A stretch of 64,000 bases of DNA from Haloarcula sp. CBA1127 (GTDB taxonomy: Archaea > Halobacteriota > Halobacteria > Halobacteriales > Haloarculaceae), in assembly GCF_001485575.1 (NCBI RefSeq), contig NZ_BCNB01000003.1, positions 1 to 64,000 on the forward strand. The letters run 5' to 3'. A program made the position numbers and the translations under genes. The notes beneath the pieces were generated by a model, which was not told where the DNA came from, made no database searches, and was given only the letters and a program-made list of their open reading frames with translations. Each line of letters opens with the position of its first letter. The first letter of the stretch is position 1. Positions 1-64,000 of the stretch are shown piece by piece.

Positions 1-157
1 TGTTTGCTAGCTGCAGGAACCGGGAGCGACCCCCTGTTGTCAGGAGTGTAGTGAGTGATCGTAACACGAACAGAGCGACCACAGCGATTCCAGTGGTCAC
101 AACGGGTGTGACAGATCCATCTTGGTACTGGTCTGGATCGCCTGCCTGTTCGGATAT
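1..157 (-). CDS. Partial small membrane protein, non-canonical ATA start
   Basis: Reading leftwards from 157 there is an open frame to the window edge. It begins I-S-E-Q-A-G-D and has a hydrophobic stretch around residues 20-36 (VVTTGIAVVALFVL), so one membrane helix is likely. It sits exactly where a gene should follow a copy of the recurrent 5' hairpin (158-209), yet the expected start codon reads ATA, not ATG. Either ATA is used, the start is mutated and the gene is dead, or the start lies further in (a GTG at about codon 20). The 3' end is outside the window and the function is unknown. Confidence 0.4.
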   Translation of the reverse strand, partial: MSEQAGDPDQYQDGSVTPVVTTGIAVVALFVLRSLTTLLTTGGRSRFLQLAN

Positions 158-209
158 GGCTGATAGGCCTTCTCTGGACCGCCTCTCACCCGGCGGGGGC
201 TCACAAAAT
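158..209 (-). promoter_or_regulatory. Recurrent 5' hairpin element, copy 1
   Basis: TTTTGTG tract at 202-208 followed by a stem CCGCC/GGCGG (179-183 with 192-196) around a GGGTGAGA loop. It lies 25 nt after the stop of the 235-480 gene and directly before the partial gene at 1-157. Confidence 0.6.
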
Positions 210-234
210 ACGGGCGAGTTCTCTTGCTGTCAGA

Positions 235-480
235 CTAGGCTTGCTCTATTGTCTCGACCCACTCGGGAGCGCAATCGTGTGTGCCCGCGTAGATCGAGTT
301 GTCGGGATACTGGTCGTCGTCAGCCTCGACAGAGACGATCACGTTGCCGCCGGAACGCGAAATTTCTGTAACGGTTCCGACGACTGCATCGAGTGGGCCG
401 TCTCCGTCGGTCCAGTCGGTTCGGACGTGGTCGCCGCGGTCGAAGTCATACTCCTCGAAGGAAGGCGCTGTGGTACTCAT
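235..480 (-). CDS. Small acidic hypothetical protein (81 aa)
   Basis: Starts MSTTAPSFEEYDF at 480. The in-frame ATG nine codons upstream lies inside the hairpin element and is unlikely to be used. The middle (HVRTDWTDG, then VVGTVTEISRSGGNVIVSVEADDD) alternates like a small beta-barrel, reminiscent of SH3-like or HVO_2753-type small proteins, but I cannot name a family. The composition is strongly acidic, as expected of a haloarchaeon. It is probably the second-last gene of a minus-strand series. Confidence 0.65.
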   Translation of the reverse strand: MSTTAPSFEEYDFDRGDHVRTDWTDGDGPLDAVVGTVTEISRSGGNVIVSVEADDDQYPDNSIYAGTHDCAPEWVETIEQA

Positions 481-512
481 GATCTCCTCCGGCTCCGAGG
501 GAGACACAAAAT
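481..512 (-). promoter_or_regulatory. Recurrent 5' hairpin element, copy 2
   Basis: ATTTTGTG tract at 505-512, then CCTC-ggagccg-GAGG, ending 5 nt before the ATG. The 3' arm carries the only purine-rich Shine-Dalgarno-like stretch, so pairing would hide it. Confidence 0.65.
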
Positions 513-564
513 GGCTCGGATACCAGCCAGAGTGCTGATACTGCTTGCCGAGAGAGAAGAGCTG

Positions 565-825
565 ATGACCGAATTGCGGGTCCGGAAACCCGATGGCTGG
601 ACGACCGTCTCGTTTCCCGACGAAGTTGCGACGATCTCGGTTGTCGGTGGGAAGGTCGACGGCCAGCTGTGCCTGACCCTCACCGGCGAACGGGAGGACA
701 GTCCTCGCATCGTCGAAACCGGCATTCTCGACGTCGACAAAAGTGACGAGAACTTGTTGGAGAATACAGTGCCCCGGACCGAGGACGGGACGAGTATCGC
801 TTTGGACTGGCTACTGCCGGAGTAG
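565..825 (+). CDS. Small hypothetical protein (86 aa)
   Basis: MTELRVRKPDGWTTVSFPDEV... is acidic, with alternating hydrophobic residues that suggest a small beta-rich fold. It is divergent from the 235-480 gene. An in-frame ATG at 511 would add 18 residues but falls inside the neighbouring hairpin element, so 565 is preferred. I recognise no family. Composition and length are convincing but not decisive. Confidence 0.45.
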   Translation: MTELRVRKPDGWTTVSFPDEVATISVVGGKVDGQLCLTLTGEREDSPRIVETGILDVDKSDENLLENTVPRTEDGTSIALDWLLPE

Positions 826-1024
826 CAGCCGTTGTGCATACGGTTTCTTTATTCATCAGAGGGTGTGAAACGGCTGTTTGGTAAGCGTGCAGACGGACTG
901 CCAGCGGTCCTACCAATTTTACTCGATTTTCTGAGCGCCGTGCGAGATGTAGGGTGCAGAATATTTTTTTCGAAGCTGGCAGTAGATTGTCACTCAGTCT
1001 CAAACCCTGGATTCTTTCAAAATC

Positions 1025-2543
1025 TTATGAGGGTGTAAGTTCATCTGCGTTGAAGACGTTAACCAACTGGTCGATGATGGTTGGATCGATGTCGGTCAGG
1101 TTGGCCACTTGGCCCTCAATGTAGGGTGGACTGCTGAGATCGTTCAGGGTGTCGAACAGGACTAATATATCGAGGTAGTCGTCGATGTGTATTCGGCCGG
1201 TTTCTCCCCGGATTACTATGGTTCGGCGTCAGGATCTTCGGGATGGCAAGTCGAGGCGGCCTAAAATATAGTTCTGGAATGTGTCTTTGTCGACTTTGGA
1301 GTCTTCGTTTTGATCACGAGCATTGTGAGGTCGCAGTGTCCTCTTTCACTGGTTGTATCTGGCTCTCTACCTTGTTGAGAATCTGCTTTTGTAGATGGGA
1401 TTTCTTGGGCCAATAGTCGGTGTCTTGGGGGTTCGTCCTCAGACTGTATCGTCGTGCGACTTGGTAGGAGGTCTGTGGGCGAGGTATTGTGATTTCACCC
1501 CCAGATAGTCTTTGAAGACGTGTTGATGTGTACATCTGGTTGTTTGCCGTTGGGGGCCTGTTTCTCGATGTCAACGTTGGGGGTTCTAAACTCTCTGCGG
1601 AGTGCGCTGATGACTTCATTTCGGCTATCGTGCTCTCGTATTCTGGTCTTCCTAGGACTTTCTTTCTTAAAGTGCTAAGGGGTCGTTGCTTGGCCGTTTG
1701 CGGCTATTAGTTCGAGACAGTGATTGTAGTAGGTGAGTTTCTGTACTGTTTTCGGGTTCTCATTTGGGTCCTGTTCTTGCCTGAGCAGGTTTGTTAGTGG
1801 GTGCTGATTGTGGTCTCGGAGGGTAGGGATGCCTGGCTTGTTGTGGGTGAGTAGATGTTCGAGGTTCGGATAGCGGGAGAGGTTCTGCTTGACCTCGTTG
1901 TAATTAATAGTGTTCTTGCTGTCCCATTCGAGGTCGTCGAGTAGTAGAGATATTTTGAGCAGGCGATCGTGTTTGTGACGGCCCTGGTATGCGTCGGTGG
2001 AATCTAGGTCTTCGTTTTTGCTATGTCTTCGAGTTCAGTTTGGACGACCTGTAGCTCTGTGTCAAAGTCGCCCTTAGAAGCCCGGTCTTCGAGGTAGTAT
2101 TCGATTGTCCGTTTGAGGGATCGGATGAAAAAGTAGCTGTAGGTGTTGTACCAGTCCGGCATCTGACTGGCCATTTCGTTTTCCTGTCCTCTGTAGAGGT
2201 GTGGGATGAGAGGGGCTAGGTAGTGTGCTTTCTTGAGGTCTTGGCCCTGTATTTTCTGTCTGGTGAACTGGTTGACTGCGTTGATATCGTGGGTTCCGAT
2301 AGCCTCAAGTCCCCGTCCAAGATCGGAGCTGGCCAGTATATTAGTCTCTTCTGAGATCAGGTAGGCGGTTTCCAGGGATTTTGCGTGTTCCTGCTGGACG
2401 CAGTCCTCAAAGATGTCGGATACATGATGGAGGCCTCCAGGTGGTAAATATCCGATGTTTTGGATTAAATTCTGTATCTTGTCCAGCTTTTGGCTACAAC
2501 TGAGGCTGTTGTCCTGCTGGATTTGAAGGATATCGCAAGCCAT
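1025..2543 (-). pseudogene. Frameshifted remnant of a ~450-500 aa protein of unknown function
   Basis: An intact-looking start at 2543 (MACDILQIQQDNS) runs 179 codons to a stop at 2004. Coding continues immediately in the -1 frame (EDLDSTDAYQGRHKHDRLLK...) to a stop at 1675. Plausible protein segments then follow in shifting frames: RNEVISALRREFRTPNVDIE, then GGEITIPRPQTSYQVARRYS, then DKDTFQNYILGRLDLP, and finally RIHIDDYLDILVLFDTLND to a stop at 1025-1027. The first shift lies in a run of five A near 2014-2018. At least four frame changes are needed, so this is a decaying gene, not a programmed shift. No recognised domain. Confidence 0.6.
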
Positions 2544-3121
2544 TGATTATCCTGATGATTATTACTAATCTGTGAAAGTGTTTAGCGAGTGGTTCCCTGA
2601 TTTACTTCTGTTCCGTCCTAATCGTCATAGCCTTCTAAGCGAACGTCCGGTAATCTAGTGCCGCTTCAGTCGTAAATCGCTAGATTCCCACGATACAGCG
2701 TCTCTCGATTAATTCTAGCAGTTCAGACTTGACGCGGCACTAGATTTGCGGCTATGGTTTCTAGAGTTCTGCGATGGATCGACCCCAGCCGCTGTTAATT
2801 TGGGGGAGAACGTGTCCGGCAATTCGTCTTTAGATAATACTCATAGTAATACTGTTAGACCGTGATTTTCGGTCGAATTTTGCCTTCAAACCACAATAGG
2901 ACGTCGAAAAACACCGATTTTAGCGTTGGTCATCGTAGGATTTGACAAGGAACAGCGCTTCGACCGACGGAATTGCTCTTCCTAATCTCTGTAGTTATAA
3001 TTATAATTCTGAAAATTACTACTGGTGTTAGCTAAAGACGAATGCGTGTCCGGCTCTCCCCCACAGAAACGGACGGGGAGCCAGTCTATTCAGTTGAGAT
3101 GGACTTGCCCAGTAGCAGGTA
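2544..3121. other. Gene-poor AT-richer gap with a small inverted-repeat element
   Basis: No convincing gene. The stretch is richer in A and T than its surroundings and holds the inverted repeats described at 2652-2746. The short plus-strand frames near 3025-3245 have basic, low-complexity translations that do not look like haloarchaeal proteins. Confidence 0.5.
2652..2746. repeat. 95-bp element bounded by 13-bp perfect inverted repeats (MITE-like)
   Basis: AATCTAGTGCCGC at 2652-2664 is repeated exactly in inverse at 2734-2746 (GCGGCACTAGATT), with 69 bp between. No coding capacity. This is the architecture of a small non-autonomous transposable element or the remnant of an IS. No target duplication was established. 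Confidence 0.45.
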
Positions 3122-3679
3122 TTATCCTAGCAAAACCAGTAGAACAATCGCTACTAGAGAAGAAAGTAGAAAAGCAGTTCCCCAGCCAAATCGACGCGCT
3201 TCTTTATGTAGAAGATCCATATTATCATCGGACCACTTGAAATAAACTGCTGACATTATTCGTTTATATTCAGTTGAATCATAACCACTCTCTAAAGCAG
3301 AGTGTAAATTGGCAGATGAGGGGCCAGCAACTTGACCGCTAAGTTCATAGTATCCAAGAATGTAGCTTGTGACAGCTATTGAAAGGAATATGAACGGAAG
3401 AGCTGCGAAATAGGGATTAGACTCTACCCCGATATTATCACCTCCGAAGCGATACAGCGCAAGGTACAACGAGCCTAATAGAAGAGCAACTTTTACCATT
3501 TCAATTGCCTGTTGCCGCCGGGTACTGGCTTCATCATATCCTCTAGAGAAAGTGTCCTCACCTTGTTTTAAGCTAATTTCCCAAAACTCATCGTCAACAC
3601 TTTCTGCATCACCAATCGCCTCACCGATCTGGTCAAGGCTGACAGATTTCTTCTGCTCTGGATGCTCTTTTGGGTCCAT
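3122..3679 (-). CDS. Multi-spanning membrane protein with cytoplasmic N-terminus (185 aa)
   Basis: The first ~60 residues are hydrophilic and acidic (MDPKEHPEQKKSVSLDQIGE...). Helices follow at about residues 62-80 (VKVALLLGSLYLALYRF), 91-111 (ALPFIFLSIAVTSYILGYY) and 165-185 (TAFLLSSLVAIVLLVLLG). An amphipathic region of ~45 residues separates the second and third. The overall plan (soluble helix, TM pair, linker, TM) resembles small SLATT/S-4TM-type membrane effectors of nucleotide-signalling defence systems, but no synthase or sensor is adjacent, so this is only a shape resemblance. Confidence 0.65.
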   Translation of the reverse strand: MDPKEHPEQKKSVSLDQIGEAIGDAESVDDEFWEISLKQGEDTFSRGYDEASTRRQQAIEMVKVALLLGSLYLALYRFGGDNIGVESNPYFAALPFIFLSIAVTSYILGYYELSGQVAGPSSANLHSALESGYDSTEYKRIMSAVYFKWSDDNMDLLHKEARRFGWGTAFLLSSLVAIVLLVLLG

Positions 3680-3800
3680 ATGGTAGTTAGTTTAGTAGTA
3701 AAAATAAATCCGGCTGAATATATTTGAATATATATTATTTTGAGTCGCAACACTCTCAAGCTCACCGAATCACTACCACACTCTGTGAGTCAATGATCGC

Positions 3801-4190
3801 TCAGAAGACCAGATAAATTACATCTGGCCGAACAATGAGGACGGCGCCAGCTATGTAAAACACAATTGATTTTAATTCTAAATGATTCCATCCAGTGGTT
3901 TCATTCACAGCAACCATCCCCAGCAGCAGTAATCCGCCGACGATTTGCGCAGGATGAAGTTGAGGAAGTATTGATACCCAGATGCTCTTGATTTGTGGGG
4001 TAAATAGAGAGACACCAATCAGGCTTCCAAGAAGTATTATAACTGCCTCATGCTTTCCCCGGAAGCTGCCCCCAGATAGGAAGTAGCCATCCCCTGCTTC
4101 GTAGACGCTTAGACCGATTATCGCCATAGTCAATCCAGTGAAAATGCTGGGCAACTGGTTTGAGATGTATTCGAATAGTCCCAATTGCAT
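3801..4190 (-). CDS. Small four-helix membrane protein (129 aa)
   Basis: Starts MQLGLFEYISNQLP at 4190, its ATG overlapping the TAA of the upstream gene (TAATG), which indicates translational coupling. Hydrophobic segments lie near residues 14-30, 45-62, 80-98 and 108-127. No family recognised. Together with the 66-aa membrane protein before it, it forms a two-gene unit of tiny membrane proteins, perhaps a holin-like or two-subunit channel pair. That is inference. Confidence 0.6.
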   Translation of the reverse strand: MQLGLFEYISNQLPSIFTGLTMAIIGLSVYEAGDGYFLSGGSFRGKHEAVIILLGSLIGVSLFTPQIKSIWVSILPQLHPAQIVGGLLLLGMVAVNETTGWNHLELKSIVFYIAGAVLIVRPDVIYLVF

Positions 4191-4390
4191 TAGAGCCACC
4201 TTCCGTAGGCGATTACCATAATAAGCAGAGCGAAAGCACCTATAACCCCAAAAACGTTCATCGTTCGGATGGTATTTCCGAATATTACGTATCCTGAAGC
4301 TAGCATCCCCTTCTGAAGGGCCATTGCACCACCTATTGCAACGCACAACAAGAGAATGTAACTGGGAAGTCCACTTGGATCAACTGACAT
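4190..4390 (-). CDS. Small two-helix membrane protein (66 aa)
   Basis: MSVDPSGLPSYILLLCVAIGGAMALQKG...; hydrophobic segments at residues ~9-24 and ~44-62. Its stop overlaps the start of the following 129-aa membrane gene. Short hydrophobic genes of this type resemble TrbC/holin-like proteins, but nothing diagnostic is visible. Confidence 0.55.
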   Translation of the reverse strand: MSVDPSGLPSYILLLCVAIGGAMALQKGMLASGYVIFGNTIRTMNVFGVIGAFALLIMVIAYGRWL

Positions 4391-4623
4391 TCAAATACAT
4401 CTGACTCATTGTTTGCATATAAATCGTACACCCGGGTTAATTCGTCTGCTTCTGGTATGTGCTCAATATAGAGGGAAATCTCCGACTTTCACCCGAGAAC
4501 CGGACACATCCTTTCGGCTGCTCAGCTATACTGACCGTCGATCAAGAACCGAATAGTGACTGTGAACAGTTCTATGACACGCTGTGTCTTCACAGCACCC
4601 GTTACGCTTTGCCGACACGACAG

Positions 4624-5643
4624 CTACCGCTCCCACGGAAAGAAGCCATGGCGCTCGCGATAGGCACTGATCTGGTCCTGAAACTCCTGCTCCTGGAAGT
4701 CCGGCTCGTCGCCGTGGATATCCTCCGGTGAGACGCCGTCGAGGAGATGCTCGTAGTCCGTGGCCTCCTCCGTGTCATCCTCTTGGTCGGGCTCGTGTCG
4801 GTGCTGTCCACACTCCCTGCAGGTCCAGATCAGCCGGTCAAGGTGTGAGTGACACTCGAAACCGTCCAGCCCGTGTGATTCGTGTCCCGTCACGGCGCCA
4901 CACTGCCGACAGTGGAACCCGATTCCAACTATCTCCGGTTCGGCTCTTGCCTGATGGCGCTGCACGACACCGGGCACAAGCCAGTACGTGCCGTCGTCCT
5001 GTCGGAACTCATCCGTGAGCTGCTGGAACTCCGAGCGGTCGGTAACTGGTGACCCGTCCTCGAGATAGATCCGTGGCTGGACGTCGCCCCCATCCCCGTC
5101 CCAGTTGATCTGCTCGTCGGCCGTCTCTAGGAGCGCCTGTCCGGGTTCCGCGTCCATCGTGGTTTCGGTCGGCAGGTCGGGCCACCCCTTCGTGAGAGTG
5201 GCGGCTGGCTCTGTCCCAAATGCTGCTCGGCACTTCACCGTTCCATGGGAGACGTCCTCACCGCTCGCGATGCTGTCGGAAACGGAGAAGGCCGCAGCGC
5301 CGAGCGCTCGTGCATGGAAGTCGGTGTTCGCTTCGACGAGTGCGAGTACTACCCGCCCGAATATCCACTCCCCAAGTGGGCTGCTATCCTGATCGTCGGA
5401 CGAAGTCTTTGAGATACCGGTCTGAGCGCAGAACGGACACTGGCGTTCATCCTGTGGGATATCCTGTCCACAGGTCCGACAGGTACGAGTCTCATCCTCT
5501 GTACGGTCGGGATAGCCGGTGGAGTCGAGGACTCGTTCCCGTCCGTTCCCCCTCGTTTCAGGATCGGAACTCGCTGCGCCGAGGATATCAGCGGGATCGT
5601 ACTCAGGATTTCGATCAGTCACACGCTTGGTTGCGTTCGTCAT
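4624..5643 (-). CDS. Zinc-ribbon protein, function unknown (339 aa)
   Basis: Starts MTNATKRVTDRNPEYDP just after a hairpin element. A zinc ribbon lies near residues 53-70 (C-x2-C, QDIPQDERQ, C-x2-C). A second cysteine/histidine set sits around residues 245-285 (FHCRQCG...FECHSH...WTCRECGQH). The linker is acidic and the C-terminus ends DQISAYRERHGFFPWER. Zinc ribbons at both ends suggest nucleic-acid or protein contacts. It is followed by nothing on the same strand until the small membrane proteins, so it is the last gene of its series. Confidence 0.65.
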   Translation of the reverse strand: MTNATKRVTDRNPEYDPADILGAASSDPETRGNGRERVLDSTGYPDRTEDETRTCRTCGQDIPQDERQCPFCAQTGISKTSSDDQDSSPLGEWIFGRVVLALVEANTDFHARALGAAAFSVSDSIASGEDVSHGTVKCRAAFGTEPAATLTKGWPDLPTETTMDAEPGQALLETADEQINWDGDGGDVQPRIYLEDGSPVTDRSEFQQLTDEFRQDDGTYWLVPGVVQRHQARAEPEIVGIGFHCRQCGAVTGHESHGLDGFECHSHLDRLIWTCRECGQHRHEPDQEDDTEEATDYEHLLDGVSPEDIHGDEPDFQEQEFQDQISAYRERHGFFPWER

Positions 5644-5677
5644 GGTATTTAAACTCCAGCCCCGAGGGAAGCACAAA
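5644..5677 (-). promoter_or_regulatory. Recurrent 5' hairpin element, copy 3 (weak)
   Basis: TTTGTG at 5672-5677, then a short CTC-ggggctg-GAG pairing and a TTTAAATA run directly before the ATG. The stem is the poorest of the family. Confidence 0.45.
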
Positions 5678-5706
5678 CCGACAGAGACCAAGACAGGACG
5701 AGTTGG

Positions 5707-6294
5707 CTACTCGCCGTCCGTGCTGTCCGTCACTTCTGCGATGAACGTGTCCGTTGATCTGTCCAGATCGTACTGGTTGATGAGTTCGAGGGCAGCCAGC
5801 GCTGCGCCTGTGTCTACGAGGTCTGCGGCGAGCAATCGTTTGAGACGAAGGGTGCCTTTGTGGGCACGGTCGGAACCTGAACCGCGCATCTGGGAAAATT
5901 CCATCAAGAGTCGTCGCCAAGCAGTCGCCGAGCCGGTCACCGTGAGATTCCAGTCCGGGGCTTCATATCTAGAGGACGACTGCCGGCGGTAGTGGCCTTC
6001 AAGTCTGTCAAGCAGGTCGTCGATAATCGTGCCCTTCTCAACGGTCCGTCCGTGTATGGCGTAGTCTGGGTCGACGAGATTGCGCCACTCGTCGTAGGAG
6101 TCGATATCGTACTCGACAGCTAGCTCGACCTCGACTGTTTCGAGACAATCGGCCTTCCCGGGTTCATTCACACGCCGAAGTCGATCTGCGGTCCCCTCGG
6201 CGTGGACTGTGAGGTCTGGGAACTGCGCTTCGGTGGAATCGGCTTTTGGTTGCTGTTCTCCGGTTTGATCGCTGTTGGTGGTCTTCGATGCCAT
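5707..6294 (-). CDS. Hypothetical protein (195 aa)
   Basis: Starts MASKTTNSDQTGEQQ at 6294, selected by the preceding hairpin element. The core (VEVELAVEYDIDSYDEWRNLVDPDY ... DWNLTVTGSATAWRRLLMEFSQM) has mixed alpha/beta pattern and no motif that I recognise. It is 29 nt upstream of the hairpin element of the zinc-ribbon gene, so the two are probably cotranscribed. Confidence 0.65.
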   Translation of the reverse strand: MASKTTNSDQTGEQQPKADSTEAQFPDLTVHAEGTADRLRRVNEPGKADCLETVEVELAVEYDIDSYDEWRNLVDPDYAIHGRTVEKGTIIDDLLDRLEGHYRRQSSSRYEAPDWNLTVTGSATAWRRLLMEFSQMRGSGSDRAHKGTLRLKRLLAADLVDTGAALAALELINQYDLDRSTDTFIAEVTDSTDGE

Positions 6295-6351
6295 GGGTAC
6301 TGTCGGGACGCCCTCACTGGACCGCCCCGCACCCGACTGGGGGTGCAAAAA
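6295..6351 (-). promoter_or_regulatory. Recurrent 5' hairpin element, copy 4 (long form)
   Basis: A TTTTTGC tract at 6345-6351, then GCACCC-ccagtc-GGGTGC, then the long-form tail GGGGCGGTCCAGTGAGGGCG before the ATG at 6294. Confidence 0.6.
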
Positions 6352-6595
6352 CTCACAGTCTGGTCGACTAATCGCTGAAGAATTGGCACACACCACTGTC
6401 TCCGGAGAAAACCACCAGACAGCGATGGTATTTTCACTCGAAATACGGTGTGTTAAGTCTGGGACTAAAGCCGGTCTCAAGGGGGTGTCGTAGGGACCCT
6501 CCTGAGGTTAGTTTTGTCCTCGTGCTTTCCTTAACTGTCTTTTATTTCATACAAATACAGAAAATATTAAAACGCTAAACAGGTAGTTGTCAATT

Positions 6596-6712
6596 ATGGA
6601 TAGCAACCTCACACCCGACGAGTGGGATCGAATTAGAGCGTTCGCGCGGGCTGCAGATTGCCGCCAACGGCCCGAGATACTGCTCCCTGAGGAAACGCTT
6701 AAAAGCGACTAA
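6596..6712 (+). CDS. Very small acidic protein (38 aa)
   Basis: A short open frame, MDSNLTPDEWDRIRAFARAA...EILLPEETLKSD. Its composition and the D-E-W-D-R-I-R-A-F start resemble short haloarchaeal proteins I have seen, but this is recall, not proof. It has its own upstream AT-rich stretch (6541-6590) and no neighbour on the same strand. Confidence 0.4.
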   Translation: MDSNLTPDEWDRIRAFARAADCRQRPEILLPEETLKSD

Positions 6713-6833
6713 GATACAATCACGTTCTGGTCCGCACCTGATGACTGGCTCCTACAATGTTCTAAGCAATTCAGCAGAGCAGAATACAACCAGCTGTACT
6801 GTCGGTGTTCTATGCACTCAGAGCGAGATCAAC

Positions 6834-7658
6834 TCACACTTCAAGTCGCTCTATCGGTTCGACCTCGAAGGTCAGCAGATGTGATCGAAGACGGGCGTAG
6901 GCCCCGTCACCGTCAGTCGTGACACAGTGCCGATTTGGCCTTGCCTCGCGAGGATTGCCGTCGTTCTCTTGCCACTCCGTCAGCGTGAACTCAAGCGCCT
7001 CCAACTCGCTGTCAGCCCCCTCAAACACGGCTGCAACCGACGGCGTCCCGTGGTTGTCAGCGACGTAGGCCACTTCGACAGCGTCGTGGTCGGCGTCAAG
7101 TCTCGTCCACCCATCGAGTTTGTCTGGCGGGTCCTCGGCGAACTGGTCGATTTCGCGCTGAGTCAGTTCGGCTTCTGCGGCGTCGCGCCACGCTTGTTTG
7201 ATATCCTCGGCTTGGGACCGCTCGATCTCCTGAAGGACATCGCTGTCGATGCACTCTCTGGCCCACGCAAGCACGGTCTTGGCCTTCTTGTGCTTCTGCT
7301 CGGGTTCGCCGTCCAGCTGTCCGAAGTTCATCTCTTGGGGAGTCATCAAGAGAACTGACGACCGCCAGTAGCCAGGGTCATCGTCACATTCCTCGTCGGC
7401 ATTGGGAGCCCACGACTCCATTGAGGTTCGGACTTCTTCGTGGTGCCCGAAGCCGGTTCGGACGCCGCCGGCACGCAGGATTCGCTCCGCAAGGTCGATG
7501 GTTCGCTCGCGCTCGTCAGCGGGCGCTTCATCGGGGTGAGTGACGTCGGCGTAGAACGGCAAGCCGACTTTGCTGATGATCGTCTCTTTGTAGTTTGGGA
7601 TAAGCAGTGGTTCATCGACGAAGATCGGGTCGAACGGTGGTTCGGTTGTCGGCAACAT
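6834..7658 (-). CDS. Hypothetical acidic protein (274 aa)
   Basis: Starts MLPTTEPPFDPIFVDEP at 7658 after a hairpin element. The first half carries LPFYADVTHPDEAPADERERT and GHHEEVRTSMESW; the second half is helical (KQAWRDAAEAELTQREIDQF) and ends in a beta-rich region with DGDGAYARLRSHLLTFEV. No known domain seen. It follows a 92-aa gene with only 21 nt between the stop and its hairpin, so the two look like an operon. Confidence 0.65.
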   Translation of the reverse strand: MLPTTEPPFDPIFVDEPLLIPNYKETIISKVGLPFYADVTHPDEAPADERERTIDLAERILRAGGVRTGFGHHEEVRTSMESWAPNADEECDDDPGYWRSSVLLMTPQEMNFGQLDGEPEQKHKKAKTVLAWARECIDSDVLQEIERSQAEDIKQAWRDAAEAELTQREIDQFAEDPPDKLDGWTRLDADHDAVEVAYVADNHGTPSVAAVFEGADSELEALEFTLTEWQENDGNPREARPNRHCVTTDGDGAYARLRSHLLTFEVEPIERLEV

Positions 7659-7694
7659 ACTGGAAAGCCTCCAGCCATTGAGGCGACACAAAAT
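7659..7694 (-). promoter_or_regulatory. Recurrent 5' hairpin element, copy 5
   Basis: ATTTTGTG at 7687-7694, then GCCTC-aatggctg-GAGGC, ending 9 nt before the ATG. The 3' arm is the Shine-Dalgarno-like sequence. Confidence 0.65.
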
Positions 7695-7715
7695 CGCCCT
7701 GCGGCGGAGTCTGGT

Positions 7716-7994
7716 CTAGAGGTACTGGTCAGCGGTGTCGCCGTGGTTCGCTTCCAGGGCTTCCCAGTCAGCCATTGCGTCGTACTCTGGCCGAACCTCT
7801 CCATCCGAGAGCATATCATCGACGAAGGCTTGGACTTGCTCGTCGACGGGCGCGTTCTGCAGGTCGCGCTCCCGAGCGATAAACTGGATACCACAGAACG
7901 AGCGTCCGTCTGCTGCAAGCTGCCAGAGCAGAAGCTTCCGGTTCTGGTAGGTTGCGAGTTCTGTCAGCAATGCGTCGTCTGATGGATTGGACAT
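7716..7994 (-). CDS. Small acidic protein (92 aa)
   Basis: MSNPSDDALLTELATYQNRKLLLWQLAAD...; mostly helical, very acidic, no motif. It is the first gene of the pair with the 274-aa protein. A role as a small regulator or partner is possible but not shown. Confidence 0.6.
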   Translation of the reverse strand: MSNPSDDALLTELATYQNRKLLLWQLAADGRSFCGIQFIARERDLQNAPVDEQVQAFVDDMLSDGEVRPEYDAMADWEALEANHGDTADQYL

Positions 7995-8029
7995 TGTGTG
8001 ATGCCTCCGGCTGCGAGGGCTGCATAAAA
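7995..8029 (-). promoter_or_regulatory. Recurrent 5' hairpin element, copy 6
   Basis: TTTTATG tract, then GCCCTC-gcagccg-GAGGC before the ATG at 7994. The tract deviates by one base from TTTTGTG. Confidence 0.5.
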
Positions 8030-8147
8030 CAACATTGTGTGTAAGGTAAAGGGTCGATACAGCGCTTCAGGAGGCTACCAAGGCGGGTTCAGATGAGTGC
8101 GAATAAATAAGATTATGAATCTCGGACGTGGCGTTTGGTTTGACAGG

Positions 8148-8441
8148 ATGTACGATGTGAATAGTTTCAAACGTGATATGCTAGTCGTGATCGCAGGCAT
8201 GGACGATCCGATGGGGACAGAACTCACCGCCGAACTGCAGGAATACTATGCCGAGGAGATCACAGTCGGACGTGTGTATCCGCAACTGGACGAAATGGCT
8301 GAGAAAGGGCTTATCAAGAAAATGGATAAGAACGGACGAGGAAACAAGTATCGACTGACAAGGCGTGGCGTGCGAGACCTCCAAGGTCACCGAGAGTGGG
8401 AAAATCAGTATCTGGCTCCGATTGACGAGCTATCCACATAG
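8148..8441 (+). CDS. PadR-family winged-helix regulator (97 aa)
   Basis: The PadR core is clear: FKRDMLVVIAGMDDPMGTEL, then GRVYPQLDEMAEKGLIKK and KYRLTRRGVRDLQ, giving helix-turn-helix and wing. The start MYDVNSF at 8148 matches the start of the second PadR gene at 28020; an ATG at 8097 would add 17 basic residues of atypical composition. It is convergent with the partition operon and may regulate neighbouring genes. The two PadR proteins of the window are clear homologues but not recent duplicates. Confidence 0.8.
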   Translation: MYDVNSFKRDMLVVIAGMDDPMGTELTAELQEYYAEEITVGRVYPQLDEMAEKGLIKKMDKNGRGNKYRLTRRGVRDLQGHREWENQYLAPIDELST

Positions 8442-8470
8442 CAAGCAGTGACGTGATTTGGCATGGGCAG

Positions 8471-8839
8471 TCACTCGGTTTCGTCGGCATCTGCCTCTAA
8501 ACCCAAAAATTTCAAGAATTCTGTCCGTTTGTGATCAGTCACGAAATCAACCAGTGCAGGGTAGAACTCGTCATTTTTCGATATTTCTCCATCATCAGCA
8601 AGGACAGACTGTGCGTTGGCCTCTTGAAACAGCTTGGAGATGTCATCTTCTCGGTCGTCACCGAGATACATCGTAACCTGATTCCGATCTCTGACTGGAA
8701 TCTCTGCTTTGGGTCGAGAGTTTGCTGCTTCTGCCTCAGCCTGTCCGGTTTCTTCTTCTGCGATTTCAGTATATTCAGCGTCCTTGTCGCTACTTTGATC
8801 TTGATGATCGCTGAACCGCTCTTTCAGGTCTTCACTCAT
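8471..8839 (-). CDS. Small acidic ParA-partner protein (122 aa)
   Basis: The start overlaps the 3' end of parA by 8 nt, so it is translationally coupled. The N-terminal half is a disordered acidic linker (DQSSDKDAEYTEIAEEETGQAEAEA). The second half, VRDRNQVTMYLGDDREDDISKLF, reads like a small fold with a DNA- or oligomer-binding role. The position, directly behind parA, suggests the centromere-binding or adaptor subunit. There is no ParB/Noc HTH. Confidence 0.65.
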   Translation of the reverse strand: MSEDLKERFSDHQDQSSDKDAEYTEIAEEETGQAEAEAANSRPKAEIPVRDRNQVTMYLGDDREDDISKLFQEANAQSVLADDGEISKNDEFYPALVDFVTDHKRTEFLKFLGLEADADETE

Positions 8840-9659
8840 TGTTTATTTCCTCCAGTAGCTCTGCGATGCTGAGATAACAGTCGCGAAGCTCATTGATTGG
8901 GTCACTATCCCACGGATAACCCGCGTCGTCTGGATCATAGGCATAAATTGATGTTTCGTATTCGATAGCGTGTTCAATTGCGTCTCTGTCTGGAACTGAG
9001 AGAACTCGATCTTCCCCGAACGTCTCAGTGAACCAGTCCTGCATATCTTCTGCGATGGAGCCTTGAGCTGGGACTTGATTTAGGATGGCTCCAATAGCCC
9101 TAATCTTGACCTCGAACTGGTCTTCTAGAGTCTCTACTTCATCAAACAAGATCTTAAGCGACTCCTGAGCGATAACATTCGGCTCGCTTGGGAATAAGAC
9201 GTTCTCTGCAGCGAGAAGTGCAGCATCGGCGAGCGGCCCAAGATTTGGAGGCGAGTCGATCAGGACATAGTCATAGTCGATGTCAGAGCGGTTGAGAGCG
9301 ATTTTTAGAGACTCAAAGCCTCGCCGATCAGTGTACAAAGACTTCTCGGCAAGGAAATTCCGCATATGCGCAGGAATAATGTCGTACTCCCCACCGGAGA
9401 TGATGAGATCATCTAACTGGTCGAATTCCATATCTCCATCTTGGGTTAGGACATCAATCAGTGCCTCCGCGTCTTCATTTGGGTTGTCAGAGAACTGTCT
9501 ATATTGCTCTTTATGCCCGAGTTTGAGCGTTAAAGCTCCCTGCGGATCAGCATCTATTGCGAGCACGTCATGGCCACGTTCAGCGAGTGCGCCTGCCGTG
9601 TTGATCGTTGTCGTTGTCTTTCCGACTCCCCCTTTCTGCATACCAATTGTGACTCTCAT
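8832..9659 (-). CDS. parA: ParA/Soj-type partition ATPase (275 aa)
   Basis: The deviant Walker A motif KGGVGKTT is at residues 9-16 (signature lysine K9 plus K14), Walker A' is AIDADPQGALT near 35-45, and Walker B is YVLIDSPPNLG around 134-144. Length is typical of plasmid ParA. It would use ATP-dependent dimerisation on DNA to segregate the replicon. It lies between a repeat-rich AT tract (candidate centromere) and its small coupled partner gene, next to the Orc1 origin. Confidence 0.9.
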   Translation of the reverse strand: MRVTIGMQKGGVGKTTTTINTAGALAERGHDVLAIDADPQGALTLKLGHKEQYRQFSDNPNEDAEALIDVLTQDGDMEFDQLDDLIISGGEYDIIPAHMRNFLAEKSLYTDRRGFESLKIALNRSDIDYDYVLIDSPPNLGPLADAALLAAENVLFPSEPNVIAQESLKILFDEVETLEDQFEVKIRAIGAILNQVPAQGSIAEDMQDWFTETFGEDRVLSVPDRDAIEHAIEYETSIYAYDPDDAGYPWDSDPINELRDCYLSIAELLEEINNE

Positions 9660-9680
9660 GTACGCACCTCTCGAAATTTT

Positions 9681-9800
9681 CGAAGTTTGCGAAGTTTGCG
9701 GGCCATTCGTATATGTCGTATATTACGCCATGTACATAAATTCCAGTGCGACAGATATAAGACATATATTACGCAACTTCCGTAAGACTTGGAAGTTGCG
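9681..9800. repeat. Candidate partition site / parA operator (repeats and palindrome)
   Basis: Immediately upstream of parA are tandem CGAAGTTTG copies (9681-9689, 9690-9698), scattered CGTATAT/CGTAATATACG-like repeats, and a perfect 10-bp inverted repeat CGCAACTTCC/GGAAGTTGCG (9772-9781 with 9791-9800). Such iterons next to parA are typical of centromeres and of autoregulatory operators. Which of the two this is cannot be told here. Confidence 0.55.
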
Positions 9801-9970
9801 AAATATCCGTAATATACGTAGTGTTCGTAATTTCCAGCTATTTCGAATAGTACGGCTGTCACTGTCGAATCAAGGGTAGCTAACTGATACTTACCCTACC
9901 CCCATTGGAGTCGAGTCCGGGTACTAGATTTAGCGTCTCAAGCAGTTGTCAACCAGTTTTCGGACACCCA

Positions 9971-9990
9971 CACACCGTCTTCGAAGTATC
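9971..9990 (+). repeat. ORB-like box 1
   Basis: CACACCGTCTTCGAAGTATC, left border of the AT-rich origin tract. Confidence 0.7.
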
Positions 9991-10236
9991 CTCCTGGATT
10001 GGTGTTTGTGGAGAATAGTCGATAACCAACTCATGCAGAGCAGTTTGAGGAATAATGGATAATTGAAATGGTGGAAGATAAGATATTAAATTGACTATTG
10101 TATGAGATAGATTTAATAAGAAGGGAGAAAAACCAAATCCGTACCACTACTTGAGAAATAGTATCAACAGACTAAGAATCATCAAGAGCATCGCAAAGTA
10201 TGCCCATAACTCTACTACTCGCTTATTTTAAACAAA

Positions 10237-10256
10237 GATACTTCGAAGACGGTGTG
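10237..10256 (-). repeat. ORB-like box 2
   Basis: Exact reverse complement of box 1, facing it across the AT-rich tract. Confidence 0.7.
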
Positions 10257-10312
10257 TCTCTATCCATTCTGATTATACTTCAGAACAACTTATCCGTGGA
10301 ACCTGCCACAAA

Positions 10313-10332
10313 GATACTTCGAAGACGGTGTG
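10313..10332 (-). repeat. ORB-like box 3
   Basis: Same 20 bp as box 2 in the same orientation, 76 bp further on and 23 bp from the end of orc1. Confidence 0.7.
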
Positions 10333-10354
10333 TGGCTCCCCCTATGTAGATATG

Positions 10355-11719
10355 CTAATCCTCCGCAAAATTGCGCTTCTGTGCCTGAATCACTCGCTTA
10401 AGGCCATCTTCGTGGTGACTCAAATCAGCAATACGTTCGTCTTGCTCTAACCGCTTCTTGATTTCTCCGGGGTCACGCTTGAACTCATACATCAAGTACA
10501 TCCCCCCACCTTGTTTTCCGCCGAGGCTTTTCCTCTCGTGATCGAGCTGCCCATACGTCCCGACCTCACGGACATAGTTGTTGAACGTCTCCCGTGTCCG
10601 TCCATCTGCATCAAGCACATCCGTCAGAAACTGGTACACCGGGAACGCCACCCGCGATGACGCCGTCGTTGACCCACTCTTCCCGAACTCCGCCACCGCG
10701 GCTGTCGCATATAACGAGATTTTCTTCTGTGTCGTCAGTCCTTCCACAAGCTTGAGAGAACGGTCAGTCTCAACATCCTCTTGAGCTTCCCGAACGTGAT
10801 TCTCGGTCACAGTCAGATCACCGTTCTCATTCGCGACGTCGCCTGCCTTCCGAAGAAGATCAATAGCTTTCCGAGCGTCTCCATGACTTTGAGCAGCGAA
10901 GGCAGAAGTCAACGGGATAACGTCCTCGGATAATGCGTCCTGAATAAATGCGTCTTCCCGGTTCCGGAGAATCTCCTGTAGTTGGTTAGCATCGTAGTCG
11001 GAAAAGGGAATGTCCCGTGGGTTGAACGAACTTTCCGCTCGTGCGTCCAGGTTATTCATGAACTCAGGGTCGTTGGTTAGTGCAGCTACTGATACCTGAA
11101 TATCTATGCTCTCAATGCTGGCGCGGCTGAGTTGGTAGATTAAATCCGAATATGCGGGTTCGCTTGAAGATGACCGCCGACCGAGTAGCAAGTCAATTTC
11201 GTCTAAGACAAACACGACAGAGTCGTATCCTTCATCTAGCAGATCGTAGAGACGGTCATACTTCGTACTCGTAGAGACGCCATGCCGCGCGACTCCGATT
11301 TCTTCGTTGAGGTCATGAGCAGCTTCACGGACAAGTGCGTACACGGCTTCGTCAAGACTCCTGAGATTTTGGCAATTAATTCGGAGTGTACCGAACTCAT
11401 AACCCCGATTCTTAGATATGTCTCGGATTTGCCGGGCAACAGCGTCAAATATCAGCGATTTCCCTGTTCCTGCAGGACCGTAGAGTAGTAAGTTCGGTGG
11501 GCGGTTTTCATTCAGAACCTTCCGAAGATTAGAGACGACAGTTCTCAGTTGATCGTCGCGGCCAACAATACGGTCTCTGTCGATAATCGTGTCGGGCTCC
11601 ACTAGATTCCGATTTCTGAACACTGACTCCTCGCCTGCCTGTTCAATCATCTCCCGCACGGTGAGTGAATCGTCAGTATCTCCCACATTATTCCCTGATG
11701 AGTGGTCGCTGTCAGTCAT
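10355..11719 (-). CDS. orc1: Orc1/Cdc6 replication initiator (454 aa)
   Basis: AAA+ ATPase of archaeal origin binding: Walker A GPAGTGKS at about residues 81-88, Walker B VVFVLDEIDLL with D173-E174, sensor/arginine-finger region through RAESSFNPRDIPF and GDARKAIDLLRKAG, then a C-terminal winged helix (ALYAT...). The start MTDSDHSS at 11719 is preferred: a TTTATG box about 27 nt upstream would give a leaderless mRNA. An ATG at 11740 is the alternative. ORB-like boxes lie on both sides, so it probably fires the adjacent origin. Confidence 0.9.
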   Translation of the reverse strand: MTDSDHSSGNNVGDTDDSLTVREMIEQAGEESVFRNRNLVEPDTIIDRDRIVGRDDQLRTVVSNLRKVLNENRPPNLLLYGPAGTGKSLIFDAVARQIRDISKNRGYEFGTLRINCQNLRSLDEAVYALVREAAHDLNEEIGVARHGVSTSTKYDRLYDLLDEGYDSVVFVLDEIDLLLGRRSSSSEPAYSDLIYQLSRASIESIDIQVSVAALTNDPEFMNNLDARAESSFNPRDIPFSDYDANQLQEILRNREDAFIQDALSEDVIPLTSAFAAQSHGDARKAIDLLRKAGDVANENGDLTVTENHVREAQEDVETDRSLKLVEGLTTQKKISLYATAAVAEFGKSGSTTASSRVAFPVYQFLTDVLDADGRTRETFNNYVREVGTYGQLDHERKSLGGKQGGGMYLMYEFKRDPGEIKKRLEQDERIADLSHHEDGLKRVIQAQKRNFAED

Positions 11720-11842
11720 ATATCCCGATGTATCTCCCATCCACATAAATATACTACACCACGTTCGAAGTAACATCTCACTATTCTTGGCAACTGCAGT
11801 CTCTTATACCCGGAATATCGTTATCTACTAAAATAGAATTCA

Positions 11843-11862
11843 CGCACCGTCTTCGGAGTATC
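11843..11862 (+). repeat. ORB-like box 4 (degenerate)
   Basis: Differs from box 1 at two positions (CGCACC..., ...CGGAG...). Same orientation as box 5. Confidence 0.6.
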
Positions 11863-11876
11863 ATTGGATATCCAAA

Positions 11877-11896
11877 CACACCGTCTTCGAAGTATT
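11877..11896 (+). repeat. ORB-like box 5
   Basis: Identical to box 1 over 19 of 20 bases; upstream of orc1. Confidence 0.65.
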
Positions 11897-12140
11897 ATCG
11901 TCATGTACACAACAAGAGCGAATGAAAAGCTCATACCATTACTTGGATGAGATTATGTTGTTCGTTAAAGGACAGAATTTGAGCGAGATTGATATAGCTA
12001 CATAGACTTTACCAGACACAGAAAGCCCGAGTATTCAGACACAGAGTGCCTGAAACACCGAAATTCTGGTTTTGTAGATAGGTTTGTATTATTCACATAA
12101 GCACCACCAGTTTTAGGCGGGAGGCCGCTGTACGGGAAGC

Positions 12141-13175
12141 ATGGATCGTCTTCCGCCTGCATACGACGCTACTCCTGGGGATGACGCCCTCGAAGCCGCC
12201 ATCGAGAAACGACTCGTCGATATCGACTCCGGGCGCTACCGAACAAACGTCGCCAGCGTGCTGCGAAAGTTCGCAACGTGGGCTCGGGACCAGCATACCA
12301 TCTCCAATCCAGAGGATATCGACGATGATCTCTGTCGGCAATACGCTCGTGACCTCGCCCGGGCTGACGGCAGAGACGATATCTCACCCGAGACTGCCCG
12401 CCGCTACTTCGCATACGTCCGCTCGTTTCTCACATGGGCCGTCTACGAGGGCCTGATCCCGACGAACCCAGCCAAGACCAACCACGCCGAAGGTCCGCTC
12501 CCGACCGATGAGACCGAAACAGACCAGCAGTACTGGACTGCACGGGACCGCGACGCCATCTGTGCCACTGCGACCGCCCGCGTCGACGACGCCGGCGAGG
12601 GCGACGACGTCGACCGCACGGCGGCCTACCGCGACCAGGCACTCGTCTTCCTCCTCGCCTACTCCGGTGCGCGTAGTGCAGAACTGGTCGCTGTTTCTGA
12701 TGATGAAGAACGGAACGGCCTGCGGTGGCGGCACGTCGATTTAGAGGGAGGCACAATGCAGGTGTTCGGCAAGAACCGCACCCGAGAATCTGCGCCGATC
12801 CTCGATGACGCGCTTCGCCCGCTTCGGCGCTGGAAGCAACTTCGAGAGCCCGACGAGAATGCAGCTGTGTTTCCCAGACTCGACAACGCGGCGAAGGCAC
12901 TTGACCCGACGCCGTCGATCACAACCCAGTCGGCTCGGGATATCCTCGCCAAACTCTGTGAGTGGTCCGACTACGAGTTCGAGGAGCCACTGAAGCCACA
13001 CGGTGCCCGCCGTGGGCTCGGACGAGAAATCTATCGCGAGAACCCACAGCTGGCGCAGGATGTGCTACGCCACAAGTCCATCGAGACGACCCACGAAGGC
13101 TACGCACAGGAGGCCGCAAAACGCACGCGTGACGAAGCGAACGATATCATCTCAGACACAGAACGGCTGTTATAG
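12141..13175 (+). CDS. Tyrosine recombinase, XerC/D-like integrase (344 aa)
   Basis: An N-terminal SAM-like core-binding domain (residues ~15-110, SVLRKFATWARDQHT...) and a C-terminal catalytic domain with all active residues visible: R178 (SGARSAELV), K211, H287-x2-R290 (HGARR), H311 and the nucleophile Y321. Intact and full length. It could resolve plasmid dimers or integrate the element; no attachment site was identified beside it. It stands alone on the plus strand next to the origin. Confidence 0.9.
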   Translation: MDRLPPAYDATPGDDALEAAIEKRLVDIDSGRYRTNVASVLRKFATWARDQHTISNPEDIDDDLCRQYARDLARADGRDDISPETARRYFAYVRSFLTWAVYEGLIPTNPAKTNHAEGPLPTDETETDQQYWTARDRDAICATATARVDDAGEGDDVDRTAAYRDQALVFLLAYSGARSAELVAVSDDEERNGLRWRHVDLEGGTMQVFGKNRTRESAPILDDALRPLRRWKQLREPDENAAVFPRLDNAAKALDPTPSITTQSARDILAKLCEWSDYEFEEPLKPHGARRGLGREIYRENPQLAQDVLRHKSIETTHEGYAQEAAKRTRDEANDIISDTERLL

Positions 13176-13293
13176 ATACAGCAACTCTATTTATGGCTGC
13201 AACAGCCAGTACAGGTGGTCCATGTACGCCGAGATTCGTACGGACAGGGAGACTGCAAAAACGTTACCCGCCACACAAACACAGCTTCTTCAT

Positions 13294-13494
13294 ATGCCCT
13301 CCAGAGACCCTCCGAGTCAGTGGACAGACCCAGAATACGTATCAACTGTTGTCGGGGTGCTTGCTACTGGCGCTTTGATATTCTACAGTTCGCTCACGCA
13401 GTCCGGTCCGACTGTCGATGAGATCGCATTCGTGATTCTTACAATCACTGTTCCTACTACCGTCGCTTATGAACTCGCTCGTCGCTTCGGGTGA
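13294..13494 (+). CDS. Small two-helix membrane protein (66 aa)
   Basis: MPSRDPPSQWTDPEYVSTVVGVLATGALIFYSS...; two hydrophobic helices (about 19-34 and 43-60). It is a lone gene on the plus strand; function unknown. Confidence 0.5.
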   Translation: MPSRDPPSQWTDPEYVSTVVGVLATGALIFYSSLTQSGPTVDEIAFVILTITVPTTVAYELARRFG

Positions 13495-13679
13495 GGGATA
13501 CACAGGCCACAGCGTAGCCATTTCACACTCTCTGAAAAAGCCCCATACCCACAGTAATCGATAGTGGCTGTGATGAACTCATATACTTGCTGACTTATCC
13601 ATCACTCAACCAATGTTTCTGCAGCATAACTATCATTACTTAGCCACGACTGGACCATTCATGGGGGCAATAGTTCAGC

Positions 13680-13832
13680 GTGGCCAACGCGGAAATTCCG
13701 GGGCAATGTCCACAGTGTGGCTCCATCGACATCCGGGTAGTCAAGGTTGCACCGGTTGATCACAAGCACGGGGACGAGTGGCGTACCCGTGCCGAGTGTA
13801 CCCACTGTGGCGAGTATACTGAATGGTTCTAA
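13680..13832 (+). CDS. Small zinc-ribbon protein, GTG start (50 aa)
   Basis: VANAEIPGQCPQCGSIDIRV... with C-P-Q-C and C-T-H-C pairs 28 residues apart, ending GEYTEWF. GTG at 13680 is the only start between the in-frame TAG at 13671 and the first cysteine pair. The C-x2-C...C-x2-C layout of about 50 aa resembles the TFIIS-like RPA12/RpoM C-terminal ribbon and small zinc-finger proteins of haloarchaea. Likely a nucleic-acid or protein-binding microprotein. Confidence 0.55.
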   Translation: MANAEIPGQCPQCGSIDIRVVKVAPVDHKHGDEWRTRAECTHCGEYTEWF

Positions 13833-14007
13833 TATCGCAGCGGTGAGGGTGACACTCCGGGCCTGCGTTGACACCGCACGCAGGTACCGTGACGGGCCCC
13901 TATTGTAATACTCAGTCAACCGTTGGTATGGACGCCAGTACGCTACTATCAACGGCTACAATTGTTGTTTCGGCCTCTGGATCTTCTCAAAACCTGCTAC
14001 GCTGGAG

Positions 14008-14049
14008 CTAACCAACACCAGCGTACAATCCACTCTGAATGTTGGTTAG
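14008..14049. repeat. CTAACCAACA inverted-repeat element, copy 1
   Basis: CTAACCAACA (14008-14017) and TGTTGGTTAG (14040-14049), 22-nt spacer. First of four such elements in the window; spacers differ completely, arms are conserved. Confidence 0.65.
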
Positions 14050-14100
14050 TCACTTCTCGAAGCCTCTCAGACTGAAGAACGCGAGTCTGGGAGTTCGGGA

Positions 14101-14253
14101 CTACTCTGGTGCAACGACATCTTCACACATTGGACACTCGGCCCAGATACCCTCCGTACCATCGTCTTTCTCGTATTCAACCAGCAGCCACGGAGTTGTG
14201 ATACGCTCGCCACAGTCTGGGCAGCGACCGAGACTTCGCGTGTCATCAGACAT
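14101..14253 (-). CDS. Small zinc-ribbon protein (50 aa)
   Basis: MSDDTRSLGRCPDCGERITT...WAECPMCEDVVAPE: two C-x2-C knuckles 26 residues apart. The start is fixed by the hairpin element in front. A twin in layout, though not in sequence, of the 50-aa zinc ribbon at 13680. Function unknown; probably an adaptor or DNA-contacting microprotein. Confidence 0.65.
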   Translation of the reverse strand: MSDDTRSLGRCPDCGERITTPWLLVEYEKDDGTEGIWAECPMCEDVVAPE

Positions 14254-14302
14254 GGAAAGGGGATGGAAGGAGCGTGTGACAGTGTTCCTTCCACGCAAAA
14301 AT
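14254..14302 (-). promoter_or_regulatory. Recurrent 5' hairpin element, copy 7 (unusual stem)
   Basis: TTTTTGCG tract, then a strong GGAAGGA/TCCTTCC stem with a larger loop, before the ATG. The stem sequence is unlike all others, but the layout is kept. Confidence 0.5.
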
Positions 14303-14414
14303 TGCCTACCCTCGGATATAAGCGTTTAGCCACTGCCTCGCGCCAATCAACAGGAACGTGTGCCCTGCAGTCGCGGTCACCCCACCCAACCGCTGGGCAG
14401 TATAATAGAGGGCC

Positions 14415-14690
14415 TTACTCGTCGTCTTCCTTGCCTGCCTCGTCCTCCTCGGGCTGAACACCCCGAAGCCGACCACCGATTTCCTGCTCGTACTCTTCCA
14501 AGAGCTTGTAAAACTCCGCAATCGTCTCCTCGGCAGTCTCACCCTTTGACTTGATCGTCATACTGTCTTCGTCTCGCGTCCCGGTTCCTCGTTTCATTCG
14601 GGCCTCCATACTGCACCCAAAGTCCGTTCGTTCGACCTTTTCGACTGAGTCTGGAGCTGCATCCGGCTCTGTCTCTGGTTCACTTGACAT
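14415..14690 (-). CDS. Small acidic helical protein (91 aa)
   Basis: MSSEPETEPDAAPDSVEKVE..., then MTIKSKGETAEETIAEFYKL and an amphipathic helix LLEEYEQEIGGRLRGVQPEED. A helical, probably oligomeric protein; similar short genes occur on haloarchaeal elements by recall. It is downstream of the methylase-like gene with 5 nt between that gene's stop and this hairpin. Confidence 0.6.
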   Translation of the reverse strand: MSSEPETEPDAAPDSVEKVERTDFGCSMEARMKRGTGTRDEDSMTIKSKGETAEETIAEFYKLLEEYEQEIGGRLRGVQPEEDEAGKEDDE

Positions 14691-14748
14691 GGGTCTTCTC
14701 GGGGACGCTCTCACTGGAACGCCCCGCACCCCACCGGGGCACACAAAA
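14691..14748 (-). promoter_or_regulatory. Recurrent 5' hairpin element, copy 8 (long form)
   Basis: TTTTGTG at 14742-14748, GCCCC-ggtggggtgc-GGGGC, then the long tail GTTCCAGTGAGAGCGTCC. The upstream stop codon is only 5 nt away, so no separate promoter fits between. Confidence 0.7.
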
Positions 14749-14754
14749 CAGCCG

Positions 14755-15579
14755 TCAATCGCTACTCTCGAACGCACCCAGACTGGCCTGTTCACTCGGG
14801 ACAGATGTCGCGACCGGCGGCGTCCGACCATCCGACTCCGTCTCTGTCTGCTGTTCTGACCCGGGCTGGCTCCCTCCTTCGACCGTATTCTCGAAGGCGT
14901 CGGTCACCCACTCGTGAAGCTCTTCGACCTCCTCGTCGTCTAGCTCGCGAACGCTCCCACCCAGCGAAGAGTACGAGGTCTGCCATACTCGCTGGAACTC
15001 GACAGTCAGTGAGTCGCCCTGGATAACGTAGGCATCCAGATTCAGGAAACAGCAGTTCAGCGCCGTCATTCGGACACACAGTGGGTCCTTATCTTGCCCG
15101 ACAAACAGGCCGTCTGGCTGCTTTCGACCGGCGACCACCAGTGTTCGACCGCTCCCACAGGCCGGGTCAAGGATCGTCTGTCTATCATCGGTGTCGCTCT
15201 CGTCTCCGACGCCGGCGATCTCAGCCATTGTCTCGCAAACAGAGTGGGGCGTGAAGTGTTGGCCGAACGCATCGCTGGACAGTCCGTATTCCTCGTAGAC
15301 GGCACCCAGAACGTCAGCGTCGGTAGCCGCCATCTGTTCTTGGAGCTGGCCGAACGCCTCGGCGAAGAGGTCGACTGATCGCTGCTCGCGTGGGTGGTCC
15401 ATATCGCCGCGCTCGCGATAGTCGTCGACAATCTCCAGATATGGATCGTCTCGGTCCTGCAGTGCGAACAGCATGAGGTTGACCCAGTCTCTGAAGACCG
15501 TGTGTGCGCTGTGTCCCCGCTGGCGAATTTGCTCAAGCGTTGCAACAATCTCGTCGACGTCGATCTGTGGCGAAGCCAT
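14755..15579 (-). CDS. N6-adenine methylase-like protein lacking motif IV (274 aa)
   Basis: Motif X-like FGQHFTPHSVCETM (106-119) and SAM-binding motif I, ILDPACGSGRT (136-146), are clear, followed by GQDKDPLCVRMTALNCCFLN typical of HsdM/N6 methylases. The catalytic (N/D)PP(Y/F/W) motif expected after the GDSLT segment is absent; the sequence reads RVWQTSYSSLG. It is also shorter than full methylases. It may bind SAM or DNA without methylating, or be an inactive remnant. Antirestriction by decoy is possible but inferred. Confidence 0.7.
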   Translation of the reverse strand: MASPQIDVDEIVATLEQIRQRGHSAHTVFRDWVNLMLFALQDRDDPYLEIVDDYRERGDMDHPREQRSVDLFAEAFGQLQEQMAATDADVLGAVYEEYGLSSDAFGQHFTPHSVCETMAEIAGVGDESDTDDRQTILDPACGSGRTLVVAGRKQPDGLFVGQDKDPLCVRMTALNCCFLNLDAYVIQGDSLTVEFQRVWQTSYSSLGGSVRELDDEEVEELHEWVTDAFENTVEGGSQPGSEQQTETESDGRTPPVATSVPSEQASLGAFESSD

Positions 15580-15608
15580 GCTTCTCAGCCACCAGAGCGT
15601 CACAAAAT
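15580..15608 (-). promoter_or_regulatory. Recurrent 5' hairpin element, copy 9
   Basis: ATTTTGTG tract (15601-15608), GCTCT-ggtggctg-AGAAGC with one bulge, ATG directly after. Confidence 0.6.
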
Positions 15609-15898
15609 CTGGCCTGCCGGAGAGTGCCACTCTGGGAATTCCACTCCTGGAATGAGCTGCTCAGTACAACTAATGAAAAACCCAGAGAGAATAGAACAAA
15701 AGCACGACGGACACCCGTTCTTAGTTAGCTTCCCAAATGGCGATGGGAACGGAGAAAGAGGACACGAGATCTACAGGATTAGTGTTCTTCTTTTCAATAT
15801 GACTGGAATAAATTAACAAAATATTCTACGCGAATACATACTATGCATACAAACCAGCCGACTAATTCAGAGTCTAGATCTTAACCGATCTTATATAG

Positions 15899-16336
15899 TT
15901 ACAATTCTTTAATCGATGATCTAGAGACGTTGCCATCTGGGCCAACCCGAAGAGAAATAGATACATAGTCAGCTATAGTCTGGTTATACACTGTCTGATC
16001 ATTCGCAGATATTATAATATCGCAAGATTCGCCATCAGCCTTCCGTGTGATCGTGATTGAGTCACCTGATTGGAGTTTGTAGTTCCTCTCACGACATGCT
16101 GCTTCCACTACAACTGTACCCGAAAAGTCTGCGTCTACAACCACGTCTACAAGCTTTGTTCCTCTACAAAACTGTGGGTAGCAATCTCCCGCTGAGGGGG
16201 TAGATTCAGTGCTTGTACTGTTAGGGATGGGTTCAGTGCTTGTACTGTTCGGTGTATATTGATCGTTTGAATCAGTAGTACACCCAGACAAGAATATTAC
16301 GGATAACGTATCTGTGATTATTTTTCGACGCTTCAT
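15899..16336 (-). CDS. Lipoprotein with Ser/Thr-rich linker (145 aa)
   Basis: The signal sequence MKRRKIITDTLSVIFLSGC ends in the lipobox L-S-G-C, so the protein is probably lipid-anchored outside the cell. A repeated linker (PNSTSTEP, PNSTSTES) carries N-glycosylation sequons. The C-terminal ~95 residues look like a compact beta domain with four cysteines (GDCYPQFCRG, EAACRE, GESCDI). There is no hairpin element. Divergent from the second lipoprotein at 16651. Confidence 0.65.
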   Translation of the reverse strand: MKRRKIITDTLSVIFLSGCTTDSNDQYTPNSTSTEPIPNSTSTESTPSAGDCYPQFCRGTKLVDVVVDADFSGTVVVEAACRERNYKLQSGDSITITRKADGESCDIIISANDQTVYNQTIADYVSISLRVGPDGNVSRSSIKEL

Positions 16337-16650
16337 GATTTCTTTACCTCCGAAAAAACCAAAATACTTTGTGTGAACTGGTCACTGGTTAGAAAAAATT
16401 CGTCTTATTAGTTGTTAAAGTACACCAAATGGGATAGTTGGCCTTGTTGAAACCCTCAACCGGTGATAGGTTTCAGTAGTCCTGCTGGTTTCAGAGCGCA
16501 AGTCGGTCACGGACAAGTGGCCGCTTCCAAGGCAGTCGGTTCGTTCAATACAGGTAATCCACATAGCACTTCTTTTCGTAATCTGACTGAAGTACTGCCA
16601 GTTCACATGGCCCTCACAAAGCACTTACACACTCATTTCCACACAACGGT
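16337..16650. other. Divergent promoter region between two lipoprotein genes
   Basis: No gene. AT-richer near both ends. It contains the promoters of the two divergent lipoprotein genes; no distinct operator seen. Confidence 0.4.
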
Positions 16651-17223
16651 ATGAATCGTAGACAATTTCTTTCAATCTCAGCGCTTTCCATGTCTCTCTC
16701 CGGTTGTCTGGAGGTGAGTTTTGATGACGACACTGAAAATAATCCTCCAACCTCAACCACGGCAGAAACCGAAACGGAGACGTCGCCCCTCGATTCCAAG
16801 ACAGAATCCCCCACACCATCACAGACAACGGAGCAGCCACACGATCTCTACATCGTAAACTACAATACCTCGACAGAAATCGCAACCGTTCGTGTCATCG
16901 ATGAGAACGGGAACGCCGTCGTCGAGGGCCAGTACGAACTCCCATCTGAACGCGGTATTGAGTTCGAGGATATTGGTGCATGGGAGAAGGAGTACACGGT
17001 CGAACTAACGATAGACGGTACCGAACTGACGCCGCTGACGTGGTTTACAGCCAGTTGCGCCTCGGTCGACGAAGCCCCACGGGGCTCTCGGGACGGGTAT
17101 ATTCAACTCCGTCGAGACGGTTCCGACAGGCTCCAACCGACCCTCGACGTGGACGGCTGTGACGCGATCATCGGCCCGGAATATCCTACCGGGCCCGCAC
17201 AGGGGTTTCGCGTCGAAGAATGA
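16651..17223 (+). CDS. Tat-type lipoprotein (190 aa)
   Basis: N-terminal MNRRQFLSISALSMSLSGC has a twin-arginine motif (RRQFL) and lipobox LSGC, typical of haloarchaeal Tat lipoproteins. A Thr/Glu-rich linker (TSTTAETETETSP) leads to a ~120-aa beta-rich domain (HDLYIVNYNTSTEIATVRVI...) with a cysteine pair late (TASCAS, VDGCDA). It is a secreted surface protein of unknown role. Confidence 0.75.
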   Translation: MNRRQFLSISALSMSLSGCLEVSFDDDTENNPPTSTTAETETETSPLDSKTESPTPSQTTEQPHDLYIVNYNTSTEIATVRVIDENGNAVVEGQYELPSERGIEFEDIGAWEKEYTVELTIDGTELTPLTWFTASCASVDEAPRGSRDGYIQLRRDGSDRLQPTLDVDGCDAIIGPEYPTGPAQGFRVEE

Positions 17224-17326
17224 CCAGCAGCGACATGTTCGGTTAGTCGCACCCGTGGTCAATTCGCCTACTCACTGAACGGTCATTTCAATCGCTGCCA
17301 TGAGCAAATAAACCCTTCTACAGCGG

Positions 17327-17767
17327 CTACGACGGGTCGTATAGGTCTTCGACCGAGCGCCGGTAGTAATCCTGGCTGGAGTCTGGAACGGGATCAGCCT
17401 CCTCTGGGTGCTTCGCGATGATGCTGGCGAACTGCTTGGGCGGCTTCCAACTGTCGTCAATTTCGCGGGCCTCCAACTCTTTCAGGACTGCATACTCACC
17501 ACCAGCGGTGACGTACAGAACGCGAAGCCCCGGTTTCTCACTCAGTGGACCTCTGAGTAGCTTTCCTGTTCGTGTATTGACCAGCCACTCAAGCAAGAGT
17601 CCAGCCCGACACTGGATTGCGTACAACTGCACTTCGTTCTCCTCGGGAGATTCTGTGCGACCGTTGTCGGCCCACGATTGGGGCAGCGACCGATTGTCAG
17701 TCTCATCTTTCCAGCGCCACTTCAGCTTTTTCGGCCCGGTGTTCCCTCGTCGGTATCCACTACTCAT
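17327..17767 (-). CDS. Hypothetical protein (146 aa)
   Basis: MSSGYRRGNTGPKKLKWRWKDETD...; a basic start, then an alpha/beta core (VQLYAIQCRAGLLLEWLVNT, LRVLYVTAGGEYAVLKEL). No motif recognised. The start is set by the hairpin element. Confidence 0.6.
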   Translation of the reverse strand: MSSGYRRGNTGPKKLKWRWKDETDNRSLPQSWADNGRTESPEENEVQLYAIQCRAGLLLEWLVNTRTGKLLRGPLSEKPGLRVLYVTAGGEYAVLKELEAREIDDSWKPPKQFASIIAKHPEEADPVPDSSQDYYRRSVEDLYDPS

Positions 17768-17803
17768 TGTTGGATTCTCTCAGCCACTAGAGAAACACAA
17801 AAT
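17768..17803 (-). promoter_or_regulatory. Recurrent 5' hairpin element, copy 10
   Basis: ATTTTGTG at 17796-17803, then TTCTCT-agtggctg-AGAGAA. Compared with copies 15 and 24 both arms change together (CCTCT/AGAGG to TTCTCT/AGAGAA), a clear compensatory change. Confidence 0.7.
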
Positions 17804-17873
17804 CCGCTCTGTATCGCTTCTATAGCAACTCTTTTGCTGTTTGGGAATATATGTATTAGTACGAGGACTCATC

Positions 17874-18263
17874 ATGAAAACAGCCGAGTCCCCCACCACG
17901 ACCAGCGAGTATTCGGCCCCAGACCAGTGGATATCCCGCCAGCCCAGTGGCACCCGCGATCTTGATTTCCAGCGGATTCGTGACGACCGATCAGCAACGT
18001 GGAACGCCGCCCTCGATGCCAGTGTCGACGTAACGAAAGGTGGTCGTCCGGACCTGTTTCTCGTCTCCGTTGACGACGACTGTCCGGTTAATTGCTCGCT
18101 GGCCGAGCATCCCAACGGGATCCACGCCGGCTGGTGTAGTTGCGAAGTCTTCCAGGCGACGACCGTCTGCCCACATCTCTGTGTTCTCCGCCAGCACGCT
18201 GCTCTCGGTGATCTTGACCTGCCAGAACGAACGAGCGACAGTCAGTCGTCGTCAGCCGTGTAA
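17874..18263 (+). CDS. SWIM zinc-finger protein (129 aa)
   Basis: C88-x-C90-x8-C99-x-H101 (GWCSCEVFQATTVCPHLC) is the SWIM signature, a DNA- or protein-binding zinc fold common in archaea. The start MKTAESPTTT is about 25 nt after an AATATATG TATA-like box, so the mRNA is probably leaderless. Its 3' end overlaps the convergent toxin gene by 22 nt. Confidence 0.75.
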   Translation: MKTAESPTTTSEYSAPDQWISRQPSGTRDLDFQRIRDDRSATWNAALDASVDVTKGGRPDLFLVSVDDDCPVNCSLAEHPNGIHAGWCSCEVFQATTVCPHLCVLRQHAALGDLDLPERTSDSQSSSAV

Positions 18264-18529
18264 GCACCGCTCCGGTGTTCGATTCTGTGGATTTCAAGCA
18301 CTGAGGCATCATGTGCAAGCACACATGCAAGGCGGTACGTTCCAACACGGAGTTTCCAGAACGGCCCGCCAGTCAGTGGTTCTAGGAAGTCCTTGGGCTC
18401 GCGCCATGTTGAGTCGACAACCTCGTCTAGTTTCGAAACGATTCGATCCTGAACGTGCGTATCGAGATCACCAAACTGCTCAGTCGCACGCTCAGTGAAC
18501 TTCCACGTCCACTCAGCGTCACTCGTCAT
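18242..18529 (-). CDS. RelE/ParE-superfamily toxin (95 aa)
   Basis: MTSDAEWTWKFTERATEQFGDLD... EPLTGGPFWKLRVGTYRLACVL...VLEIHRIEHRSGAY: the RelE fold signature (GxxWKLRVGxYRl) and a C-terminal H-R-x3-H-R-x-x-x-Y. Likely an mRNA-cleaving or gyrase-type toxin. Start overlaps the end of the antitoxin gene by 11 nt, the usual toxin-antitoxin order. Confidence 0.8.
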   Translation of the reverse strand: MTSDAEWTWKFTERATEQFGDLDTHVQDRIVSKLDEVVDSTWREPKDFLEPLTGGPFWKLRVGTYRLACVLAHDASVLEIHRIEHRSGAYTADDD

Positions 18530-18815
18530 TACCGTCTTGATCCATCATCGCACGGACGTCTTCACGCGAAACCAGTTCAGCATTATCCGCCCGAAGATCG
18601 TGCTCGCTCGCGGCAATCTGTTTCCACCCACTCCGACTAAATGCGGGGTGCTTCACTGCATCCCGAGCGACGTGGCGAAGGAACTCACTCCGTGAATTGA
18701 ATCCCTCCTCCTGCCACGTTGCATCGATGTCTTCGAGAAACGATTTGCTCAGTCGGAGGTTTATTTGTACCATCTCTGGACCACCGTTTCCAGTATCGCT
18801 GTCTGCATCAGACAT
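18519..18815 (-). CDS. Ribbon-helix-helix antitoxin (98 aa)
   Basis: The N-terminal half has an RHH pattern: EMVQINLRLSKSFLEDID, then GFNSRSEFLRHVARDAV. The acidic C-terminal tail (ELVSREDVRAMMDQDGNDE) would wrap the RelE-like toxin encoded next. It probably autoregulates the pair. An ATG two codons upstream is possible. Confidence 0.75.
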   Translation of the reverse strand: MSDADSDTGNGGPEMVQINLRLSKSFLEDIDATWQEEGFNSRSEFLRHVARDAVKHPAFSRSGWKQIAASEHDLRADNAELVSREDVRAMMDQDGNDE

Positions 18816-18900
18816 ATACAAATGCTATACGCTGGTGTAGTATAATTCTTCACCTATTCTGAGACGTACAGCTGCGCTGTCGAGTAGTGGTATCGTCTCA

Positions 18901-19287
18901 TCAGCCATCGCCCATCGAGACACCGGCCAGCGGTCGGACATCAACGCGCCCAGTCCGATCGTGGTCAAGACACTGGCACAGTCGTTCTCGAACCGTCGCC
19001 TGCGAACACGGCTCGATATCAACACCTAATCGTGGGTCGTCTCGAATCTGAACGTACTCTGCGTCAACGTCCAGCGGCGTGTGCTCAACCTGGCACCAGA
19101 TTGTCGTCGCTCCAGCCCGGTCTAGATCGGTCACGTACCGAGCAGCCACGGGTTCGTGACGAAGTTCGACGAGAACTCGTTCGACAAACGATGCGACTTT
19201 CGTTGGCGACCGTAGTGCTGGGACCGACGCAAAAACAGTCTCAGAGTCGTGCTGTGTCGCCGATTCGGGAGTATCTATAACTGACAT
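18901..19287 (-). CDS. Hypothetical protein (128 aa)
   Basis: MSVIDTPESATQHDSETVF...; contains FVERVLVELRHEPVAARYVT and TTIWCQVEHTPLDVDAEYVQI. Alpha/beta composition, no known motif. Between TFB and the RelE module, with its own hairpin element 17 nt after the TFB stop; probably cotranscribed with TFB. Confidence 0.6.
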   Translation of the reverse strand: MSVIDTPESATQHDSETVFASVPALRSPTKVASFVERVLVELRHEPVAARYVTDLDRAGATTIWCQVEHTPLDVDAEYVQIRDDPRLGVDIEPCSQATVRERLCQCLDHDRTGRVDVRPLAGVSMGDG

Positions 19288-19345
19288 ACGTCTCTCTCAG
19301 GACGTGCTTGCTGGTTCGCCCTGCACCCCGCCGGGGCACGCAAAA
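19288..19345 (-). promoter_or_regulatory. Recurrent 5' hairpin element, copy 11 (long form)
   Basis: TTTTGCG tract, GCCCC-ggcggggtgc-AGGGC with one weaker pair, then the long tail before the ATG at 19287. Confidence 0.6.
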
Positions 19346-19362
19346 CAGGGCGTCGCGAGAGG

Positions 19363-20274
19363 TCACCCAACCATGTGATTCTCGATATGCTGGAACCACA
19401 GACGGATCGTATTTGTATGCAAATCCACCGTCTCGCTTATCGTCGCTTGCGTGAGCCGGATATCCGACTCCTGGCCAGCAAGGTAGAGTGCGCCGGCTGC
19501 GATACCGTCTGGTCGCCCGTTGATCTCGGGGGACTCGGTTGCCTGCTCTGCCAGTTCGAGCGCTCGCTGGCGAATGTCCGGGGAAACGTCGAATGGAAGG
19601 TCCGAACAAATCCGTGCCACCCAGTCCACCGGGAGCGACACTGGTATCGGGAGGTCAAGTTCTGTCAGGAATGTCCGGTAGCAGTTCCAGATATGCGATG
19701 TAGAACACCGCGCAACGTCGGCTACCGTCTCCATCGTCACGAGGCCGTTGCATCGGCAGGCGGCGTACACAGCGGCCGCTGCACCGCCCTCAATCGACCG
19801 CCCGATTAGGAGGTCCTTGTCTTGGGCTTCCCGGAAGAGCGTGGATGCCTGCTCTTTCACCGCGTTGCTCTCAGACAGCGCACTCGCAATGCGTCGGATT
19901 TCGCCAAGCCCGTGAGCAAGATTCCGGTCGCGCTTGCTGTCGAACTTCGACCGGCCGTGGAGTCGCCGCTGGCGAGCAAGCCGTCGACGCCGTCTCGGGG
20001 AAATATCTGCACTCTCGACGCCGCCGATGTTCGTCGACAGGCCTCGGTCGTGGCGAGTGGCCGTCCGGGGTGCGCCCGTCCGCTTCTGTTCCGCCTTGTC
20101 GTACGCCCGCCACTCTGGCCTGCGGTCGATCTGGTCTTGCTCGGTCACCAGGCCACAGTTCTCACAGTGCGTTTCTCGCCCGCTACTATCAAGCGTGCCG
20201 CCACACTCGGGACAACTCGGCGTAGCTGTAGACAATTCTGTCTGGACAGTTTGCGAAGATATATTCCGAGACAT
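19363..20274 (-). CDS. tfb: Transcription initiation factor B (TFB) homologue (303 aa)
   Basis: N-terminal zinc ribbon C21-x2-C24 and C37-x2-C40, then the B-finger/linker region (RRPEWRAYDKAEQKRTGAP...STNIGG) and two cyclin repeats (about 105-195 and 205-300; EGGAAAAVYAACRCNGLVTM, then DGIAAGALYLAGQES). All parts of an active TFB are present. Haloarchaea use several TFBs for promoter choice; a plasmid-borne copy could redirect polymerase to element genes. Confidence 0.9.
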   Translation of the reverse strand: MSRNISSQTVQTELSTATPSCPECGGTLDSSGRETHCENCGLVTEQDQIDRRPEWRAYDKAEQKRTGAPRTATRHDRGLSTNIGGVESADISPRRRRRLARQRRLHGRSKFDSKRDRNLAHGLGEIRRIASALSESNAVKEQASTLFREAQDKDLLIGRSIEGGAAAAVYAACRCNGLVTMETVADVARCSTSHIWNCYRTFLTELDLPIPVSLPVDWVARICSDLPFDVSPDIRQRALELAEQATESPEINGRPDGIAAGALYLAGQESDIRLTQATISETVDLHTNTIRLWFQHIENHMVG

Positions 20275-20302
20275 CCTCTCACCCAATTGGGGGGTCAGAA
20301 AA
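20275..20302 (-). promoter_or_regulatory. Recurrent 5' hairpin element, copy 12
   Basis: TTTTCTG at 20296-20302, then CCC-aatt-GGG and the conserved GTGAGAGG directly before the ATG. It lies 17 nt after the stop of the SWIM gene. Confidence 0.55.
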
Positions 20303-20319
20303 CACGCTGTAGTGCCCGG

Positions 20320-20997
20320 TTAGTCGTCTGGCAATTTCCCATCCGGGCGGGGGACTCGCTTGGCTTCAATCTCGATCTCGACCCGGCGACGGTGCTTGCA
20401 TCGCTCGGCGACATCGGGACAACTGCACGTCTCCTCAAGCACATCGACCTCGTACCGGCTATCCGACGCCGAATGAACCTCGTAGCGACCGGGCTTTGCG
20501 AGAAAGGAAACGTCGATATCTTCCTGCTTCGCTCGCTTCGTGCGTGGTTCATCCTCGGAGTTGACAGCCAAGGGGTCCTCAGCTGGACTCGTGACACTGC
20601 CGTCGTCAAACCGAACCTGCATGACTCCGCCATCAGCGACTGCTTTGCGGGGTTCGCCGTCGACGTGTAGTCCGAACTGGTCGTCGAGAGCGTCGTCGTC
20701 AACCCACTGCGGGATGGGTCGCTCGCCGGTCGCGAAGGCGACTCGCTTCTGGTGTTTGCACTCCTTGCCGGGGTTGTACTGCTTCCACTTGCACTCACAA
20801 CTCCCTGTTCGAGTGTCGACAAGGTACTCTGAGCCGGACCCAGAGTTGACCAGGAAGAGGTCGTCGGCGTTGCGTGCCCGACCAATCGAGTCTAACACGG
20901 TCATCACTTCGGTCAGCGCCCGAACGGTACGGCTGTTCGGGCTATCCTCCTCAACGTCGATGCTGTCGGCTTCGCTACTGGATTCTGTGGTAGCCAT
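20320..20997 (-). CDS. Protein with two SWIM zinc fingers (225 aa)
   Basis: First SWIM: C67-x-C69...C80-x-H82 (CECKWKQYNPGKECKH). Second: C191-x-C193...C200-x-H202 (CSCPDVAERCKH). Between them is a helical acidic region. Two tandem SWIM domains suggest nucleic-acid binding. It is 17 nt from the TFB element and probably shares its transcript. Confidence 0.75.
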   Translation of the reverse strand: MATTESSSEADSIDVEEDSPNSRTVRALTEVMTVLDSIGRARNADDLFLVNSGSGSEYLVDTRTGSCECKWKQYNPGKECKHQKRVAFATGERPIPQWVDDDALDDQFGLHVDGEPRKAVADGGVMQVRFDDGSVTSPAEDPLAVNSEDEPRTKRAKQEDIDVSFLAKPGRYEVHSASDSRYEVDVLEETCSCPDVAERCKHRRRVEIEIEAKRVPRPDGKLPDD

Positions 20998-21056
20998 GAA
21001 TGACAGGCGGAACGCCCTCTGTGGGACGCCCCTCAACCCGCTGGGGCGCAGAAAAT
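20998..21056 (-). promoter_or_regulatory. Recurrent 5' hairpin element, copy 13 (long form)
   Basis: TTTTCTG tract (21049-21056), GCCCC-agcgggttga-GGGGC, then the long tail before the ATG at 20997. Confidence 0.65.
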
Positions 21057-21210
21057 CGGGATTAGAGTTGTTGTGTAGAGGCTAAATCTGTTTGTCGGTA
21101 GGAATGTGCAGTGCGGGGACCCAATCTAACGAGTTAGAACGTCTACCTGCCTTATTCAGAATCTCTTTGTTATCGGAAATATGGTGTTCAACAGAGCTGA
21201 GTCGGACTGC

Positions 21211-22392
21211 TTACTGTTGCACCAAAGAATTGTCAGGATATCCTGCTCGGCGCTTCGCATTTCGTCTTTCTCGTTCAGTAAGTCGATACCGAGGCAATTC
21301 CTCTTCAAGCGGTGCAAGTGCCTTTCTTCGTTCCTGATGTGCTCCTAGAAAGTTCGCGATCTTCTCTGCGGCCATCTCCTTGAGTTCACCACTCAGAAGA
21401 GAGCCATTTCGGTACTCACGAGCGAGCTGGTCCATTCGCTTGTCACTTCCCTCGAAGAAGTAGTACAGGAACTGATACGAGACATCGACTTCCGGGTTCC
21501 CGCCCTGTTTTCGATGTTCTTCGAGACTTGTTTGCCCCCCTGAATAAGCATACGTTCGGATTTTGTCAAAGATCGTCTCTCTGTCGTTGGAGAGTAGAAT
21601 ACTTGGTGCATCGTCAGAGGAACTCATCTTGCCTGGGCCTTCGAGGCTTGGAAGGAATTTCGAGAGTAGGGCCCCAGGCTTGTCCACGTCGTAGCGTTGC
21701 TTGGCCGCAACATCGCGGCAGACGCGAACATGGGGATCTTGGTCAACCGCAATCGGGACAAGCGTCGGATGCCGTCCTTCGACGAGCTGTGGGAGGAGAA
21801 GGTGAGTAGCCTGAACGGCAGGGTAGAACGAGAGACCGATGTTCTCCGGATCACCATACGTAGCGTCAACCGTTGATTGAGTTACTTCCTTGGCGAAGGC
21901 GGTTGCAAGCGGATACACCACGTCAGCGTCAGCGGTATCGACGATGATCCGGGTCCGCTCGGGGTCGAATCCGACAGCGAGGAGATCGAGCAAGTTCTCA
22001 CGAGTGTAGCCGCTAATTTCGTCTAGCGGTTTGTCCTTGAGTAAATACTTCTCGTCGTCAGAGAAGGGGATATAGACTAGTGTGCCAGTTTGTTCTTGGA
22101 GATACTTGGCAAAGTAGAACGGAAAGATGTGACCGATGTGCATCGGACCCGAGGGTCCACGTCCCGTTACAATTGAGTGAAGTGCACCCTCGTTTGCGGC
22201 ATCCAGAAAGGCATCGACATCGCGTTCCGCATAGAACACGTCGCGGCGTACAAGTGGATGCCCTGGATCAGGGAATTTCTCTTTTTGCTCGGGCGTCAGG
22301 GCGTTAGCCCCGAACTTGTCTAGCAGTCGAGCGTAATCAATGTCACCTTCAACGGCGTAGGGCGTTACTGTGAAGTCGTCTTCTGCTGGCAT
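21211..22392 (-). CDS. trpS: Tryptophanyl-tRNA synthetase (393 aa)
   Basis: Class I synthetase charging tRNA-Trp: HIGH motif H85-I-G-H88 (GPMHIGHIF) and KMSSS at 255-259 (GKMSSSDDAPS); SFYPAVQATHLLLPQL fits the archaeal/eukaryal TrpRS family. Length normal, catalytic motifs intact. No hairpin element; instead a Trp-codon mini-ORF lies 96 nt upstream. Being an accessory element, this is probably a second copy; resistance to a TrpRS inhibitor or regulated supply are possible roles. The start MPAEDDF is preferred over upstream in-frame ATGs. Confidence 0.9.
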   Translation of the reverse strand: MPAEDDFTVTPYAVEGDIDYARLLDKFGANALTPEQKEKFPDPGHPLVRRDVFYAERDVDAFLDAANEGALHSIVTGRGPSGPMHIGHIFPFYFAKYLQEQTGTLVYIPFSDDEKYLLKDKPLDEISGYTRENLLDLLAVGFDPERTRIIVDTADADVVYPLATAFAKEVTQSTVDATYGDPENIGLSFYPAVQATHLLLPQLVEGRHPTLVPIAVDQDPHVRVCRDVAAKQRYDVDKPGALLSKFLPSLEGPGKMSSSDDAPSILLSNDRETIFDKIRTYAYSGGQTSLEEHRKQGGNPEVDVSYQFLYYFFEGSDKRMDQLAREYRNGSLLSGELKEMAAEKIANFLGAHQERRKALAPLEEELPRYRLTERERRNAKRRAGYPDNSLVQQ

Positions 22393-22487
22393 TGTATGTT
22401 TGATGTTAGGCGTCGCTTTGGAAGCAGTACAAATGAAAAAGCGAGTGAGCACCGCAGTAGAGCCAGCCGGGTTAAGCCCGTCCGACT
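22393..22487 (-). promoter_or_regulatory. trpS leader: hairpin and U-tract between leader ORF and trpS
   Basis: After the leader-ORF stop comes a GC-rich hairpin CGGG-cttaa-CCCG (22468-22480) and then a run of five U in the transcript (22436-22440), 44 nt before the trpS start. A leader-peptide hairpin with arms 22544-22550 and 22507-22513 lies just upstream. This resembles an attenuator layout. Confidence 0.5.
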
Positions 22488-22559
22488 CTAAATCGCGATA
22501 CTGTCCACTTCCCAAGAAACGTGCCAACGCCAGCGATTGGCGCGGGAAGTAGACACCAT
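22488..22559 (-). CDS. Trp-rich leader peptide of trpS (23 aa)
   Basis: Open frame ATG to TAG: M-V-S-T-S-R-A-N-R-W-R-W-H-V-S-W-E-V-D-S-I-A-I. Three of 23 codons are TGG (22530-22532, 22524-22526, 22512-22514), directly upstream of a tryptophanyl-tRNA synthetase gene in the same orientation. The Trp codons lie inside a possible hairpin with perfect 7-nt arms ACTTCCC/GGGAAGT. The mini-ORF would sense charged tRNA-Trp by ribosome stalling. Coding is inferred from position and Trp content, not from length. Confidence 0.55.
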   Translation of the reverse strand: MVSTSRANRWRWHVSWEVDSIAI

Positions 22560-22727
22560 ATCCACTGAATTTAGATTGAGTATGTTAGAAGTTTTCTATT
22601 CCAGTCGCTAGCTCTATTGAAATCCTCCGCGGCCAACAGGTACTGAGTCAGATCGTACGTTCGCACACTTACTGAGCGGGCGTTCCAGCCAGCATCATGG
22701 CTGAAGAAACTGCCTTTTCGCCGCCTG

Positions 22728-22943
22728 TCAGAGTTCGGTCGCCTGCATCTGCTCGTGTGCGTTGGGATTAACCACCGGGATGACGCCCTCGATCTCCTCC
22801 TTGCCGTACTCCTCGCGAATCAGGTCGTGGATATCGTTCGCGAGAGCAACGGCCTCGTCTTGCTTGTTTGAACTCGCCTCGTTCTCAGGAAAGTCTGCTG
22901 GCCCGACACCCTCCACGACGATGAACAGCTGGTCGTCACTCAT
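22728..22943 (-). CDS. Small acidic protein (71 aa)
   Basis: MSDDQLFIVVEGVGPADFPE..., ending HEQMQATEL. Starts inside the end of the preceding gene (8-nt overlap), the last of a coupled series of tiny genes. No motif. Confidence 0.55.
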   Translation of the reverse strand: MSDDQLFIVVEGVGPADFPENEASSNKQDEAVALANDIHDLIREEYGKEEIEGVIPVVNPNAHEQMQATEL

Positions 22944-23139
22944 CTGCGACCTCCTCAACGAGCAGCGTCGTTTCGGGCAGTTCGTCGCGAGAGGTCGACA
23001 GGAACTCGGAGGTCTCCAGCGTTTCCTCGACCAACTCGACCAGTTCCTCCGAGACATCGCCAAAGTGAACGATAGCATCGGGATCGAGGTAGTTCTCGTA
23101 CTGCTGTACAGCCGTCTCGTCTGTCTTGTTTACACTCAT
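22936..23139 (-). CDS. Small acidic protein (67 aa)
   Basis: MSVNKTDETAVQQYENYLDP...; YLDPDAIVHFGDVSEELVEL is helical. Start fixed by a long-form hairpin element that begins at the preceding gene's stop. Overlaps the next gene by 8 nt. Confidence 0.55.
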   Translation of the reverse strand: MSVNKTDETAVQQYENYLDPDAIVHFGDVSEELVELVEETLETSEFLSTSRDELPETTLLVEEVADE

Positions 23140-23196
23140 GATCGGTTTGCGGCACGTCCTCCGCGGAACGCCCCTCACCCCGCTGGGGCACAGAAA
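23140..23196 (-). promoter_or_regulatory. Recurrent 5' hairpin element, copy 14 (long form)
   Basis: TTTCTG tract, GCCCC-agcggggtga-GGGGC, long tail. It abuts the stop codon of the upstream gene (23197-23199), leaving no room for a promoter between. Confidence 0.7.
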
Positions 23197-23436
23197 TTAC
23201 ACGATGGCTCGTTCCTCAGTATCCGATTCATCGCGACGGATCTCGCGTGCCCGCTCTCGAAGGCGAGACTGCACTGGCGTCCGGTTCTCGTGCTGGTTTT
23301 CGTAGGCGAGATACTGCTGGACCGTCTCGATGGAGTGCATACAGTTGATACCAGCGACGATTGGCTGGAGATGATCGGCGTCCAGCAACCGCTCTGGAGG
23401 GAGTTTGTCGAGAATTGGGTCAGGAGTGTCGCTCAT
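23197..23436 (-). CDS. Small hypothetical protein (79 aa)
   Basis: MSDTPDPILDKLPPERLLDA...HSIETVQQYLAYENQHENRT...; a helical protein with VQQYLAYE, which resembles part of a DNA-binding DUF but is not identified. Start overlaps the previous stop by 4 nt (ATGA). Confidence 0.55.
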   Translation of the reverse strand: MSDTPDPILDKLPPERLLDADHLQPIVAGINCMHSIETVQQYLAYENQHENRTPVQSRLRERAREIRRDESDTEERAIV

Positions 23437-23639
23437 GAATCCTCCTCTCGGAAGTCATCGAGTGTCGTCCTGCACCTGTACCGACAGTCCGGGTAGTGAG
23501 CCAGAAGCGTCTCGTCGACGGCGTCCCAGAAGCCGATTTTATCCGGCGCAACCGACTGCCAGAACCGGGCGCGTGCCAGTGCTGCCGGAACACGGTGGCG
23601 TTCCTCGCGACGCCACTGCTCGCGCTCGATCATCGCCAT
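23433..23639 (-). CDS. Small basic hypothetical protein (68 aa)
   Basis: MAMIEREQWRREERHRVPAA...; unusually basic and arginine-rich for this proteome, suggesting DNA or RNA contact. It overlaps both neighbours (10 and 4 nt). Confidence 0.5.
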   Translation of the reverse strand: MAMIEREQWRREERHRVPAALARARFWQSVAPDKIGFWDAVDETLLAHYPDCRYRCRTTLDDFREEDS

Positions 23640-23944
23640 GTCGAGGCTCCCTCCGGTCTGTCTGCCATGTACGAGTTGGCAAGCTCCAGCCCGGCGTCGA
23701 GTGACCGGCGCGTCCCGACCAGTTTGGTCGCCCGTTCGAGCGTCCAGCTGTCGTCACCACCTTTGAGCAGGACTGTCGCTCCGGTGTCGGGAATGTGCCA
23801 GCCGATCGTGTCGTTGCCAGCGGCGAGAAATTCCCACTCGCCGGTAGCGGCCTCCTGTGCCGCGCTCTGTCTGTCAATCAGCGCATCCGAGCGTGGGCCA
23901 CCAGCGCCGAAATCACCCAACGTGGCTGTTCCTGCTGAGTTCAT
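23630..23944 (-). CDS. Hypothetical protein (104 aa)
   Basis: MNSAGTATLGDFGAGGPRSD...; WEFLAAGNDTIGWHIPDTGATVLLKGG looks beta-rich. Overlaps the previous gene by 4 nt and the next by 10, so these small genes are translationally coupled. Confidence 0.55.
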   Translation of the reverse strand: MNSAGTATLGDFGAGGPRSDALIDRQSAAQEAATGEWEFLAAGNDTIGWHIPDTGATVLLKGGDDSWTLERATKLVGTRRSLDAGLELANSYMADRPEGASTWR

Positions 23945-24243
23945 GCACAGGCCTCCCGGCAGTCCCAGCCAGCGAGTTCGGCATCGACGGCGCTGATGAT
24001 GGTTGTGACCTGTTCCTCTAGCGTGTCTGTCTGCTCACCGTCGACGTTCAGGAGCGAGCGAAGTTCGAGTATGTCCGGCAGGTCAATGCTGTCTGAGCGC
24101 TGGGCCACCGCACGGAGGACGACCGCCTCAACATCGGCGCTGTCGGACTGCCCTCGAACAGCTGTCGCAATGGACTCGACGAACCGCGAGGTGGTTGGCT
24201 GAGACAGGTCTTCCGAACGACGGCAGGACATATTTCGAGACAT
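23941..24243 (-). CDS. Hypothetical protein, first gene of micro-gene cluster (100 aa)
   Basis: MSRNMSCRRSEDLSQPTTSR...; helical. The hairpin element and the first codons (ATGTCTCGAAATAT) match those of the TFB gene at 20274 almost exactly, although the rest of the proteins differ. The end overlaps the next gene by 4 nt. Confidence 0.6.
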   Translation of the reverse strand: MSRNMSCRRSEDLSQPTTSRFVESIATAVRGQSDSADVEAVVLRAVAQRSDSIDLPDILELRSLLNVDGEQTDTLEEQVTTIISAVDAELAGWDCREACA

Positions 24244-24271
24244 CCTCTCACCCACCAGAGGAACACAAAAT
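24244..24271 (-). promoter_or_regulatory. Recurrent 5' hairpin element, copy 15
   Basis: ATTTTGTG (24264-24271), CCTCT-ggtgggtg-AGAGG, with the ATG immediately after the stem. This and copies 16 and 24 are the clearest short form. Confidence 0.75.
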
Positions 24272-24413
24272 TGGGACTCGCTGCCGCTTTGGATGAGTTT
24301 TTTTACTTACTCCGTTGGCTGAAATACCTGCTTAACAAGCCTGCGAACCTATCGATTCCCGACCAGCACTCGGTGAAAAGTTTGATATAATTGGTAAATT
24401 GAATAATGTTTTA

Positions 24414-24845
24414 ATGAGTCCCCTCCCCACCCTCCAAGCCGCTGGTATCGGGTTGTTCATCATCGGGATTGCAACAACGGGATTTGCTGCATACGGTGAG
24501 ATACAATCTACACCCTATATGGTTCAGGTTGACCAGTCCGTCCCTGATACAAATGAACCAACGGTGCCGTATTCGGATCTTACTTCGGCGGAGAAAGAAG
24601 TATTTGATCGAGTAAATGATGGCGGAGCAGCCCCAGTTGAAGATGCCACCTTGAGTACGTTCGCTAATAACGCCGTCCAGTACCAAGGTACAGTCTATTC
24701 GTTCGAGATGACGTATGACCCCGCTACACTGACGATACTTCCATTCGGTCTTGGCATCACCGTCGCCGCAGTTGGTGGTGTTCTGTTCTTCTTGACACCG
24801 TTCATTACCGGACGCAGTCCACAGACAAACTCCCCCTCTGTCTGA
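24414..24845 (+). CDS. Two-helix membrane protein with extracellular domain (143 aa)
   Basis: An N-terminal helix (IGLFIIGIATTGFAAYG), an ~80-aa exposed domain (VPYSDLTSAEKEVFDRVNDG...YQGTVYSFEMTYD) and a second helix (FGLGITVAAVGGVLFFL). The domain resembles a haloarchaeal family I recall only as a DUF. A TATA-like GATATAATT ~25 nt upstream makes a leaderless start at 24414 likely. Confidence 0.6.
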   Translation: MSPLPTLQAAGIGLFIIGIATTGFAAYGEIQSTPYMVQVDQSVPDTNEPTVPYSDLTSAEKEVFDRVNDGGAAPVEDATLSTFANNAVQYQGTVYSFEMTYDPATLTILPFGLGITVAAVGGVLFFLTPFITGRSPQTNSPSV

Positions 24846-24910
24846 AAAGGAAACGCTCTGTACTGCTCATTAGCGGACCAGACCCACCGGTTTCGTGGAA
24901 CTACCACTGA

Positions 24911-25438
24911 CTACCCAGTCCACCCGCCGATCTCGACCTGTGTACTGTCTGCCGGAGCATCGCCTGCTGTCTTCGCAGCTGAGTCAAACGGCGGTTCAAC
25001 GAGACGCGGCACTCCGCCATCGTATGTCCGGTCAGGGCGTTTCACACAGTCGACCGGCAGGATAGGACTGCACTCACTGCAAGAGTGTGTTGCCCCGTCG
25101 AAGCCGTTGATTGTCACCGACCAGGAGATAACGCTCGCGAGTCGATACGTCTCCGCTGCTGGCCGACGAGTACTGGCAGACTGGCAGCCAACGGCCCCAC
25201 AGACATCGCAGGTAAGGAGATGGTCTCGATCTGCCTCGTGGAAGAGCGAAGCGGCCTGCTCGACGTTGTCGCGGTCCTGAAGCGCACACCCCCGGCAAAT
25301 CGTGAATCGGAACATGCCGTCTTCTCGGTCGACCTCGTCGGGCCACCGGACGTAGGTGTACGCCTCACCGGAGATATCAGCCCTCACCCCACAGAATCGA
25401 CAGCACTCAGCCGTTGCCTCGGGCTGGACGTCGGTCAT
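24911..25438 (-). CDS. Zinc-finger hypothetical protein (175 aa)
   Basis: Several cysteine pairs: C-R-F-C near 15, C-R-G-C near 50, C-D-V-C-G near 78 and C-S-E-C near 117. These indicate one or two zinc sites. No known family. Start overlaps the stop of the Mom-like gene (ATGA), so it is translationally coupled to it and may act with it. Confidence 0.6.
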   Translation of the reverse strand: MTDVQPEATAECCRFCGVRADISGEAYTYVRWPDEVDREDGMFRFTICRGCALQDRDNVEQAASLFHEADRDHLLTCDVCGAVGCQSASTRRPAAETYRLASVISWSVTINGFDGATHSCSECSPILPVDCVKRPDRTYDGGVPRLVEPPFDSAAKTAGDAPADSTQVEIGGWTG

Positions 25439-26202
25439 TGAGACCACCGTGCAAGTGTTGATTGTTCGCGAGCAGTGTCCACGGGACAGAGAAACCGCCA
25501 CTTGTATCGCTCACGAATCGGCTTGTTCTCGCGGTTGCTCGCTTGCCCTGGTTCTCGATAGCCCGTACAGGTCCAGCCCTTGTCTTTCAGCGCTCGAACC
25601 ATCGCGCCATCATAGTCCGAGCGTACCCACGTCAACAAGAAGCGAGTGTCACGGTCGTCAGCCTGCAAGAATCGCTCCTGTGAGCGGGCCAGCGCTGCCG
25701 ACGCGAGGTTCGGCATCCGAACGCCCATGCAGATCCGCGCGGCCTCGACGAGTGAGTCGCCAGAAATCACTTCGCTGTCAACGACTGGCGTGTCCGTCGA
25801 CGGAAGCACCCGTCGGGCAGTCGCTCGAATCTCTGCTGGAAGACTGTCGATCTCGACGGGCTCGGGACAGAGCTGGCCGTCGACGCCGTACCGGATTCGC
25901 TTCTTCGATATGAGCGGGTAGCGGTACGTGATAGCCCCGACTAGCGAGTCCTGAAAGTACAGCCCGTGGTGGGTGAGGTTGACCGACGGCAGCGACCCCA
26001 TATAGGAGTGATGCGCCTCGTACACGGCGGCTGCGGTCTCTCTGTCGATTGGCTCCACGCCGACATGATCGGCAAATCGAATCCCGAGAGGTGCGGTGAA
26101 CGGGTCACCGTTGGCGTGAATCGGACAGGAACACTCCCCTGTGTCTGCTGGCGGGCGATGCTGGAACGACTGTGTTCGCGTCGATGCTGAGTGTGTGGAC
26201 AT
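25435..26202 (-). CDS. Mom-like GNAT-fold DNA-modification protein (255 aa)
   Basis: From residue ~55 the sequence reads like phage Mom and its archaeal relatives: YEAHHSYMGSLPSVNLTHHG, FQDSLVGAITYRYP, then RICMGVRMPNLASAALARSQ and DTRFLLTWVRSDYDGAMVRA-LKDKGWTCTG, ending with KWRFLCP. Mom proteins modify adenine in DNA and protect it from restriction. Recognition is by pattern and recall, no search was possible. A plain acetyltransferase is the alternative. It is coupled to a zinc-finger gene. Confidence 0.5.
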   Translation of the reverse strand: MSTHSASTRTQSFQHRPPADTGECSCPIHANGDPFTAPLGIRFADHVGVEPIDRETAAAVYEAHHSYMGSLPSVNLTHHGLYFQDSLVGAITYRYPLISKKRIRYGVDGQLCPEPVEIDSLPAEIRATARRVLPSTDTPVVDSEVISGDSLVEAARICMGVRMPNLASAALARSQERFLQADDRDTRFLLTWVRSDYDGAMVRALKDKGWTCTGYREPGQASNRENKPIRERYKWRFLCPVDTAREQSTLARWSQ

Positions 26203-26230
26203 CCTCTCACCCGCCAGAGGAACAGAAAAT
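26203..26230 (-). promoter_or_regulatory. Recurrent 5' hairpin element, copy 16
   Basis: ATTTTCTG (26223-26230), CCTCT-ggcgggtg-AGAGG, ATG directly after. Confidence 0.75.
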
Positions 26231-26246
26231 CGCCCGACACAGCGCG

Positions 26247-26277
26247 TTAACCAACAGAAGCGATGAATGTTGGTTAA
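26247..26277. repeat. CTAACCAACA inverted-repeat element, copy 2
   Basis: TTAACCAACA (26247-26256) and TGTTGGTTAA (26268-26277), 11-nt spacer, between the stop of the 26288-26950 gene and the hairpin element of the Mom-like gene. Confidence 0.65.
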
Positions 26278-26287
26278 ATACGAGGTG

Positions 26288-26950
26288 TCAGCCCGACGAC
26301 CACCGTTTCAGGTCGCTCTGGGCGTTGGTCTGTCCACGGAACGACAGCCGATCAGCCATTGGAACGCTCACCGCTTCGCCCTCGCGAGCCACGTAATTAT
26401 TCAGATATCGGTGGTCATCGTCGCTGTAGCTGCCGTCCTTGTTTGGCTCGCTATCGGGCGAGACGTAGATGATGCTAAACGCCGGCAAGCCAAACGCTCG
26501 AGTTCGCGAGATTTGTAGCACCATCGCGTCACCGGGCCCGTGGCAGTCAATGAGGTCCCCGCGATGCAACTGTTCCCCGAGCGGCGTTCGAGTGGCTTCC
26601 GACCGGGAAAGTCGCTGTCCGTCGCGATGGGAGTTCCACGGCTCAAGTGGATCTAGCTCTTGATCCGGGCAGATCCGTGCTGTGGAATCGTCGATCAGCT
26701 CCACGACGTACGGGTTTTGCTGGCCGAAGTGGTACTTGTAATCCGGAGACCGCCGGGCTCGCTCGATGTGGGTCTCTACTGCTTCGGCTGCCATCTCCCG
26801 GGTTGGGAACAGTCCTTGCCAAGAGCAGTAATTATCCGAACAGACGGCCAGAAATCCAGTCTCCGCCGTCCGAATTACCTCGCGATCAAGCGGCGTATCA
26901 ACTTGGATATCCGCTGCACGCTCAATATCGTGGGTTTGCGTGCTATCCAC
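26288..26950 (-). CDS. Hypothetical protein, GTG start (220 aa)
   Basis: GTG at 26950 overlaps the stop of the DUF6884-like gene by 8 nt (GGTGGATAG); upstream codons in this frame lie inside that gene and have a different composition. Sequence VDSTQTHDIERAADIQVDTP... FLAVCSDNYCSWQGLF...; C-SDNY-C suggests a small zinc or redox site. The C-terminal half is beta-rich. Function unknown; likely linked to the DUF6884-like protein. Confidence 0.6.
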   Translation of the reverse strand: MDSTQTHDIERAADIQVDTPLDREVIRTAETGFLAVCSDNYCSWQGLFPTREMAAEAVETHIERARRSPDYKYHFGQQNPYVVELIDDSTARICPDQELDPLEPWNSHRDGQRLSRSEATRTPLGEQLHRGDLIDCHGPGDAMVLQISRTRAFGLPAFSIIYVSPDSEPNKDGSYSDDDHRYLNNYVAREGEAVSVPMADRLSFRGQTNAQSDLKRWSSG

Positions 26951-27788
26951 CCTGTTCTCCTTCCCCGCCGTCGGTCGCAAGACTCGTCTGCCTCGTGGCA
27001 AGGAACCGTTCGGGGACGTTCTCGAACGCATCCAACCCAGCCTGCTCGGTTCCCTCGACGTCGACGCCACTGTGGCCTGTTTGCCACATAGCAGAGTCAC
27101 GCTCGAAGCCGCCGTCAAAGGCCGAGAGTTCTGATCGTCGGGCTGGAGCCGCTGCCGACGAGAGTTCTTCGGCCCGGTCTGAGAGCCAGCCCATCTGGTC
27201 GAACATCCCGTCGAAGTCACGCTCCTGGAAGGGGAAGCGGACTGTCGCTTTCGGCGGGAGGGCAGTGTACGTCTCTCGTCCAGTCCGAATCGCAGTTGGT
27301 CGTCCGTCGAAGATGCCGCGCTTACGCAGCGCGTCGACGTAGTCGCTGCCGGCCAGAACGACCAACTCCCGACAGGGCGACTCCTGTTGATCGGCAGCAT
27401 AGGGTCGCCGGAGCCAATCACCGAGAGATGAATGGACACGGAGCGCCCACCGATCTAGTCGGCTCTCAACACAGTCGCCTGACGGCAGCCGATAATTGGC
27501 TTCTCCTTCGATGGGGTCGCCGCGCAGGTCCTCGATGGTCGTATCGTACGGGGCGACCGTCTGCCGGGGCATCAAGATCCCGTGTTCTGCAGAGAGAACC
27601 GCCCAGGTGTTCGCTCGTCGGTCAGCGGTTCGAGCCCACTGGACAGCCGCCTCAGCATATGATCGCTTGACCGCGAAGTACGAGGATGTATAGAGGTCAC
27701 GAGCCTCAGCTGGATCGTCAGTTTTCGCATCGCCGCATCCAATCAGTACGAAGCGGCCACGAGTCCGCTCAGTCTGTGTGGTCGTCAT
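26943..27788 (-). CDS. DUF6884-like protein (281 aa)
   Basis: N-terminal GRFVLIGCGDAKTDDPAEA, RDLYTSSYFAVKRSYAEA and WAVLSAEHGILMPRQTVAPYD are the hallmarks of the DUF6884/YaaA-like group (xxCGxxK, DLYTS, LSAxHGIL, xPYD). The family is often found on phages and plasmids; function unsettled, nucleotide or base-modification related by association. The C-terminal ~110 residues are specific to this protein. Start MTTTQTE is defined by the hairpin element. Confidence 0.65.
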   Translation of the reverse strand: MTTTQTERTRGRFVLIGCGDAKTDDPAEARDLYTSSYFAVKRSYAEAAVQWARTADRRANTWAVLSAEHGILMPRQTVAPYDTTIEDLRGDPIEGEANYRLPSGDCVESRLDRWALRVHSSLGDWLRRPYAADQQESPCRELVVLAGSDYVDALRKRGIFDGRPTAIRTGRETYTALPPKATVRFPFQERDFDGMFDQMGWLSDRAEELSSAAAPARRSELSAFDGGFERDSAMWQTGHSGVDVEGTEQAGLDAFENVPERFLATRQTSLATDGGEGEQGG

Positions 27789-27824
27789 CTGTATCTCCCT
27801 CACCCAGAAAGGGAGTCACAAAAC
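27789..27824 (-). promoter_or_regulatory. Recurrent 5' hairpin element, copy 17
   Basis: GTTTTGTG (27817-27824), CTCCCT-ttctgggtg-AGGGAG, then 9 nt to the ATG. The stem-end pairs covary relative to copies 15 and 24. Confidence 0.75.
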
Positions 27825-28019
27825 TACAGCCAGAATCAGTAGTTGTGTCCGTCTGGCAACGCTTCGGGCAGGTGCTTCTCTGGGTGCTCAGCAGGTGCGT
27901 CAAGTACCTCTGGCATGATTTTGCTTGGATCCAGAATTGCACGGTAGTTCTTCCGGACTCGTCTGGATTTTGGTCAACTTCAGTAAACTTAATGGCGCAA
28001 AGTTACTAGCCATTGTTAG

Positions 28020-28307
28020 ATGTTTGACCTCACCAGTTTTCAACGTGATCTCCTGTACGTGGTGTATGGTCTAGACGGCCCACATGGCTTAGCGATCAAA
28101 GAAGAAATGGAGGAATCCTATCAGAAAGAAATCCATCACGGGAGGCTATACCCGAGCCTTGACACACTTGCCGACAAAGGGCTCGTTGAGAAGGCACAAA
28201 AAGACAGACGGACCAATATCTATTCAATCACGCGACGTGGCAAACGAGAGATAGCTGCTCGAAGCGAGTGGGAACGACAATACGGAGTGGGTGATCTTTC
28301 TGTATGA
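28020..28307 (+). CDS. PadR-family winged-helix regulator (95 aa)
   Basis: MFDLTSFQRDLLYVVYGLDG... GRLYPSLDTLADKGLVEKAQ... YSITRRGKREI: PadR helix-turn-helix and wing. It is an orphan on the plus strand inside the minus-strand series, beside a hairpin element that has lost its gene, so it may have been inserted there. Homologous to the 8148 gene. Confidence 0.8.
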   Translation: MFDLTSFQRDLLYVVYGLDGPHGLAIKEEMEESYQKEIHHGRLYPSLDTLADKGLVEKAQKDRRTNIYSITRRGKREIAARSEWERQYGVGDLSV

Positions 28308-28344
28308 CTGTCAACGCGCCTGTGACAGTTTCGCGCTCAATTGA

Positions 28345-28374
28345 ACTCTCTCGCCATAGGGGGAGTCACAAAAC
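28345..28374 (-). promoter_or_regulatory. Recurrent 5' hairpin element, copy 18 (orphan)
   Basis: GTTTTGTG (28367-28374) then CTC-cccctatggcga-GAG, 24 nt after the stop of the 28398 gene, as in other copies. No gene follows: the only ATG gives six codons, and the convergent PadR gene occupies the space. Confidence 0.55.
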
Positions 28375-28397
28375 TCTCTGAGGCTGTCCGGTCGGCT

Positions 28398-29339
28398 CTA
28401 GCCGTGAACTTCACTGGGAGTGAGTCCTGCCCGGTATTCCACTCTGTCTCGCTCGTGTTGGCTCCGATACGCGAGCGTCTGTCCGTTCTCATACTCGACG
28501 ACAATAGCATCCTCAAGGCCACTCACAGTCGCTCTCGAACCGTCAGCAGCCCAGACGGGGTCCATCGGTTCCGCTGTTAGCGGGCTCCGGTCTGTCTCCA
28601 CGGTCGGCCACACCCCCCGCGATTTCCAGTATGACCGGATATGTCGCAAGCTCTCTCGAACCGTCTCCCGGATCGAGAGCTGATCCGCACTCCCGTAGCC
28701 GTGTGGTGAGAAATACTCGCCGTGAAGCGCCGCCAAGTGAACGCCGTTCCAGTCAACGCCAACGATATCGGCTGGTTCTTCACCGGTCACACGCGGCTGT
28801 GTCAGCTCCTCAATCACCGGATACTGCTTTGTCGGACTTGCCCCCAACAGATGCACTCGCCGTCCCCGCCAGTCCACAATATCCGTGTACTCGTCGGCGG
28901 TCTGGTCGGAGTAGCCCATCGGGTATCCCAAGACAATGTCGTCGTCGATCACGTCGATTGCGTCGCGGCACTTCGGGACGATAATGACCTCCGTCCCCGG
29001 AAACTTCCGTTTCAGCTCCCGTGCGGCTTGGTTGTACCGGCGCGCCTCCTGTCGGTCGTATGCGTCGCCAAGCATCCCGACCGACGGCTCGTACTGCTCG
29101 AAGCGTTCGATGTACCGGTCCAAGTCTGGATTCCAGAAGTCGTTGTCCAGAATCTCAATCGGGACGTCGACGTTCCGAAGCGAGGACTGGTAGGTGTAGT
29201 CCTCGCGAACGCCGACGGCGAATCCAAGCCGGTAAGCATCGATTACGAACGGCTCCCGGTGAAGGAAGCCGATGTACTCAGCCTGCTGTGCATCGCCGAC
29301 AGCCGCCGCTGACCAAGAGTGTCGTGCCTCAGAGGACAT
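28398..29339 (-). CDS. Possible TIM-barrel, tRNA-guanine-transglycosylase/DpdA-like protein (313 aa)
   Basis: Strand-helix repeats recall a TGT-type barrel: DVPIEILDNDFWNPDLDRYI, then GMLGDAYDRQEARRYNQA, EVIIVPKCRDAIDVI, VLGYPMGYSDQT, RVHLLGASPTKQYPVI and DIVGVDWNGVHLAALH. Candidate active-site acids are in GDAYD and GYSD. I think it is related to the DpdA/DUF6610-type proteins of archaeal elements that put 7-deazaguanines in DNA, but no zinc motif or QueC-type partner is nearby. Treat as a hypothesis. Confidence 0.4.
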   Translation of the reverse strand: MSSEARHSWSAAAVGDAQQAEYIGFLHREPFVIDAYRLGFAVGVREDYTYQSSLRNVDVPIEILDNDFWNPDLDRYIERFEQYEPSVGMLGDAYDRQEARRYNQAARELKRKFPGTEVIIVPKCRDAIDVIDDDIVLGYPMGYSDQTADEYTDIVDWRGRRVHLLGASPTKQYPVIEELTQPRVTGEEPADIVGVDWNGVHLAALHGEYFSPHGYGSADQLSIRETVRESLRHIRSYWKSRGVWPTVETDRSPLTAEPMDPVWAADGSRATVSGLEDAIVVEYENGQTLAYRSQHERDRVEYRAGLTPSEVHG

Positions 29340-29394
29340 GGAAAACACCGAGCGCGCCCAGCGGCGCGCCCAGCTGGCAGGCGCGGCAAAAAAC
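29340..29394 (-). promoter_or_regulatory. Recurrent 5' hairpin element, copy 19 (divergent)
   Basis: TTTTTTGC tract, then GCGCC-tgccagctg-GGCGC and further GCGC-rich sequence before the ATG at 29339. Keeps the layout, not the loop. Confidence 0.45.
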
Positions 29395-29547
29395 TACCTT
29401 TCACCAGCGAGAGTGTCCCGTCATTCAGGACGGGGAGGATGTCATCGCGCCGCTGCTGAATTATTCTCTTTGTCCTCAAATCCTTGCCCATCCTCCGGTA
29501 TATACCCTCAGGCCACGTGACGGCCCGGTATCAAGAGACGCAGCTAG

Positions 29548-29940
29548 CTAGGGGAGCGGGTTGTTGTCCTCGTCCAGTTGGTCCTGTTCTTCCTTCTGGC
29601 CGAGGAGTTCCACCAGCTTCCACTCAGCCTTCGCGAGCGACTTGGCGGCCTCTGAGTCGGTGTTGAGGGCATACATCTGGCTGTTGCCGACGCGTCGTGT
29701 TTCTTCGACCAGTCCCCAGCCGCGGAGAGTGTCGAGATATTTGTAGACCGTATCGCGCTTCAAGTCCGCGTAGTCGGCTATCTCAGTGACGTTGAAGTCC
29801 ATTTCAGGGTTGCCGAGGAACACGGCCAGAATCCGCGTCTTCGGGTGGCCGCCAAGGACATCCACCAGCAGGTGGTCGTCCGTCACGTACCCCCCATCGT
29901 CTGCACCTTCCGATTCGTTCTCCGAGGGTAGCATGGACAT
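29548..29940 (-). CDS. Winged-helix transcriptional regulator (130 aa)
   Basis: Core LVDVLGGHPKTRILAVFLGN, then MDFNVTEIADYADLKRDTVY (recognition region) and KYLDTLRGWGLVEETRRVGN: a winged helix of the MarR/ArsR-like haloarchaeal type. A TATA box CTTTATATAC at 29961-29970 lies 26 nt before the ATG at 29940, giving a leaderless mRNA. No recurrent hairpin. Divergent from the 30029 gene, which it may control. Confidence 0.75.
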   Translation of the reverse strand: MSMLPSENESEGADDGGYVTDDHLLVDVLGGHPKTRILAVFLGNPEMDFNVTEIADYADLKRDTVYKYLDTLRGWGLVEETRRVGNSQMYALNTDSEAAKSLAKAEWKLVELLGQKEEQDQLDEDNNPLP

Positions 29941-29960
29941 ACTTCTAGGAGTTGGGGGAG

Positions 29961-30012
29961 GTATATAAAGATTGCCCATGCTCTTGGGCCCTACTTCCAC
30001 ATTGTAGTGGGC
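29961..30012. promoter_or_regulatory. TATA box and inverted repeat in divergent promoter
   Basis: TATA box on the minus strand (29961-29970). An imperfect inverted repeat GCCCTAC...GTAGTGGGC (29988-29994, 30004-30012) lies between the two divergent genes and is a natural operator candidate for the winged-helix regulator. Confidence 0.5.
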
Positions 30013-30028
30013 ACCACTGTCTATATCT

Positions 30029-30361
30029 ATGGACAGGGTTATAATGGATGGTGTGGAAGTAAAGCATGAGGTGAAAATGGAAGAAGAAGATCAAAAACTC
30101 GCCGTCAAGATGGTGAAGTACCTCGTGAAGAACAAGGTCACAGGGAACCACAAAAAGCAGGTTGATACGGTTATGAACAACTCAGGACTCCCCTCACACG
30201 CGAAGGGGGACGCCCGCGACGTGCTGGAGGAGCTAGCGAAAAACCCGCCGCCTATCGAGATGTACGGTGGCGGCCATCGGGAAAACGTTCGGCTCACCAG
30301 CATCCAAGATGGAATCGACTTCATCGAAGAGAACGGGGGCGACCCGCCGTGGGGGTTCTGA
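30029..30361 (+). CDS. Hypothetical protein (110 aa)
   Basis: MDRVIMDGVEVKHEVKMEEE, then LAVKMVKYLVKNKVTGNHKK and a C-terminal GGGHRENVRLTSIQDGIDFI. Part basic, part acidic; no recognised domain. An in-frame ATG at 30044 is an alternative start. Divergent from the winged-helix gene. Confidence 0.55.
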   Translation: MDRVIMDGVEVKHEVKMEEEDQKLAVKMVKYLVKNKVTGNHKKQVDTVMNNSGLPSHAKGDARDVLEELAKNPPPIEMYGGGHRENVRLTSIQDGIDFIEENGGDPPWGF

Positions 30362-30523
30362 CTCTCTGCGGTTTTCGAAGAACGCCACTCAAAACACCTC
30401 TCACCGTCAGAACAGGCGTGTTCGCAAGTTATCAGCAATCCCACATCAGGTGGCTTGGATTCTCAGTCAGTAGGCGGGATTTCTCTATCAAGATCCACTG
30501 TTGGCTCTGAGTAAGAGTCTGCG

Positions 30524-31276
30524 TTAAATCCTTGACTGAAAATTCAGCGCTTCTGCTGACGACACGTACTCTGACAGCCGATTCAGAGCCGATGGGTCAG
30601 GCGAGTCGGAGACGTGTCGCACGTTCCACAGTCCAGACTGATACACCTCAGATTTCGGCGAGTGGTATCCAAGCCAATCGAGGTCCGATAGCCCTGCGGA
30701 TCGACGATACCTCGACACCATCGCGATGGTATTTGACTCAATCTCGGCTCTGTCACACTCTGGTCCGGGCTTGCCCGGGATGTCCACCCAGAGAAACGGC
30801 AGATCCCGGATATATTCTGAAACGCGCTGTTCGAGTTCGTGTTCCTGCTCGCGAACAGCAGTCGTCTCGGCGTCGGGATTTGGCTCGCCCCAGTGAGGAT
30901 ACTCGTCGTGCCAGCCGTGCTTCTCGATTAGCGCCCGTCCGACGTGCAAGCGAAAAATCGAACCACGATGGTTGCCACCGCCGGCGTACTTCCCGCGAAC
31001 GTTCCCACGATGTTGCCTGAGTCGGTTCCAGAGCGTGTTCGACGAGCCGGTACTGACGCCGACGGTACCGATCCGTGAGAGTCGCCAGTCGACCGCTGTC
31101 GTTGCCCGAAGGTCGCTTGCTGGCGAGAAGAAAAAGTACACTCCTCGGTCGGGCCAGTCCAATCGCCCGGTCACGTCTCCGAGGTAGTACGGCCCTCCGA
31201 TCTGGTCACGCAACTCTGCTAAGACACTCAAGAACTGTCCGACAGGACGGCTACCTGACGCTGCTGTGGAACGCAT
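30524..31276 (-). CDS. GIY-YIG-like nuclease domain protein (250 aa)
   Basis: GVYFFFSP at 45-52 and RIGTVGVSTG at 68-77, followed by SNTLWNRLRQHRG, match the GIY and YIG strands and the conserved Arg-helix of the superfamily. The rest (HRGSIFRLHVGRALIEKHGW; ELEQRVSEYIRDLPFLWVDI) could complete the fold with a Glu in the helix. Likely a structure- or sequence-specific nuclease or a homing-type protein. Start MRSTAAS set by the hairpin element. Confidence 0.6.
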   Translation of the reverse strand: MRSTAASGSRPVGQFLSVLAELRDQIGGPYYLGDVTGRLDWPDRGVYFFFSPASDLRATTAVDWRLSRIGTVGVSTGSSNTLWNRLRQHRGNVRGKYAGGGNHRGSIFRLHVGRALIEKHGWHDEYPHWGEPNPDAETTAVREQEHELEQRVSEYIRDLPFLWVDIPGKPGPECDRAEIESNTIAMVSRYRRSAGLSDLDWLGYHSPKSEVYQSGLWNVRHVSDSPDPSALNRLSEYVSSAEALNFQSRI

Positions 31277-31312
31277 ATTCGACTCCCTCGGCCACCAGGG
31301 GAGTCACAAAAC
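31277..31312 (-). promoter_or_regulatory. Recurrent 5' hairpin element, copy 20
   Basis: GTTTTGTG (31305-31312), CTCCCCT-ggtggccg-AGGGAG, with a bulge. Confidence 0.65.
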
Positions 31313-31350
31313 ACTCCTCTCAAGCACGACTGGAAAGATACCGCTCCCTC

Positions 31351-32310
31351 TCAGCTGGCACCTTCGACGGCGTCGATCAGATCCGCAGCCGTCTTCGAGA
31401 TACGGTCCAGCCGGTCCCGCAACGTCTCTGGTGCGTCGCCGTCCCACGCCGCGAGGTAGAACGCCGAGTTGTCGGGGTCCAGCCCGAAGTGACGACTGAC
31501 CACGTATGCGACTGCCTCGGCTTCGACCTCGCGTTTCGACCGCTCCGCCTCATCCTCGACATTGAAGTGAAGCTCTGCATGGGCGAACTCGTGAATCAGT
31601 GTACTCGCGAGGGCGGCCCGATTGTCTCGGTCGACCGCTTCGACCATCGGATTCGTCGTCATGACGTTCCGACGCTCGCAGACACCCCGTGCAGACCCAT
31701 GCTCCCACTCCCCCGGAGCGACGATTCTCGCGTCGACGCCGATCTCGTCGGTCGCGTCCAACAGGTCCTCGACAAGTCCATCCGGGTCGCCGTGAGCTTC
31801 TGTTTCTAGCTCTGGAAGCGGCTCACCCTCTGTCTGGGAGATATCGAACACTGACGTTGGCCGGAACCCGACCAGTCCCCGATGCCACTGCTCAGGGTCT
31901 GTCTCGTCGTACTCACAGTCCGAGTTCTCGTGATACGACGGCGAGTTGCCGCATTTGGGGCACTTCTTCGTGATGATCGGAGCCCAGATCCAGATCGCGT
32001 CCTCGCCTTGCTGGACGTAGCGGTCGAACTCATTCTGCCACGTATTGTAGCCGGCGACTCGCGTTGCCTCGGGACACTGGAGCTTGATGAGTAGCGTGTT
32101 CCGGGCCGAGTAATCGTGGAACTTGCTCTGCACATCGAGCCACTGCTGGAACTGCTCGCTGGCCTGCGCTTCGTCGGTGAGGTCGGCGAGGTCTTCGACC
32201 CACGCATCGAGTTGGTCGCGCATCTCCTCGTCCCGGGAGTCCGAATCGTCGAAGGTGCAAGTGGTCTGTTGGCTGGACTGCTCTGGGGTGTCTGACTGTA
32301 TCGTTGACAT
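31351..32310 (-). CDS. ArdC-like antirestriction protein with zinc-metallopeptidase motif (319 aa)
   Basis: The N-terminal half (EQFQQWLDVQSKFHDYSARN...EATRVAGYNTWQNEFDRYV...IWIWAPI) is the ArdC/DUF1738-type ssDNA-binding fold. A zinc knuckle is inserted at C117-x2-C120...H127...C132. The C-terminal part has the metallopeptidase helix H240-E-F-A-H244 (STLIHEFAHAELHF) with a later Glu-rich segment. Known ArdC proteins protect incoming plasmid DNA against restriction, so a role during transfer is likely. Confidence 0.8.
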   Translation of the reverse strand: MSTIQSDTPEQSSQQTTCTFDDSDSRDEEMRDQLDAWVEDLADLTDEAQASEQFQQWLDVQSKFHDYSARNTLLIKLQCPEATRVAGYNTWQNEFDRYVQQGEDAIWIWAPIITKKCPKCGNSPSYHENSDCEYDETDPEQWHRGLVGFRPTSVFDISQTEGEPLPELETEAHGDPDGLVEDLLDATDEIGVDARIVAPGEWEHGSARGVCERRNVMTTNPMVEAVDRDNRAALASTLIHEFAHAELHFNVEDEAERSKREVEAEAVAYVVSRHFGLDPDNSAFYLAAWDGDAPETLRDRLDRISKTAADLIDAVEGAS

Positions 32311-32372
32311 CGGTCTATCTTCGGGACGCACTCTCGGGCACGCCCCCGCACCTCCACTGGGGGTCACAAAAT
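32311..32372 (-). promoter_or_regulatory. Recurrent 5' hairpin element, copy 21 (long form)
   Basis: ATTTTGTG (32365-32372), CCCCC-agtggaggtgc-GGGGG, then a long tail ending in the ATG at 32310. One to two extra bases relative to the other long forms. Confidence 0.6.
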
Positions 32373-32407
32373 CGACTTGCTGACTGAGCGAGAGCGAGGT
32401 GAGCTGG

Positions 32408-32956
32408 CTACCTGTACCGCTCTGGCGGGTAGAAGACGACGTGGATAGCCGAGCCAAGGTTGTACCATGACTTTGCGAGAATCGAGACCTCTAGTCCCCA
32501 CTCGGCGGCAAACTCGAAGACGTCGAACCAGAGATTGTGGGGCGGCTCTGTGGAATCCAATCGCTCGATGTTGCCGGGGTAAACGTGCATCGAGTACAAC
32601 GCCGGCTCGCCATCGTCAAGCCAGAGCGTCGAGTGGTCGTCTGCTGGCGGGCTGTGAGGCGGTCCCTTCGGGTCGCTGTCGGCGTCAAGCGGCGGGTGGG
32701 GGCACTCGTCGTCGCCCGTAATGAGACGCCGTATGCAGGCTGTCTCGGTAGGCGCATCGAGGTCGAAGGCTTGCACGAACGCATCGCGCTGGTATTCGCC
32801 CACGATCGCGCCGAGCGCTTTCCAAATGTCCGCCCACGTTGGGTCCTCTGGCTCGTGATCGAGGTAGTCGTGGACGGCCTCGCGCAGCTGCCGGTACTCG
32901 TCCCATGCCGGGACAGGCTCGTTCGGGCCGGGTGTCGGCCAGTCAGTGCGGTCCAT
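32408..32956 (-). CDS. Hypothetical acidic protein (182 aa)
   Basis: MDRTDWPTPGPNEPVPAWDE...; a helical N-terminal part (YRQLREAVHDYLDHEPEDPT) and a C-terminal alpha/beta part (NLWFDVFEFAAEWGLEVSIL). No motif. The only minus-strand gene of this stretch without the hairpin element; an inverted repeat (33033-33074) lies upstream instead. Confidence 0.6.
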   Translation of the reverse strand: MDRTDWPTPGPNEPVPAWDEYRQLREAVHDYLDHEPEDPTWADIWKALGAIVGEYQRDAFVQAFDLDAPTETACIRRLITGDDECPHPPLDADSDPKGPPHSPPADDHSTLWLDDGEPALYSMHVYPGNIERLDSTEPPHNLWFDVFEFAAEWGLEVSILAKSWYNLGSAIHVVFYPPERYR

Positions 32957-33032
32957 ACGCTTGGGACAATTCCGATAGGGTATCAACTCTCGGGACGTGC
33001 CAGTACGCCGCGTCAGAGAAGAGACGTTGCCG

Positions 33033-33074
33033 CTAACCAACACTGAATGGAATATGGGGTACTGTGTTGGTTAG
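33033..33074. repeat. CTAACCAACA inverted-repeat element, copy 3
   Basis: CTAACCAACAC (33033-33043) and GTGTTGGTTAG (33064-33074), 20-nt spacer, between the 85-aa gene and the 182-aa gene. Confidence 0.7.
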
Positions 33075-33086
33075 TCTGCGAGTCGG

Positions 33087-33344
33087 CTACTCCTCGCCTC
33101 TAGCCTCCCAGCCCTTGTGGAAGTACACCAGCGCCACGTCGGAGTTGAAACACTGTCCGGACGGAACGTGCTGCAAGACTTCGTGTTCTGGAATTGGCTC
33201 AACGACGCCCTCGTCAAGCAGACTGGTGACCACCTCACGGCCTCGTGGCTCGTCAATCTCGACGGTATTGGGACGCTGCCGGTCACGGTCCTGTGCGATC
33301 TGTTCGCGCTCGAAGCGCTCGTAGTCTGGAACGGTCTGGTCCAT
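33087..33344 (-). CDS. Small hypothetical protein (85 aa)
   Basis: MDQTVPDYERFEREQIAQDR... VEIDEPRGREVVTSLLDEGV...; small alpha/beta, no motif. Between two CTAACCAACA elements, behind PCNA. Start set by the hairpin element. Confidence 0.6.
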   Translation of the reverse strand: MDQTVPDYERFEREQIAQDRDRQRPNTVEIDEPRGREVVTSLLDEGVVEPIPEHEVLQHVPSGQCFNSDVALVYFHKGWEARGEE

Positions 33345-33382
33345 AGAGGAAAATCCCTCACCCAGCCGGGGAGACACAAAAT
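33345..33382 (-). promoter_or_regulatory. Recurrent 5' hairpin element, copy 22
   Basis: ATTTTGTG (33375-33382), TCCCC-ggctgggtga-GGGA, 10 nt before the ATG. Confidence 0.65.
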
Positions 33383-33387
33383 TAGCG

Positions 33388-33428
33388 CTAACCAACAACT
33401 GCGAAGTATGGCGGTCGCTGTTGGTTAA
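33388..33428. repeat. CTAACCAACA inverted-repeat element, copy 4
   Basis: CTAACCAACA (33388-33397) and TGTTGGTTAA (33419-33428), 21-nt spacer, just before the hairpin element of the 85-aa gene and after the PCNA stop. Confidence 0.7.
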
Positions 33429-33466
33429 GACACACCACCGTTTCCGCAAAACCACGGGGAACCGAG

Positions 33467-34339
33467 TCAGTTCGGGAGCTTCGGTGCTATCACGAACTGC
33501 ATCGCTCCATCGGCGTTGGGGAACTCGGATTTCAGCACGAGTGGCACCCCGTCTCCGATATGGAGAACCCGATTCGTGCCGTCTGGCAGGCCAGCATTCG
33601 CCGATTTGACCAGCGATGAGTCCAGTTTCACTTCGACATCCGCAGGCTCGAAGGCAATGAGATCGGTGTCGTCCCACCGGTAGGTCATGCTGTCAGTGTC
33701 GCCGTCTGCCGCAAACCGTACTTCTCTGGTTTCTGAGTCAACAGAGAGGTCAAACCGGTCGGCAAGCATATCGGCTGCCTCAAGACCGAGCGAGATGTCA
33801 TCTGGACTCAGATGGACAGTCGCCGGGATGTCTATCTCTGGCATCTCGACAGGGTAGCGGAGCGATTCAACCGCCTCAAGATAAATAGTGCGCGTTATCC
33901 CGTCGATGTTGATTTCTAGTGTGCTATTCGCTGCATCGAGTGCGAACTGTGCAAGGTCGCCTGCGTCGCCGATCGAGAGTGCATCGCGAACTCGTCCGAC
34001 ATCCACCCCCAACGTTCCCCTCCCTGCATCGAAAGAGGTGAACGAACTCCCAGAAACACGCAGGTCGACCATCGCGTGTCCCTGCAGGTCAGCCGCCCGG
34101 ATGGCGATTCCCGACTCTGCAATCCCTATCCGCGTCTTGTCCGTGACCGTGCCAGCCGCCGCGAAGATCCGCTCAAACAGCTGGACCTCGCCGCTGATCC
34201 GAAGATGCTGCGGGGCATCGAGCGACAGGAGGTCCGCAGTGTCGATTTCTGCGTCACTGTCTGTCGCCGTCTCTGGCACGGTCGTTTCGGCGTCGGTGGT
34301 TGCTGCTTCGGTGCTACTGGTCGCTGTGGACTGTGACAT
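33467..34339 (-). CDS. pcn: PCNA sliding-clamp homologue (290 aa)
   Basis: After a ~45-aa Thr/Ala/Asp-rich extension the two PCNA half-domains are recognisable: LFERIFAAAGTVTDKTRIGI, IAIRAADLQGHAMVDLRV, then SLRYPVEMPEIDIPATVHLS (interdomain loop region) and a second half, ending with LKSEFPNADGAMQFVIAPKL. The clamp fold tethers polymerases and other PIP-box proteins. The N-terminal extension and divergent loop suggest an element-specific clamp. Confidence 0.8.
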   Translation of the reverse strand: MSQSTATSSTEAATTDAETTVPETATDSDAEIDTADLLSLDAPQHLRISGEVQLFERIFAAAGTVTDKTRIGIAESGIAIRAADLQGHAMVDLRVSGSSFTSFDAGRGTLGVDVGRVRDALSIGDAGDLAQFALDAANSTLEINIDGITRTIYLEAVESLRYPVEMPEIDIPATVHLSPDDISLGLEAADMLADRFDLSVDSETREVRFAADGDTDSMTYRWDDTDLIAFEPADVEVKLDSSLVKSANAGLPDGTNRVLHIGDGVPLVLKSEFPNADGAMQFVIAPKLPN

Positions 34340-34376
34340 CTGGATTACCCTCCACTTGCCGGAGGGCACACAAAAT
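34340..34376 (-). promoter_or_regulatory. Recurrent 5' hairpin element, copy 23
   Basis: ATTTTGTG (34369-34376), CCCTCC-ggcaagt-GGAGGG. Compared with copies 10, 15 and 17 both arms differ but pair. Confidence 0.7.
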
Positions 34377-34396
34377 ATGCCGTTGGCGGCGTCGGT

Positions 34397-35432
34397 CAGG
34401 GGACGACTGCCGCGAGTCGATGGGTATGGTAGTCAACCGTCCAGCGCGAGTAGTTCCGTGTGATCCGGTACTCGCGAACGACTGCAACGTCTTCCAGCGA
34501 CTCCTCGGGTTGTTCCCACGCAAACTCGTAGCCGGCGACTACATCTCCCTCGTCGAGATATCCAACCGGATGATCCGGCCCATCCCATTCGACTGAGATT
34601 GGATCGCCACCACTGGGGGCTGGACTCCATGGCCTATCCCCGCCTGAATGACGGATGGATCGGACGTTAACCCGTGCAACTGTGCTAAGTCACTAGCCTT
34701 GATCGGGAACTTGTCCTCCCCGTCGATGAATGAGTGTTGGGTTTTCCCGCGTACTGTTGCGTACTCTACACCCTCGATATCGACACCGAGAGCGTCGGAC
34801 AGCAGGTGAGCAAACTCAGCAGCCCCCGTACGAACTGTTTGGTTCTGCTCCTCGATCTGCAGGGTTGTCTCTGGCGTCCGCAGGTCCTTCGTGTATGGAT
34901 TCTCCGGCCGCTCAACGGGCATACAGCTGCACAAGAGCGTCCCTTCTGGCCCCGTCAGAATCCACGGCTGCTGCCCGCACGGGATCGCCGTGTATCTCGA
35001 TGCAGTGTATCGGCCACCGCCAGTGAGGACTCGCAATGCCTTTTCAAGAGCCCGTGCGTCAATGCCGTACCCATAGCTGTCAGCGAGTCCGTCGACGAAT
35101 GTGACTCGGGTGTCAATGGAGTCGAACTCGCCGTACGTGTTTGGGATTTGCAGGAGGTCGCCAGTTGCGTACTGCTCAACGTAGTCTCCGACGTCCCCAT
35201 CGACGACCCACCGGGTTTGCTGTTTGGTTGCTCGACCAGCCGACGTGTTGATTGACGACGCCGGCCGCTGCGTTGTCAGCCCCCAGTCCTCGTCCGGGGC
35301 GGCCCAACTGCTGTCGTCGCGGTCAGGAGCGCGACACGTCGTCGCGCATCGGGCGATGCTTGCAGCATCGGGATCGAGGTCGTTGTCGGCGCTGTCTCCG
35401 TCTCCGAACGTACCGAGTGAAAGGTCAGTCAT
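34397..35432 (-). pseudogene. Frameshifted hypothetical gene (~345 codons)
   Basis: Starts MTDLSLGTFGDGDSADNDLD after the hairpin and reads 297 codons to a stop at 34539. Its last ~35 residues (HGVQPPVVAIQSQSNGMGRI) are atypical, while the -1 frame over the same stretch carries acidic, protein-like sequence: HSGGDRPWSPAPSGGDPISV, EWDGPDHPVGYLDEGDVVAG, YEFAWEQPEESLEDVAVVRE, to a TGA at 34397. No start codon lies between the last stop in that frame and this sequence. So one gene broken near 34650, or an overlapping gene with an unusual start. Confidence 0.55.
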
Positions 35433-35460
35433 CCTCTCACCCGACAGAGGAACACAAAAT
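35433..35460 (-). promoter_or_regulatory. Recurrent 5' hairpin element, copy 24
   Basis: ATTTTGTG (35453-35460), CCTCT-gtcgggtg-AGAGG, ATG directly after. First of the series in the direction of transcription; 100 bp downstream of the vapC stop. Confidence 0.75.
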
Positions 35461-35562
35461 TTTGCCGGCAAGGCCAACCGCTACAGTTGTTTCGACTGGC
35501 TTGATAACCCGTGGCGGTTGTGTGCTTCGCCTGAAAAGTGCAAGGACGAGTCGTTTGGGTAC

Positions 35563-35961
35563 TCAGCGATACTCTTCAACGTCGACGACTTGTTTGGTCT
35601 CCTCATGAGTGAGGTCACCGTCGACCGAGACCACTGTCGCATCAAGTTCTCGTCCGACCGCGGCAACGAGCGCGTCAACGCCGTCAAGATATGGTCCCTG
35701 TGATCCAACCTCGTCAGCGATTCGTCCCGCTTCAACCGACAGATCTTCGCTGACTTCGTATATTTCACCCCACGACAGCGCTTCAACCGCCTCTTCGAGA
35801 TCGCCCGATGGGAGGTTTCCGACACCAACGAGTGCTTCAGCGTGGGCAGGAGCGGGCATTACCCATAGCTCTTCCTCACCGCCGTTCGATTCGTAGTACG
35901 TTTCTGTGGCAGGGTGACCGCTCAGGTAATCGATAAGGAAGTTCGCATCAAGAACCCTCAT
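35563..35961 (-). CDS. vapC: VapC-type PIN-domain toxin (132 aa)
   Basis: MRVLDANFLIDYLSGHP begins with the PIN acid (D5); further acids are in LDGVDALVAAVGREL and VSVDGDLT, together the four-acid RNase site. Its ATG overlaps the vapB stop by 4 nt. A toxin cleaving tRNA or rRNA is the usual role. Confidence 0.85.
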   Translation of the reverse strand: MRVLDANFLIDYLSGHPATETYYESNGGEEELWVMPAPAHAEALVGVGNLPSGDLEEAVEALSWGEIYEVSEDLSVEAGRIADEVGSQGPYLDGVDALVAAVGRELDATVVSVDGDLTHEETKQVVDVEEYR

Positions 35962-36203
35962 GTATCCTCGCCTAACCGTCGCATCCGCTCTTTCCGCTTC
36001 TCTTTCGAGTTCTCGCGCTTGTCTCGAATCCAATCGGCGTCCTCATCAGAAAGAATCCCGAACCCGTCGTAGAAGTCAGCATCTTCACTCTCATCGAGGA
36101 CGCGTTCGAGTACGTCGTTGAATGATTCGCCCTCACGGCGACGGCGATCAAGCTGTCGCTTCACTCGATCGCTCACTCGTATCTGCTCATCTGCGGTCGC
36201 CAT
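35958..36203 (-). CDS. vapB: VapB-type antitoxin (81 aa)
   Basis: N-terminal DNA-binding part (EQIRVSDRVKRQLDRRRREG, SFNDVLERVLDESE) followed by a toxin-wrapping charged tail (DADWIRDKRENSKEKRKERM). Typical size and order before a PIN toxin. A palindrome stands 6 bp upstream of the start. Confidence 0.8.
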   Translation of the reverse strand: MATADEQIRVSDRVKRQLDRRRREGESFNDVLERVLDESEDADFYDGFGILSDEDADWIRDKRENSKEKRKERMRRLGEDT

Positions 36204-36209
36204 TGGTAC

Positions 36210-36227
36210 GTCAACGTTGGCGTTGAC
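36210..36227. promoter_or_regulatory. Palindromic operator before vapB
   Basis: GTCAACG-ttgg-CGTTGAC, seven bp from the vapB ATG, in the position where VapBC would autorepress. Confidence 0.55.
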
Positions 36228-36344
36228 ATTGGTTAATCCTTGTGGGAAAACACAAGATCGACTTGTTTACCGAAATCAGATGTCAAGGATTATCGAGATT
36301 TGCGTCTGCGGTACTCACACTCTTCAATAACTGGCTGTTTCATA

Positions 36345-38252
36345 CTATTCTGTGTACGAAGAAGAAGATTCCAACAGATCCACATTTGTAAACTCAATTT
36401 GTGTCCCGCCACTGGGACTCTGTGTGACATTCACCATCCAGTCATGAGCATCAGCAATTTGCTTGACAATCGCGAGTCCGAATCCAGTACCCTCTCCTGT
36501 ACTTGTATAACCGTTGGTGAATATCTGATCACGCTCCACCGGGTCGATACCAGGTCCATCATCACCGACGGAGAATCCCTCTGGGAGCGTATCAACTGTA
36601 ACTGTCACATCGTCACCGGCGTGGGCCACCGAATTGGCAAAGAGATTTTCAAAGATTTGGCGGACTCGTCCCGGGTCGGCTTCGAACTGCAAATCGCCCT
36701 CAACAACGAGTTCCGCCTCTGCAGTCTCCAGAACATCCCAACATTCGCGGGCGAGTGCTGCAAGTGAGACTGTTTCAGTCTCGTCTATCAGTTGCCCTTG
36801 CTGGGCGAGCGCAAGCACGTCGTCGATGAGCGTCTCCATCCGGTCAAGTGCTCGATAACCCCGGTCCAGATGGTCAATATCTGTCGTCTGGCGAACGCCG
36901 TCGAGTGTCCCTCGCAAGACTTGCATCGGATTGCGGAGGTCGTGGGTGATGGTCCGGGCGAACTCATCGAGCTGTTGGTTCTGTTTCGTAAGCTTCTGTG
37001 TCCGTTCACGGAGGAGTGCTTCCCGATCGACGCGATCAAGTGCACCTTTCGCGTTTTCCGCAAGGAGTTGTCCCAGCGAGACGTCAACTTCGTCGAAGTC
37101 GTTGCTCTTTATCGAATTCGCAAGCAGAATACCGTACTCTCCGAGCGGGAAGTAGAGTCCACTCCGAAAATCCGTCTCAGAATCGTATATTTCGTCGGCA
37201 TTTCGGATGTCACCGTATTGTCTGACCTCACCGGAATGGAACGCCTCCCAAGCGATTCCGTGATCAAAGGTCACCAGCTCGTCGACCACACGCTGGGTTC
37301 GCTCCGATACAGCTACGGGTTTTAGCCCGTCTACTTGTTCGTCATAAAAGTGGATGCCGTTCAGGTCAAAGTCGAGAATCGCATCTGCTGTGTCGCTAGC
37401 GATCTGTGCAACCTCTTGTTTACTTCCAGCATCGTACAACTCCCGAGTCGCCCTATGGAGTTTCTTGAGGCCCCGTTCACGCCGATGTTGGTCGGTGACA
37501 TCCGTGAGCGAGAAGACGACACTTTCGACTGACTTCTCGTCGATGATCGGTGCACCACTCACTGAGAGCACGCGTTCTCTCCCATCGGGCCATCGGATTG
37601 TATGCTGGAAATCCCGTACTGGTTCACCGGTGTGCAAGACGCGTGCAAATGGGAGTTCACTGTCGGAGAGCGGATTTCCATCGAGATCTTTGATATCCCA
37701 TTCAGGGTCGTTGTACGTGCGATCTTCTAGCTTAGTTTGTTCCAGCCCAAGCACTGTTTCAGCACGGTCATTTGCAAAAATGAACTGTCCATCCCGGTCA
37801 ACCTGGACTACACAGCTGGGGCTGGTTTTTAGTACTTGTTCGAAACGGTGGTGCTCCCGGTTCGTTTCTATCGCCGTTCTGTGGGCTGAAACAGCGTTGG
37901 TGATACGGTTCGCTAGTATCTTATGCTGGGCTGGGCCCGCTGCCTTCTGTACGTAGTCAGTAACTCCTGCCGAGATTGCGTCAGTGATGACTGACTCGTC
38001 CCCGTGATCAGTGAACAAAATAAAAGGAAGTCTTGGGTAGTTATTGCGAACTTTATCAAATAGTTCAACTCCATTGCCGTCTGGCAGCTTGTACTCCGAA
38101 ACCAGACAGTCATACATCCCATCCCCAAGGGCCTGCAGCGCGGGCTCCACTCCGGTAACAGTCGTGGTCTGGAATCGGTCGTTCGCTTGTTCGAGGCGCT
38201 CGGGCAGTTCCGAATCCCGTTCAACGCATAGCACCCGAACGATACCATCCAT
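36345..38252 (-). CDS. Hybrid sensor histidine kinase: receiver-PAS-GAF-HisKA-HATPase (635 aa)
   Basis: Receiver-like domain at 1-115, but the phospho-acceptor position has Glu (E53 in CLVSEYKLPDG). PAS (~135-255), GAF-like (~265-405), HisKA with H437 (ITHDLRNPM), N-box N540 (NLFANSVAHAG), G-boxes GDDGPGID (~563-570) and GTGFGLAIVKQI. All kinase motifs are present. Soluble, so it senses an intracellular signal (light, redox or ligand via PAS/GAF). No cognate regulator gene is adjacent. Confidence 0.85.
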   Translation of the reverse strand: MDGIVRVLCVERDSELPERLEQANDRFQTTTVTGVEPALQALGDGMYDCLVSEYKLPDGNGVELFDKVRNNYPRLPFILFTDHGDESVITDAISAGVTDYVQKAAGPAQHKILANRITNAVSAHRTAIETNREHHRFEQVLKTSPSCVVQVDRDGQFIFANDRAETVLGLEQTKLEDRTYNDPEWDIKDLDGNPLSDSELPFARVLHTGEPVRDFQHTIRWPDGRERVLSVSGAPIIDEKSVESVVFSLTDVTDQHRRERGLKKLHRATRELYDAGSKQEVAQIASDTADAILDFDLNGIHFYDEQVDGLKPVAVSERTQRVVDELVTFDHGIAWEAFHSGEVRQYGDIRNADEIYDSETDFRSGLYFPLGEYGILLANSIKSNDFDEVDVSLGQLLAENAKGALDRVDREALLRERTQKLTKQNQQLDEFARTITHDLRNPMQVLRGTLDGVRQTTDIDHLDRGYRALDRMETLIDDVLALAQQGQLIDETETVSLAALARECWDVLETAEAELVVEGDLQFEADPGRVRQIFENLFANSVAHAGDDVTVTVDTLPEGFSVGDDGPGIDPVERDQIFTNGYTSTGEGTGFGLAIVKQIADAHDWMVNVTQSPSGGTQIEFTNVDLLESSSSYTE

Positions 38253-38534
38253 AGTTCATAGTCGGCTGCAAGCTATTACAGTGTTACTGCAGGTGTTGCT
38301 CAGACGAAGAATAGTGATGCGGGCTTCGATAAGATAACTGCACACGACCTCTATTTACAGCTTACTCAACCACTTCTTATCAACGAACGAATGAATTTAC
38401 GGGTAGTGATGGCTGTCGATGGGTGAGACAGATTCGCCACTGGTGGTCTCCACCTGAATCCATCGGGTGAGGAGGCCACAAGCAAAGTGCTCACCGAGGC
38501 CGAACTCTATCCGAAGCGGAACTACAGCAATAGA

Positions 38535-38939
38535 CTACGGTGCAACAGTACCAGTGTTCCCGTTCGACCCGGTGAATGGAATGTCGATTTCGAGACCGTC
38601 GTAGGCCAACATCGGCTTCTTTGCTTCGCCCGGTCCACCGCCCTGAAATTCGATAACGTCGATATCTGCAAGTTCAGAGAGGTTCCGGTGTACCTGCTTG
38701 TAGTCTCGGTCAACCAGTTCAGCAGCCTCGCGGATGCTCGCCGGTTCATGTTCGGAGATCGCCTCCAACAGCTCCAGATTCTTCGGACTGAGGAGACGAC
38801 TGAGTTCGGCGTACGAGTCGAAGTTCAGTGTCGGTTGGGCGTCGTCAAGGTCTTCGCCCTCCTGAGCGGCCTTGAGTCGACTACGCGTGCGCTGGTCGAG
38901 ATGGTCGCTATTTCCGACGGTGACTTTGAGTGTGGGCAT
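38535..38939 (-). CDS. HVO_A0114-type HTH antitoxin (TumA-like, 134 aa)
   Basis: MPTLKVTVGNSDHLDQRTRS..., LLSPKNLELLEAISEHEPAS, then IREAAELVDRDYKQVHRNLSEL: an HTH of the HVO_A0114 family seen beside TumE toxins. It would neutralise the toxin encoded just upstream and regulate the pair. 21 nt separate the genes. Confidence 0.7.
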   Translation of the reverse strand: MPTLKVTVGNSDHLDQRTRSRLKAAQEGEDLDDAQPTLNFDSYAELSRLLSPKNLELLEAISEHEPASIREAAELVDRDYKQVHRNLSELADIDVIEFQGGGPGEAKKPMLAYDGLEIDIPFTGSNGNTGTVAP

Positions 38940-38960
38940 TGTGTTCCTCCCGGCGGCGTC

Positions 38961-39266
38961 CTACGGTGACCAGTTCCACGAAACGGGCGATAGTTCGGTA
39001 GCCTCCTCCTTGAAGCGGTCGTAAAGCGTCAGCATCCCCGGAAACTCGATGTATTCAACATCGTCGTGAATGTGGCGCTCGTGCCCTTTCGTCCGTTCGT
39101 GGGCATTGTCGTATCGGAGGATCGTGTCTCCGCCGACCTCCCCAAGATGGAGGCTGTAATCCCAACCACACGGGTACTTTTCATCGTCCGTCTGTCGGAT
39201 GGTCACAGCAACGACGTAGCCGTCTTTGACATCCCGCCAGTCTTCGATGGTAGTGTAGGACGCCAT
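38961..39266 (-). CDS. DUF6516/TumE-like toxin (101 aa)
   Basis: MASYTTIEDWRDVKDGYVVA... WDYSLHLGEVGGDTILRYDN, AHERTKGHERHIHDDVEYIE: the Y-D-N-x-H-x4-H-x-H pattern is typical of TumE/DUF6516. Reported TumE proteins are toxins with RNase-type activity. It is the first gene of its pair. Confidence 0.7.
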   Translation of the reverse strand: MASYTTIEDWRDVKDGYVVAVTIRQTDDEKYPCGWDYSLHLGEVGGDTILRYDNAHERTKGHERHIHDDVEYIEFPGMLTLYDRFKEEATELSPVSWNWSP

Positions 39267-39577
39267 CCGCTATCCTATGTTATTACCTCCATAGATATAA
39301 GCCTATGGAGACAACTCCATAAAAGAGTCAAAAGACCACAATCGAGACTTTGTGTGGCGCCGGTCAAGTATATAAACTGCTGATCTTTTTGCGGGACCGT
39401 AGGAAGGACTTCCTTTTCACCCTTATTTCGAGAAGCACTCTGCTAGAGATACGAACATAAATTGAGCCGCACTTTGATCTCCCCGACCACAACAAAGAGC
39501 GCCTTCTAAGCTAGGTACGCTCTAACCAAAGCTCCAGTAAGATCTTTAATTATTACCAAATTACTGGTAATCACCAG
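39267..39577. other. Intergenic promoter region
   Basis: No gene. Contains the tumE promoter on the minus side (short AT-rich stretch, with a TATGGAG-rich repeat near 39287-39323) and a plus-side promoter for the decayed gene at 39578. Confidence 0.4.
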
Positions 39578-40277
39578 ATGTACGAGGTTCTCGACGACAC
39601 GGCGGCGCAAGTCATCCTCGCCATCGAGAGTGGTGACTCCATCCGTCGTGTCGCACAACACCTCCACACGCCGTACGAGACAGTGAGGCAGACCGTGAAC
39701 CGTCTCGAAGACGCAGGGTACTCCACTATGATGACGGCCTCTCTGTCAGCGACGAGCACGTGAGAGACGCCGCACGCGACCTTGTCGCTGCCAGCGCCGG
39801 CGTCAGCCCGCCCTCGATTGAGGAGGCGTACGTCCTCCCACAGTTCGGTGACTGGCCATTCACGTTTACGCGGATCGACGCCGTTTACATATGGACCCAA
39901 GGCGGCTATCAAGTCGGTCGCGATCCCGATGACTATCCGTTGTTCCTGGCTGTCCGTGAGCAAGACGTCGACTTCGGGAGGCGTTTTTCGAGTCGTTCGA
40001 CCTCCCCACTGCATTCGAGCGACAGCCCCGAGACGAGTTGGACGGACCACTGCAGGTCGTCCTTGAGCCACGCTCGTCACTCGACGTCAATCACGTCGAA
40101 GGGTACCCAGTGATCCCGAGAGCTGAGACGATTGAGTATATGCGCGAGAACTACGCCCAGTTCCAGTCGGCACTGGCGATGCTTGACCGGATGTACGAGG
40201 ACCACGACCTCGGCGTCGTGTATCGAGAGACAGAACGGGCACACCCTAATCTTGATCAGAGCGGGAAGTCCGTGTAG
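39578..40277 (+). pseudogene. HTH-containing hypothetical gene broken by two frameshifts
   Basis: Frame 1: MYEVLDDTAAQVILAIESGD, an HTH (SIRRVAQHLHTPYETVRQTV), broken after GYST (near 39728). Frame 2 carries YDDGLSVSDEHVRDAARDLV... YPLFLAVREQDVDFG. It shifts again near 39978 to EAFFESFDLPTAFERQPRDE ... LDRMYEDHDLGVVYRETERA, ending at 40277. Rejoined it gives about 230 residues, with an N-terminal HTH and a C-terminal domain, similar to haloarchaeal regulators I recall. Confidence 0.65.
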
Positions 40278-40319
40278 GAACTATTGGGACAATCGACGTG
40301 ATCAACGAATAAATAACGC

Positions 40320-41366
40320 TTAGGCGTCAGGGAGGTCAAAGATCCCGTCTGGTTCTGCCTTATCGACGATAATCGAGTTCGGACGGGTACAAATCGCCTT
40401 GATACGGCCGTATTGACGAGTTGAAAGTATCTCTGTATCGTCGCTACATGCCGAGCGATAGTTGTCATAGGCGTCCTGTTCGTCTTTCTTCCCGACACTC
40501 ACAATCACGTAAGCGGGATCCATCGCTTCTACTGCCTCTCTGTGAAAGCCATCTTTGCGGCCGTGATGAGCTGCTTTCAGTACATGGACGTCCTCAAGGG
40601 CTTCTGTCCCCCAGTCCTCTAAAATTTGGTCCCACACTTCTTCTTCCGCGTCCCCTGGAAGCAGGATTGAACGTGTTCCGTGTTGGATTTTGAATACGTA
40701 GCTGTAGTCGTTATATTCTGGATTTTCCAGATCAGCATTCTGTTCATTAAGTTCTTGAACGAACTCTGGGGATGGATGGAGGATCTCTATGTTGTCGTGC
40801 TCCCAGTATTTCTTTTGTTGTCCTTGAGTCGGCTGGATATTGTCGTGATCCGTGTTTCCCTCTCGAATTTCTTCATGGAGTTCCCAATCTGCCCACTCGT
40901 AGACTTCATACCAGTTATTTTCATCACGTTCACGGTTGTGATCGGTATCCCAGAACACACTGAATCCGATTTCTTCATCAAGTCGGTTCAACCCCGATAG
41001 GTGATCCATATCCGGATGTGTCGCGATAAAACGCCAGATTTTGTGCGTTACCTCGTCAAAATTCTCGTTGTAGTACTCAATTGGATCATTGAGGTACTCC
41101 TGTGCGTACTCTTCAGGGCTAATCTGACTTTTTTGCCGAATCCCAGTCAAGCCGCTTTGTTGGTCGCCCTTTACCGGAAATTGGAGATAGTACTCTAGAC
41201 TGCTGATGTGATCTTCTTCGACATGCTCTTTCTGTTCGGGCCAATCGTTGATATCGATAACCGATATTCGGCCCTCGTCGCGATGTTGATCGCCAGGGTG
41301 CCGGATGATGGTGCAATCACCGTGGTCGACATTCAAAAAATGAACTTGGAGGTGATCATAGAGCAT
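40320..41366 (-). CDS. Metallo-beta-lactamase-fold hydrolase, ComEC-like (348 aa)
   Basis: Zinc motif H117-x-D119-x-D121-H122 (THPDMDHLSGL), third-strand GDAEEEVW at 238-245 and H267-H268 (KAAHHGRKDGF): the ComEC/Rec2 C-terminal MBL fold, which acts on nucleic acid. There are no membrane segments, so it is the stand-alone form. Divergent from a second MBL gene 100 bp away, suggesting a shared promoter and a joint role. Confidence 0.8.
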   Translation of the reverse strand: MLYDHLQVHFLNVDHGDCTIIRHPGDQHRDEGRISVIDINDWPEQKEHVEEDHISSLEYYLQFPVKGDQQSGLTGIRQKSQISPEEYAQEYLNDPIEYYNENFDEVTHKIWRFIATHPDMDHLSGLNRLDEEIGFSVFWDTDHNRERDENNWYEVYEWADWELHEEIREGNTDHDNIQPTQGQQKKYWEHDNIEILHPSPEFVQELNEQNADLENPEYNDYSYVFKIQHGTRSILLPGDAEEEVWDQILEDWGTEALEDVHVLKAAHHGRKDGFHREAVEAMDPAYVIVSVGKKDEQDAYDNYRSACSDDTEILSTRQYGRIKAICTRPNSIIVDKAEPDGIFDLPDA

Positions 41367-41467
41367 TAGATGTGAACACACACCACCCCCGTATGTTTCT
41401 TTCGTGGTGATAATTCTTCTTCAACCCTGTCCGGACCTCCTAAGGAGCCGGCTAATCTACTGCCTGT

Positions 41468-42349
41468 ATGGCTGCTGTTGAAATCTATATTTGGGATGTC
41501 GAACGAGGGGATGCGATGTTCATCAAAGGACCAGAACGGAACGCAGTTATTGATCTCGGTCAGCACGCGAACGGCTTTTCCCCCAGTCGACACATCCATA
41601 CACAACACGGAATCGACTCGGTTGATTATCTGGTGCTCACGCATCCAGATGAAGATCACATCGAAGATCTCCCCGAGTTTTCATCGTACTTCTCACCCGA
41701 AGTGATTGCCCGTCGTGACGAAGCAGACGAGTACATCAGACGGCGGAAAACCGACCTCTATCCCGACCGTTCACATTATCAGACAGTGACGGAAGCCTAT
41801 CTGACACTGACTGATACGTACGATCAACAAGCAACCTTCTCACCGAGTGATCCCTCCTGGAATGGAGGTCTGACGTTCACCCATCACATTCTTTCGTTGG
41901 AAGAAGCAGGAGCGACACCGATCGACAATTTAAGTAGAGGGGAGACAGTGAACCTGAATAATATAAGTATATTGACTTTTCTTGAATATGGTTCATTTAA
42001 GCTCGTCACTGCGGGCGACCTCGAACAGGAACCTCTCGAAACTCTTCTACAGCAGTCCTCCGTTCGTGATGGCCTTCGTGATACGGATGTTCTCGTCGCA
42101 CCTCACCACGGTCGTGAGAGCAGTTATACTCCGAAATTATTCCACCATATGACGCCAGAGTTAGTTGCGATCTCGGATGCGAAAGCCGGGTCGACGAATG
42201 CAAGCCAAAAATATAGTGCGCAGGCAACTGGGACTACCGTATCTCGGCGGTCGGGAACAACAACTAATCGAAATGTTGTCACGACTCGTCAGGATGGTGT
42301 GATATATCTCGGTATCGACGACGGAGAGTACCGCATACGTATTGATTGA
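41468..42349 (+). CDS. Second metallo-beta-lactamase-fold hydrolase (293 aa)
   Basis: H59-P-D61-E-D63-H64 (LTHPDEDHIEDLP), TAGDLEQEPLETL near 176-190 and APHHGRESSY near 205: complete MBL metal ligands, without membrane segments. It differs in sequence from the divergent MBL gene. Followed by two membrane-protein genes on the same strand, so the four could form one system. Confidence 0.8.
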   Translation: MAAVEIYIWDVERGDAMFIKGPERNAVIDLGQHANGFSPSRHIHTQHGIDSVDYLVLTHPDEDHIEDLPEFSSYFSPEVIARRDEADEYIRRRKTDLYPDRSHYQTVTEAYLTLTDTYDQQATFSPSDPSWNGGLTFTHHILSLEEAGATPIDNLSRGETVNLNNISILTFLEYGSFKLVTAGDLEQEPLETLLQQSSVRDGLRDTDVLVAPHHGRESSYTPKLFHHMTPELVAISDAKAGSTNASQKYSAQATGTTVSRRSGTTTNRNVVTTRQDGVIYLGIDDGEYRIRID

Positions 42350-42383
42350 CCCGCCTTCGATGTTCACGAATTTCGACCCAGTA

Positions 42384-42390
42384 TTTATAA
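42384..42390 (+). promoter_or_regulatory. TATA box of the 98-aa membrane gene
   Basis: TTTATAA 25-31 nt before ATG 42415; leaderless promoter. Confidence 0.6.
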
Positions 42391-42414
42391 TGCGCTGGCT
42401 ATATTTGTCAATTA

Positions 42415-42711
42415 ATGGTATCTGCACTCGACCCGACGCTGGACACTGAGATCGGTGGTTGCCCTGAGTTTCAGACTGTAGTTCCAACAGCTGAGACGAA
42501 TCAACATGGACTCTTCGACGGTCTGGAAGATTCCTCATCGACTACGTCTGCCTCTGAGCAGCAGTCTCAGCAATCTTCGTTGGGGGAAGTCGTCGGTGGT
42601 GCTATCGTATTGATTGGGGCAGCGTGGCTCGCGGGTGAGATTCTTGGTGAGATATTTGGTTCTAGTGCAGACCTCACCGCCGTTGAACAGCAAATTCTCG
42701 CGTCGGCATAA
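42415..42711 (+). CDS. Single-helix membrane protein (98 aa)
   Basis: A ~55-residue acidic, Ser/Gln-rich soluble start (TTSASEQQSQQSS) and one hydrophobic helix (GGAIVLIGAAWLAGEILGEI), then SSADLTAVEQQILASA. It has its own promoter. Part of the MBL locus; unknown function. Confidence 0.6.
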   Translation: MVSALDPTLDTEIGGCPEFQTVVPTAETNQHGLFDGLEDSSSTTSASEQQSQQSSLGEVVGGAIVLIGAAWLAGEILGEIFGSSADLTAVEQQILASA

Positions 42712-42805
42712 TCCCTTCTGAGATCGGGTCGACACTCTTGGAATACCGTACCAGCGGTTCATATAGGATAATATATGAGATGTCGGGATATCTGCAAGAA
42801 TAGGG

Positions 42806-43498
42806 ATGGCTCTTGCACGAAGCTTCCGAGCGCTGGGATTCTATGATGTCATCACGAATCTCGTTCCTGGCGCGCTCTGGATCGGCGCTCTCATTGTTCT
42901 ACTCCCGGTTGACGAGCTGATACAGGGGCTTCCCAGTGGAGTGGTTGTCGGAGGATTTCTTACTCTTGCATACGTGACTGGCCATCTGCTTCAGGCGCTG
43001 GGCAGCTGGGCCGATTCGCCTACGACATTCGGTGATACACTCACCGCAATTCAAAATGAGACGCCAGCCACGGCACCGCTTTCGGTCACACATATTGAAA
43101 AATCGTTTTTGACGTTATGTGAGCAGCGTTTTTCGCTTCCATCGGATTTCGATCACCACGGGAAGCTTCTGAAGATGGTTTTGAGTTATCTTGAGACGAC
43201 TTCCTATACGCGAGCCCTTCGATTTCAGTCGGTCTACTCATTTCATCGGAGTATGTGGGTCGCGTCTTGGTCCCTGCTTGTTGTGGTCGCTGTTTTAGGT
43301 AGTCTTAGCTGTCTGGGACGCTCTCTACTTCCTTCAAATATCGTAACTGTGGGTGTCGTGATCGCCTCACTTGTCAGTGTAGTTGTCTTTTGGAACCGCA
43401 AAAATAAGTTCGACAAGACCTTTGTAAAGTACCTGTTCGTTGATTTTTATAATTCTCAGCAATCGACCGCATCCGGAAATTCTGGCCCAGGGAGCTGA
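42806..43498 (+). CDS. Four-helix membrane protein (230 aa)
   Basis: Helices at about 16-33 (LVPGALWIGALIVLLP), 45-65, 148-168 (SWSLLVVVAVLGSLSCLG) and 176-195. Between helices 2 and 3 lies an ~80-aa cytoplasmic segment. The start FYDVITNLVPGALWIG has the Y-D-x-I-x5-P-G pattern of small membrane proteins that accompany defence genes, by recall. It is last in the MBL locus. Confidence 0.65.
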   Translation: MALARSFRALGFYDVITNLVPGALWIGALIVLLPVDELIQGLPSGVVVGGFLTLAYVTGHLLQALGSWADSPTTFGDTLTAIQNETPATAPLSVTHIEKSFLTLCEQRFSLPSDFDHHGKLLKMVLSYLETTSYTRALRFQSVYSFHRSMWVASWSLLVVVAVLGSLSCLGRSLLPSNIVTVGVVIASLVSVVVFWNRKNKFDKTFVKYLFVDFYNSQQSTASGNSGPGS

Positions 43499-43678
43499 GG
43501 CTTGACTTCTGACTGGACGGTACTTTACACGTTTTCGGAATCTCGATTTCTACCAACCATTAGCCTGCTGGCAGTTTAGTTGGATAGCAGTACCATGTGA
43601 CAAAACCGCTATGGGTTCGATAAGATTCTGAAACAGTCGATTTGGCGACTAATGTGACGACTTGAAACCGCTTGCTAC

Positions 43679-43805
43679 TGCTCTGTTGAATAGCGGGGTT
43701 GGTTGAGGTAGTCGGAATTTGAGGAGGCCCGTTAGTGGCTGACGCTAGTGGTTTCAAGACCGGGGTCGTCTCAGTGTGGCTCAGAGGCCGCTATTCAACA
43801 GAGCA
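43679..43805. repeat. 127-bp palindromic element, 18-bp inverted repeats
   Basis: TGCTCTGTTGAATAGCGG (43679-43696) and its exact reverse complement (43788-43805), 91 bp between. CTCTGTTGAATAG-type ends are typical of haloarchaeal insertion sequences. Probably a MITE or the solo end of the IS whose transposase remnant follows. Confidence 0.6.
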
Positions 43806-43829
43806 CTTGCTACCGCGCTCAGAACTACG

Positions 43830-44598
43830 ATGAGCTCTAAACGGATGACGGCAGTCGATGACGACGCCCCCGCGCTCACGGGGGCGATCGTCTATCACGC
43901 TGTTGAAGTCTGTGAATCAGCGGATCATCTGTCCTTGGAGAGGTATCGATTCCAGTTGACGGACTCACCGACGGCTGCCAGCAACACAAGGCCGCAAACG
44001 GTACTGAACCGATGGCTCGGGTGTATCTCTATCAGCAGATCTACGACCTCGCCCAGAGCGAGGTCGCAGATCGCCTCGAAAACCGACCATCACTCCTGAA
44101 GACGCTTGATTTGGAGAAGGCACCGAGCCAGCAGTCACTCTCGTACGCGTGAAGCGGTTCAGCGAACAGACCAGACAGATGCTCAACGCGGCTGCTGCAG
44201 GTATCGCACAGGAGGCCGTTGACCGCGGCGTTGTATTGGAAGCACGTGTTCCGATCATTCCTGACGAAGACGAGGTCAACGAAGACGGCGACGAATCGAC
44301 GGTAACACGCGAGCACGTTCGAAAGCAGGGGACCAAGATCGTCGAGCCCGCCCGAAGGCACGCCTTCGGCGATTTCGACTCTCACAGAGCCGATAACAGA
44401 ATCTACGAGGACGAACAGATCCTCGATCTGTTTGCCTCGGCATGCCTCACCCAAGGAAGTGCCCACTCTGAGGGCGAATCTGGCTGTTTTTTCGACGAAA
44501 ACAACACCTGTGACGACTCAACATTCCTCCGGGTAATCAAGCAGTTCGCAATGCCGGCTGATCAGGAGGTCTCTATCCCACTACAAGAGCACGTATAG
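43830..44598 (+). pseudogene. Truncated, frameshifted insertion-sequence transposase
   Basis: Three consecutive frames read as one haloarchaeal transposase N-terminal part: MSSKRMTAVDDDAPALTGAI; then MARVYLYQQIYDLAQSEVADRLE...QQSLSYA; then, after a lost base at the Trp codon near 44149, KRFSEQTRQMLNAAAAGIAQ...GDFDSHRADNRIYEDEQI...NTCDDSTFLRVIKQF, ending at 44598. The catalytic C-terminal half is gone. Dead remnant; the exact IS family was not determined. Confidence 0.7.
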
Positions 44599-44674
44599 CC
44601 CAGCAGCACAGCGTCGCGCTAGTGAGAAAGTTAGTTGACTCTAAATCACAAATGTTAGTTTCAATCCTTGTCTG

Positions 44675-44992
44675 TCATGGGAAGAGGTTAACGACTTGTC
44701 CAAGAGACCGGACCAATTGTACCCCGTTCTCGTAGTCAGTAGTAACCCGATATCCTTCTCCATCCTGCTCGATGACCCCCACACTGGCGTGCGCGAGAAG
44801 TTGGAGAGCCGACCGGACCTCTTCGGTGGTCGGGATATCGTCCGAGTCCTCCATGCCCACAACGATCCATCGAACGTCTTCTACCGTCTCCACGGGCCCC
44901 TCCGCGCGCTCAAGGACACGGATGATTGCGAGCAGGATCTCACCTGTATCGATCCTGTCTTCGATGGTCCCACTTGTCGCGACACTACACAT
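44675..44992 (-). CDS. Small protein, possible winged-helix regulator (105 aa)
   Basis: MCSVATSGTIEDRIDTGEIL...AIIRVLERAEGPVETVEDVR... TTEEVRSALQLLAHASVGVI, EQDGEGYRVTTDYENGVQLV: helix pairs followed by a beta hairpin, compatible with a winged helix. It starts 30 bp from the divergent methylase and could control the operon. Family not identified. Confidence 0.55.
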   Translation of the reverse strand: MCSVATSGTIEDRIDTGEILLAIIRVLERAEGPVETVEDVRWIVVGMEDSDDIPTTEEVRSALQLLAHASVGVIEQDGEGYRVTTDYENGVQLVRSLGQVVNLFP

Positions 44993-45021
44993 TCAATAAG
45001 GGGGCGGCTGGATGTCCGGAT

Positions 45022-48000
45022 ATGGATACCCAGAAGGTTACCGCGGCCGACGTCGTGGGCTGGACCTCGCTCGAGGATATCTCTACGTCTCTCCAGAAGC
45101 GGGGTCTCGTCCCCCGTGAAGATCTCGGCGAGGACGACGAGTTGGTGATGGAACTAGACGACGATCAGTTCGTCTCCATCATCGAAGCCGGACCGACGCA
45201 GGACGCGAAGTCGTTCACGAACCGAATGACCTACCGCCGGCATACGAACCTCGTCTCGACCAACGAGTTCGAGGAGTTCACCTTCATTTCGCGGCGGCGT
45301 TCATTCGGGGAAGCTGGCCGGATCTCCTATCAGCAGTTCTCATTCGATCGGAGTGCCTTTGAATACGGTAGGAGTCGCTTCTCGGTGCTCGACAAACTCA
45401 ACGAGATCGAGTACGGCGACGGGCAGTCAGTCCAAGCGCTGTACGACACCCGAGAAGTCGTCAAGGAATTTTACACTAAGTTCGAGTCGCTGCGGACGGA
45501 CCTAGTGACGGAAGTTGCGGGGATCCCTGACGGTCGCGGTGACGCGAAACAGCGCTACGTCCAAGTACTGATGGACCGTCTCATCTTCTTGTATTTCATC
45601 CAGAAAAAGAACCTCCTCAACTTCAACACGGACTACCTCCTCGAGAAGCACACCGAGTACGTCGACGAGGGGGAGGACGTGTACGAAGATTTTTTCAACC
45701 CTCTCTTCTTCGAGGTGCTGGCGGACAACAAGCAGGCCGAAGGCTTTGGCACGGTGCCGTACCTCAACGGTGGGCTGTTCTCAACGACGCCCGTCGAGGA
45801 AGAGTTCCCGGAGGTGACACTCGGCGGGACCACAGAAGAGACAAACGAACTATTCGGTGGGATTCTAGAGTTCCTCGACGGGTGGAATTGGCACGTGGAC
45901 GAACGGCTTGACATTGTCGAGCCGAAGAACATCTCGCCAGAGATCCTCGGTCACATCTTCGAGCAGACTGTCAATCAAAAAGAGATGGGGGCGTACTACA
46001 CGCCTGCGGAGATCACCGACTACGTGGCTCGGGAGACGATTCATCCGTATCTTCTTGACCAATTGAACGAGGACGTTGGGACGTCCTACGAGTCTATTGA
46101 CGAGCTGTTCGGGCTGGGCAGCGAAACTGATGTAGCGGCAGAGGTGGCGATCGCTGATGATGGCGCCGTCGCACAAATCGGGGCGCTGGATTCGATTCAG
46201 CGAGAGCACGTCGAGACGCTGTATTTCGAGCACCTTCAGGAAGGGCGTGTCATCGACCCTGCGGTCGGGAGTGGGGCGTTCCTCCTTGCGGCCCAGGACG
46301 TGCTCTTAGACGTCTATCTGAGCTGTTTGGAGTACTTCGAAGCGCTGCCGGCGTTCGAGCGCACGCCTGCCATCGAAGAGGCGCTAGAGGAGGTGGAACA
46401 CTCTGGGAGCAAGACGCTGTACGCCAAGCGGGAGATCATCCTCAACAACCTGTACGGGGTGGATATCGATGACGGGGCCGTTGAGATCTGCAAGCTTCGG
46501 TTGTGGTTGTCGATGGTCGCCGACATTGAGAACGATCCCGATGAAGTCGAGCCGCTGCCAAATATCGACTTCAACATCCGCCAAGGGAATTCCCTGATCG
46601 GGTATATCGACAAGCTTCCGTCGGCCTCAGATGGGGCGACAACCTTCGGCGATTTCTCTGTCCAGAAGAAGTTCAAGCAGGTGATCGAGGCGGTCCACAA
46701 GCATAGGGCGGCGACGACGAGTTCTGACGCGGCGAACTGGCGCCGGATCGCTGAAGAGCGAATGAGCAAGTATCGAAGCGATCTCGACGAGGACCTCGCG
46801 CAGCGGTTGCGGGACGCTGGGATGGAAGAAATGGACGCCGAGACGCTACAAGAATTCGACTCCTTCCACTGGATCGTCGAGTTCGCAGAAGTAATTGACG
46901 ACGGTGGATTCGACGTGGTGATTGGAAATCCACCGTGGGAAGTTCTGAGTCCGAATCGCAGTGACTTCTTCTCGAAGTACAACGAGCGCTTCCGAACGTA
47001 CAACGCCGACGAAAAAGACGAGGTGGAGGAAGAGCTGCTCGCCGACGAGTCGATCAAATCCGAGTGGGAAGAGTACCAGCGCGGGATGGAACAGCGAGCA
47101 GAGTACTTTAACACCGCACCGGACTACGATCTACAGTCTCCCTCGGTGAATGGGCGTCGCGTAGCTAGCGAAAATGACCTCTCGGCGTTGTTCTTAGAGC
47201 GGACGTTCGGGCTGGTATCGGAGTCCGGGTGGACGAGCCTAATCCTACCCGGCTTCGTGTTTACAGGCGCTATTGCAAAGGATCTGCGTCAGCATCTACT
47301 CAATGAGACGACGCTCCAGACGACCATTGGATTCGAAAACAAGGGCATATTCGGCCAAATCGATGATCGGTACCGCTTCGGGATCCTCACCTTCCAGAAC
47401 TGCGGTGAGACTGAGGGGGTAGACGGCGTTTTCGCACAAACCTCAACCGACATCCTCCAGACAATAGAGGAAGATGCAGCCTACATTCCGCGACGTGTTC
47501 TCGAATCTTACTCGCCTAACGCAGTGATCTTTCCATCGGTGACATCGCAAGAACAAGCTGATACGCTTGATTCGATTCTACAGCATCCGATAATCGCAGA
47601 CAAGGAACAACCGTGGTGGGGAGATCTCGTAACGAAAGAGCTCCACGAACCTACTGACAAGGGGCGGTTCGTAGAAGACCCCGAATTGGGAGATTATCCG
47701 ATCTACGGCGGGGGGAACATCTATCAGTTTGCCCATGACACGGAAATTTACGACATCGATGGACCAAGCTATTGGAGTGTTGACTCGAAAGACCCGGACG
47801 AGAGTGCACGCTCCAGAATTCGGCAAAAGGCGTTCAACAAGGGCTATCTGAAGAAGTCGATCTACTCTACGTATGACGGTAGTGACACGAGTAAATCACA
47901 GAAAGCATTCGTCAACGACCTACTGGAAAGTGTCCGTGGTGTGGGGCTCGAAGCGTCAGATGTTCTCCCCGACTACACGGAATACCGGATTGGGTACCGA

Positions 48001-48585
48001 AATGTCGCTCGTGCTACCGACGAGCGTACAATGATCGCAGCAATAGTCCCAAAGGGAATCACCTGTTTGGAAACTCTCCAGTCGTTCCGTCCATATGAGA
48101 TAGTAATCGACAACAAAGAGCAGCTGAACTCCCGGCCGCTCCACAACTGTTACAACCGCATCTTCTCCGACGAGGAACTCTTTGCGGCTGTAGCACTCCT
48201 CAACAGTATTCCGTTCGACTTCCTTATGCGCACGAAAATCGACACTCACATTGTCAAATACAAGCTTGAAGAGTCGCAGGTCCCGCGGCTCACAGATGGC
48301 GACGAGTGGTTCGACTTCATCTGGACGCGCGCTGCACGGCTCAACTGCTACGGCGACGCCTTTGAGGAGATGCGCGAGCGACTGGGCGGTGTCGACCCGG
48401 TGACCGACGAGGACGAGCGCCGGCAGCTCCGCGCCGAGATCGACGCCGCCGCGTTCCACGCCTATGGACTGGGCCCCGAGGCGATGCAGTTCGTCCTCGA
48501 CGACTTCCACCTCGTCGACAACCCACGGCTGATGGACCGCGAGTATCTCGAAATGGTCAGCGAGCAGTATCACGAACTCGCGTAA
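45022..48585 (+). CDS. Eco57I-type adenine methyltransferase 1 (1187 aa)
   Basis: SAM motif I VIDPAVGSGAFLLA (~411-424), motif NNLYGVDIDDGAVEICKLRL (~477) and catalytic NPPW at about 636 (VVIGNPPWEV). An N-terminal helical domain (YDTREVVKEFYTKFESLRTD; RYVQVLMDRLIFLYFIQKKN) resembles PglX/type IIG methylases; the C-terminal third is a target-recognition region. No PD-(D/E)xK seen. Start MDTQKVTA matches its paralogue. It heads the four-gene operon and would mark self DNA. Confidence 0.9.
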   Translation: MDTQKVTAADVVGWTSLEDISTSLQKRGLVPREDLGEDDELVMELDDDQFVSIIEAGPTQDAKSFTNRMTYRRHTNLVSTNEFEEFTFISRRRSFGEAGRISYQQFSFDRSAFEYGRSRFSVLDKLNEIEYGDGQSVQALYDTREVVKEFYTKFESLRTDLVTEVAGIPDGRGDAKQRYVQVLMDRLIFLYFIQKKNLLNFNTDYLLEKHTEYVDEGEDVYEDFFNPLFFEVLADNKQAEGFGTVPYLNGGLFSTTPVEEEFPEVTLGGTTEETNELFGGILEFLDGWNWHVDERLDIVEPKNISPEILGHIFEQTVNQKEMGAYYTPAEITDYVARETIHPYLLDQLNEDVGTSYESIDELFGLGSETDVAAEVAIADDGAVAQIGALDSIQREHVETLYFEHLQEGRVIDPAVGSGAFLLAAQDVLLDVYLSCLEYFEALPAFERTPAIEEALEEVEHSGSKTLYAKREIILNNLYGVDIDDGAVEICKLRLWLSMVADIENDPDEVEPLPNIDFNIRQGNSLIGYIDKLPSASDGATTFGDFSVQKKFKQVIEAVHKHRAATTSSDAANWRRIAEERMSKYRSDLDEDLAQRLRDAGMEEMDAETLQEFDSFHWIVEFAEVIDDGGFDVVIGNPPWEVLSPNRSDFFSKYNERFRTYNADEKDEVEEELLADESIKSEWEEYQRGMEQRAEYFNTAPDYDLQSPSVNGRRVASENDLSALFLERTFGLVSESGWTSLILPGFVFTGAIAKDLRQHLLNETTLQTTIGFENKGIFGQIDDRYRFGILTFQNCGETEGVDGVFAQTSTDILQTIEEDAAYIPRRVLESYSPNAVIFPSVTSQEQADTLDSILQHPIIADKEQPWWGDLVTKELHEPTDKGRFVEDPELGDYPIYGGGNIYQFAHDTEIYDIDGPSYWSVDSKDPDESARSRIRQKAFNKGYLKKSIYSTYDGSDTSKSQKAFVNDLLESVRGVGLEASDVLPDYTEYRIGYRNVARATDERTMIAAIVPKGITCLETLQSFRPYEIVIDNKEQLNSRPLHNCYNRIFSDEELFAAVALLNSIPFDFLMRTKIDTHIVKYKLEESQVPRLTDGDEWFDFIWTRAARLNCYGDAFEEMRERLGGVDPVTDEDERRQLRAEIDAAAFHAYGLGPEAMQFVLDDFHLVDNPRLMDREYLEMVSEQYHELA

Positions 48586-48660
48586 CCTGACCCGTTCAGG
48601 CGTCCCATCGTTCGGCCGACCGCATACATACTTAGGGGATGGCAGTAAAAGTAAGGACCA

Positions 48661-51600
48661 ATGCCCGGTGACCTCGAGCGCCTGATCGATAATCGCGGCC
48701 AGACGCTGGCGGACACGTTCGACTCGCTCGTCCCCGAAAGTCAGGAGATCCGCATCGCCACCGGCTACTTCTATCTCTCTGGGTTCGACCTTGTCGACGA
48801 GTCACTCAACCACCTCCACGGAACCAACGAGGACGAACAGGCACCCCTCAGAATCCTCATGGGGAATGAAACGGACCAACGTACCGCCGATGAGATCGAT
48901 GAGGGGATGACCCTCCGGGAGACGTTCCGCAAGCGCTTCGATGAGGATCTTTCTGAGCTCAACAGCGCGCAACTGGAACAGGTCGATCAACTCCGCGAGT
49001 ATATTGAACAAGGCGTCGTCGACGTCCGCGTTCGCCTCACCGATGACGGCTACTTCCATGCGAAGGGCGCGAGCTTCCACACCGCCGCTCAGACTGAAGA
49101 TGGCTACCCTGCGTCCGATGACCCCGCGACTGTCGTCGGGTCGTCGAACTTCACGCGCTCAGGTCACACCCGCAATATCGAACTGAACCTCACCACCGAA
49201 GAGTCAGACGACGTCGCGGCGTTCGACGAGTGGTACGATAGCCAATGGGCCAACTCAGAGGACTTCAGCCTCGACATCATAGATGTCATCCAACAGAACG
49301 ACAACTACCAGGACTGGAAGGGATCCAACGGTGGCGAATCGGAGATGTTCGGCACCGAGATCGAGCCGTTCGAACTGTACAAGCTGGTCGCCTACGACGC
49401 CCTCGGCGGAAATATCGATGAACGCCTCGACAGCCCCCTATACCACTTTCAAGCGGTAGGCTACGAAAGTGCTCGCGAGAAGCTCGGGAACTACAATGGC
49501 TGTATCGTCTCCGACTCTGTCGGACTGGGGAAGTCGTTCATTGGGGGCGAACTCTTGCGAGACTACCGGCTGAACAACAAGCGGTGTCTGTTGATCGTCC
49601 CCGCGAATCTGACCGAACAGTGGTCTGACTTGTTGCAGGATACCACCGACGAGGATGGAAACCCGTTCTTCAATCTCGACGTCGATGGGACCCACCTCGA
49701 CATTATGAGCATCAGCAAGTTTCAGAACCTCACCTACAAGACGCTGCAGGAGTTCAAGCAGCAGTGGGATGTGGTGCTCATCGACGAGGCACACCGCTTC
49801 CGCAACCACGGCAAGTGGGCTCCCACCCCGGACGACGACGACGACTACAAGGGGACACGACGCCACGCCAACATTCGCGAGTTACGCGGGAAGACGATGA
49901 TCATGCTGACCGCGACGCCAATCAACAACTCCGCGCAGGACCTCCAAAATCTCATCAGCCTGTTTACCGACGAGAACGAACTCCGGAACAAGGCGAATCT
50001 CGATTTCAACGCTTTTGATGAGTACGTCCAGCAGTCCGAGGATCGCAAGGAGATAATCTCCGGAACGCAAGAGGCCTCCGATGAGCGTCTCGCAAAGATC
50101 AACAACCAGCTCCAGGATCGTTCCGAGGAGATCTCGAAGATACTCAACGAGATCATGGTGCTGCGGTCGCGCAAGCACGTGAAAGACAGCATCATCGAGA
50201 GTGACGACATCGATATGAGCTTCAAACCGCCGAAGGTAACCCGCGAGGAGTACCAACTCCCGGGGGCCTATCGGCCGGTCTACGATAATCTCCCGGAGGT
50301 GATTGACGCACTCCACCTCCCCCACATCACTGTGCGCAACCCCCAGTCCGGTGGGACGCTGAAAGCGCTGTTCAAGCTAAACCTCCTCAAGCGGCTTGAG
50401 TCGTCGACGTACGCGTTCGTCCAGTCGATCAAAACGCTGTACGACAGTGAGACGGCGTTGCTGCGTGCATTGGAGGAGTTGCCGTCGGACAAGGACATCG
50501 AGCGCTTACGGGCCCTGCAGGCGGGCTTAGATAGCGACGAGGAAGCACCCGTAACGCTAGCCGAGTTCGTCGGGAGCGAACGGGAAGCGGACCAAATCGA
50601 AGAGACGCTCGAGGAATTCGGGTTTGACACCGGCGCGATCCGTTCGGATGGATCGAGTGACGAACTCGAGGACGCGACGATCGGTGACGTGGTGCGCTAT
50701 ATCCGCGAAGACATCACGTTGTTGGCATATTTTCTCGCAATCTTCATCAGCCAAATCAGCGAGGAACCCGGCCGGTTGAGCGATCTCTCCGTGGGAGTCA
50801 ACCAGTGGCTTGGACAAAACAACTTGACGGGGATCCCCGATGTACCTGAAGACGAGATCAACCCGCGTATCTACCCCGGCCGTGATCCGGAGGGCATCAT
50901 TGAGGAGACAAAAGAGTTCTACGAAGAGGTGTTCCTCCTCCAGCGCTTCCGTGACCCGAAGATCGACGAACTGTGCGAGGTCATCGAGGAGCACGATAAG
51001 AAGATCCTCATCTTCACGCAATACAGGGCGACCGCGGATTACGTGTACGAGTCGTTGCGGCGCAAAAGCGACCAAGTCACCGATGCCAACAGCGCTGTGG
51101 TGAAAGGCGGGGACGACAACAAACAGAAGATTATCAAGCGATTCGCCCCCGATGCCTCAGGCTATCAGCGGACGCTGGCCGAGTCTGGCGAATCCGAGCT
51201 CCAGTACGTAGTCGCCACGGACACACTGAGTGAGGGTGTGAATCTCCAGGACGTCCAGGTCGTGGTGAACTACGACCTGCCGTGGAATCCTATGCGCATC
51301 GTCCAGCGCGTTGGTCGCATTGACCGAATTGGGAACACCGACGACAAGTTCGTCCACAACTTCTTCCCGGACGGCGATATCGAGGCGGCCATCAAATTGC
51401 TGGAACGGCTGCAAGCGAAGATCAGCGATATCGCTCTCATCGTCGGGAAAGAGAACAACATCCTTGACCCCAATGAGAACGCTGCCCTAGAGAAAGCTGG
51501 GATTGAGACTGAGAAAACGATCGGGGAAATCGAAGTCGAAGAGATCGGCGAGTCGCTTGAGCGGACGCGGTCCGTCGAGGACTACAACGAACTCGACGAC

Positions 51601-52440
51601 GTGAGTACGAACCCGCTGCTTCGGAATGCCGGCAGTGACGAGCGTGCTGCGTTGGAGCGATTGGAACTGCGCCGGCAGCTGGTGGAGACGTATGACCTGG
51701 AGTCCGAAGATTTCGATTTCGCCATGGATTACTTCGACACTCCACCTGGGGAGCGCGACCTGCTGTACACGGTGTACCAGAACTCGCCTGAGACGGTCGA
51801 CCCTGGTGTGTTCGGATTAGCACATCTGTGGTTCGATGATGGAAGCTCGCCGCCGTTAGGGCGGACGCGACGGGCATTGTATCACGCAACTGGGCAGGGT
51901 GATGTAGAGGAGGTGGCGAAGGTCCGGCGGTTAGGGATTGCACCAGAGACGCAGTCGGTGGGAGTTGACCTCGGGTCCGGAGACATCCAGTCGTTGAAAG
52001 AGCGGATCGATGATGAGTTGGAAGAACGGTTGGAAGAAATTCAGGCGGGACAGGTTGGCGGCGCGTTCAAACAGGGCGGCAAAATCTCTGTCGAGCAAGA
52101 GAAACTCCTGCAGTACCTCGAACTGCGGTTGATGAATAACACCGAGTTAGTGACAGGGCCCAGTGGAGATCCGATTGAAGTCGGCGAATGGGCCGAACAG
52201 TTGCACGAACGGCTGAATGGGATCCTGTTGGCCAATACCGACGAGGACTACGAACTCCGGCAGCGCTTCCGAATCGACGGGAAGGCGCTGACCGATTGGG
52301 AGACGGAGGCGTTCTTAGCGGAGTTGCAGGATTTCCTGGACGAGTACATTAAGCAGAATCCGGACTTTCAGTCGACGCTGGCCGGGGCGAACTCAGCTGC
52401 AGCAGGGATTTTCTGTTGGGGGATCGTGACGGCGCGGTGA
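48661..52440 (+). CDS. PLD-domain SNF2-type helicase (1259 aa)
   Basis: The N-terminal phospholipase-D-like domain has one H-x-K motif, H133-A-K135 (FHAKGAS), and GSSNFTRSGH (160-169). SNF2 helicase: Walker A GLGKS (288-292), DEAH at 375-378, MLTATPINNSAQDL, and the C-terminal motor with FTQYRATADYV and VQRVGRIDRIG (~881-892). RapA/brxHII-like helicases resemble this, with PLD as a nuclease or DNA-binding module. Between two paralogous methylases; likely translocates on unmethylated DNA and cuts or recruits the effector. Confidence 0.9.
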   Translation: MPGDLERLIDNRGQTLADTFDSLVPESQEIRIATGYFYLSGFDLVDESLNHLHGTNEDEQAPLRILMGNETDQRTADEIDEGMTLRETFRKRFDEDLSELNSAQLEQVDQLREYIEQGVVDVRVRLTDDGYFHAKGASFHTAAQTEDGYPASDDPATVVGSSNFTRSGHTRNIELNLTTEESDDVAAFDEWYDSQWANSEDFSLDIIDVIQQNDNYQDWKGSNGGESEMFGTEIEPFELYKLVAYDALGGNIDERLDSPLYHFQAVGYESAREKLGNYNGCIVSDSVGLGKSFIGGELLRDYRLNNKRCLLIVPANLTEQWSDLLQDTTDEDGNPFFNLDVDGTHLDIMSISKFQNLTYKTLQEFKQQWDVVLIDEAHRFRNHGKWAPTPDDDDDYKGTRRHANIRELRGKTMIMLTATPINNSAQDLQNLISLFTDENELRNKANLDFNAFDEYVQQSEDRKEIISGTQEASDERLAKINNQLQDRSEEISKILNEIMVLRSRKHVKDSIIESDDIDMSFKPPKVTREEYQLPGAYRPVYDNLPEVIDALHLPHITVRNPQSGGTLKALFKLNLLKRLESSTYAFVQSIKTLYDSETALLRALEELPSDKDIERLRALQAGLDSDEEAPVTLAEFVGSEREADQIEETLEEFGFDTGAIRSDGSSDELEDATIGDVVRYIREDITLLAYFLAIFISQISEEPGRLSDLSVGVNQWLGQNNLTGIPDVPEDEINPRIYPGRDPEGIIEETKEFYEEVFLLQRFRDPKIDELCEVIEEHDKKILIFTQYRATADYVYESLRRKSDQVTDANSAVVKGGDDNKQKIIKRFAPDASGYQRTLAESGESELQYVVATDTLSEGVNLQDVQVVVNYDLPWNPMRIVQRVGRIDRIGNTDDKFVHNFFPDGDIEAAIKLLERLQAKISDIALIVGKENNILDPNENAALEKAGIETEKTIGEIEVEEIGESLERTRSVEDYNELDDVSTNPLLRNAGSDERAALERLELRRQLVETYDLESEDFDFAMDYFDTPPGERDLLYTVYQNSPETVDPGVFGLAHLWFDDGSSPPLGRTRRALYHATGQGDVEEVAKVRRLGIAPETQSVGVDLGSGDIQSLKERIDDELEERLEEIQAGQVGGAFKQGGKISVEQEKLLQYLELRLMNNTELVTGPSGDPIEVGEWAEQLHERLNGILLANTDEDYELRQRFRIDGKALTDWETEAFLAELQDFLDEYIKQNPDFQSTLAGANSAAAGIFCWGIVTAR

Positions 52441-52573
52441 GTGTAACGTATAGAAACTGTCCAGTTTCGAATAGGCTCGTTGCTCTATCGACATAGAGCC
52501 GTCTGCAAGTACTGCGAAAAGCCACAGAGTGGATGGCACAATTTTATACGGGGTTGTGTCCAAGAATTGGCCA

Positions 52574-55500
52574 ATGGAGACGGTCTTCCAAAATATCACT
52601 GGTCGTGATATTTCGGATTGGGAAACGTTGGATGATGTTGTAGACACGTTCGCTTATCGAGGGCTAGAAGAGGTCGATATCTCCAATCAGATTAGTGCCA
52701 GCGACGAAGAAACGCTCAGCGAGGCTTCGTTTCGTGCTCTAAAACTCTCTGAGAGCCAATTCATCCTGGTTATCTTGGCCGAGGATGACAAATCACCAAT
52801 AGATTATCGGAGTGTTCTGGACAACAACACTCGCACTTGTTTTGTAATTGATAGCTTCGAACAATATACGTTTATCACGCGAAAGCCATCGTTTGGCGAA
52901 CGAACCGAAACCACCTATCAGCGGTATTCGTTCGAAAAACAACAGTTCACGGGAGATGGGCGGAAGTACACTGTTCTGGACAAACTGAACGATTTGAAAG
53001 CAGATGACGTTACGTCTATTCAGAATCTCTACGACACACGTGAGGTTGTTAAGCGATTCTACGACGAATTCGAGACACACAGAACGGAGCTGATCGGCGA
53101 AGTTATCGGCCTGTCATCAGATGTGGACAAACCTGGCCAGGCGAAAGCCCGGTATGTCCAGACGCTGTTTAACAGGCTTATTTTCCTCCATTTCATCCAG
53201 GAGAAAGGTCTGCTAAACGGGAACTCCGATTATCTCCTTGAGAAGCACGATGATGCAGCCCAAGAAAAGAACGACGTATACTCAGCGTTCTACGAGCCGC
53301 TCTTCTTCAAAGTCCTCGCCGAAGAAGATCAAGGGGCCGACGGAGGTGATGAGATCGACACTTCGTTCATTTCTGATGACAATCTTCCATACCTGAACGG
53401 CGGGTTGTTCGCAAAATCTTCCGTCGAAAACAAGAATCCACGAATCCGACTCGGTCGGACATGTGGAGAGCGGAATGACAATTACCGCCGGATATTGAGT
53501 TTCCTCGACGAGTGGAATTGGAACGTCGACGAGCGACTCGATATTGTTGAACCAAAATACCTCTCACCGGAGATCTTGGGACACATCTTCGAACAGACTG
53601 TCAATCAAAAAGAAATGGGTGCCTACTACACTCCCGAAGAAATCACCGAGTATATGGCCCAGCGGTCGATTCGGCCATATTTGATTGACGAACTCAACGA
53701 CCTCCCTTCCGTTACGCAGCAATACGATTCGCTCGAGCAGGTCTTCTCCCTCAATCGGGACGTAGAGACTTTCTACAAAGACGTTCTCCTTGAGACCGCG
53801 ATTCTGGATCCTGCAGTTGGGAGTGGCGCCTTCCTCCTTGCCGCCGAAGAGGTTTTGCTCGAATTATATCTCCGATCTATTCGGACGATCAAGCGGACTC
53901 ACACGGCCGACGAATATGACCAGGGATCACCGCTCAAAACTGCAGTCCAACTTGACCCAGATCAGGAGGAGCTAATTGTAAAGAGGACGATCATACAGAA
54001 CAATCTGTATGGTGTTGACATCGATGACGGCGCGGTACAGATCTGTAAACTCCGACTATGGTTGTCGATGGTGGCGCAAATTGAGAATGACCCCGATAGC
54101 GTCGAACCACTACCGAACATCGATTTCAACATCAGAGACGGAAACTCCCTGATTGGGTTCATCACCGACGAAGAAAGCGTTCTCGACGATAATACCACGC
54201 TTGACAACTTCGGGGAAAACGCAGTTGAGAGTTACATCGACGAAGTCGCAGGCCTCATCGAAGATCAAGAAGCCGCGTCAGGGGCGCGCGCAGTTGACCT
54301 TCGCGAGGAGGTTGAAGAAACGATGAATACTGCGCGTGATGACCTTAATGAGCGAGTCAAGAACGAATTTGAGCAGGCTGGGCTTGAGGTTACTCAGGAA
54401 GAAGTCAATGACCACAATCCCTTCCACTGGGTAATCGAGTTCGCGAAAGTCTATCAAGAAGGTTGGTTTGACGTGATTATCGGTAACCCGCCGTGGGACC
54501 GGATTCGTCCGACTCGTGACGAGTTCTACGCTGACCGGATTGAGTCTTTCAGAACGCTACTTCCGAGTGAACAAGAAGAAGAGATAGACAAGGTGTCCAA
54601 AGCAAATCCTGGACTCGAAGATGAGTATGACCGTTATGAAGAGCAAATCCACCGACTCGCAGAGTATTTCCACAATAGCAATTACTACGATTTCCAGGAC
54701 CCCAAGGTCGATGGACGGAAACGGTCTACCGAGAACGATCTTTCTGCGCTCTTTTTAGAACGGATCTATAAGCTGGCGGACGAAAGTACCTACGTTGCTC
54801 AGATCCTCCCCGGAAACATCTTCACTGGACTCGCAACGAGGGACCTCCGCCAGGAGTTGATGAACTCGAAAACGACGAAGTCCATCATTGGATTCGAAAA
54901 CAATGGGATTTTCCAGAACATTCATCAACAATACAAATTTGGAATTGTCGTATTCAAGAACTCTGGAAGGACCGATGAACTGCGTGGTATCTTTGGTCAG
55001 TCTGACCTCCGAATCCTCAGAGAACTCAAAGAAGGAGATTCATCGAGATTACTGGATATCCCTGCATCGGTGCTCGCTGATTACTCACCGACTGCTGGCA
55101 CCTTCCCGATTGTCCAAACGCAAGAGCAAGTCGATGTGCTGAAAACTATTATTCAGCATCCCGAAGCTAGCAAACGAGTCAACGACAGTTGGTACGCAAA
55201 TCCGTACTGTGAACTTCATCGAACAAATGATTCCGACCGATTCATCGAGGATAGCGAAGAGGGGGACTATCCAGTACTGGGGGGTCGGAACATCTATTCG
55301 TTCCAGTACGATGACTCAGCGTTTAATATCGACCCGCCACGGTTTTGGTCAGTTGACGACGGGTCAGAACGGAGCGCGAAACAGCGAATTCGAGAGAAAC
55401 AGGTCCGGAACCTAAAGTCCGAACTGTACGATTTCGTCGGTGAATCTGCGGCAGTTCGAGAGCAAACAGGAGTCACTCAGAGTGGCTCGAAGAAGTCTGT

Positions 55501-56185
55501 CGTCAACGAACTGTTGGACGAAACCCGGGGAGAACCACTCTCAGGGGATGACGTCAAACTCGATTGCGAGGAACACCGCATCGTCTATCGAGATATTGCT
55601 CAGCCAACAGATGAGCGGACGATGATCGCGACTGTAATCCCGAAAGGGTATGTTTGCCACAACAAGCTGCACACCGTTCGTCCGCTCGAGGTCAATCCAG
55701 ATATCTCGGATCTATCAAACGATACGCTTCACAGTGCGTACAAACGCATATTCACCGATAAAGAACTATTTGCTGCGGTTGGGGTACTGAACAGTCTCGC
55801 GTTCGATTATCTGATGCGGACGAAGGTGGACAAAAGTGTGGTGATGTACAAGTTCCGTGAGTCGCAACTCCCGCAGTTAACTGAAGGCGACGAACACTTT
55901 GAGGAGGTGTGGCGGAAGGCTGCCCGCCTCAACTGCTACGGGAAGCCATTCGAAGACCTCGCAAACGACCTCGGGATCAGTGATGAGATCATTAAACCAG
56001 GCCCAACTGAGGAGCGACGTCGGACTCAATCGCAATTGGATGCGGCGGTGTTCGATGCGTATGGGTTCGATCAAGAAGATGTAGAATTCATCTGTGATGA
56101 CTTCCACCGCGTTAGCAACGCACGCCTCATGGAGGAAACTTATTTCGAACAGGTGAAAGACGAATTTGAGAGCCTTAACAGATGA
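52574..56185 (+). CDS. Eco57I-type adenine methyltransferase 2 (1203 aa)
   Basis: Paralogue of the 45022 gene with intact motif I ILDPAVGSGAFLLA (~409-422), NNLYGVDIDDGAVQICKLRL and NPPW near 638 (VIIGNPPWDR). Long stretches such as SPEILGHIFEQTVNQKEMGA are identical in both. The C-terminal third is more divergent, as expected if they recognise different sequences. Start METVFQN aligns with MDTQKV in copy 1 (an ATG 15 codons upstream is not supported). Its stop overlaps the HEPN gene start (ATGA). Confidence 0.9.
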   Translation: METVFQNITGRDISDWETLDDVVDTFAYRGLEEVDISNQISASDEETLSEASFRALKLSESQFILVILAEDDKSPIDYRSVLDNNTRTCFVIDSFEQYTFITRKPSFGERTETTYQRYSFEKQQFTGDGRKYTVLDKLNDLKADDVTSIQNLYDTREVVKRFYDEFETHRTELIGEVIGLSSDVDKPGQAKARYVQTLFNRLIFLHFIQEKGLLNGNSDYLLEKHDDAAQEKNDVYSAFYEPLFFKVLAEEDQGADGGDEIDTSFISDDNLPYLNGGLFAKSSVENKNPRIRLGRTCGERNDNYRRILSFLDEWNWNVDERLDIVEPKYLSPEILGHIFEQTVNQKEMGAYYTPEEITEYMAQRSIRPYLIDELNDLPSVTQQYDSLEQVFSLNRDVETFYKDVLLETAILDPAVGSGAFLLAAEEVLLELYLRSIRTIKRTHTADEYDQGSPLKTAVQLDPDQEELIVKRTIIQNNLYGVDIDDGAVQICKLRLWLSMVAQIENDPDSVEPLPNIDFNIRDGNSLIGFITDEESVLDDNTTLDNFGENAVESYIDEVAGLIEDQEAASGARAVDLREEVEETMNTARDDLNERVKNEFEQAGLEVTQEEVNDHNPFHWVIEFAKVYQEGWFDVIIGNPPWDRIRPTRDEFYADRIESFRTLLPSEQEEEIDKVSKANPGLEDEYDRYEEQIHRLAEYFHNSNYYDFQDPKVDGRKRSTENDLSALFLERIYKLADESTYVAQILPGNIFTGLATRDLRQELMNSKTTKSIIGFENNGIFQNIHQQYKFGIVVFKNSGRTDELRGIFGQSDLRILRELKEGDSSRLLDIPASVLADYSPTAGTFPIVQTQEQVDVLKTIIQHPEASKRVNDSWYANPYCELHRTNDSDRFIEDSEEGDYPVLGGRNIYSFQYDDSAFNIDPPRFWSVDDGSERSAKQRIREKQVRNLKSELYDFVGESAAVREQTGVTQSGSKKSVVNELLDETRGEPLSGDDVKLDCEEHRIVYRDIAQPTDERTMIATVIPKGYVCHNKLHTVRPLEVNPDISDLSNDTLHSAYKRIFTDKELFAAVGVLNSLAFDYLMRTKVDKSVVMYKFRESQLPQLTEGDEHFEEVWRKAARLNCYGKPFEDLANDLGISDEIIKPGPTEERRRTQSQLDAAVFDAYGFDQEDVEFICDDFHRVSNARLMEETYFEQVKDEFESLNR

Positions 56186-57795
56186 GTTCCTTATCCGCGG
56201 GCCATGTGTTGAGATGGGCTTTTGGGGAAGTGCGCCACGCAGCCGAACAAGGAGAGACAACCAGTGTTTGGGCCCACGGAGAACGATATCCTCAGCTTCT
56301 TGGCATACTCAGTCACAGGCTAGACCCTGACGCATCTGACGATGACGGTGAAAATGGAGATTCGAAGACATTCGAGTTTGACGTCAGACTCCCTGAACAC
56401 CACCGGGTCCACGTCATACACAGTGCGATCGAAAGCATCGTTAGATGTGAAGAAGAGTTGTTAGAAGCCTATGAAGCACGGGCAGACGATGACGACCGTG
56501 TTCGGTCACTTTTCGATGGTCCGCCAAGTCCATGGGCGGAAGACCTATCGTCTAGTCAAATTCGCAGCATCGAAGAACATCTGGGCGTAGAACAAGACCA
56601 ACTCCCTGGAGATTGGAAACCTCATACAATCTTTGAGCAAATTCTCAAAAGAGACAGCACCGATGAGGAAAGTCGAACGTTCCGGATCTACTGTGCACTA
56701 AATCTTGTTAGTAGTGATAGGCACCGGCTCCCGACTGTATTGAATATTGGAGGATCGACAGTCCGCGCAGTTACCTCTGAGAAATGGGAGAGGGTAATAG
56801 AGTCCGCTTTAAGCTCCGGGTCAGTACGAGATATTGAGCATCCAGAAGAGTCGTTTAGTCAGTACTGCGATTCGGACGGGCTCCCTAGCGACAGCATCGT
56901 CTCGTATTGGCGGGTTGAGTACGATGCATCAAGTATTGAAGAGGCCAATGTTCAATTCAGGAGGACAATCCAGGCTATTCTCGGTGGCATGACTGCAGTG
57001 GTTTACGATCACGAGACGGACTACGCGCCATACGATATTCCGGAGTATGCAGGGCCAGTAGACAAATCTCATGTGCCGATGCCACCGTTCCATCTCATCT
57101 GCGACGAAGACGACAACTGTCTCGATTTTGGAACGACTAATTCGCTAGAGTATGGATCGCCGCACAGACTTTCAACCGAACAGTCCCAACAAGTGGACGA
57201 ATTATTTGTCCGGACTGGGTGTGACCCAGAAATAACCGAAGCCTGGCGCAAAGGCTTGGCTGCATATCATCGGTCGTTTGCTGCTGATACGATCGTTGAT
57301 GAGTACCACTGCTTGTGGCAAGCAGTAGAAGCCCTGGTAATGACCGATGGTGGATCATCTGATTCAAAAGATATTATAGAGTATGGGAGTGGTGCGGTTA
57401 AGAATCAGTCAGATCGAACAAACTCAAGTGTACCGTGGAATCGGCCGAGTAGATACCAACTCCTAGAGATGCGAATCGACGTCCTCCGACAACGACGCAA
57501 TCATGTAGTCCACGGGGGTGAAGAAACTGGTGTGTATGGCCGTGATACTGCGTCTCTTCGTATCGCACTCGATGGGCTGATTGATTTATACCTCGAAATG
57601 TTTGCATCTGGGGTTGAAAGACAAACTGTAGAAGGAATCCTCTGGTACGGGTACAAGTCGAAAGACGCGATCGATGAGTCAATATCAGATATCTCTGAAC
57701 TGCATAATGATCTCGAGAATAAACTTGAAGAGAAAGATGTCCAACTTGAGCGGAGACGGTCCGCCCAGAACTGGAATGGATACGACAAATCCTGA
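56182..57795 (+). CDS. HEPN-domain protein, Apea-like (537 aa)
   Basis: Start coupled to methylase 2 by a 4-nt overlap. The C-terminal domain carries the HEPN R-x4-H site R439-N-H-V-V-H444 (QRRNHVVHGGEE) preceded by a helix YHCLWQAVEALVMTDG, the Apea/RiboL-PSP type. N-terminal ~380 residues are alpha/beta, with acidic loops, of unknown fold. HEPN proteins of this kind are RNA-cleaving effectors or toxins. Probably the abortive effector of the methylase-helicase system. Confidence 0.75.
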   Translation: MSSLSAGHVLRWAFGEVRHAAEQGETTSVWAHGERYPQLLGILSHRLDPDASDDDGENGDSKTFEFDVRLPEHHRVHVIHSAIESIVRCEEELLEAYEARADDDDRVRSLFDGPPSPWAEDLSSSQIRSIEEHLGVEQDQLPGDWKPHTIFEQILKRDSTDEESRTFRIYCALNLVSSDRHRLPTVLNIGGSTVRAVTSEKWERVIESALSSGSVRDIEHPEESFSQYCDSDGLPSDSIVSYWRVEYDASSIEEANVQFRRTIQAILGGMTAVVYDHETDYAPYDIPEYAGPVDKSHVPMPPFHLICDEDDNCLDFGTTNSLEYGSPHRLSTEQSQQVDELFVRTGCDPEITEAWRKGLAAYHRSFAADTIVDEYHCLWQAVEALVMTDGGSSDSKDIIEYGSGAVKNQSDRTNSSVPWNRPSRYQLLEMRIDVLRQRRNHVVHGGEETGVYGRDTASLRIALDGLIDLYLEMFASGVERQTVEGILWYGYKSKDAIDESISDISELHNDLENKLEEKDVQLERRRSAQNWNGYDKS

Positions 57796-58108
57796 TCTTA
57801 GCAGTGTAACGACTTGTCTAATGAGCCACAACAGATTCCACTCGTTTCACTGGAAATGCGGTGTGTCTGGACCTTCCAGTGGGTGCGGTAGTAACGGAAA
57901 ATGAGATTACTATTATGATATTGAGGCTACTATTTAGAACGAACACAAAGTCTGAATCACCGAGAACGAAATGGAGGACCTCCGGCGGATCACGACCAGC
58001 CAACAATAAGATGTCCTCCAGATTGGAATTACCACTCCCAATTTGGTCGTGATTATCGCGCTAATCACAACCGCGTAGAGGGAATCATCCAGATCGGCGG
58101 ATTGCTCT
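57796..58108. other. Non-coding gap after the defence operon
   Basis: No credible gene. The plus-strand frames here are short and lack acidic character. It separates the convergent HEPN gene and 951-aa gene. Confidence 0.45.
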
Positions 58109-60964
58109 CTAGTTTGCAGAATTGACGAGCGAAGTCTGCGTTGTCGTTGGATCGGGATCAAGCCCCAGCACGACCGATTTGGGGGGTTGGTAACGGACTG
58201 TGTCACCCGTCTCAGTCAGTTTTTCGAGCGTCGTCCCCTGCAGGTGAGCGACCAGCGACAGCACTGGCCTGACATCTGGATGCAACTCCAGCCACTCGTC
58301 GAACCGATCACCGCGTCCTGTCACAGTCAGCGTCAGTTCACCGCCGTAGTCGATCTCCCGGTGTCCTAGTTCGTAGAGAACTTCGGCGATAACGGCCATT
58401 TCGTCGGAGAACGCCGGCCCGTAGGCCGTTGTGTCCACCTCAGGGGTAGGGATCGTAGCCCGCGAACCGCTGTCCTCACCATTGAACGACAGGCAAATCC
58501 GCCATTCCGTCGCTCGACCCGGCCCAAGATCCTCGCGTTGGATGACGCCGGCAGCCTCAAGGTCGGCAAAGTACGTCTCATTGTTCCGAAGCGTCTGTGT
58601 CGAGACGTCCAGAAGGTCGGCAAGGTCACCCGTTGCCAGGGGCTCATCGACATCCAGCAGTATCGCGACAGTTTCCGAGACAGATCGGGGGCCGATATCG
58701 GGTAAGAGTTCGGCGGCATCGAGCATCGACAGCGCATACTGGAGATCGTCGGTCGTGAGGGTCCGTGGCCGGTCCGTCTCGGCACCGAGATAGGAGACGG
58801 CCCGTGCCGCAGCGAAGGCATCGCTCGTCAGTGCATGGAGGATCGAAACCGTCTCTCGGGTCGGTTTCAGCGATTTGAGGCTGAGTTGCCGGGACAGCGC
58901 AGTGGCGACGGCGTCGCGACGATCACCGTTGACGATATCGACATTCAGTATGAACGCTGAGAACCCGTCAGCCTCGTCCTGAAGATCGAGATACTCGTCA
59001 AGATTTTCGAGGTTCGAGCGCATCGAATCGACGGTCGGCCCGGCCAAGACCCAGCTGCCAGTCGTGTCGCCGGTTGGGTCAGTTGCATCGACGTCAGGCG
59101 TCGCGAGAAGTTGGGACCGCTTGTCTGTGCGGTCCTCGTAGAGGACACGATACGCGGAATAGAGCCCGTAGCGACTGGACACGGCGGTCTGGGTTGCGAT
59201 CATCTTCGCGAGGTGATCCCGGCGGCAGCCATCCGAGACAGCCCACTCAGGAATCTTGAGGACACGGGTGATGTCGACCCCCAGCATATCATAGATTCGA
59301 GAGACAGTGCCGAGCAGGCCGTGTGCGGTCCGGGCCAACATTGACAGGCCGTTGTTCTCGTCGTTGCTGTCGTCCTCAACGTCGACGTCAACACTCATCG
59401 ATAGTAGGCCGTCGCGAGCCTGTCGAAGCCGGGATTGAAGCCCCTTCGCGTCGGCGTCTTGGTTTCGTAGGTAGCCCAGACAGCCGCCGTCCCGGAGTAG
59501 ATACGGGTCAGTCACTGGGAGTCCATCAAGACCAGACCGGTCTGGCCCGCCAGCGAGTCTGTTCTGCGTTAAGACCTTCTGAAACGCCGGTTCCGAGAGT
59601 AACGCCGCACAAAGACGGACCAGTGTGTGGGCCTGGTAGCCGGCTGCTTCAACCTCAACAACGACCTCGTCGCGCTCCTCTAGGAATGAGTAACCGACCC
59701 CACGAGAGTCCCCAGTCGAGTCGACCGTGCGGGACGAGAGCGCGATTTCGCCGGGAGCGGCCGCTGAGACCGCTGCGTCGTGGATGTGACCGTCAAGGAA
59801 CGAGACGGACGGCGTGGTGCTGGAGCCGCCGCGGGTGGCGGTCGCGGCCTCGCTGTCGGGCCGGTCCCCCTCCTCTCCTTTGGCGGTTGGGGTGTACACG
59901 GAACTGTGCGGAGATTTTGGGGGGTCAGTAACGCCGGGTGAATCGGCCCGCTGGCTGGTACCCACTCCTTGCGTGCTCTCGTCAATACGGCCCGTACCGC
60001 CATCAGAGGGGACAGACGAGGTTTCGAGAGAGGAGTCTGGGTGTTCATCCAGCAACGCATAGCCCGCTGGCAGCAGGCGAACAGTCCGTTCGTGTGTACC
60101 ATAGGATTTCACCAGATCGGCGTCAGCCATCCGCTTCACCCACGCGCGTATCGCTTCGCGAGAGGACCACTCCAAGAGCGTGTGACTTTGGAGAGCATCG
60201 TAGGTCAGTTCCTCTTTTGTGGCATCTGCGACGGCGTAGAGGCGCTTCCAGTCCTCATGGTTTGCCCCTCGGTCGGCCAAGAGATTTCGGACGTGCTGGC
60301 GGCGCTGTTCTGTTCGCGTTGTCACGGCGTCGGACCCGTGCAGGCACGATTCCAGAGACTGAATAACGCTGGCCGGCAGCACCTTATCAAACTCGGAGAG
60401 GAGATGTCGCTGGACTCGTGGCGTCGCGTTCGTCAGGACGATCTCGATACCAACACTCAGTTCGACGAGAAACTTGATCAGCGCCGTGCGTTGTGTTCGA
60501 GAGAGGTCCCACAACTCACGCACGTCGACGGCAAGCGTTGGCTGGACGTCGGCGGCCTCAAGCATCGTGATCGGCCCCTCAAGCACATCAGCAAGCGATG
60601 AATGGGTCCCGATAGATGTTGCTCCACCGAGCTGGCGAGACACTTCCAGCAGCCGGAACCACTGCAACTGTGAGTCGGCTGCTTGGGCGGCCAGCGTCGC
60701 GTAGTGGTACTCGTTTTCCGTGCCGGGAATCTCGTCAGTAAGTGCCGTGACACCGCACTCTTCGATCAGTGTCGCCCGCCACTTGTCGCGAGGCACATCC
60801 GCGAGCAGTTGGCGTAGCGCTGTCAAGAGTGCATCCGAGAGTTGTGTGTCGGGTTCCCAAAGGGCGCGATTGAGAGCCGTAGGACTCGTTATGGCCTCTG
60901 GGCCGAGTGATAGTCGTGCGGTAGGGTCTATCGACCCCTCGGGGCGAACGTCGAAGCTCGTCAT
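58109..60964 (-). CDS. Large winged-helix protein of unknown function (951 aa)
   Basis: Begins MTSFDVRPEGSIDPTARLSL. A NACHT-independent helical region (~50-250) includes a beta-loop pattern (VGIEIVLTNATPRVQRHL), then an HTH-like part (LEWSSREAIRAWVKRMADAD). A low-complexity acidic linker (~320-400) precedes a second half that ends with a winged helix (EPLATGDLADLLDVSTQTLR, NNETYFADLEAAGVIQREDL). No ATPase motif. Long plasmid genes of this kind are common in haloarchaea; it may control transfer or replication. Start 60964 is the first ATG. Confidence 0.7.
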   Translation of the reverse strand: MTSFDVRPEGSIDPTARLSLGPEAITSPTALNRALWEPDTQLSDALLTALRQLLADVPRDKWRATLIEECGVTALTDEIPGTENEYHYATLAAQAADSQLQWFRLLEVSRQLGGATSIGTHSSLADVLEGPITMLEAADVQPTLAVDVRELWDLSRTQRTALIKFLVELSVGIEIVLTNATPRVQRHLLSEFDKVLPASVIQSLESCLHGSDAVTTRTEQRRQHVRNLLADRGANHEDWKRLYAVADATKEELTYDALQSHTLLEWSSREAIRAWVKRMADADLVKSYGTHERTVRLLPAGYALLDEHPDSSLETSSVPSDGGTGRIDESTQGVGTSQRADSPGVTDPPKSPHSSVYTPTAKGEEGDRPDSEAATATRGGSSTTPSVSFLDGHIHDAAVSAAAPGEIALSSRTVDSTGDSRGVGYSFLEERDEVVVEVEAAGYQAHTLVRLCAALLSEPAFQKVLTQNRLAGGPDRSGLDGLPVTDPYLLRDGGCLGYLRNQDADAKGLQSRLRQARDGLLSMSVDVDVEDDSNDENNGLSMLARTAHGLLGTVSRIYDMLGVDITRVLKIPEWAVSDGCRRDHLAKMIATQTAVSSRYGLYSAYRVLYEDRTDKRSQLLATPDVDATDPTGDTTGSWVLAGPTVDSMRSNLENLDEYLDLQDEADGFSAFILNVDIVNGDRRDAVATALSRQLSLKSLKPTRETVSILHALTSDAFAAARAVSYLGAETDRPRTLTTDDLQYALSMLDAAELLPDIGPRSVSETVAILLDVDEPLATGDLADLLDVSTQTLRNNETYFADLEAAGVIQREDLGPGRATEWRICLSFNGEDSGSRATIPTPEVDTTAYGPAFSDEMAVIAEVLYELGHREIDYGGELTLTVTGRGDRFDEWLELHPDVRPVLSLVAHLQGTTLEKLTETGDTVRYQPPKSVVLGLDPDPTTTQTSLVNSAN

Positions 60965-61081
60965 GTCCGGCGATTACGACAGTCTCACAGCTATCTGCCG
61001 ACGCGACTAGACCCAAACACAGCGCAGAGATGGCTCTCTCTGTTCGGGCGCAACGCTTATTTCATCACGGCAAGAAGCAGT

Positions 61082-61337
61082 AGGTGAGAACGATAGTAGG
61101 CTCACCTTTTCAGCCGGGGTCGTTGGCGCGACCCCGGCGTCCTGCCTCTCACCGATTAGCGGTGAGTGTTTTCCGTATGCTTGATGTTGATTTGGTTTGG
61201 CCGCTCCTGTCTTAAACACCGCGGCTAGTTTGTCTGCCGCACGTCAGACAAGAGTTAGTTGACTGTCTTGAGTGGACCAGCGATCCGCGATTTCCCTCCC
61301 CAGCTGTCGGTGGGGAGCGGTCCCGTCTCGCTGGTCC
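61082..61337. ncRNA. Cluster of perfect hairpins: candidate structured RNA or oriT
   Basis: Five inverted repeats in 256 bp: AGGTGAG/CTCACCT (61082-61088, 61101-61107); GCCGGGGTCG/CGACCCCGGC (61113-61122, 61129-61138); CTCACCG/CGGTGAG (61148-61154, 61160-61166); TTGTCTG/CAGACAA (61230-61236, 61245-61251); and a nested pair GGACCAGCGA/TCGCTGGTCC (61274-61283, 61328-61337) enclosing CTCCCCA/TGGGGAG (61296-61302, 61311-61317). No open frame. It lies between the 951-aa gene and the pilin gene. Confidence 0.5.
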
Positions 61338-61751
61338 CCTATTGAGTCGTTGCACTTGTATGTGACAATATCTAGTTATGTTATATGTATTTTTCCTTTC
61401 ACTTTGCCGACAGTATAGACGAAACTATAATGACATATATAGTCTATATTCTAAATATTCTTTCAGTATCAGGATTTTCATGTGACTAAGTTAATTATAC
61501 TTTTCAAACATATTTTTCACAGCCTGAGTATACATGGGTGCGTAAAACTACGTCATTCACGTAAAATACTGCCTGTCAAAATCTAGAATGTTATATTCTG
61601 TTCACAAGTTATTTGTTCATCCCACTGTCATAACATGCTGGTGGATTCAAGACAGAATTCACCAACTGTATAAGAAAACCAACATAACGCTACCAGCGGA
61701 TTACCGGTGGGGAATCGGCGGGCAAGCAAGACCGCAAAAACAGAGATATCT
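61338..61751. other. AT-rich non-coding stretch before the transfer genes
   Basis: Much richer in A and T than the rest of the window (runs such as TTATATGTATTTTTCC, ATATATAGTCTATATTC). No gene. It could hold the promoter of the pilin operon or an easily melted site next to the hairpin cluster. Confidence 0.5.
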
Positions 61752-62207
61752 ATGTCAACACAAACCACAGCATCGAACGCATCGACCGCACAACCAACAC
61801 TCTACACGCACGCGAAGCGGCGGTTTGCTGACGCCTGGCTCACGCCCGGCGTGCGACAGGCGACCCAACTGCTACTGCTCCTCACGCTGTTTGCTGGCTC
61901 GGCGATGGGCCAGACCGACGTCGGGAACATCTACTGTGACACTGCTGTCGAGGATGGCGTCAACGTCGTCTTCGGCGCACTGGCTGGTCTCGGCCTGCCA
62001 GCGACGATGGTGTTCGTCGGTCGCAGTGGCCTGTCGTACATGCGGGCCTCTGGCAACCCGAACCAGCAAAACGAGGCTCGCCGGGACCTCATCCTCTCGC
62101 TGGTTGGTCTCGGCGTCGTTGTGCTGGCAATCGTGGCTCCAGAACTCATCACGAAGTTCGGGGACAACGTCGGCTTCGGCTTCTCGGACTGTGTGACGCC
62201 ATTCTGA
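61752..62207 (+). CDS. VirB2/TrbC-like pilin protein (151 aa)
   Basis: A signal-like helix at 38-51 (LLLLLTLFAGSAMG) and two further helices at 72-90 and 113-132 (VGLGVVVLAIVAPEL), separated by a short polar loop with N and R (YMRASGNPNQQNEARRD). Cysteines at 62 and 147 could form a bridge. This is the layout of processed conjugative pilins. It starts MSTQTTASN, with a short intergenic gap (7 nt) before the next gene. Confidence 0.65.
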   Translation: MSTQTTASNASTAQPTLYTHAKRRFADAWLTPGVRQATQLLLLLTLFAGSAMGQTDVGNIYCDTAVEDGVNVVFGALAGLGLPATMVFVGRSGLSYMRASGNPNQQNEARRDLILSLVGLGVVVLAIVAPELITKFGDNVGFGFSDCVTPF

Positions 62208-62214
62208 AGATACG

Positions 62215-64000
62215 ATGCTACCACTCCGCTCACTGCTGGTGATCGCGGCCCTTTGCTCGCTGCTCTCGACAGCCGCAGCTGCGGGGCCGGCGTCCACTGG
62301 CAGCAACCCAGCCCAGATTGAGCGGGGGACGGCACACTCCTACACCGACGCGAGTCACGGTGGCGTGGGGATACTCCAACAGAACGCCACCGCGCCGAAT
62401 GGCTCCAACAGCGAGGGAACACAGACGAATCGCACTGACAACAACGACTCCAGCGTCCAAGACCCAGCAGGCAACGAGACAGCAGGCAACAGGACAACAG
62501 CCAACGGAACCGAAGGCAACGAGTCTGCCGACCAGGGACCAGCGGCGAACCAAACAGAAGCAAACAGATCCGTCGAACTCGGAGCAAGGCGGAACCTCAG
62601 CGCGAAAGTCTCGTGCTACGAGAACGCCTCGAACCCGCCGGCCAATGCGTCAGTGGGAGAAAACGCGACAGCAGGCGTTGTGCCCCCGAACCGGTCCTAC
62701 CACCACAACCACACGTTCTTCCGTGCGCTGTGGTCTGGCGACCCTGACCATCCGAACCTTACGCGGGCCGACCGGACCGGGGCTGAGAACGGCACGCTGG
62801 CCGTCCTCCCCTCTTGCACGGGAGATATGGTCTCTCGCGAACCATCGAACACAACGCTGTGGAACCGGCCCGAACACGACTCGTTCCGGACTGGCATCGA
62901 GAACGCCTCGCACCCAGTGAACGTCACGGACACTCGCTCTGGCATCTGGATTCGTGACGCCTACGTCGCGTTCTTCAGCATCGAGCCATCAACGGTCGTC
63001 CACAAAAAGTCGGGTACGGAACGGCTGGTCCGTGCGAACGGGACCGTGCGTGCCATTCACGACTACCGGGTGTACATCTCGGAGTTCTTCGAGGACGACT
63101 TTCAGGTCGTAGACACGTCGACGAACACGACGCTGTACGCCAACGGCACTGCGATGGACAACAGCACTGCCGCCCAGCCCACGCTCAACTACACGGAGAT
63201 CAACGGGACCACGGAACTCCAGTTGGTCACGACGATCTCGACGAATCTCTCGGAGATTGGCGATGACGAGATTGACGAGTACGAACTGACGGTTACGGAC
63301 TCGCGGACGGTCCAGGTGGAAAACCTCTCCGAGCGGGAGATGGTCGTCGAACCCGGCGTCGTCCCGAACGGCAGAGGGGCCACGACCGACGACTATCGGA
63401 TCGGGACCGTAATCCCCGGCAGCTGGCAGAGCGTCCAGTTCGATGGCGGATACGAGGTCCAGAGCAAGTGGCGGTTCTATACCCGCTCACCGCCCGGCTG
63501 GGCGAACTGGTCGGAGAACACGACCACGCCAGTACGGCCACTCGAAACCCATGCTGTCCGGACGACGGAAGGTCCGGCAGTCACGGTCAACCGCGTCCAA
63601 AATGAGAGTTCCGACGGCTGGCGGTTCGTGCCGTCGCTCGAAGCGACGTATCCGACGAATGCGACTGTGAACACGACGGCGAACGCGACCAACAGGACGA
63701 CGCTCCCGCCGGAGATTCGGATCAACCGTTCGGAGACGTTCACGACGGCAGATCGGTTCACGATTCGGAGTGCGGAACAACTCCGGACAGAGAACTTCGA
63801 GATCAACGGACTGGTTCGCGGGAACAGCATCGAACAGCCAGCGGACTCGACGAACCCGACGCTAATCCGCGAGGTCAACATCACCTCTGAGGTCGTCAAC
63901 TCGACTGACAACTCGACGGACCTGCTGGTCCGGGTCGAACCGACGGCTGGCTTCCCGATTGCGGCAGGGAACGTTACCGTCGCAACGGGACAGTCCCGGG
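62215..64000 (+). CDS. Secreted, heavily N-glycosylated surface protein, partial (>595 aa)
   Basis: Starts MLPLRSLLVIAALCSLLSTAAAAG, a Sec signal peptide, and stays open to the window end. Around forty N-x-S/T sequons are visible (for example in NETAGNRTTANGTEGNES), mostly clustered at residues 55-130 and 560-590. The rest reads as beta-rich (NLSEREMVVEPGVVPNG). It follows the pilin by 7 nt, so it is probably an adhesin or exterior component of the transfer apparatus. C-terminus unknown. Confidence 0.8.
   Translation, partial: MLPLRSLLVIAALCSLLSTAAAAGPASTGSNPAQIERGTAHSYTDASHGGVGILQQNATAPNGSNSEGTQTNRTDNNDSSVQDPAGNETAGNRTTANGTEGNESADQGPAANQTEANRSVELGARRNLSAKVSCYENASNPPANASVGENATAGVVPPNRSYHHNHTFFRALWSGDPDHPNLTRADRTGAENGTLAVLPSCTGDMVSREPSNTTLWNRPEHDSFRTGIENASHPVNVTDTRSGIWIRDAYVAFFSIEPSTVVHKKSGTERLVRANGTVRAIHDYRVYISEFFEDDFQVVDTSTNTTLYANGTAMDNSTAAQPTLNYTEINGTTELQLVTTISTNLSEIGDDEIDEYELTVTDSRTVQVENLSEREMVVEPGVVPNGRGATTDDYRIGTVIPGSWQSVQFDGGYEVQSKWRFYTRSPPGWANWSENTTTPVRPLETHAVRTTEGPAVTVNRVQNESSDGWRFVPSLEATYPTNATVNTTANATNRTTLPPEIRINRSETFTTADRFTIRSAEQLRTENFEINGLVRGNSIEQPADSTNPTLIREVNITSEVVNSTDNSTDLLVRVEPTAGFPIAAGNVTVATGQSR

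Follow-up and report, generated by a model that had tools for sequence, protein, structure and literature searches.

A conserved tryptophan-codon leader upstream of haloarchaeal tryptophanyl-tRNA synthetase genes: a probable ribosome-operated attenuator

The trpS locus and its leader reading frame

The window analyzed here is a 64,000-nt stretch of Haloarcula sp. CBA1127 DNA (NZ_BCNB01000003.1, positions 1 to 64,000). It is the start of contig C3 in a genome of nine contigs; its plasmid status is not proven, and several homologues lie on annotated haloarchaeal plasmids. The minus strand encodes a trpS2-type tryptophanyl-tRNA synthetase (TrpRS) of 393 aa (21211 to 22392, start ATG at 22392), which scores 557.6 bits with the NCBIfam model NF008927 (tryptophan--tRNA ligase; cut-off, 478 bits). 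All 116 of the 116 haloarchaeal genomes sampled also had another TrpRS, which shares about 33% identity with that of the window. Therefore, the trpS type that bears the leader described below is usually an extra copy. In Haloferax volcanii, trpS1 has endA upstream and its own promoters (PMC7714728), and in genome G086 and its relatives a gene with trpS1 sequence also stands after an endA-like frame. Depletion of the tRNA-splicing endonuclease in H. volcanii, with the resulting failure of tRNA-Trp maturation, is reported to raise trpS1 expression slightly (PMC7714728). Elsewhere on the minus strand of the window, the ORFs at 19363 to 20286 and 23941 to 24255 have near-identical starts (MGERMSRNIS and MGERMSRNMS) and are otherwise different, which suggests a duplicated start region. 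The ORF at 19363 to 20286 looks like a transcription factor B paralogue.

The original prediction placed a 23-codon, Trp-rich frame just upstream of trpS, and this frame is present on the minus strand at 22488 to 22559. It reads MVSTSRANRWRWHVSWEVDSIAI, with its ATG at 22559 and a TAG stop at 22488 to 22490. Codons 10, 12 and 16 are Trp codons (UGG, within 22512 to 22532). The first two, at 22530 to 22532 and 22524 to 22526, form a conserved W-R-W, and the third, at 22512 to 22514, is not conserved. The 5' region of trpS is about 167 nt long, counted from the leader ATG. A mini-ORF of the form ATG..WxW..stop arose by chance in 0.9% of shuffles of this single upstream sequence.

Spread of the leader and its promoter signature

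By DNA search, the leader region turned up on six haloarchaeal plasmids, in five of them directly 5' of trpS. Protein searches covered 391 sampled genomes of the class Halobacteria and identified trpS homologues in 134 of them (E ≤ 1e-100), and we compared 119 distinct regions upstream of haloarchaeal trpS genes of the window type. Homologous trpS genes without the mini-ORF would have refuted the original prediction. However, a corresponding leader ORF was found in 108 of the 119 regions, with 13 to 37 codons, W-x-W in nearly all, and ATG (93) or GTG (15) as the start codon. Typical peptides are MVSTSHANCWRWHAFREVDSIAV, MQSAPAWRWRTQTPGADSVGSASGAA and MTAALEWQWRWQPRSRADSVLAVADAA. Haloferax mediterranei ATCC 33500 (L002) is among the carriers. 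Under a strict automatic criterion (ATG, W-x-W, 10 to 40 codons, within the last 320 nt before trpS), 92 of the 119 regions scored. Dinucleotide shuffles gave 0.27 on average and never more than 2 (60 rounds), and the opposite strand of the same regions held no such mini-ORF. The spacing from ATG to Trp takes eight lengths, all multiples of three; the search imposes this, yet 108 of 119 regions met it. In some relatives W-R-W is expanded to WQWRW or WRWRW, that is, by whole codons. As judged by these comparisons, the leader is a class-wide element of Halobacteria and is not specific to the plasmid gene of the window.

The automatic search found no leader in 11 of the 119 regions (L051, L065, L066, L084, L097, L103, L109, L114, L143, L146 and L147). 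Two of these, L109 and L114, still have the arm 4 motif described below, and therefore some leader-negative regions may hold divergent or further-upstream leaders. In one subgroup (L055, L005, L006, L021, L056, L057 and L060) the leader is shortened to VSTSPETDERRWR, with a single Trp placed two codons ahead of the stop. The RNA retains arms 1 and 2, although arm 2 now lies 3' of the stop codon. A looser pattern search also matched unrelated coding sequence, e.g., G079:C2:1950450-1950496 and G001:C1:1237836-1237882. A recurring WRWRL..NGNIIADS-like coding sequence fits the pattern of Trp codons and GCGGACAG, and these matches are probably an unrelated protein family.

The three codon positions of the leader are equally variable, and apart from the Trp codons and the frame we saw no selection on the peptide. 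Purifying selection on the leader peptide is thus unsupported. The absence of amino acid constraint outside W-R-W, beyond that on the RNA, is expected if the peptide is functionless; it gives no positive proof of translation.

Alignment of the 108 leader sequences on the leader start revealed an A+T content of 0.73 to 0.89 at positions -30 to -26 and an A-rich, BRE-like block at -36 to -34. No A+T peak appeared when the sequences were aligned on the trpS start. Because the peak precedes the leader and none precedes trpS, transcription is inferred to start at or near the leader ATG (about 22559), and the leader transcript is probably leaderless, an inference made without transcription start site data. 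In the window, the alignment with relatives points to a BRE/TATA-like element, GAAAAC TTCTAA, at 22585 to 22596 on the minus strand, 26 to 37 nt before the leader ATG. Its TATA-like part, TTCTAA, is weaker than the CTATAA of relatives. A start site downstream of 22559 would have counted against the original prediction; the promoter signature, which is no more than a sequence signature, lies upstream of the leader ORF instead.

These data bear on the possibility that the mini-ORF is a chance frame in a conserved RNA, or else part of an N-terminal extension of trpS. The trpS frame of the window is indeed open upstream as far as a TTG at 22527. However, the lengths of the upstream open frames differ widely among relatives, an extension is not conserved, and the promoter signature stands before the mini-ORF. 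The chance origin is mainly refuted by the conservation in relatives and by the shuffle test. We consider either version scarcely tenable and rejected the N-terminal extension.

The leader is not confined to trpS2. In three genera (g5, g6 and g7) of the family of the window, trpS2 is absent and the same leader stands before trpS1 (e.g., MASTSTDWRWRGPGVDSLAAVGRRA and MSASDGWRWRWQFPEADSLASPAAR; loci L222, L224, L226, L227, L229, L232, L234 and L240 to L249). In these genera the best match to trpS2 reached only about 1e-27 and was trpS1 itself, and their assignment to Haloarculaceae is inferred. It is as if the control element had been attached to the TrpRS gene that a genome happens to have. The genus of the window itself has no leader before trpS1. 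Upstream of 30 haloarchaeal trpC loci we found no W-x-W mini-ORF with the conserved layout, and we rejected the idea that the leader is a general trp-operon device. Among 13 non-haloarchaeal loci of trpS relatives there was no leader of such layout, only an unrelated-looking frame at L025. The Haladaptatus halobius plasmid NZ_CP085339.1 carries a decayed leader (L004:2503-2620) that is frameshifted upstream of its Trp codons and has no annotated trpS next to it. This remnant is a natural case of loss, and we count it in favor of an attenuator.

Pairing within the leader RNA

The leader from 22559 to 22394 has a predicted folding energy of -64.5 kcal/mol, against -46.6 ± 3.6 kcal/mol in dinucleotide shuffles, and it beat 200 of 200 shuffles (z = -4.9). 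The hairpin around the Trp codons had been predicted to have perfect 7-nt arms. These arms exist, but they belong to a longer stem of 11 bp with one G-U, which pairs arm 1 (GUCUACUUCCC, minus strand, 22544 to 22554), 5' of the Trp codons, with arm 2 (GGGAAGUGGAC, minus strand, 22503 to 22513). In the relatives, arm 1 lies in the first leader codons (S-A-P/L or S-T-S) as UCCGCUCCC or UCCACUUCC. Arm 2 lies after the Trp codons, in codons for ..R/G-A-D-S or ..E-V-D-S, as GGGAGCGGAC or as in the window. The second hairpin and the T5 run that were expected before trpS are both there: hairpin 3 at 22448 to 22502 (minus strand), which holds the leader stop codon in its 5' half, and the run at 22436 to 22440, followed by a C.

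Arms 1 and 2 covary. Double-change cells numbered 110, against 48 expected from shuffles, and pairing was 0.80, against 0.70 in shuffled sets (0 of 500 shuffles reached the observed value). When the register of the arms was shifted by one or two bases, pairing fell to 0.42 to 0.50. An arm paired better with its own partner than with the partners of foreign leaders in 95 of 102 cases. Compensatory changes occur at several positions (GC to AT, CG to TA and GC to CG) and recur in several stem types, one group having CUGUCUGCUGG/CCAGCGGACAG. The kinship of the sequences may inflate these shuffle tests. The outer stem of hairpin 3 covaries as well, with its observed pairing matched by 0 of 500 shuffles. 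The covariation of arms 1 and 2 thus supplies the stem joining both sides of the Trp codons that an attenuator requires.

UGG triplets within a hairpin before a synthetase gene also recall the T-box riboswitch, which controls synthetase genes in Gram-positive bacteria by sensing uncharged tRNA, with no leader translation. In a T-box-like element, a UGG specifier would pair with the tRNA-Trp anticodon, and translation of the leader would be unnecessary. However, the Trp codons are in frame with an ATG or GTG at the predicted transcript start, and the UGG repeats grow by whole codons. Moreover, the leader had no Rfam match at the gathering score or at E values up to 10, so that we rejected known RNA families, including the T-box covariance model. 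Sensing of uncharged tRNA and control of a synthetase gene would be shared, but we think it very improbable that the haloarchaeal leader works in this way. No tRNA gene was found in the leader.

Downstream of hairpin 3, relatives share a pyrimidine-rich motif, GCTCACTCGCTTTCTCG and its variants, which we call arm 4. The window version is GCTCACTCGCTTTTTC. Here arm 4 (UCGCUUUUU-C, minus strand, 22435 to 22444) contains a T5C terminator-like tract (T5 at 22436 to 22440, C at 22435; CTTTTTC in context). The intergenic termination motif of H. volcanii is a T stretch with a TC dinucleotide, and a T5C insert terminated 95% of transcripts in vivo in that organism (PMC7237163). The T-stretch motif occurred in 50 of the 108 leaders, against 10.6 in shuffles, although a strong T5 tract is missing from many leaders; termination is inferred here, not measured.

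Nine positions of arm 4 could also pair with arm 2, several of them as G-U. When arm 1 was excluded (nt 43 to 128), as a ribosome sitting on the Trp codons would do, the predicted fold paired UCGCUUUUU with arm 2 and enclosed hairpin 3. When arm 1 was included (nt 1 to 125), arms 1 and 2 paired, hairpin 3 formed, and the T-tract was free. Therefore, the window leader is predicted to have two mutually exclusive folds, 1:2 and 2:4. In RNA extended to nt 140, a further downstream segment, CUGCUUCC, is predicted to compete for arm 2. Across relatives, 2:4 pairing was predicted to be stronger than with shuffled downstream sequence in 84 of 108 leaders (mean, 0.72 versus 0.60). In the covariation test 77% of cells paired, against 75% in shuffles (23 of 500 reached the observed value), and this test is not decisive because arm 4 varies too little, often by G-U. 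Comparison of own with foreign partners was negative over a wide search span, and anchored tests were only weakly positive. The sequence comparisons thus support 2:4 pairing across relatives only weakly.

A leader ribosome and the 1:2/2:4 switch might instead alter translation initiation of trpS or the stability of its mRNA, with no effect on transcription. The anatomy would be identical, the T-tracts of many leaders are short, and the window gene has the 5' region of about 167 nt noted above. In A-type close relatives, arm 4 lies just 45 to 60 nt before trpS, and such control is not excluded there. However, relatives differ in how far arm 4 stands from the trpS start (some 45 nt to 180 nt or more), and the alternative fold of the window leaves out the trpS start. 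Control at the level of translation or mRNA stability is in our view unlikely.

A proposed model for attenuation in haloarchaea

We suggest that the leader is a ribosome-operated attenuator that places trpS under the control of charged tRNA-Trp, and we hold this to be likely. It is supported by the conserved mini-ORF, the position of the promoter, the pairing of arms 1 and 2 and of hairpin 3, the T-rich tract and the mutually exclusive predicted folds. A leader ORF with cognate regulatory codons before a gene of the same amino acid satisfies one criterion of a ribosome-mediated attenuator, and a promoter upstream of that ORF, known from its signature alone, satisfies another. Translation, stalling, 2:4 pairing in the cell, termination and the direction of the response are inferred.

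In this scenario, the polymerase would start at or beside the leader ATG with a ribosome trailing behind. When charged tRNA-Trp is ample, the ribosome would clear W-R-W and reach the stop, arms 1 and 2 would pair behind it, and hairpin 3 would form after its release. Arm 4 would then be single stranded, and transcription would end there in the manner of archaeal T-stretch termination, with the RNase FttA/aCPSF1 as the probable factor. When charged tRNA-Trp is short, the ribosome would wait on the Trp codons and cover arm 1. Arm 2 could then pair with arm 4 around hairpin 3, the U-rich tract would be masked, and the polymerase would read into trpS. The U-rich RNA that FttA binds lies behind the polymerase, and its cleavage falls about 15 to 25 nt from the 3' end (PMC11616081). 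We infer that FttA termination fits better than a purely intrinsic one, because masking needs a U tract that has already left the polymerase.

A further proposal, drawn from the analogy with Rho, is that FttA polices the coupling of transcription to translation (PMC11616081). The response could then be reversed: a stalled ribosome would uncouple from the polymerase, FttA would terminate, and Trp shortage would lower trpS expression. However, this direction is physiologically odd for a synthetase and leaves the conserved pairing of arms 1 and 2 and the arm 4 motif unexplained. We give it next to no weight.

Leader-peptide attenuation is a textbook bacterial mechanism. In the Escherichia coli trpL leader, arms pair as 1:2, 2:3 and 3:4, and the terminator hairpin is 3:4. 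Like proteobacterial trpL, the haloarchaeal leader has a short ORF with tandem Trp codons, a U-tract before the structural gene and folds that are predicted to be mutually exclusive. However, arms 1 and 4 compete for its arm 2, the candidate terminator is an archaeal T-stretch, and the trpC loci we examined lack such a leader. Therefore, the original proposal of attenuation as in bacterial trp operons, acting on a plasmid gene, is supported by the leader ORF, the promoter signature and the covarying arms, but the layout is unlike that of the E. coli attenuator and the element is not specific to a plasmid gene. The closest published counterpart comes from Streptomyces coelicolor, whose auxiliary, indolmycin-resistant trpRS1 was reportedly shown by Vecchione and Sello in 2010 to be under ribosome-mediated transcriptional attenuation (cited in PMC4787780). 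As in our reading of haloarchaeal trpS2, an extra TrpRS gene is placed under a ribosome-mediated attenuator. However, trpRS1 belongs to a bacterium with bacterial terminators, whereas the haloarchaeal leader combines a probably leaderless ORF, a T-stretch and 1:2/2:4 pairing around hairpin 3 in an archaeon, and in some Haloarculaceae genera it precedes the sole TrpRS gene. The TTTTTC of arm 4 resembles the T5C terminators of H. volcanii (PMC7237163), which are ordinary transcript 3' ends there and would here be maskable by arm 2.

We found no case of archaeal leader-peptide attenuation in the open-access literature (most subscription papers were outside the scope of the search), and it goes unmentioned in a 2021 review of transcription-translation coupling in archaea. 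With moderate confidence, we propose that a ribosome stalled on a leaderless mini-ORF lets the RNA mask an FttA/T-stretch terminator, class-wide and before either of two distinct TrpRS genes, a mechanism for which we found no published precedent. If true, the leader would be genetic evidence that haloarchaeal ribosomes stay near enough to RNA polymerase to determine whether it terminates. In genetically tractable haloarchaea the leader would also serve directly as a reporter of coupling, of termination by FttA and of leaderless mini-ORF translation, and it would explain how an auxiliary TrpRS is kept in reserve.
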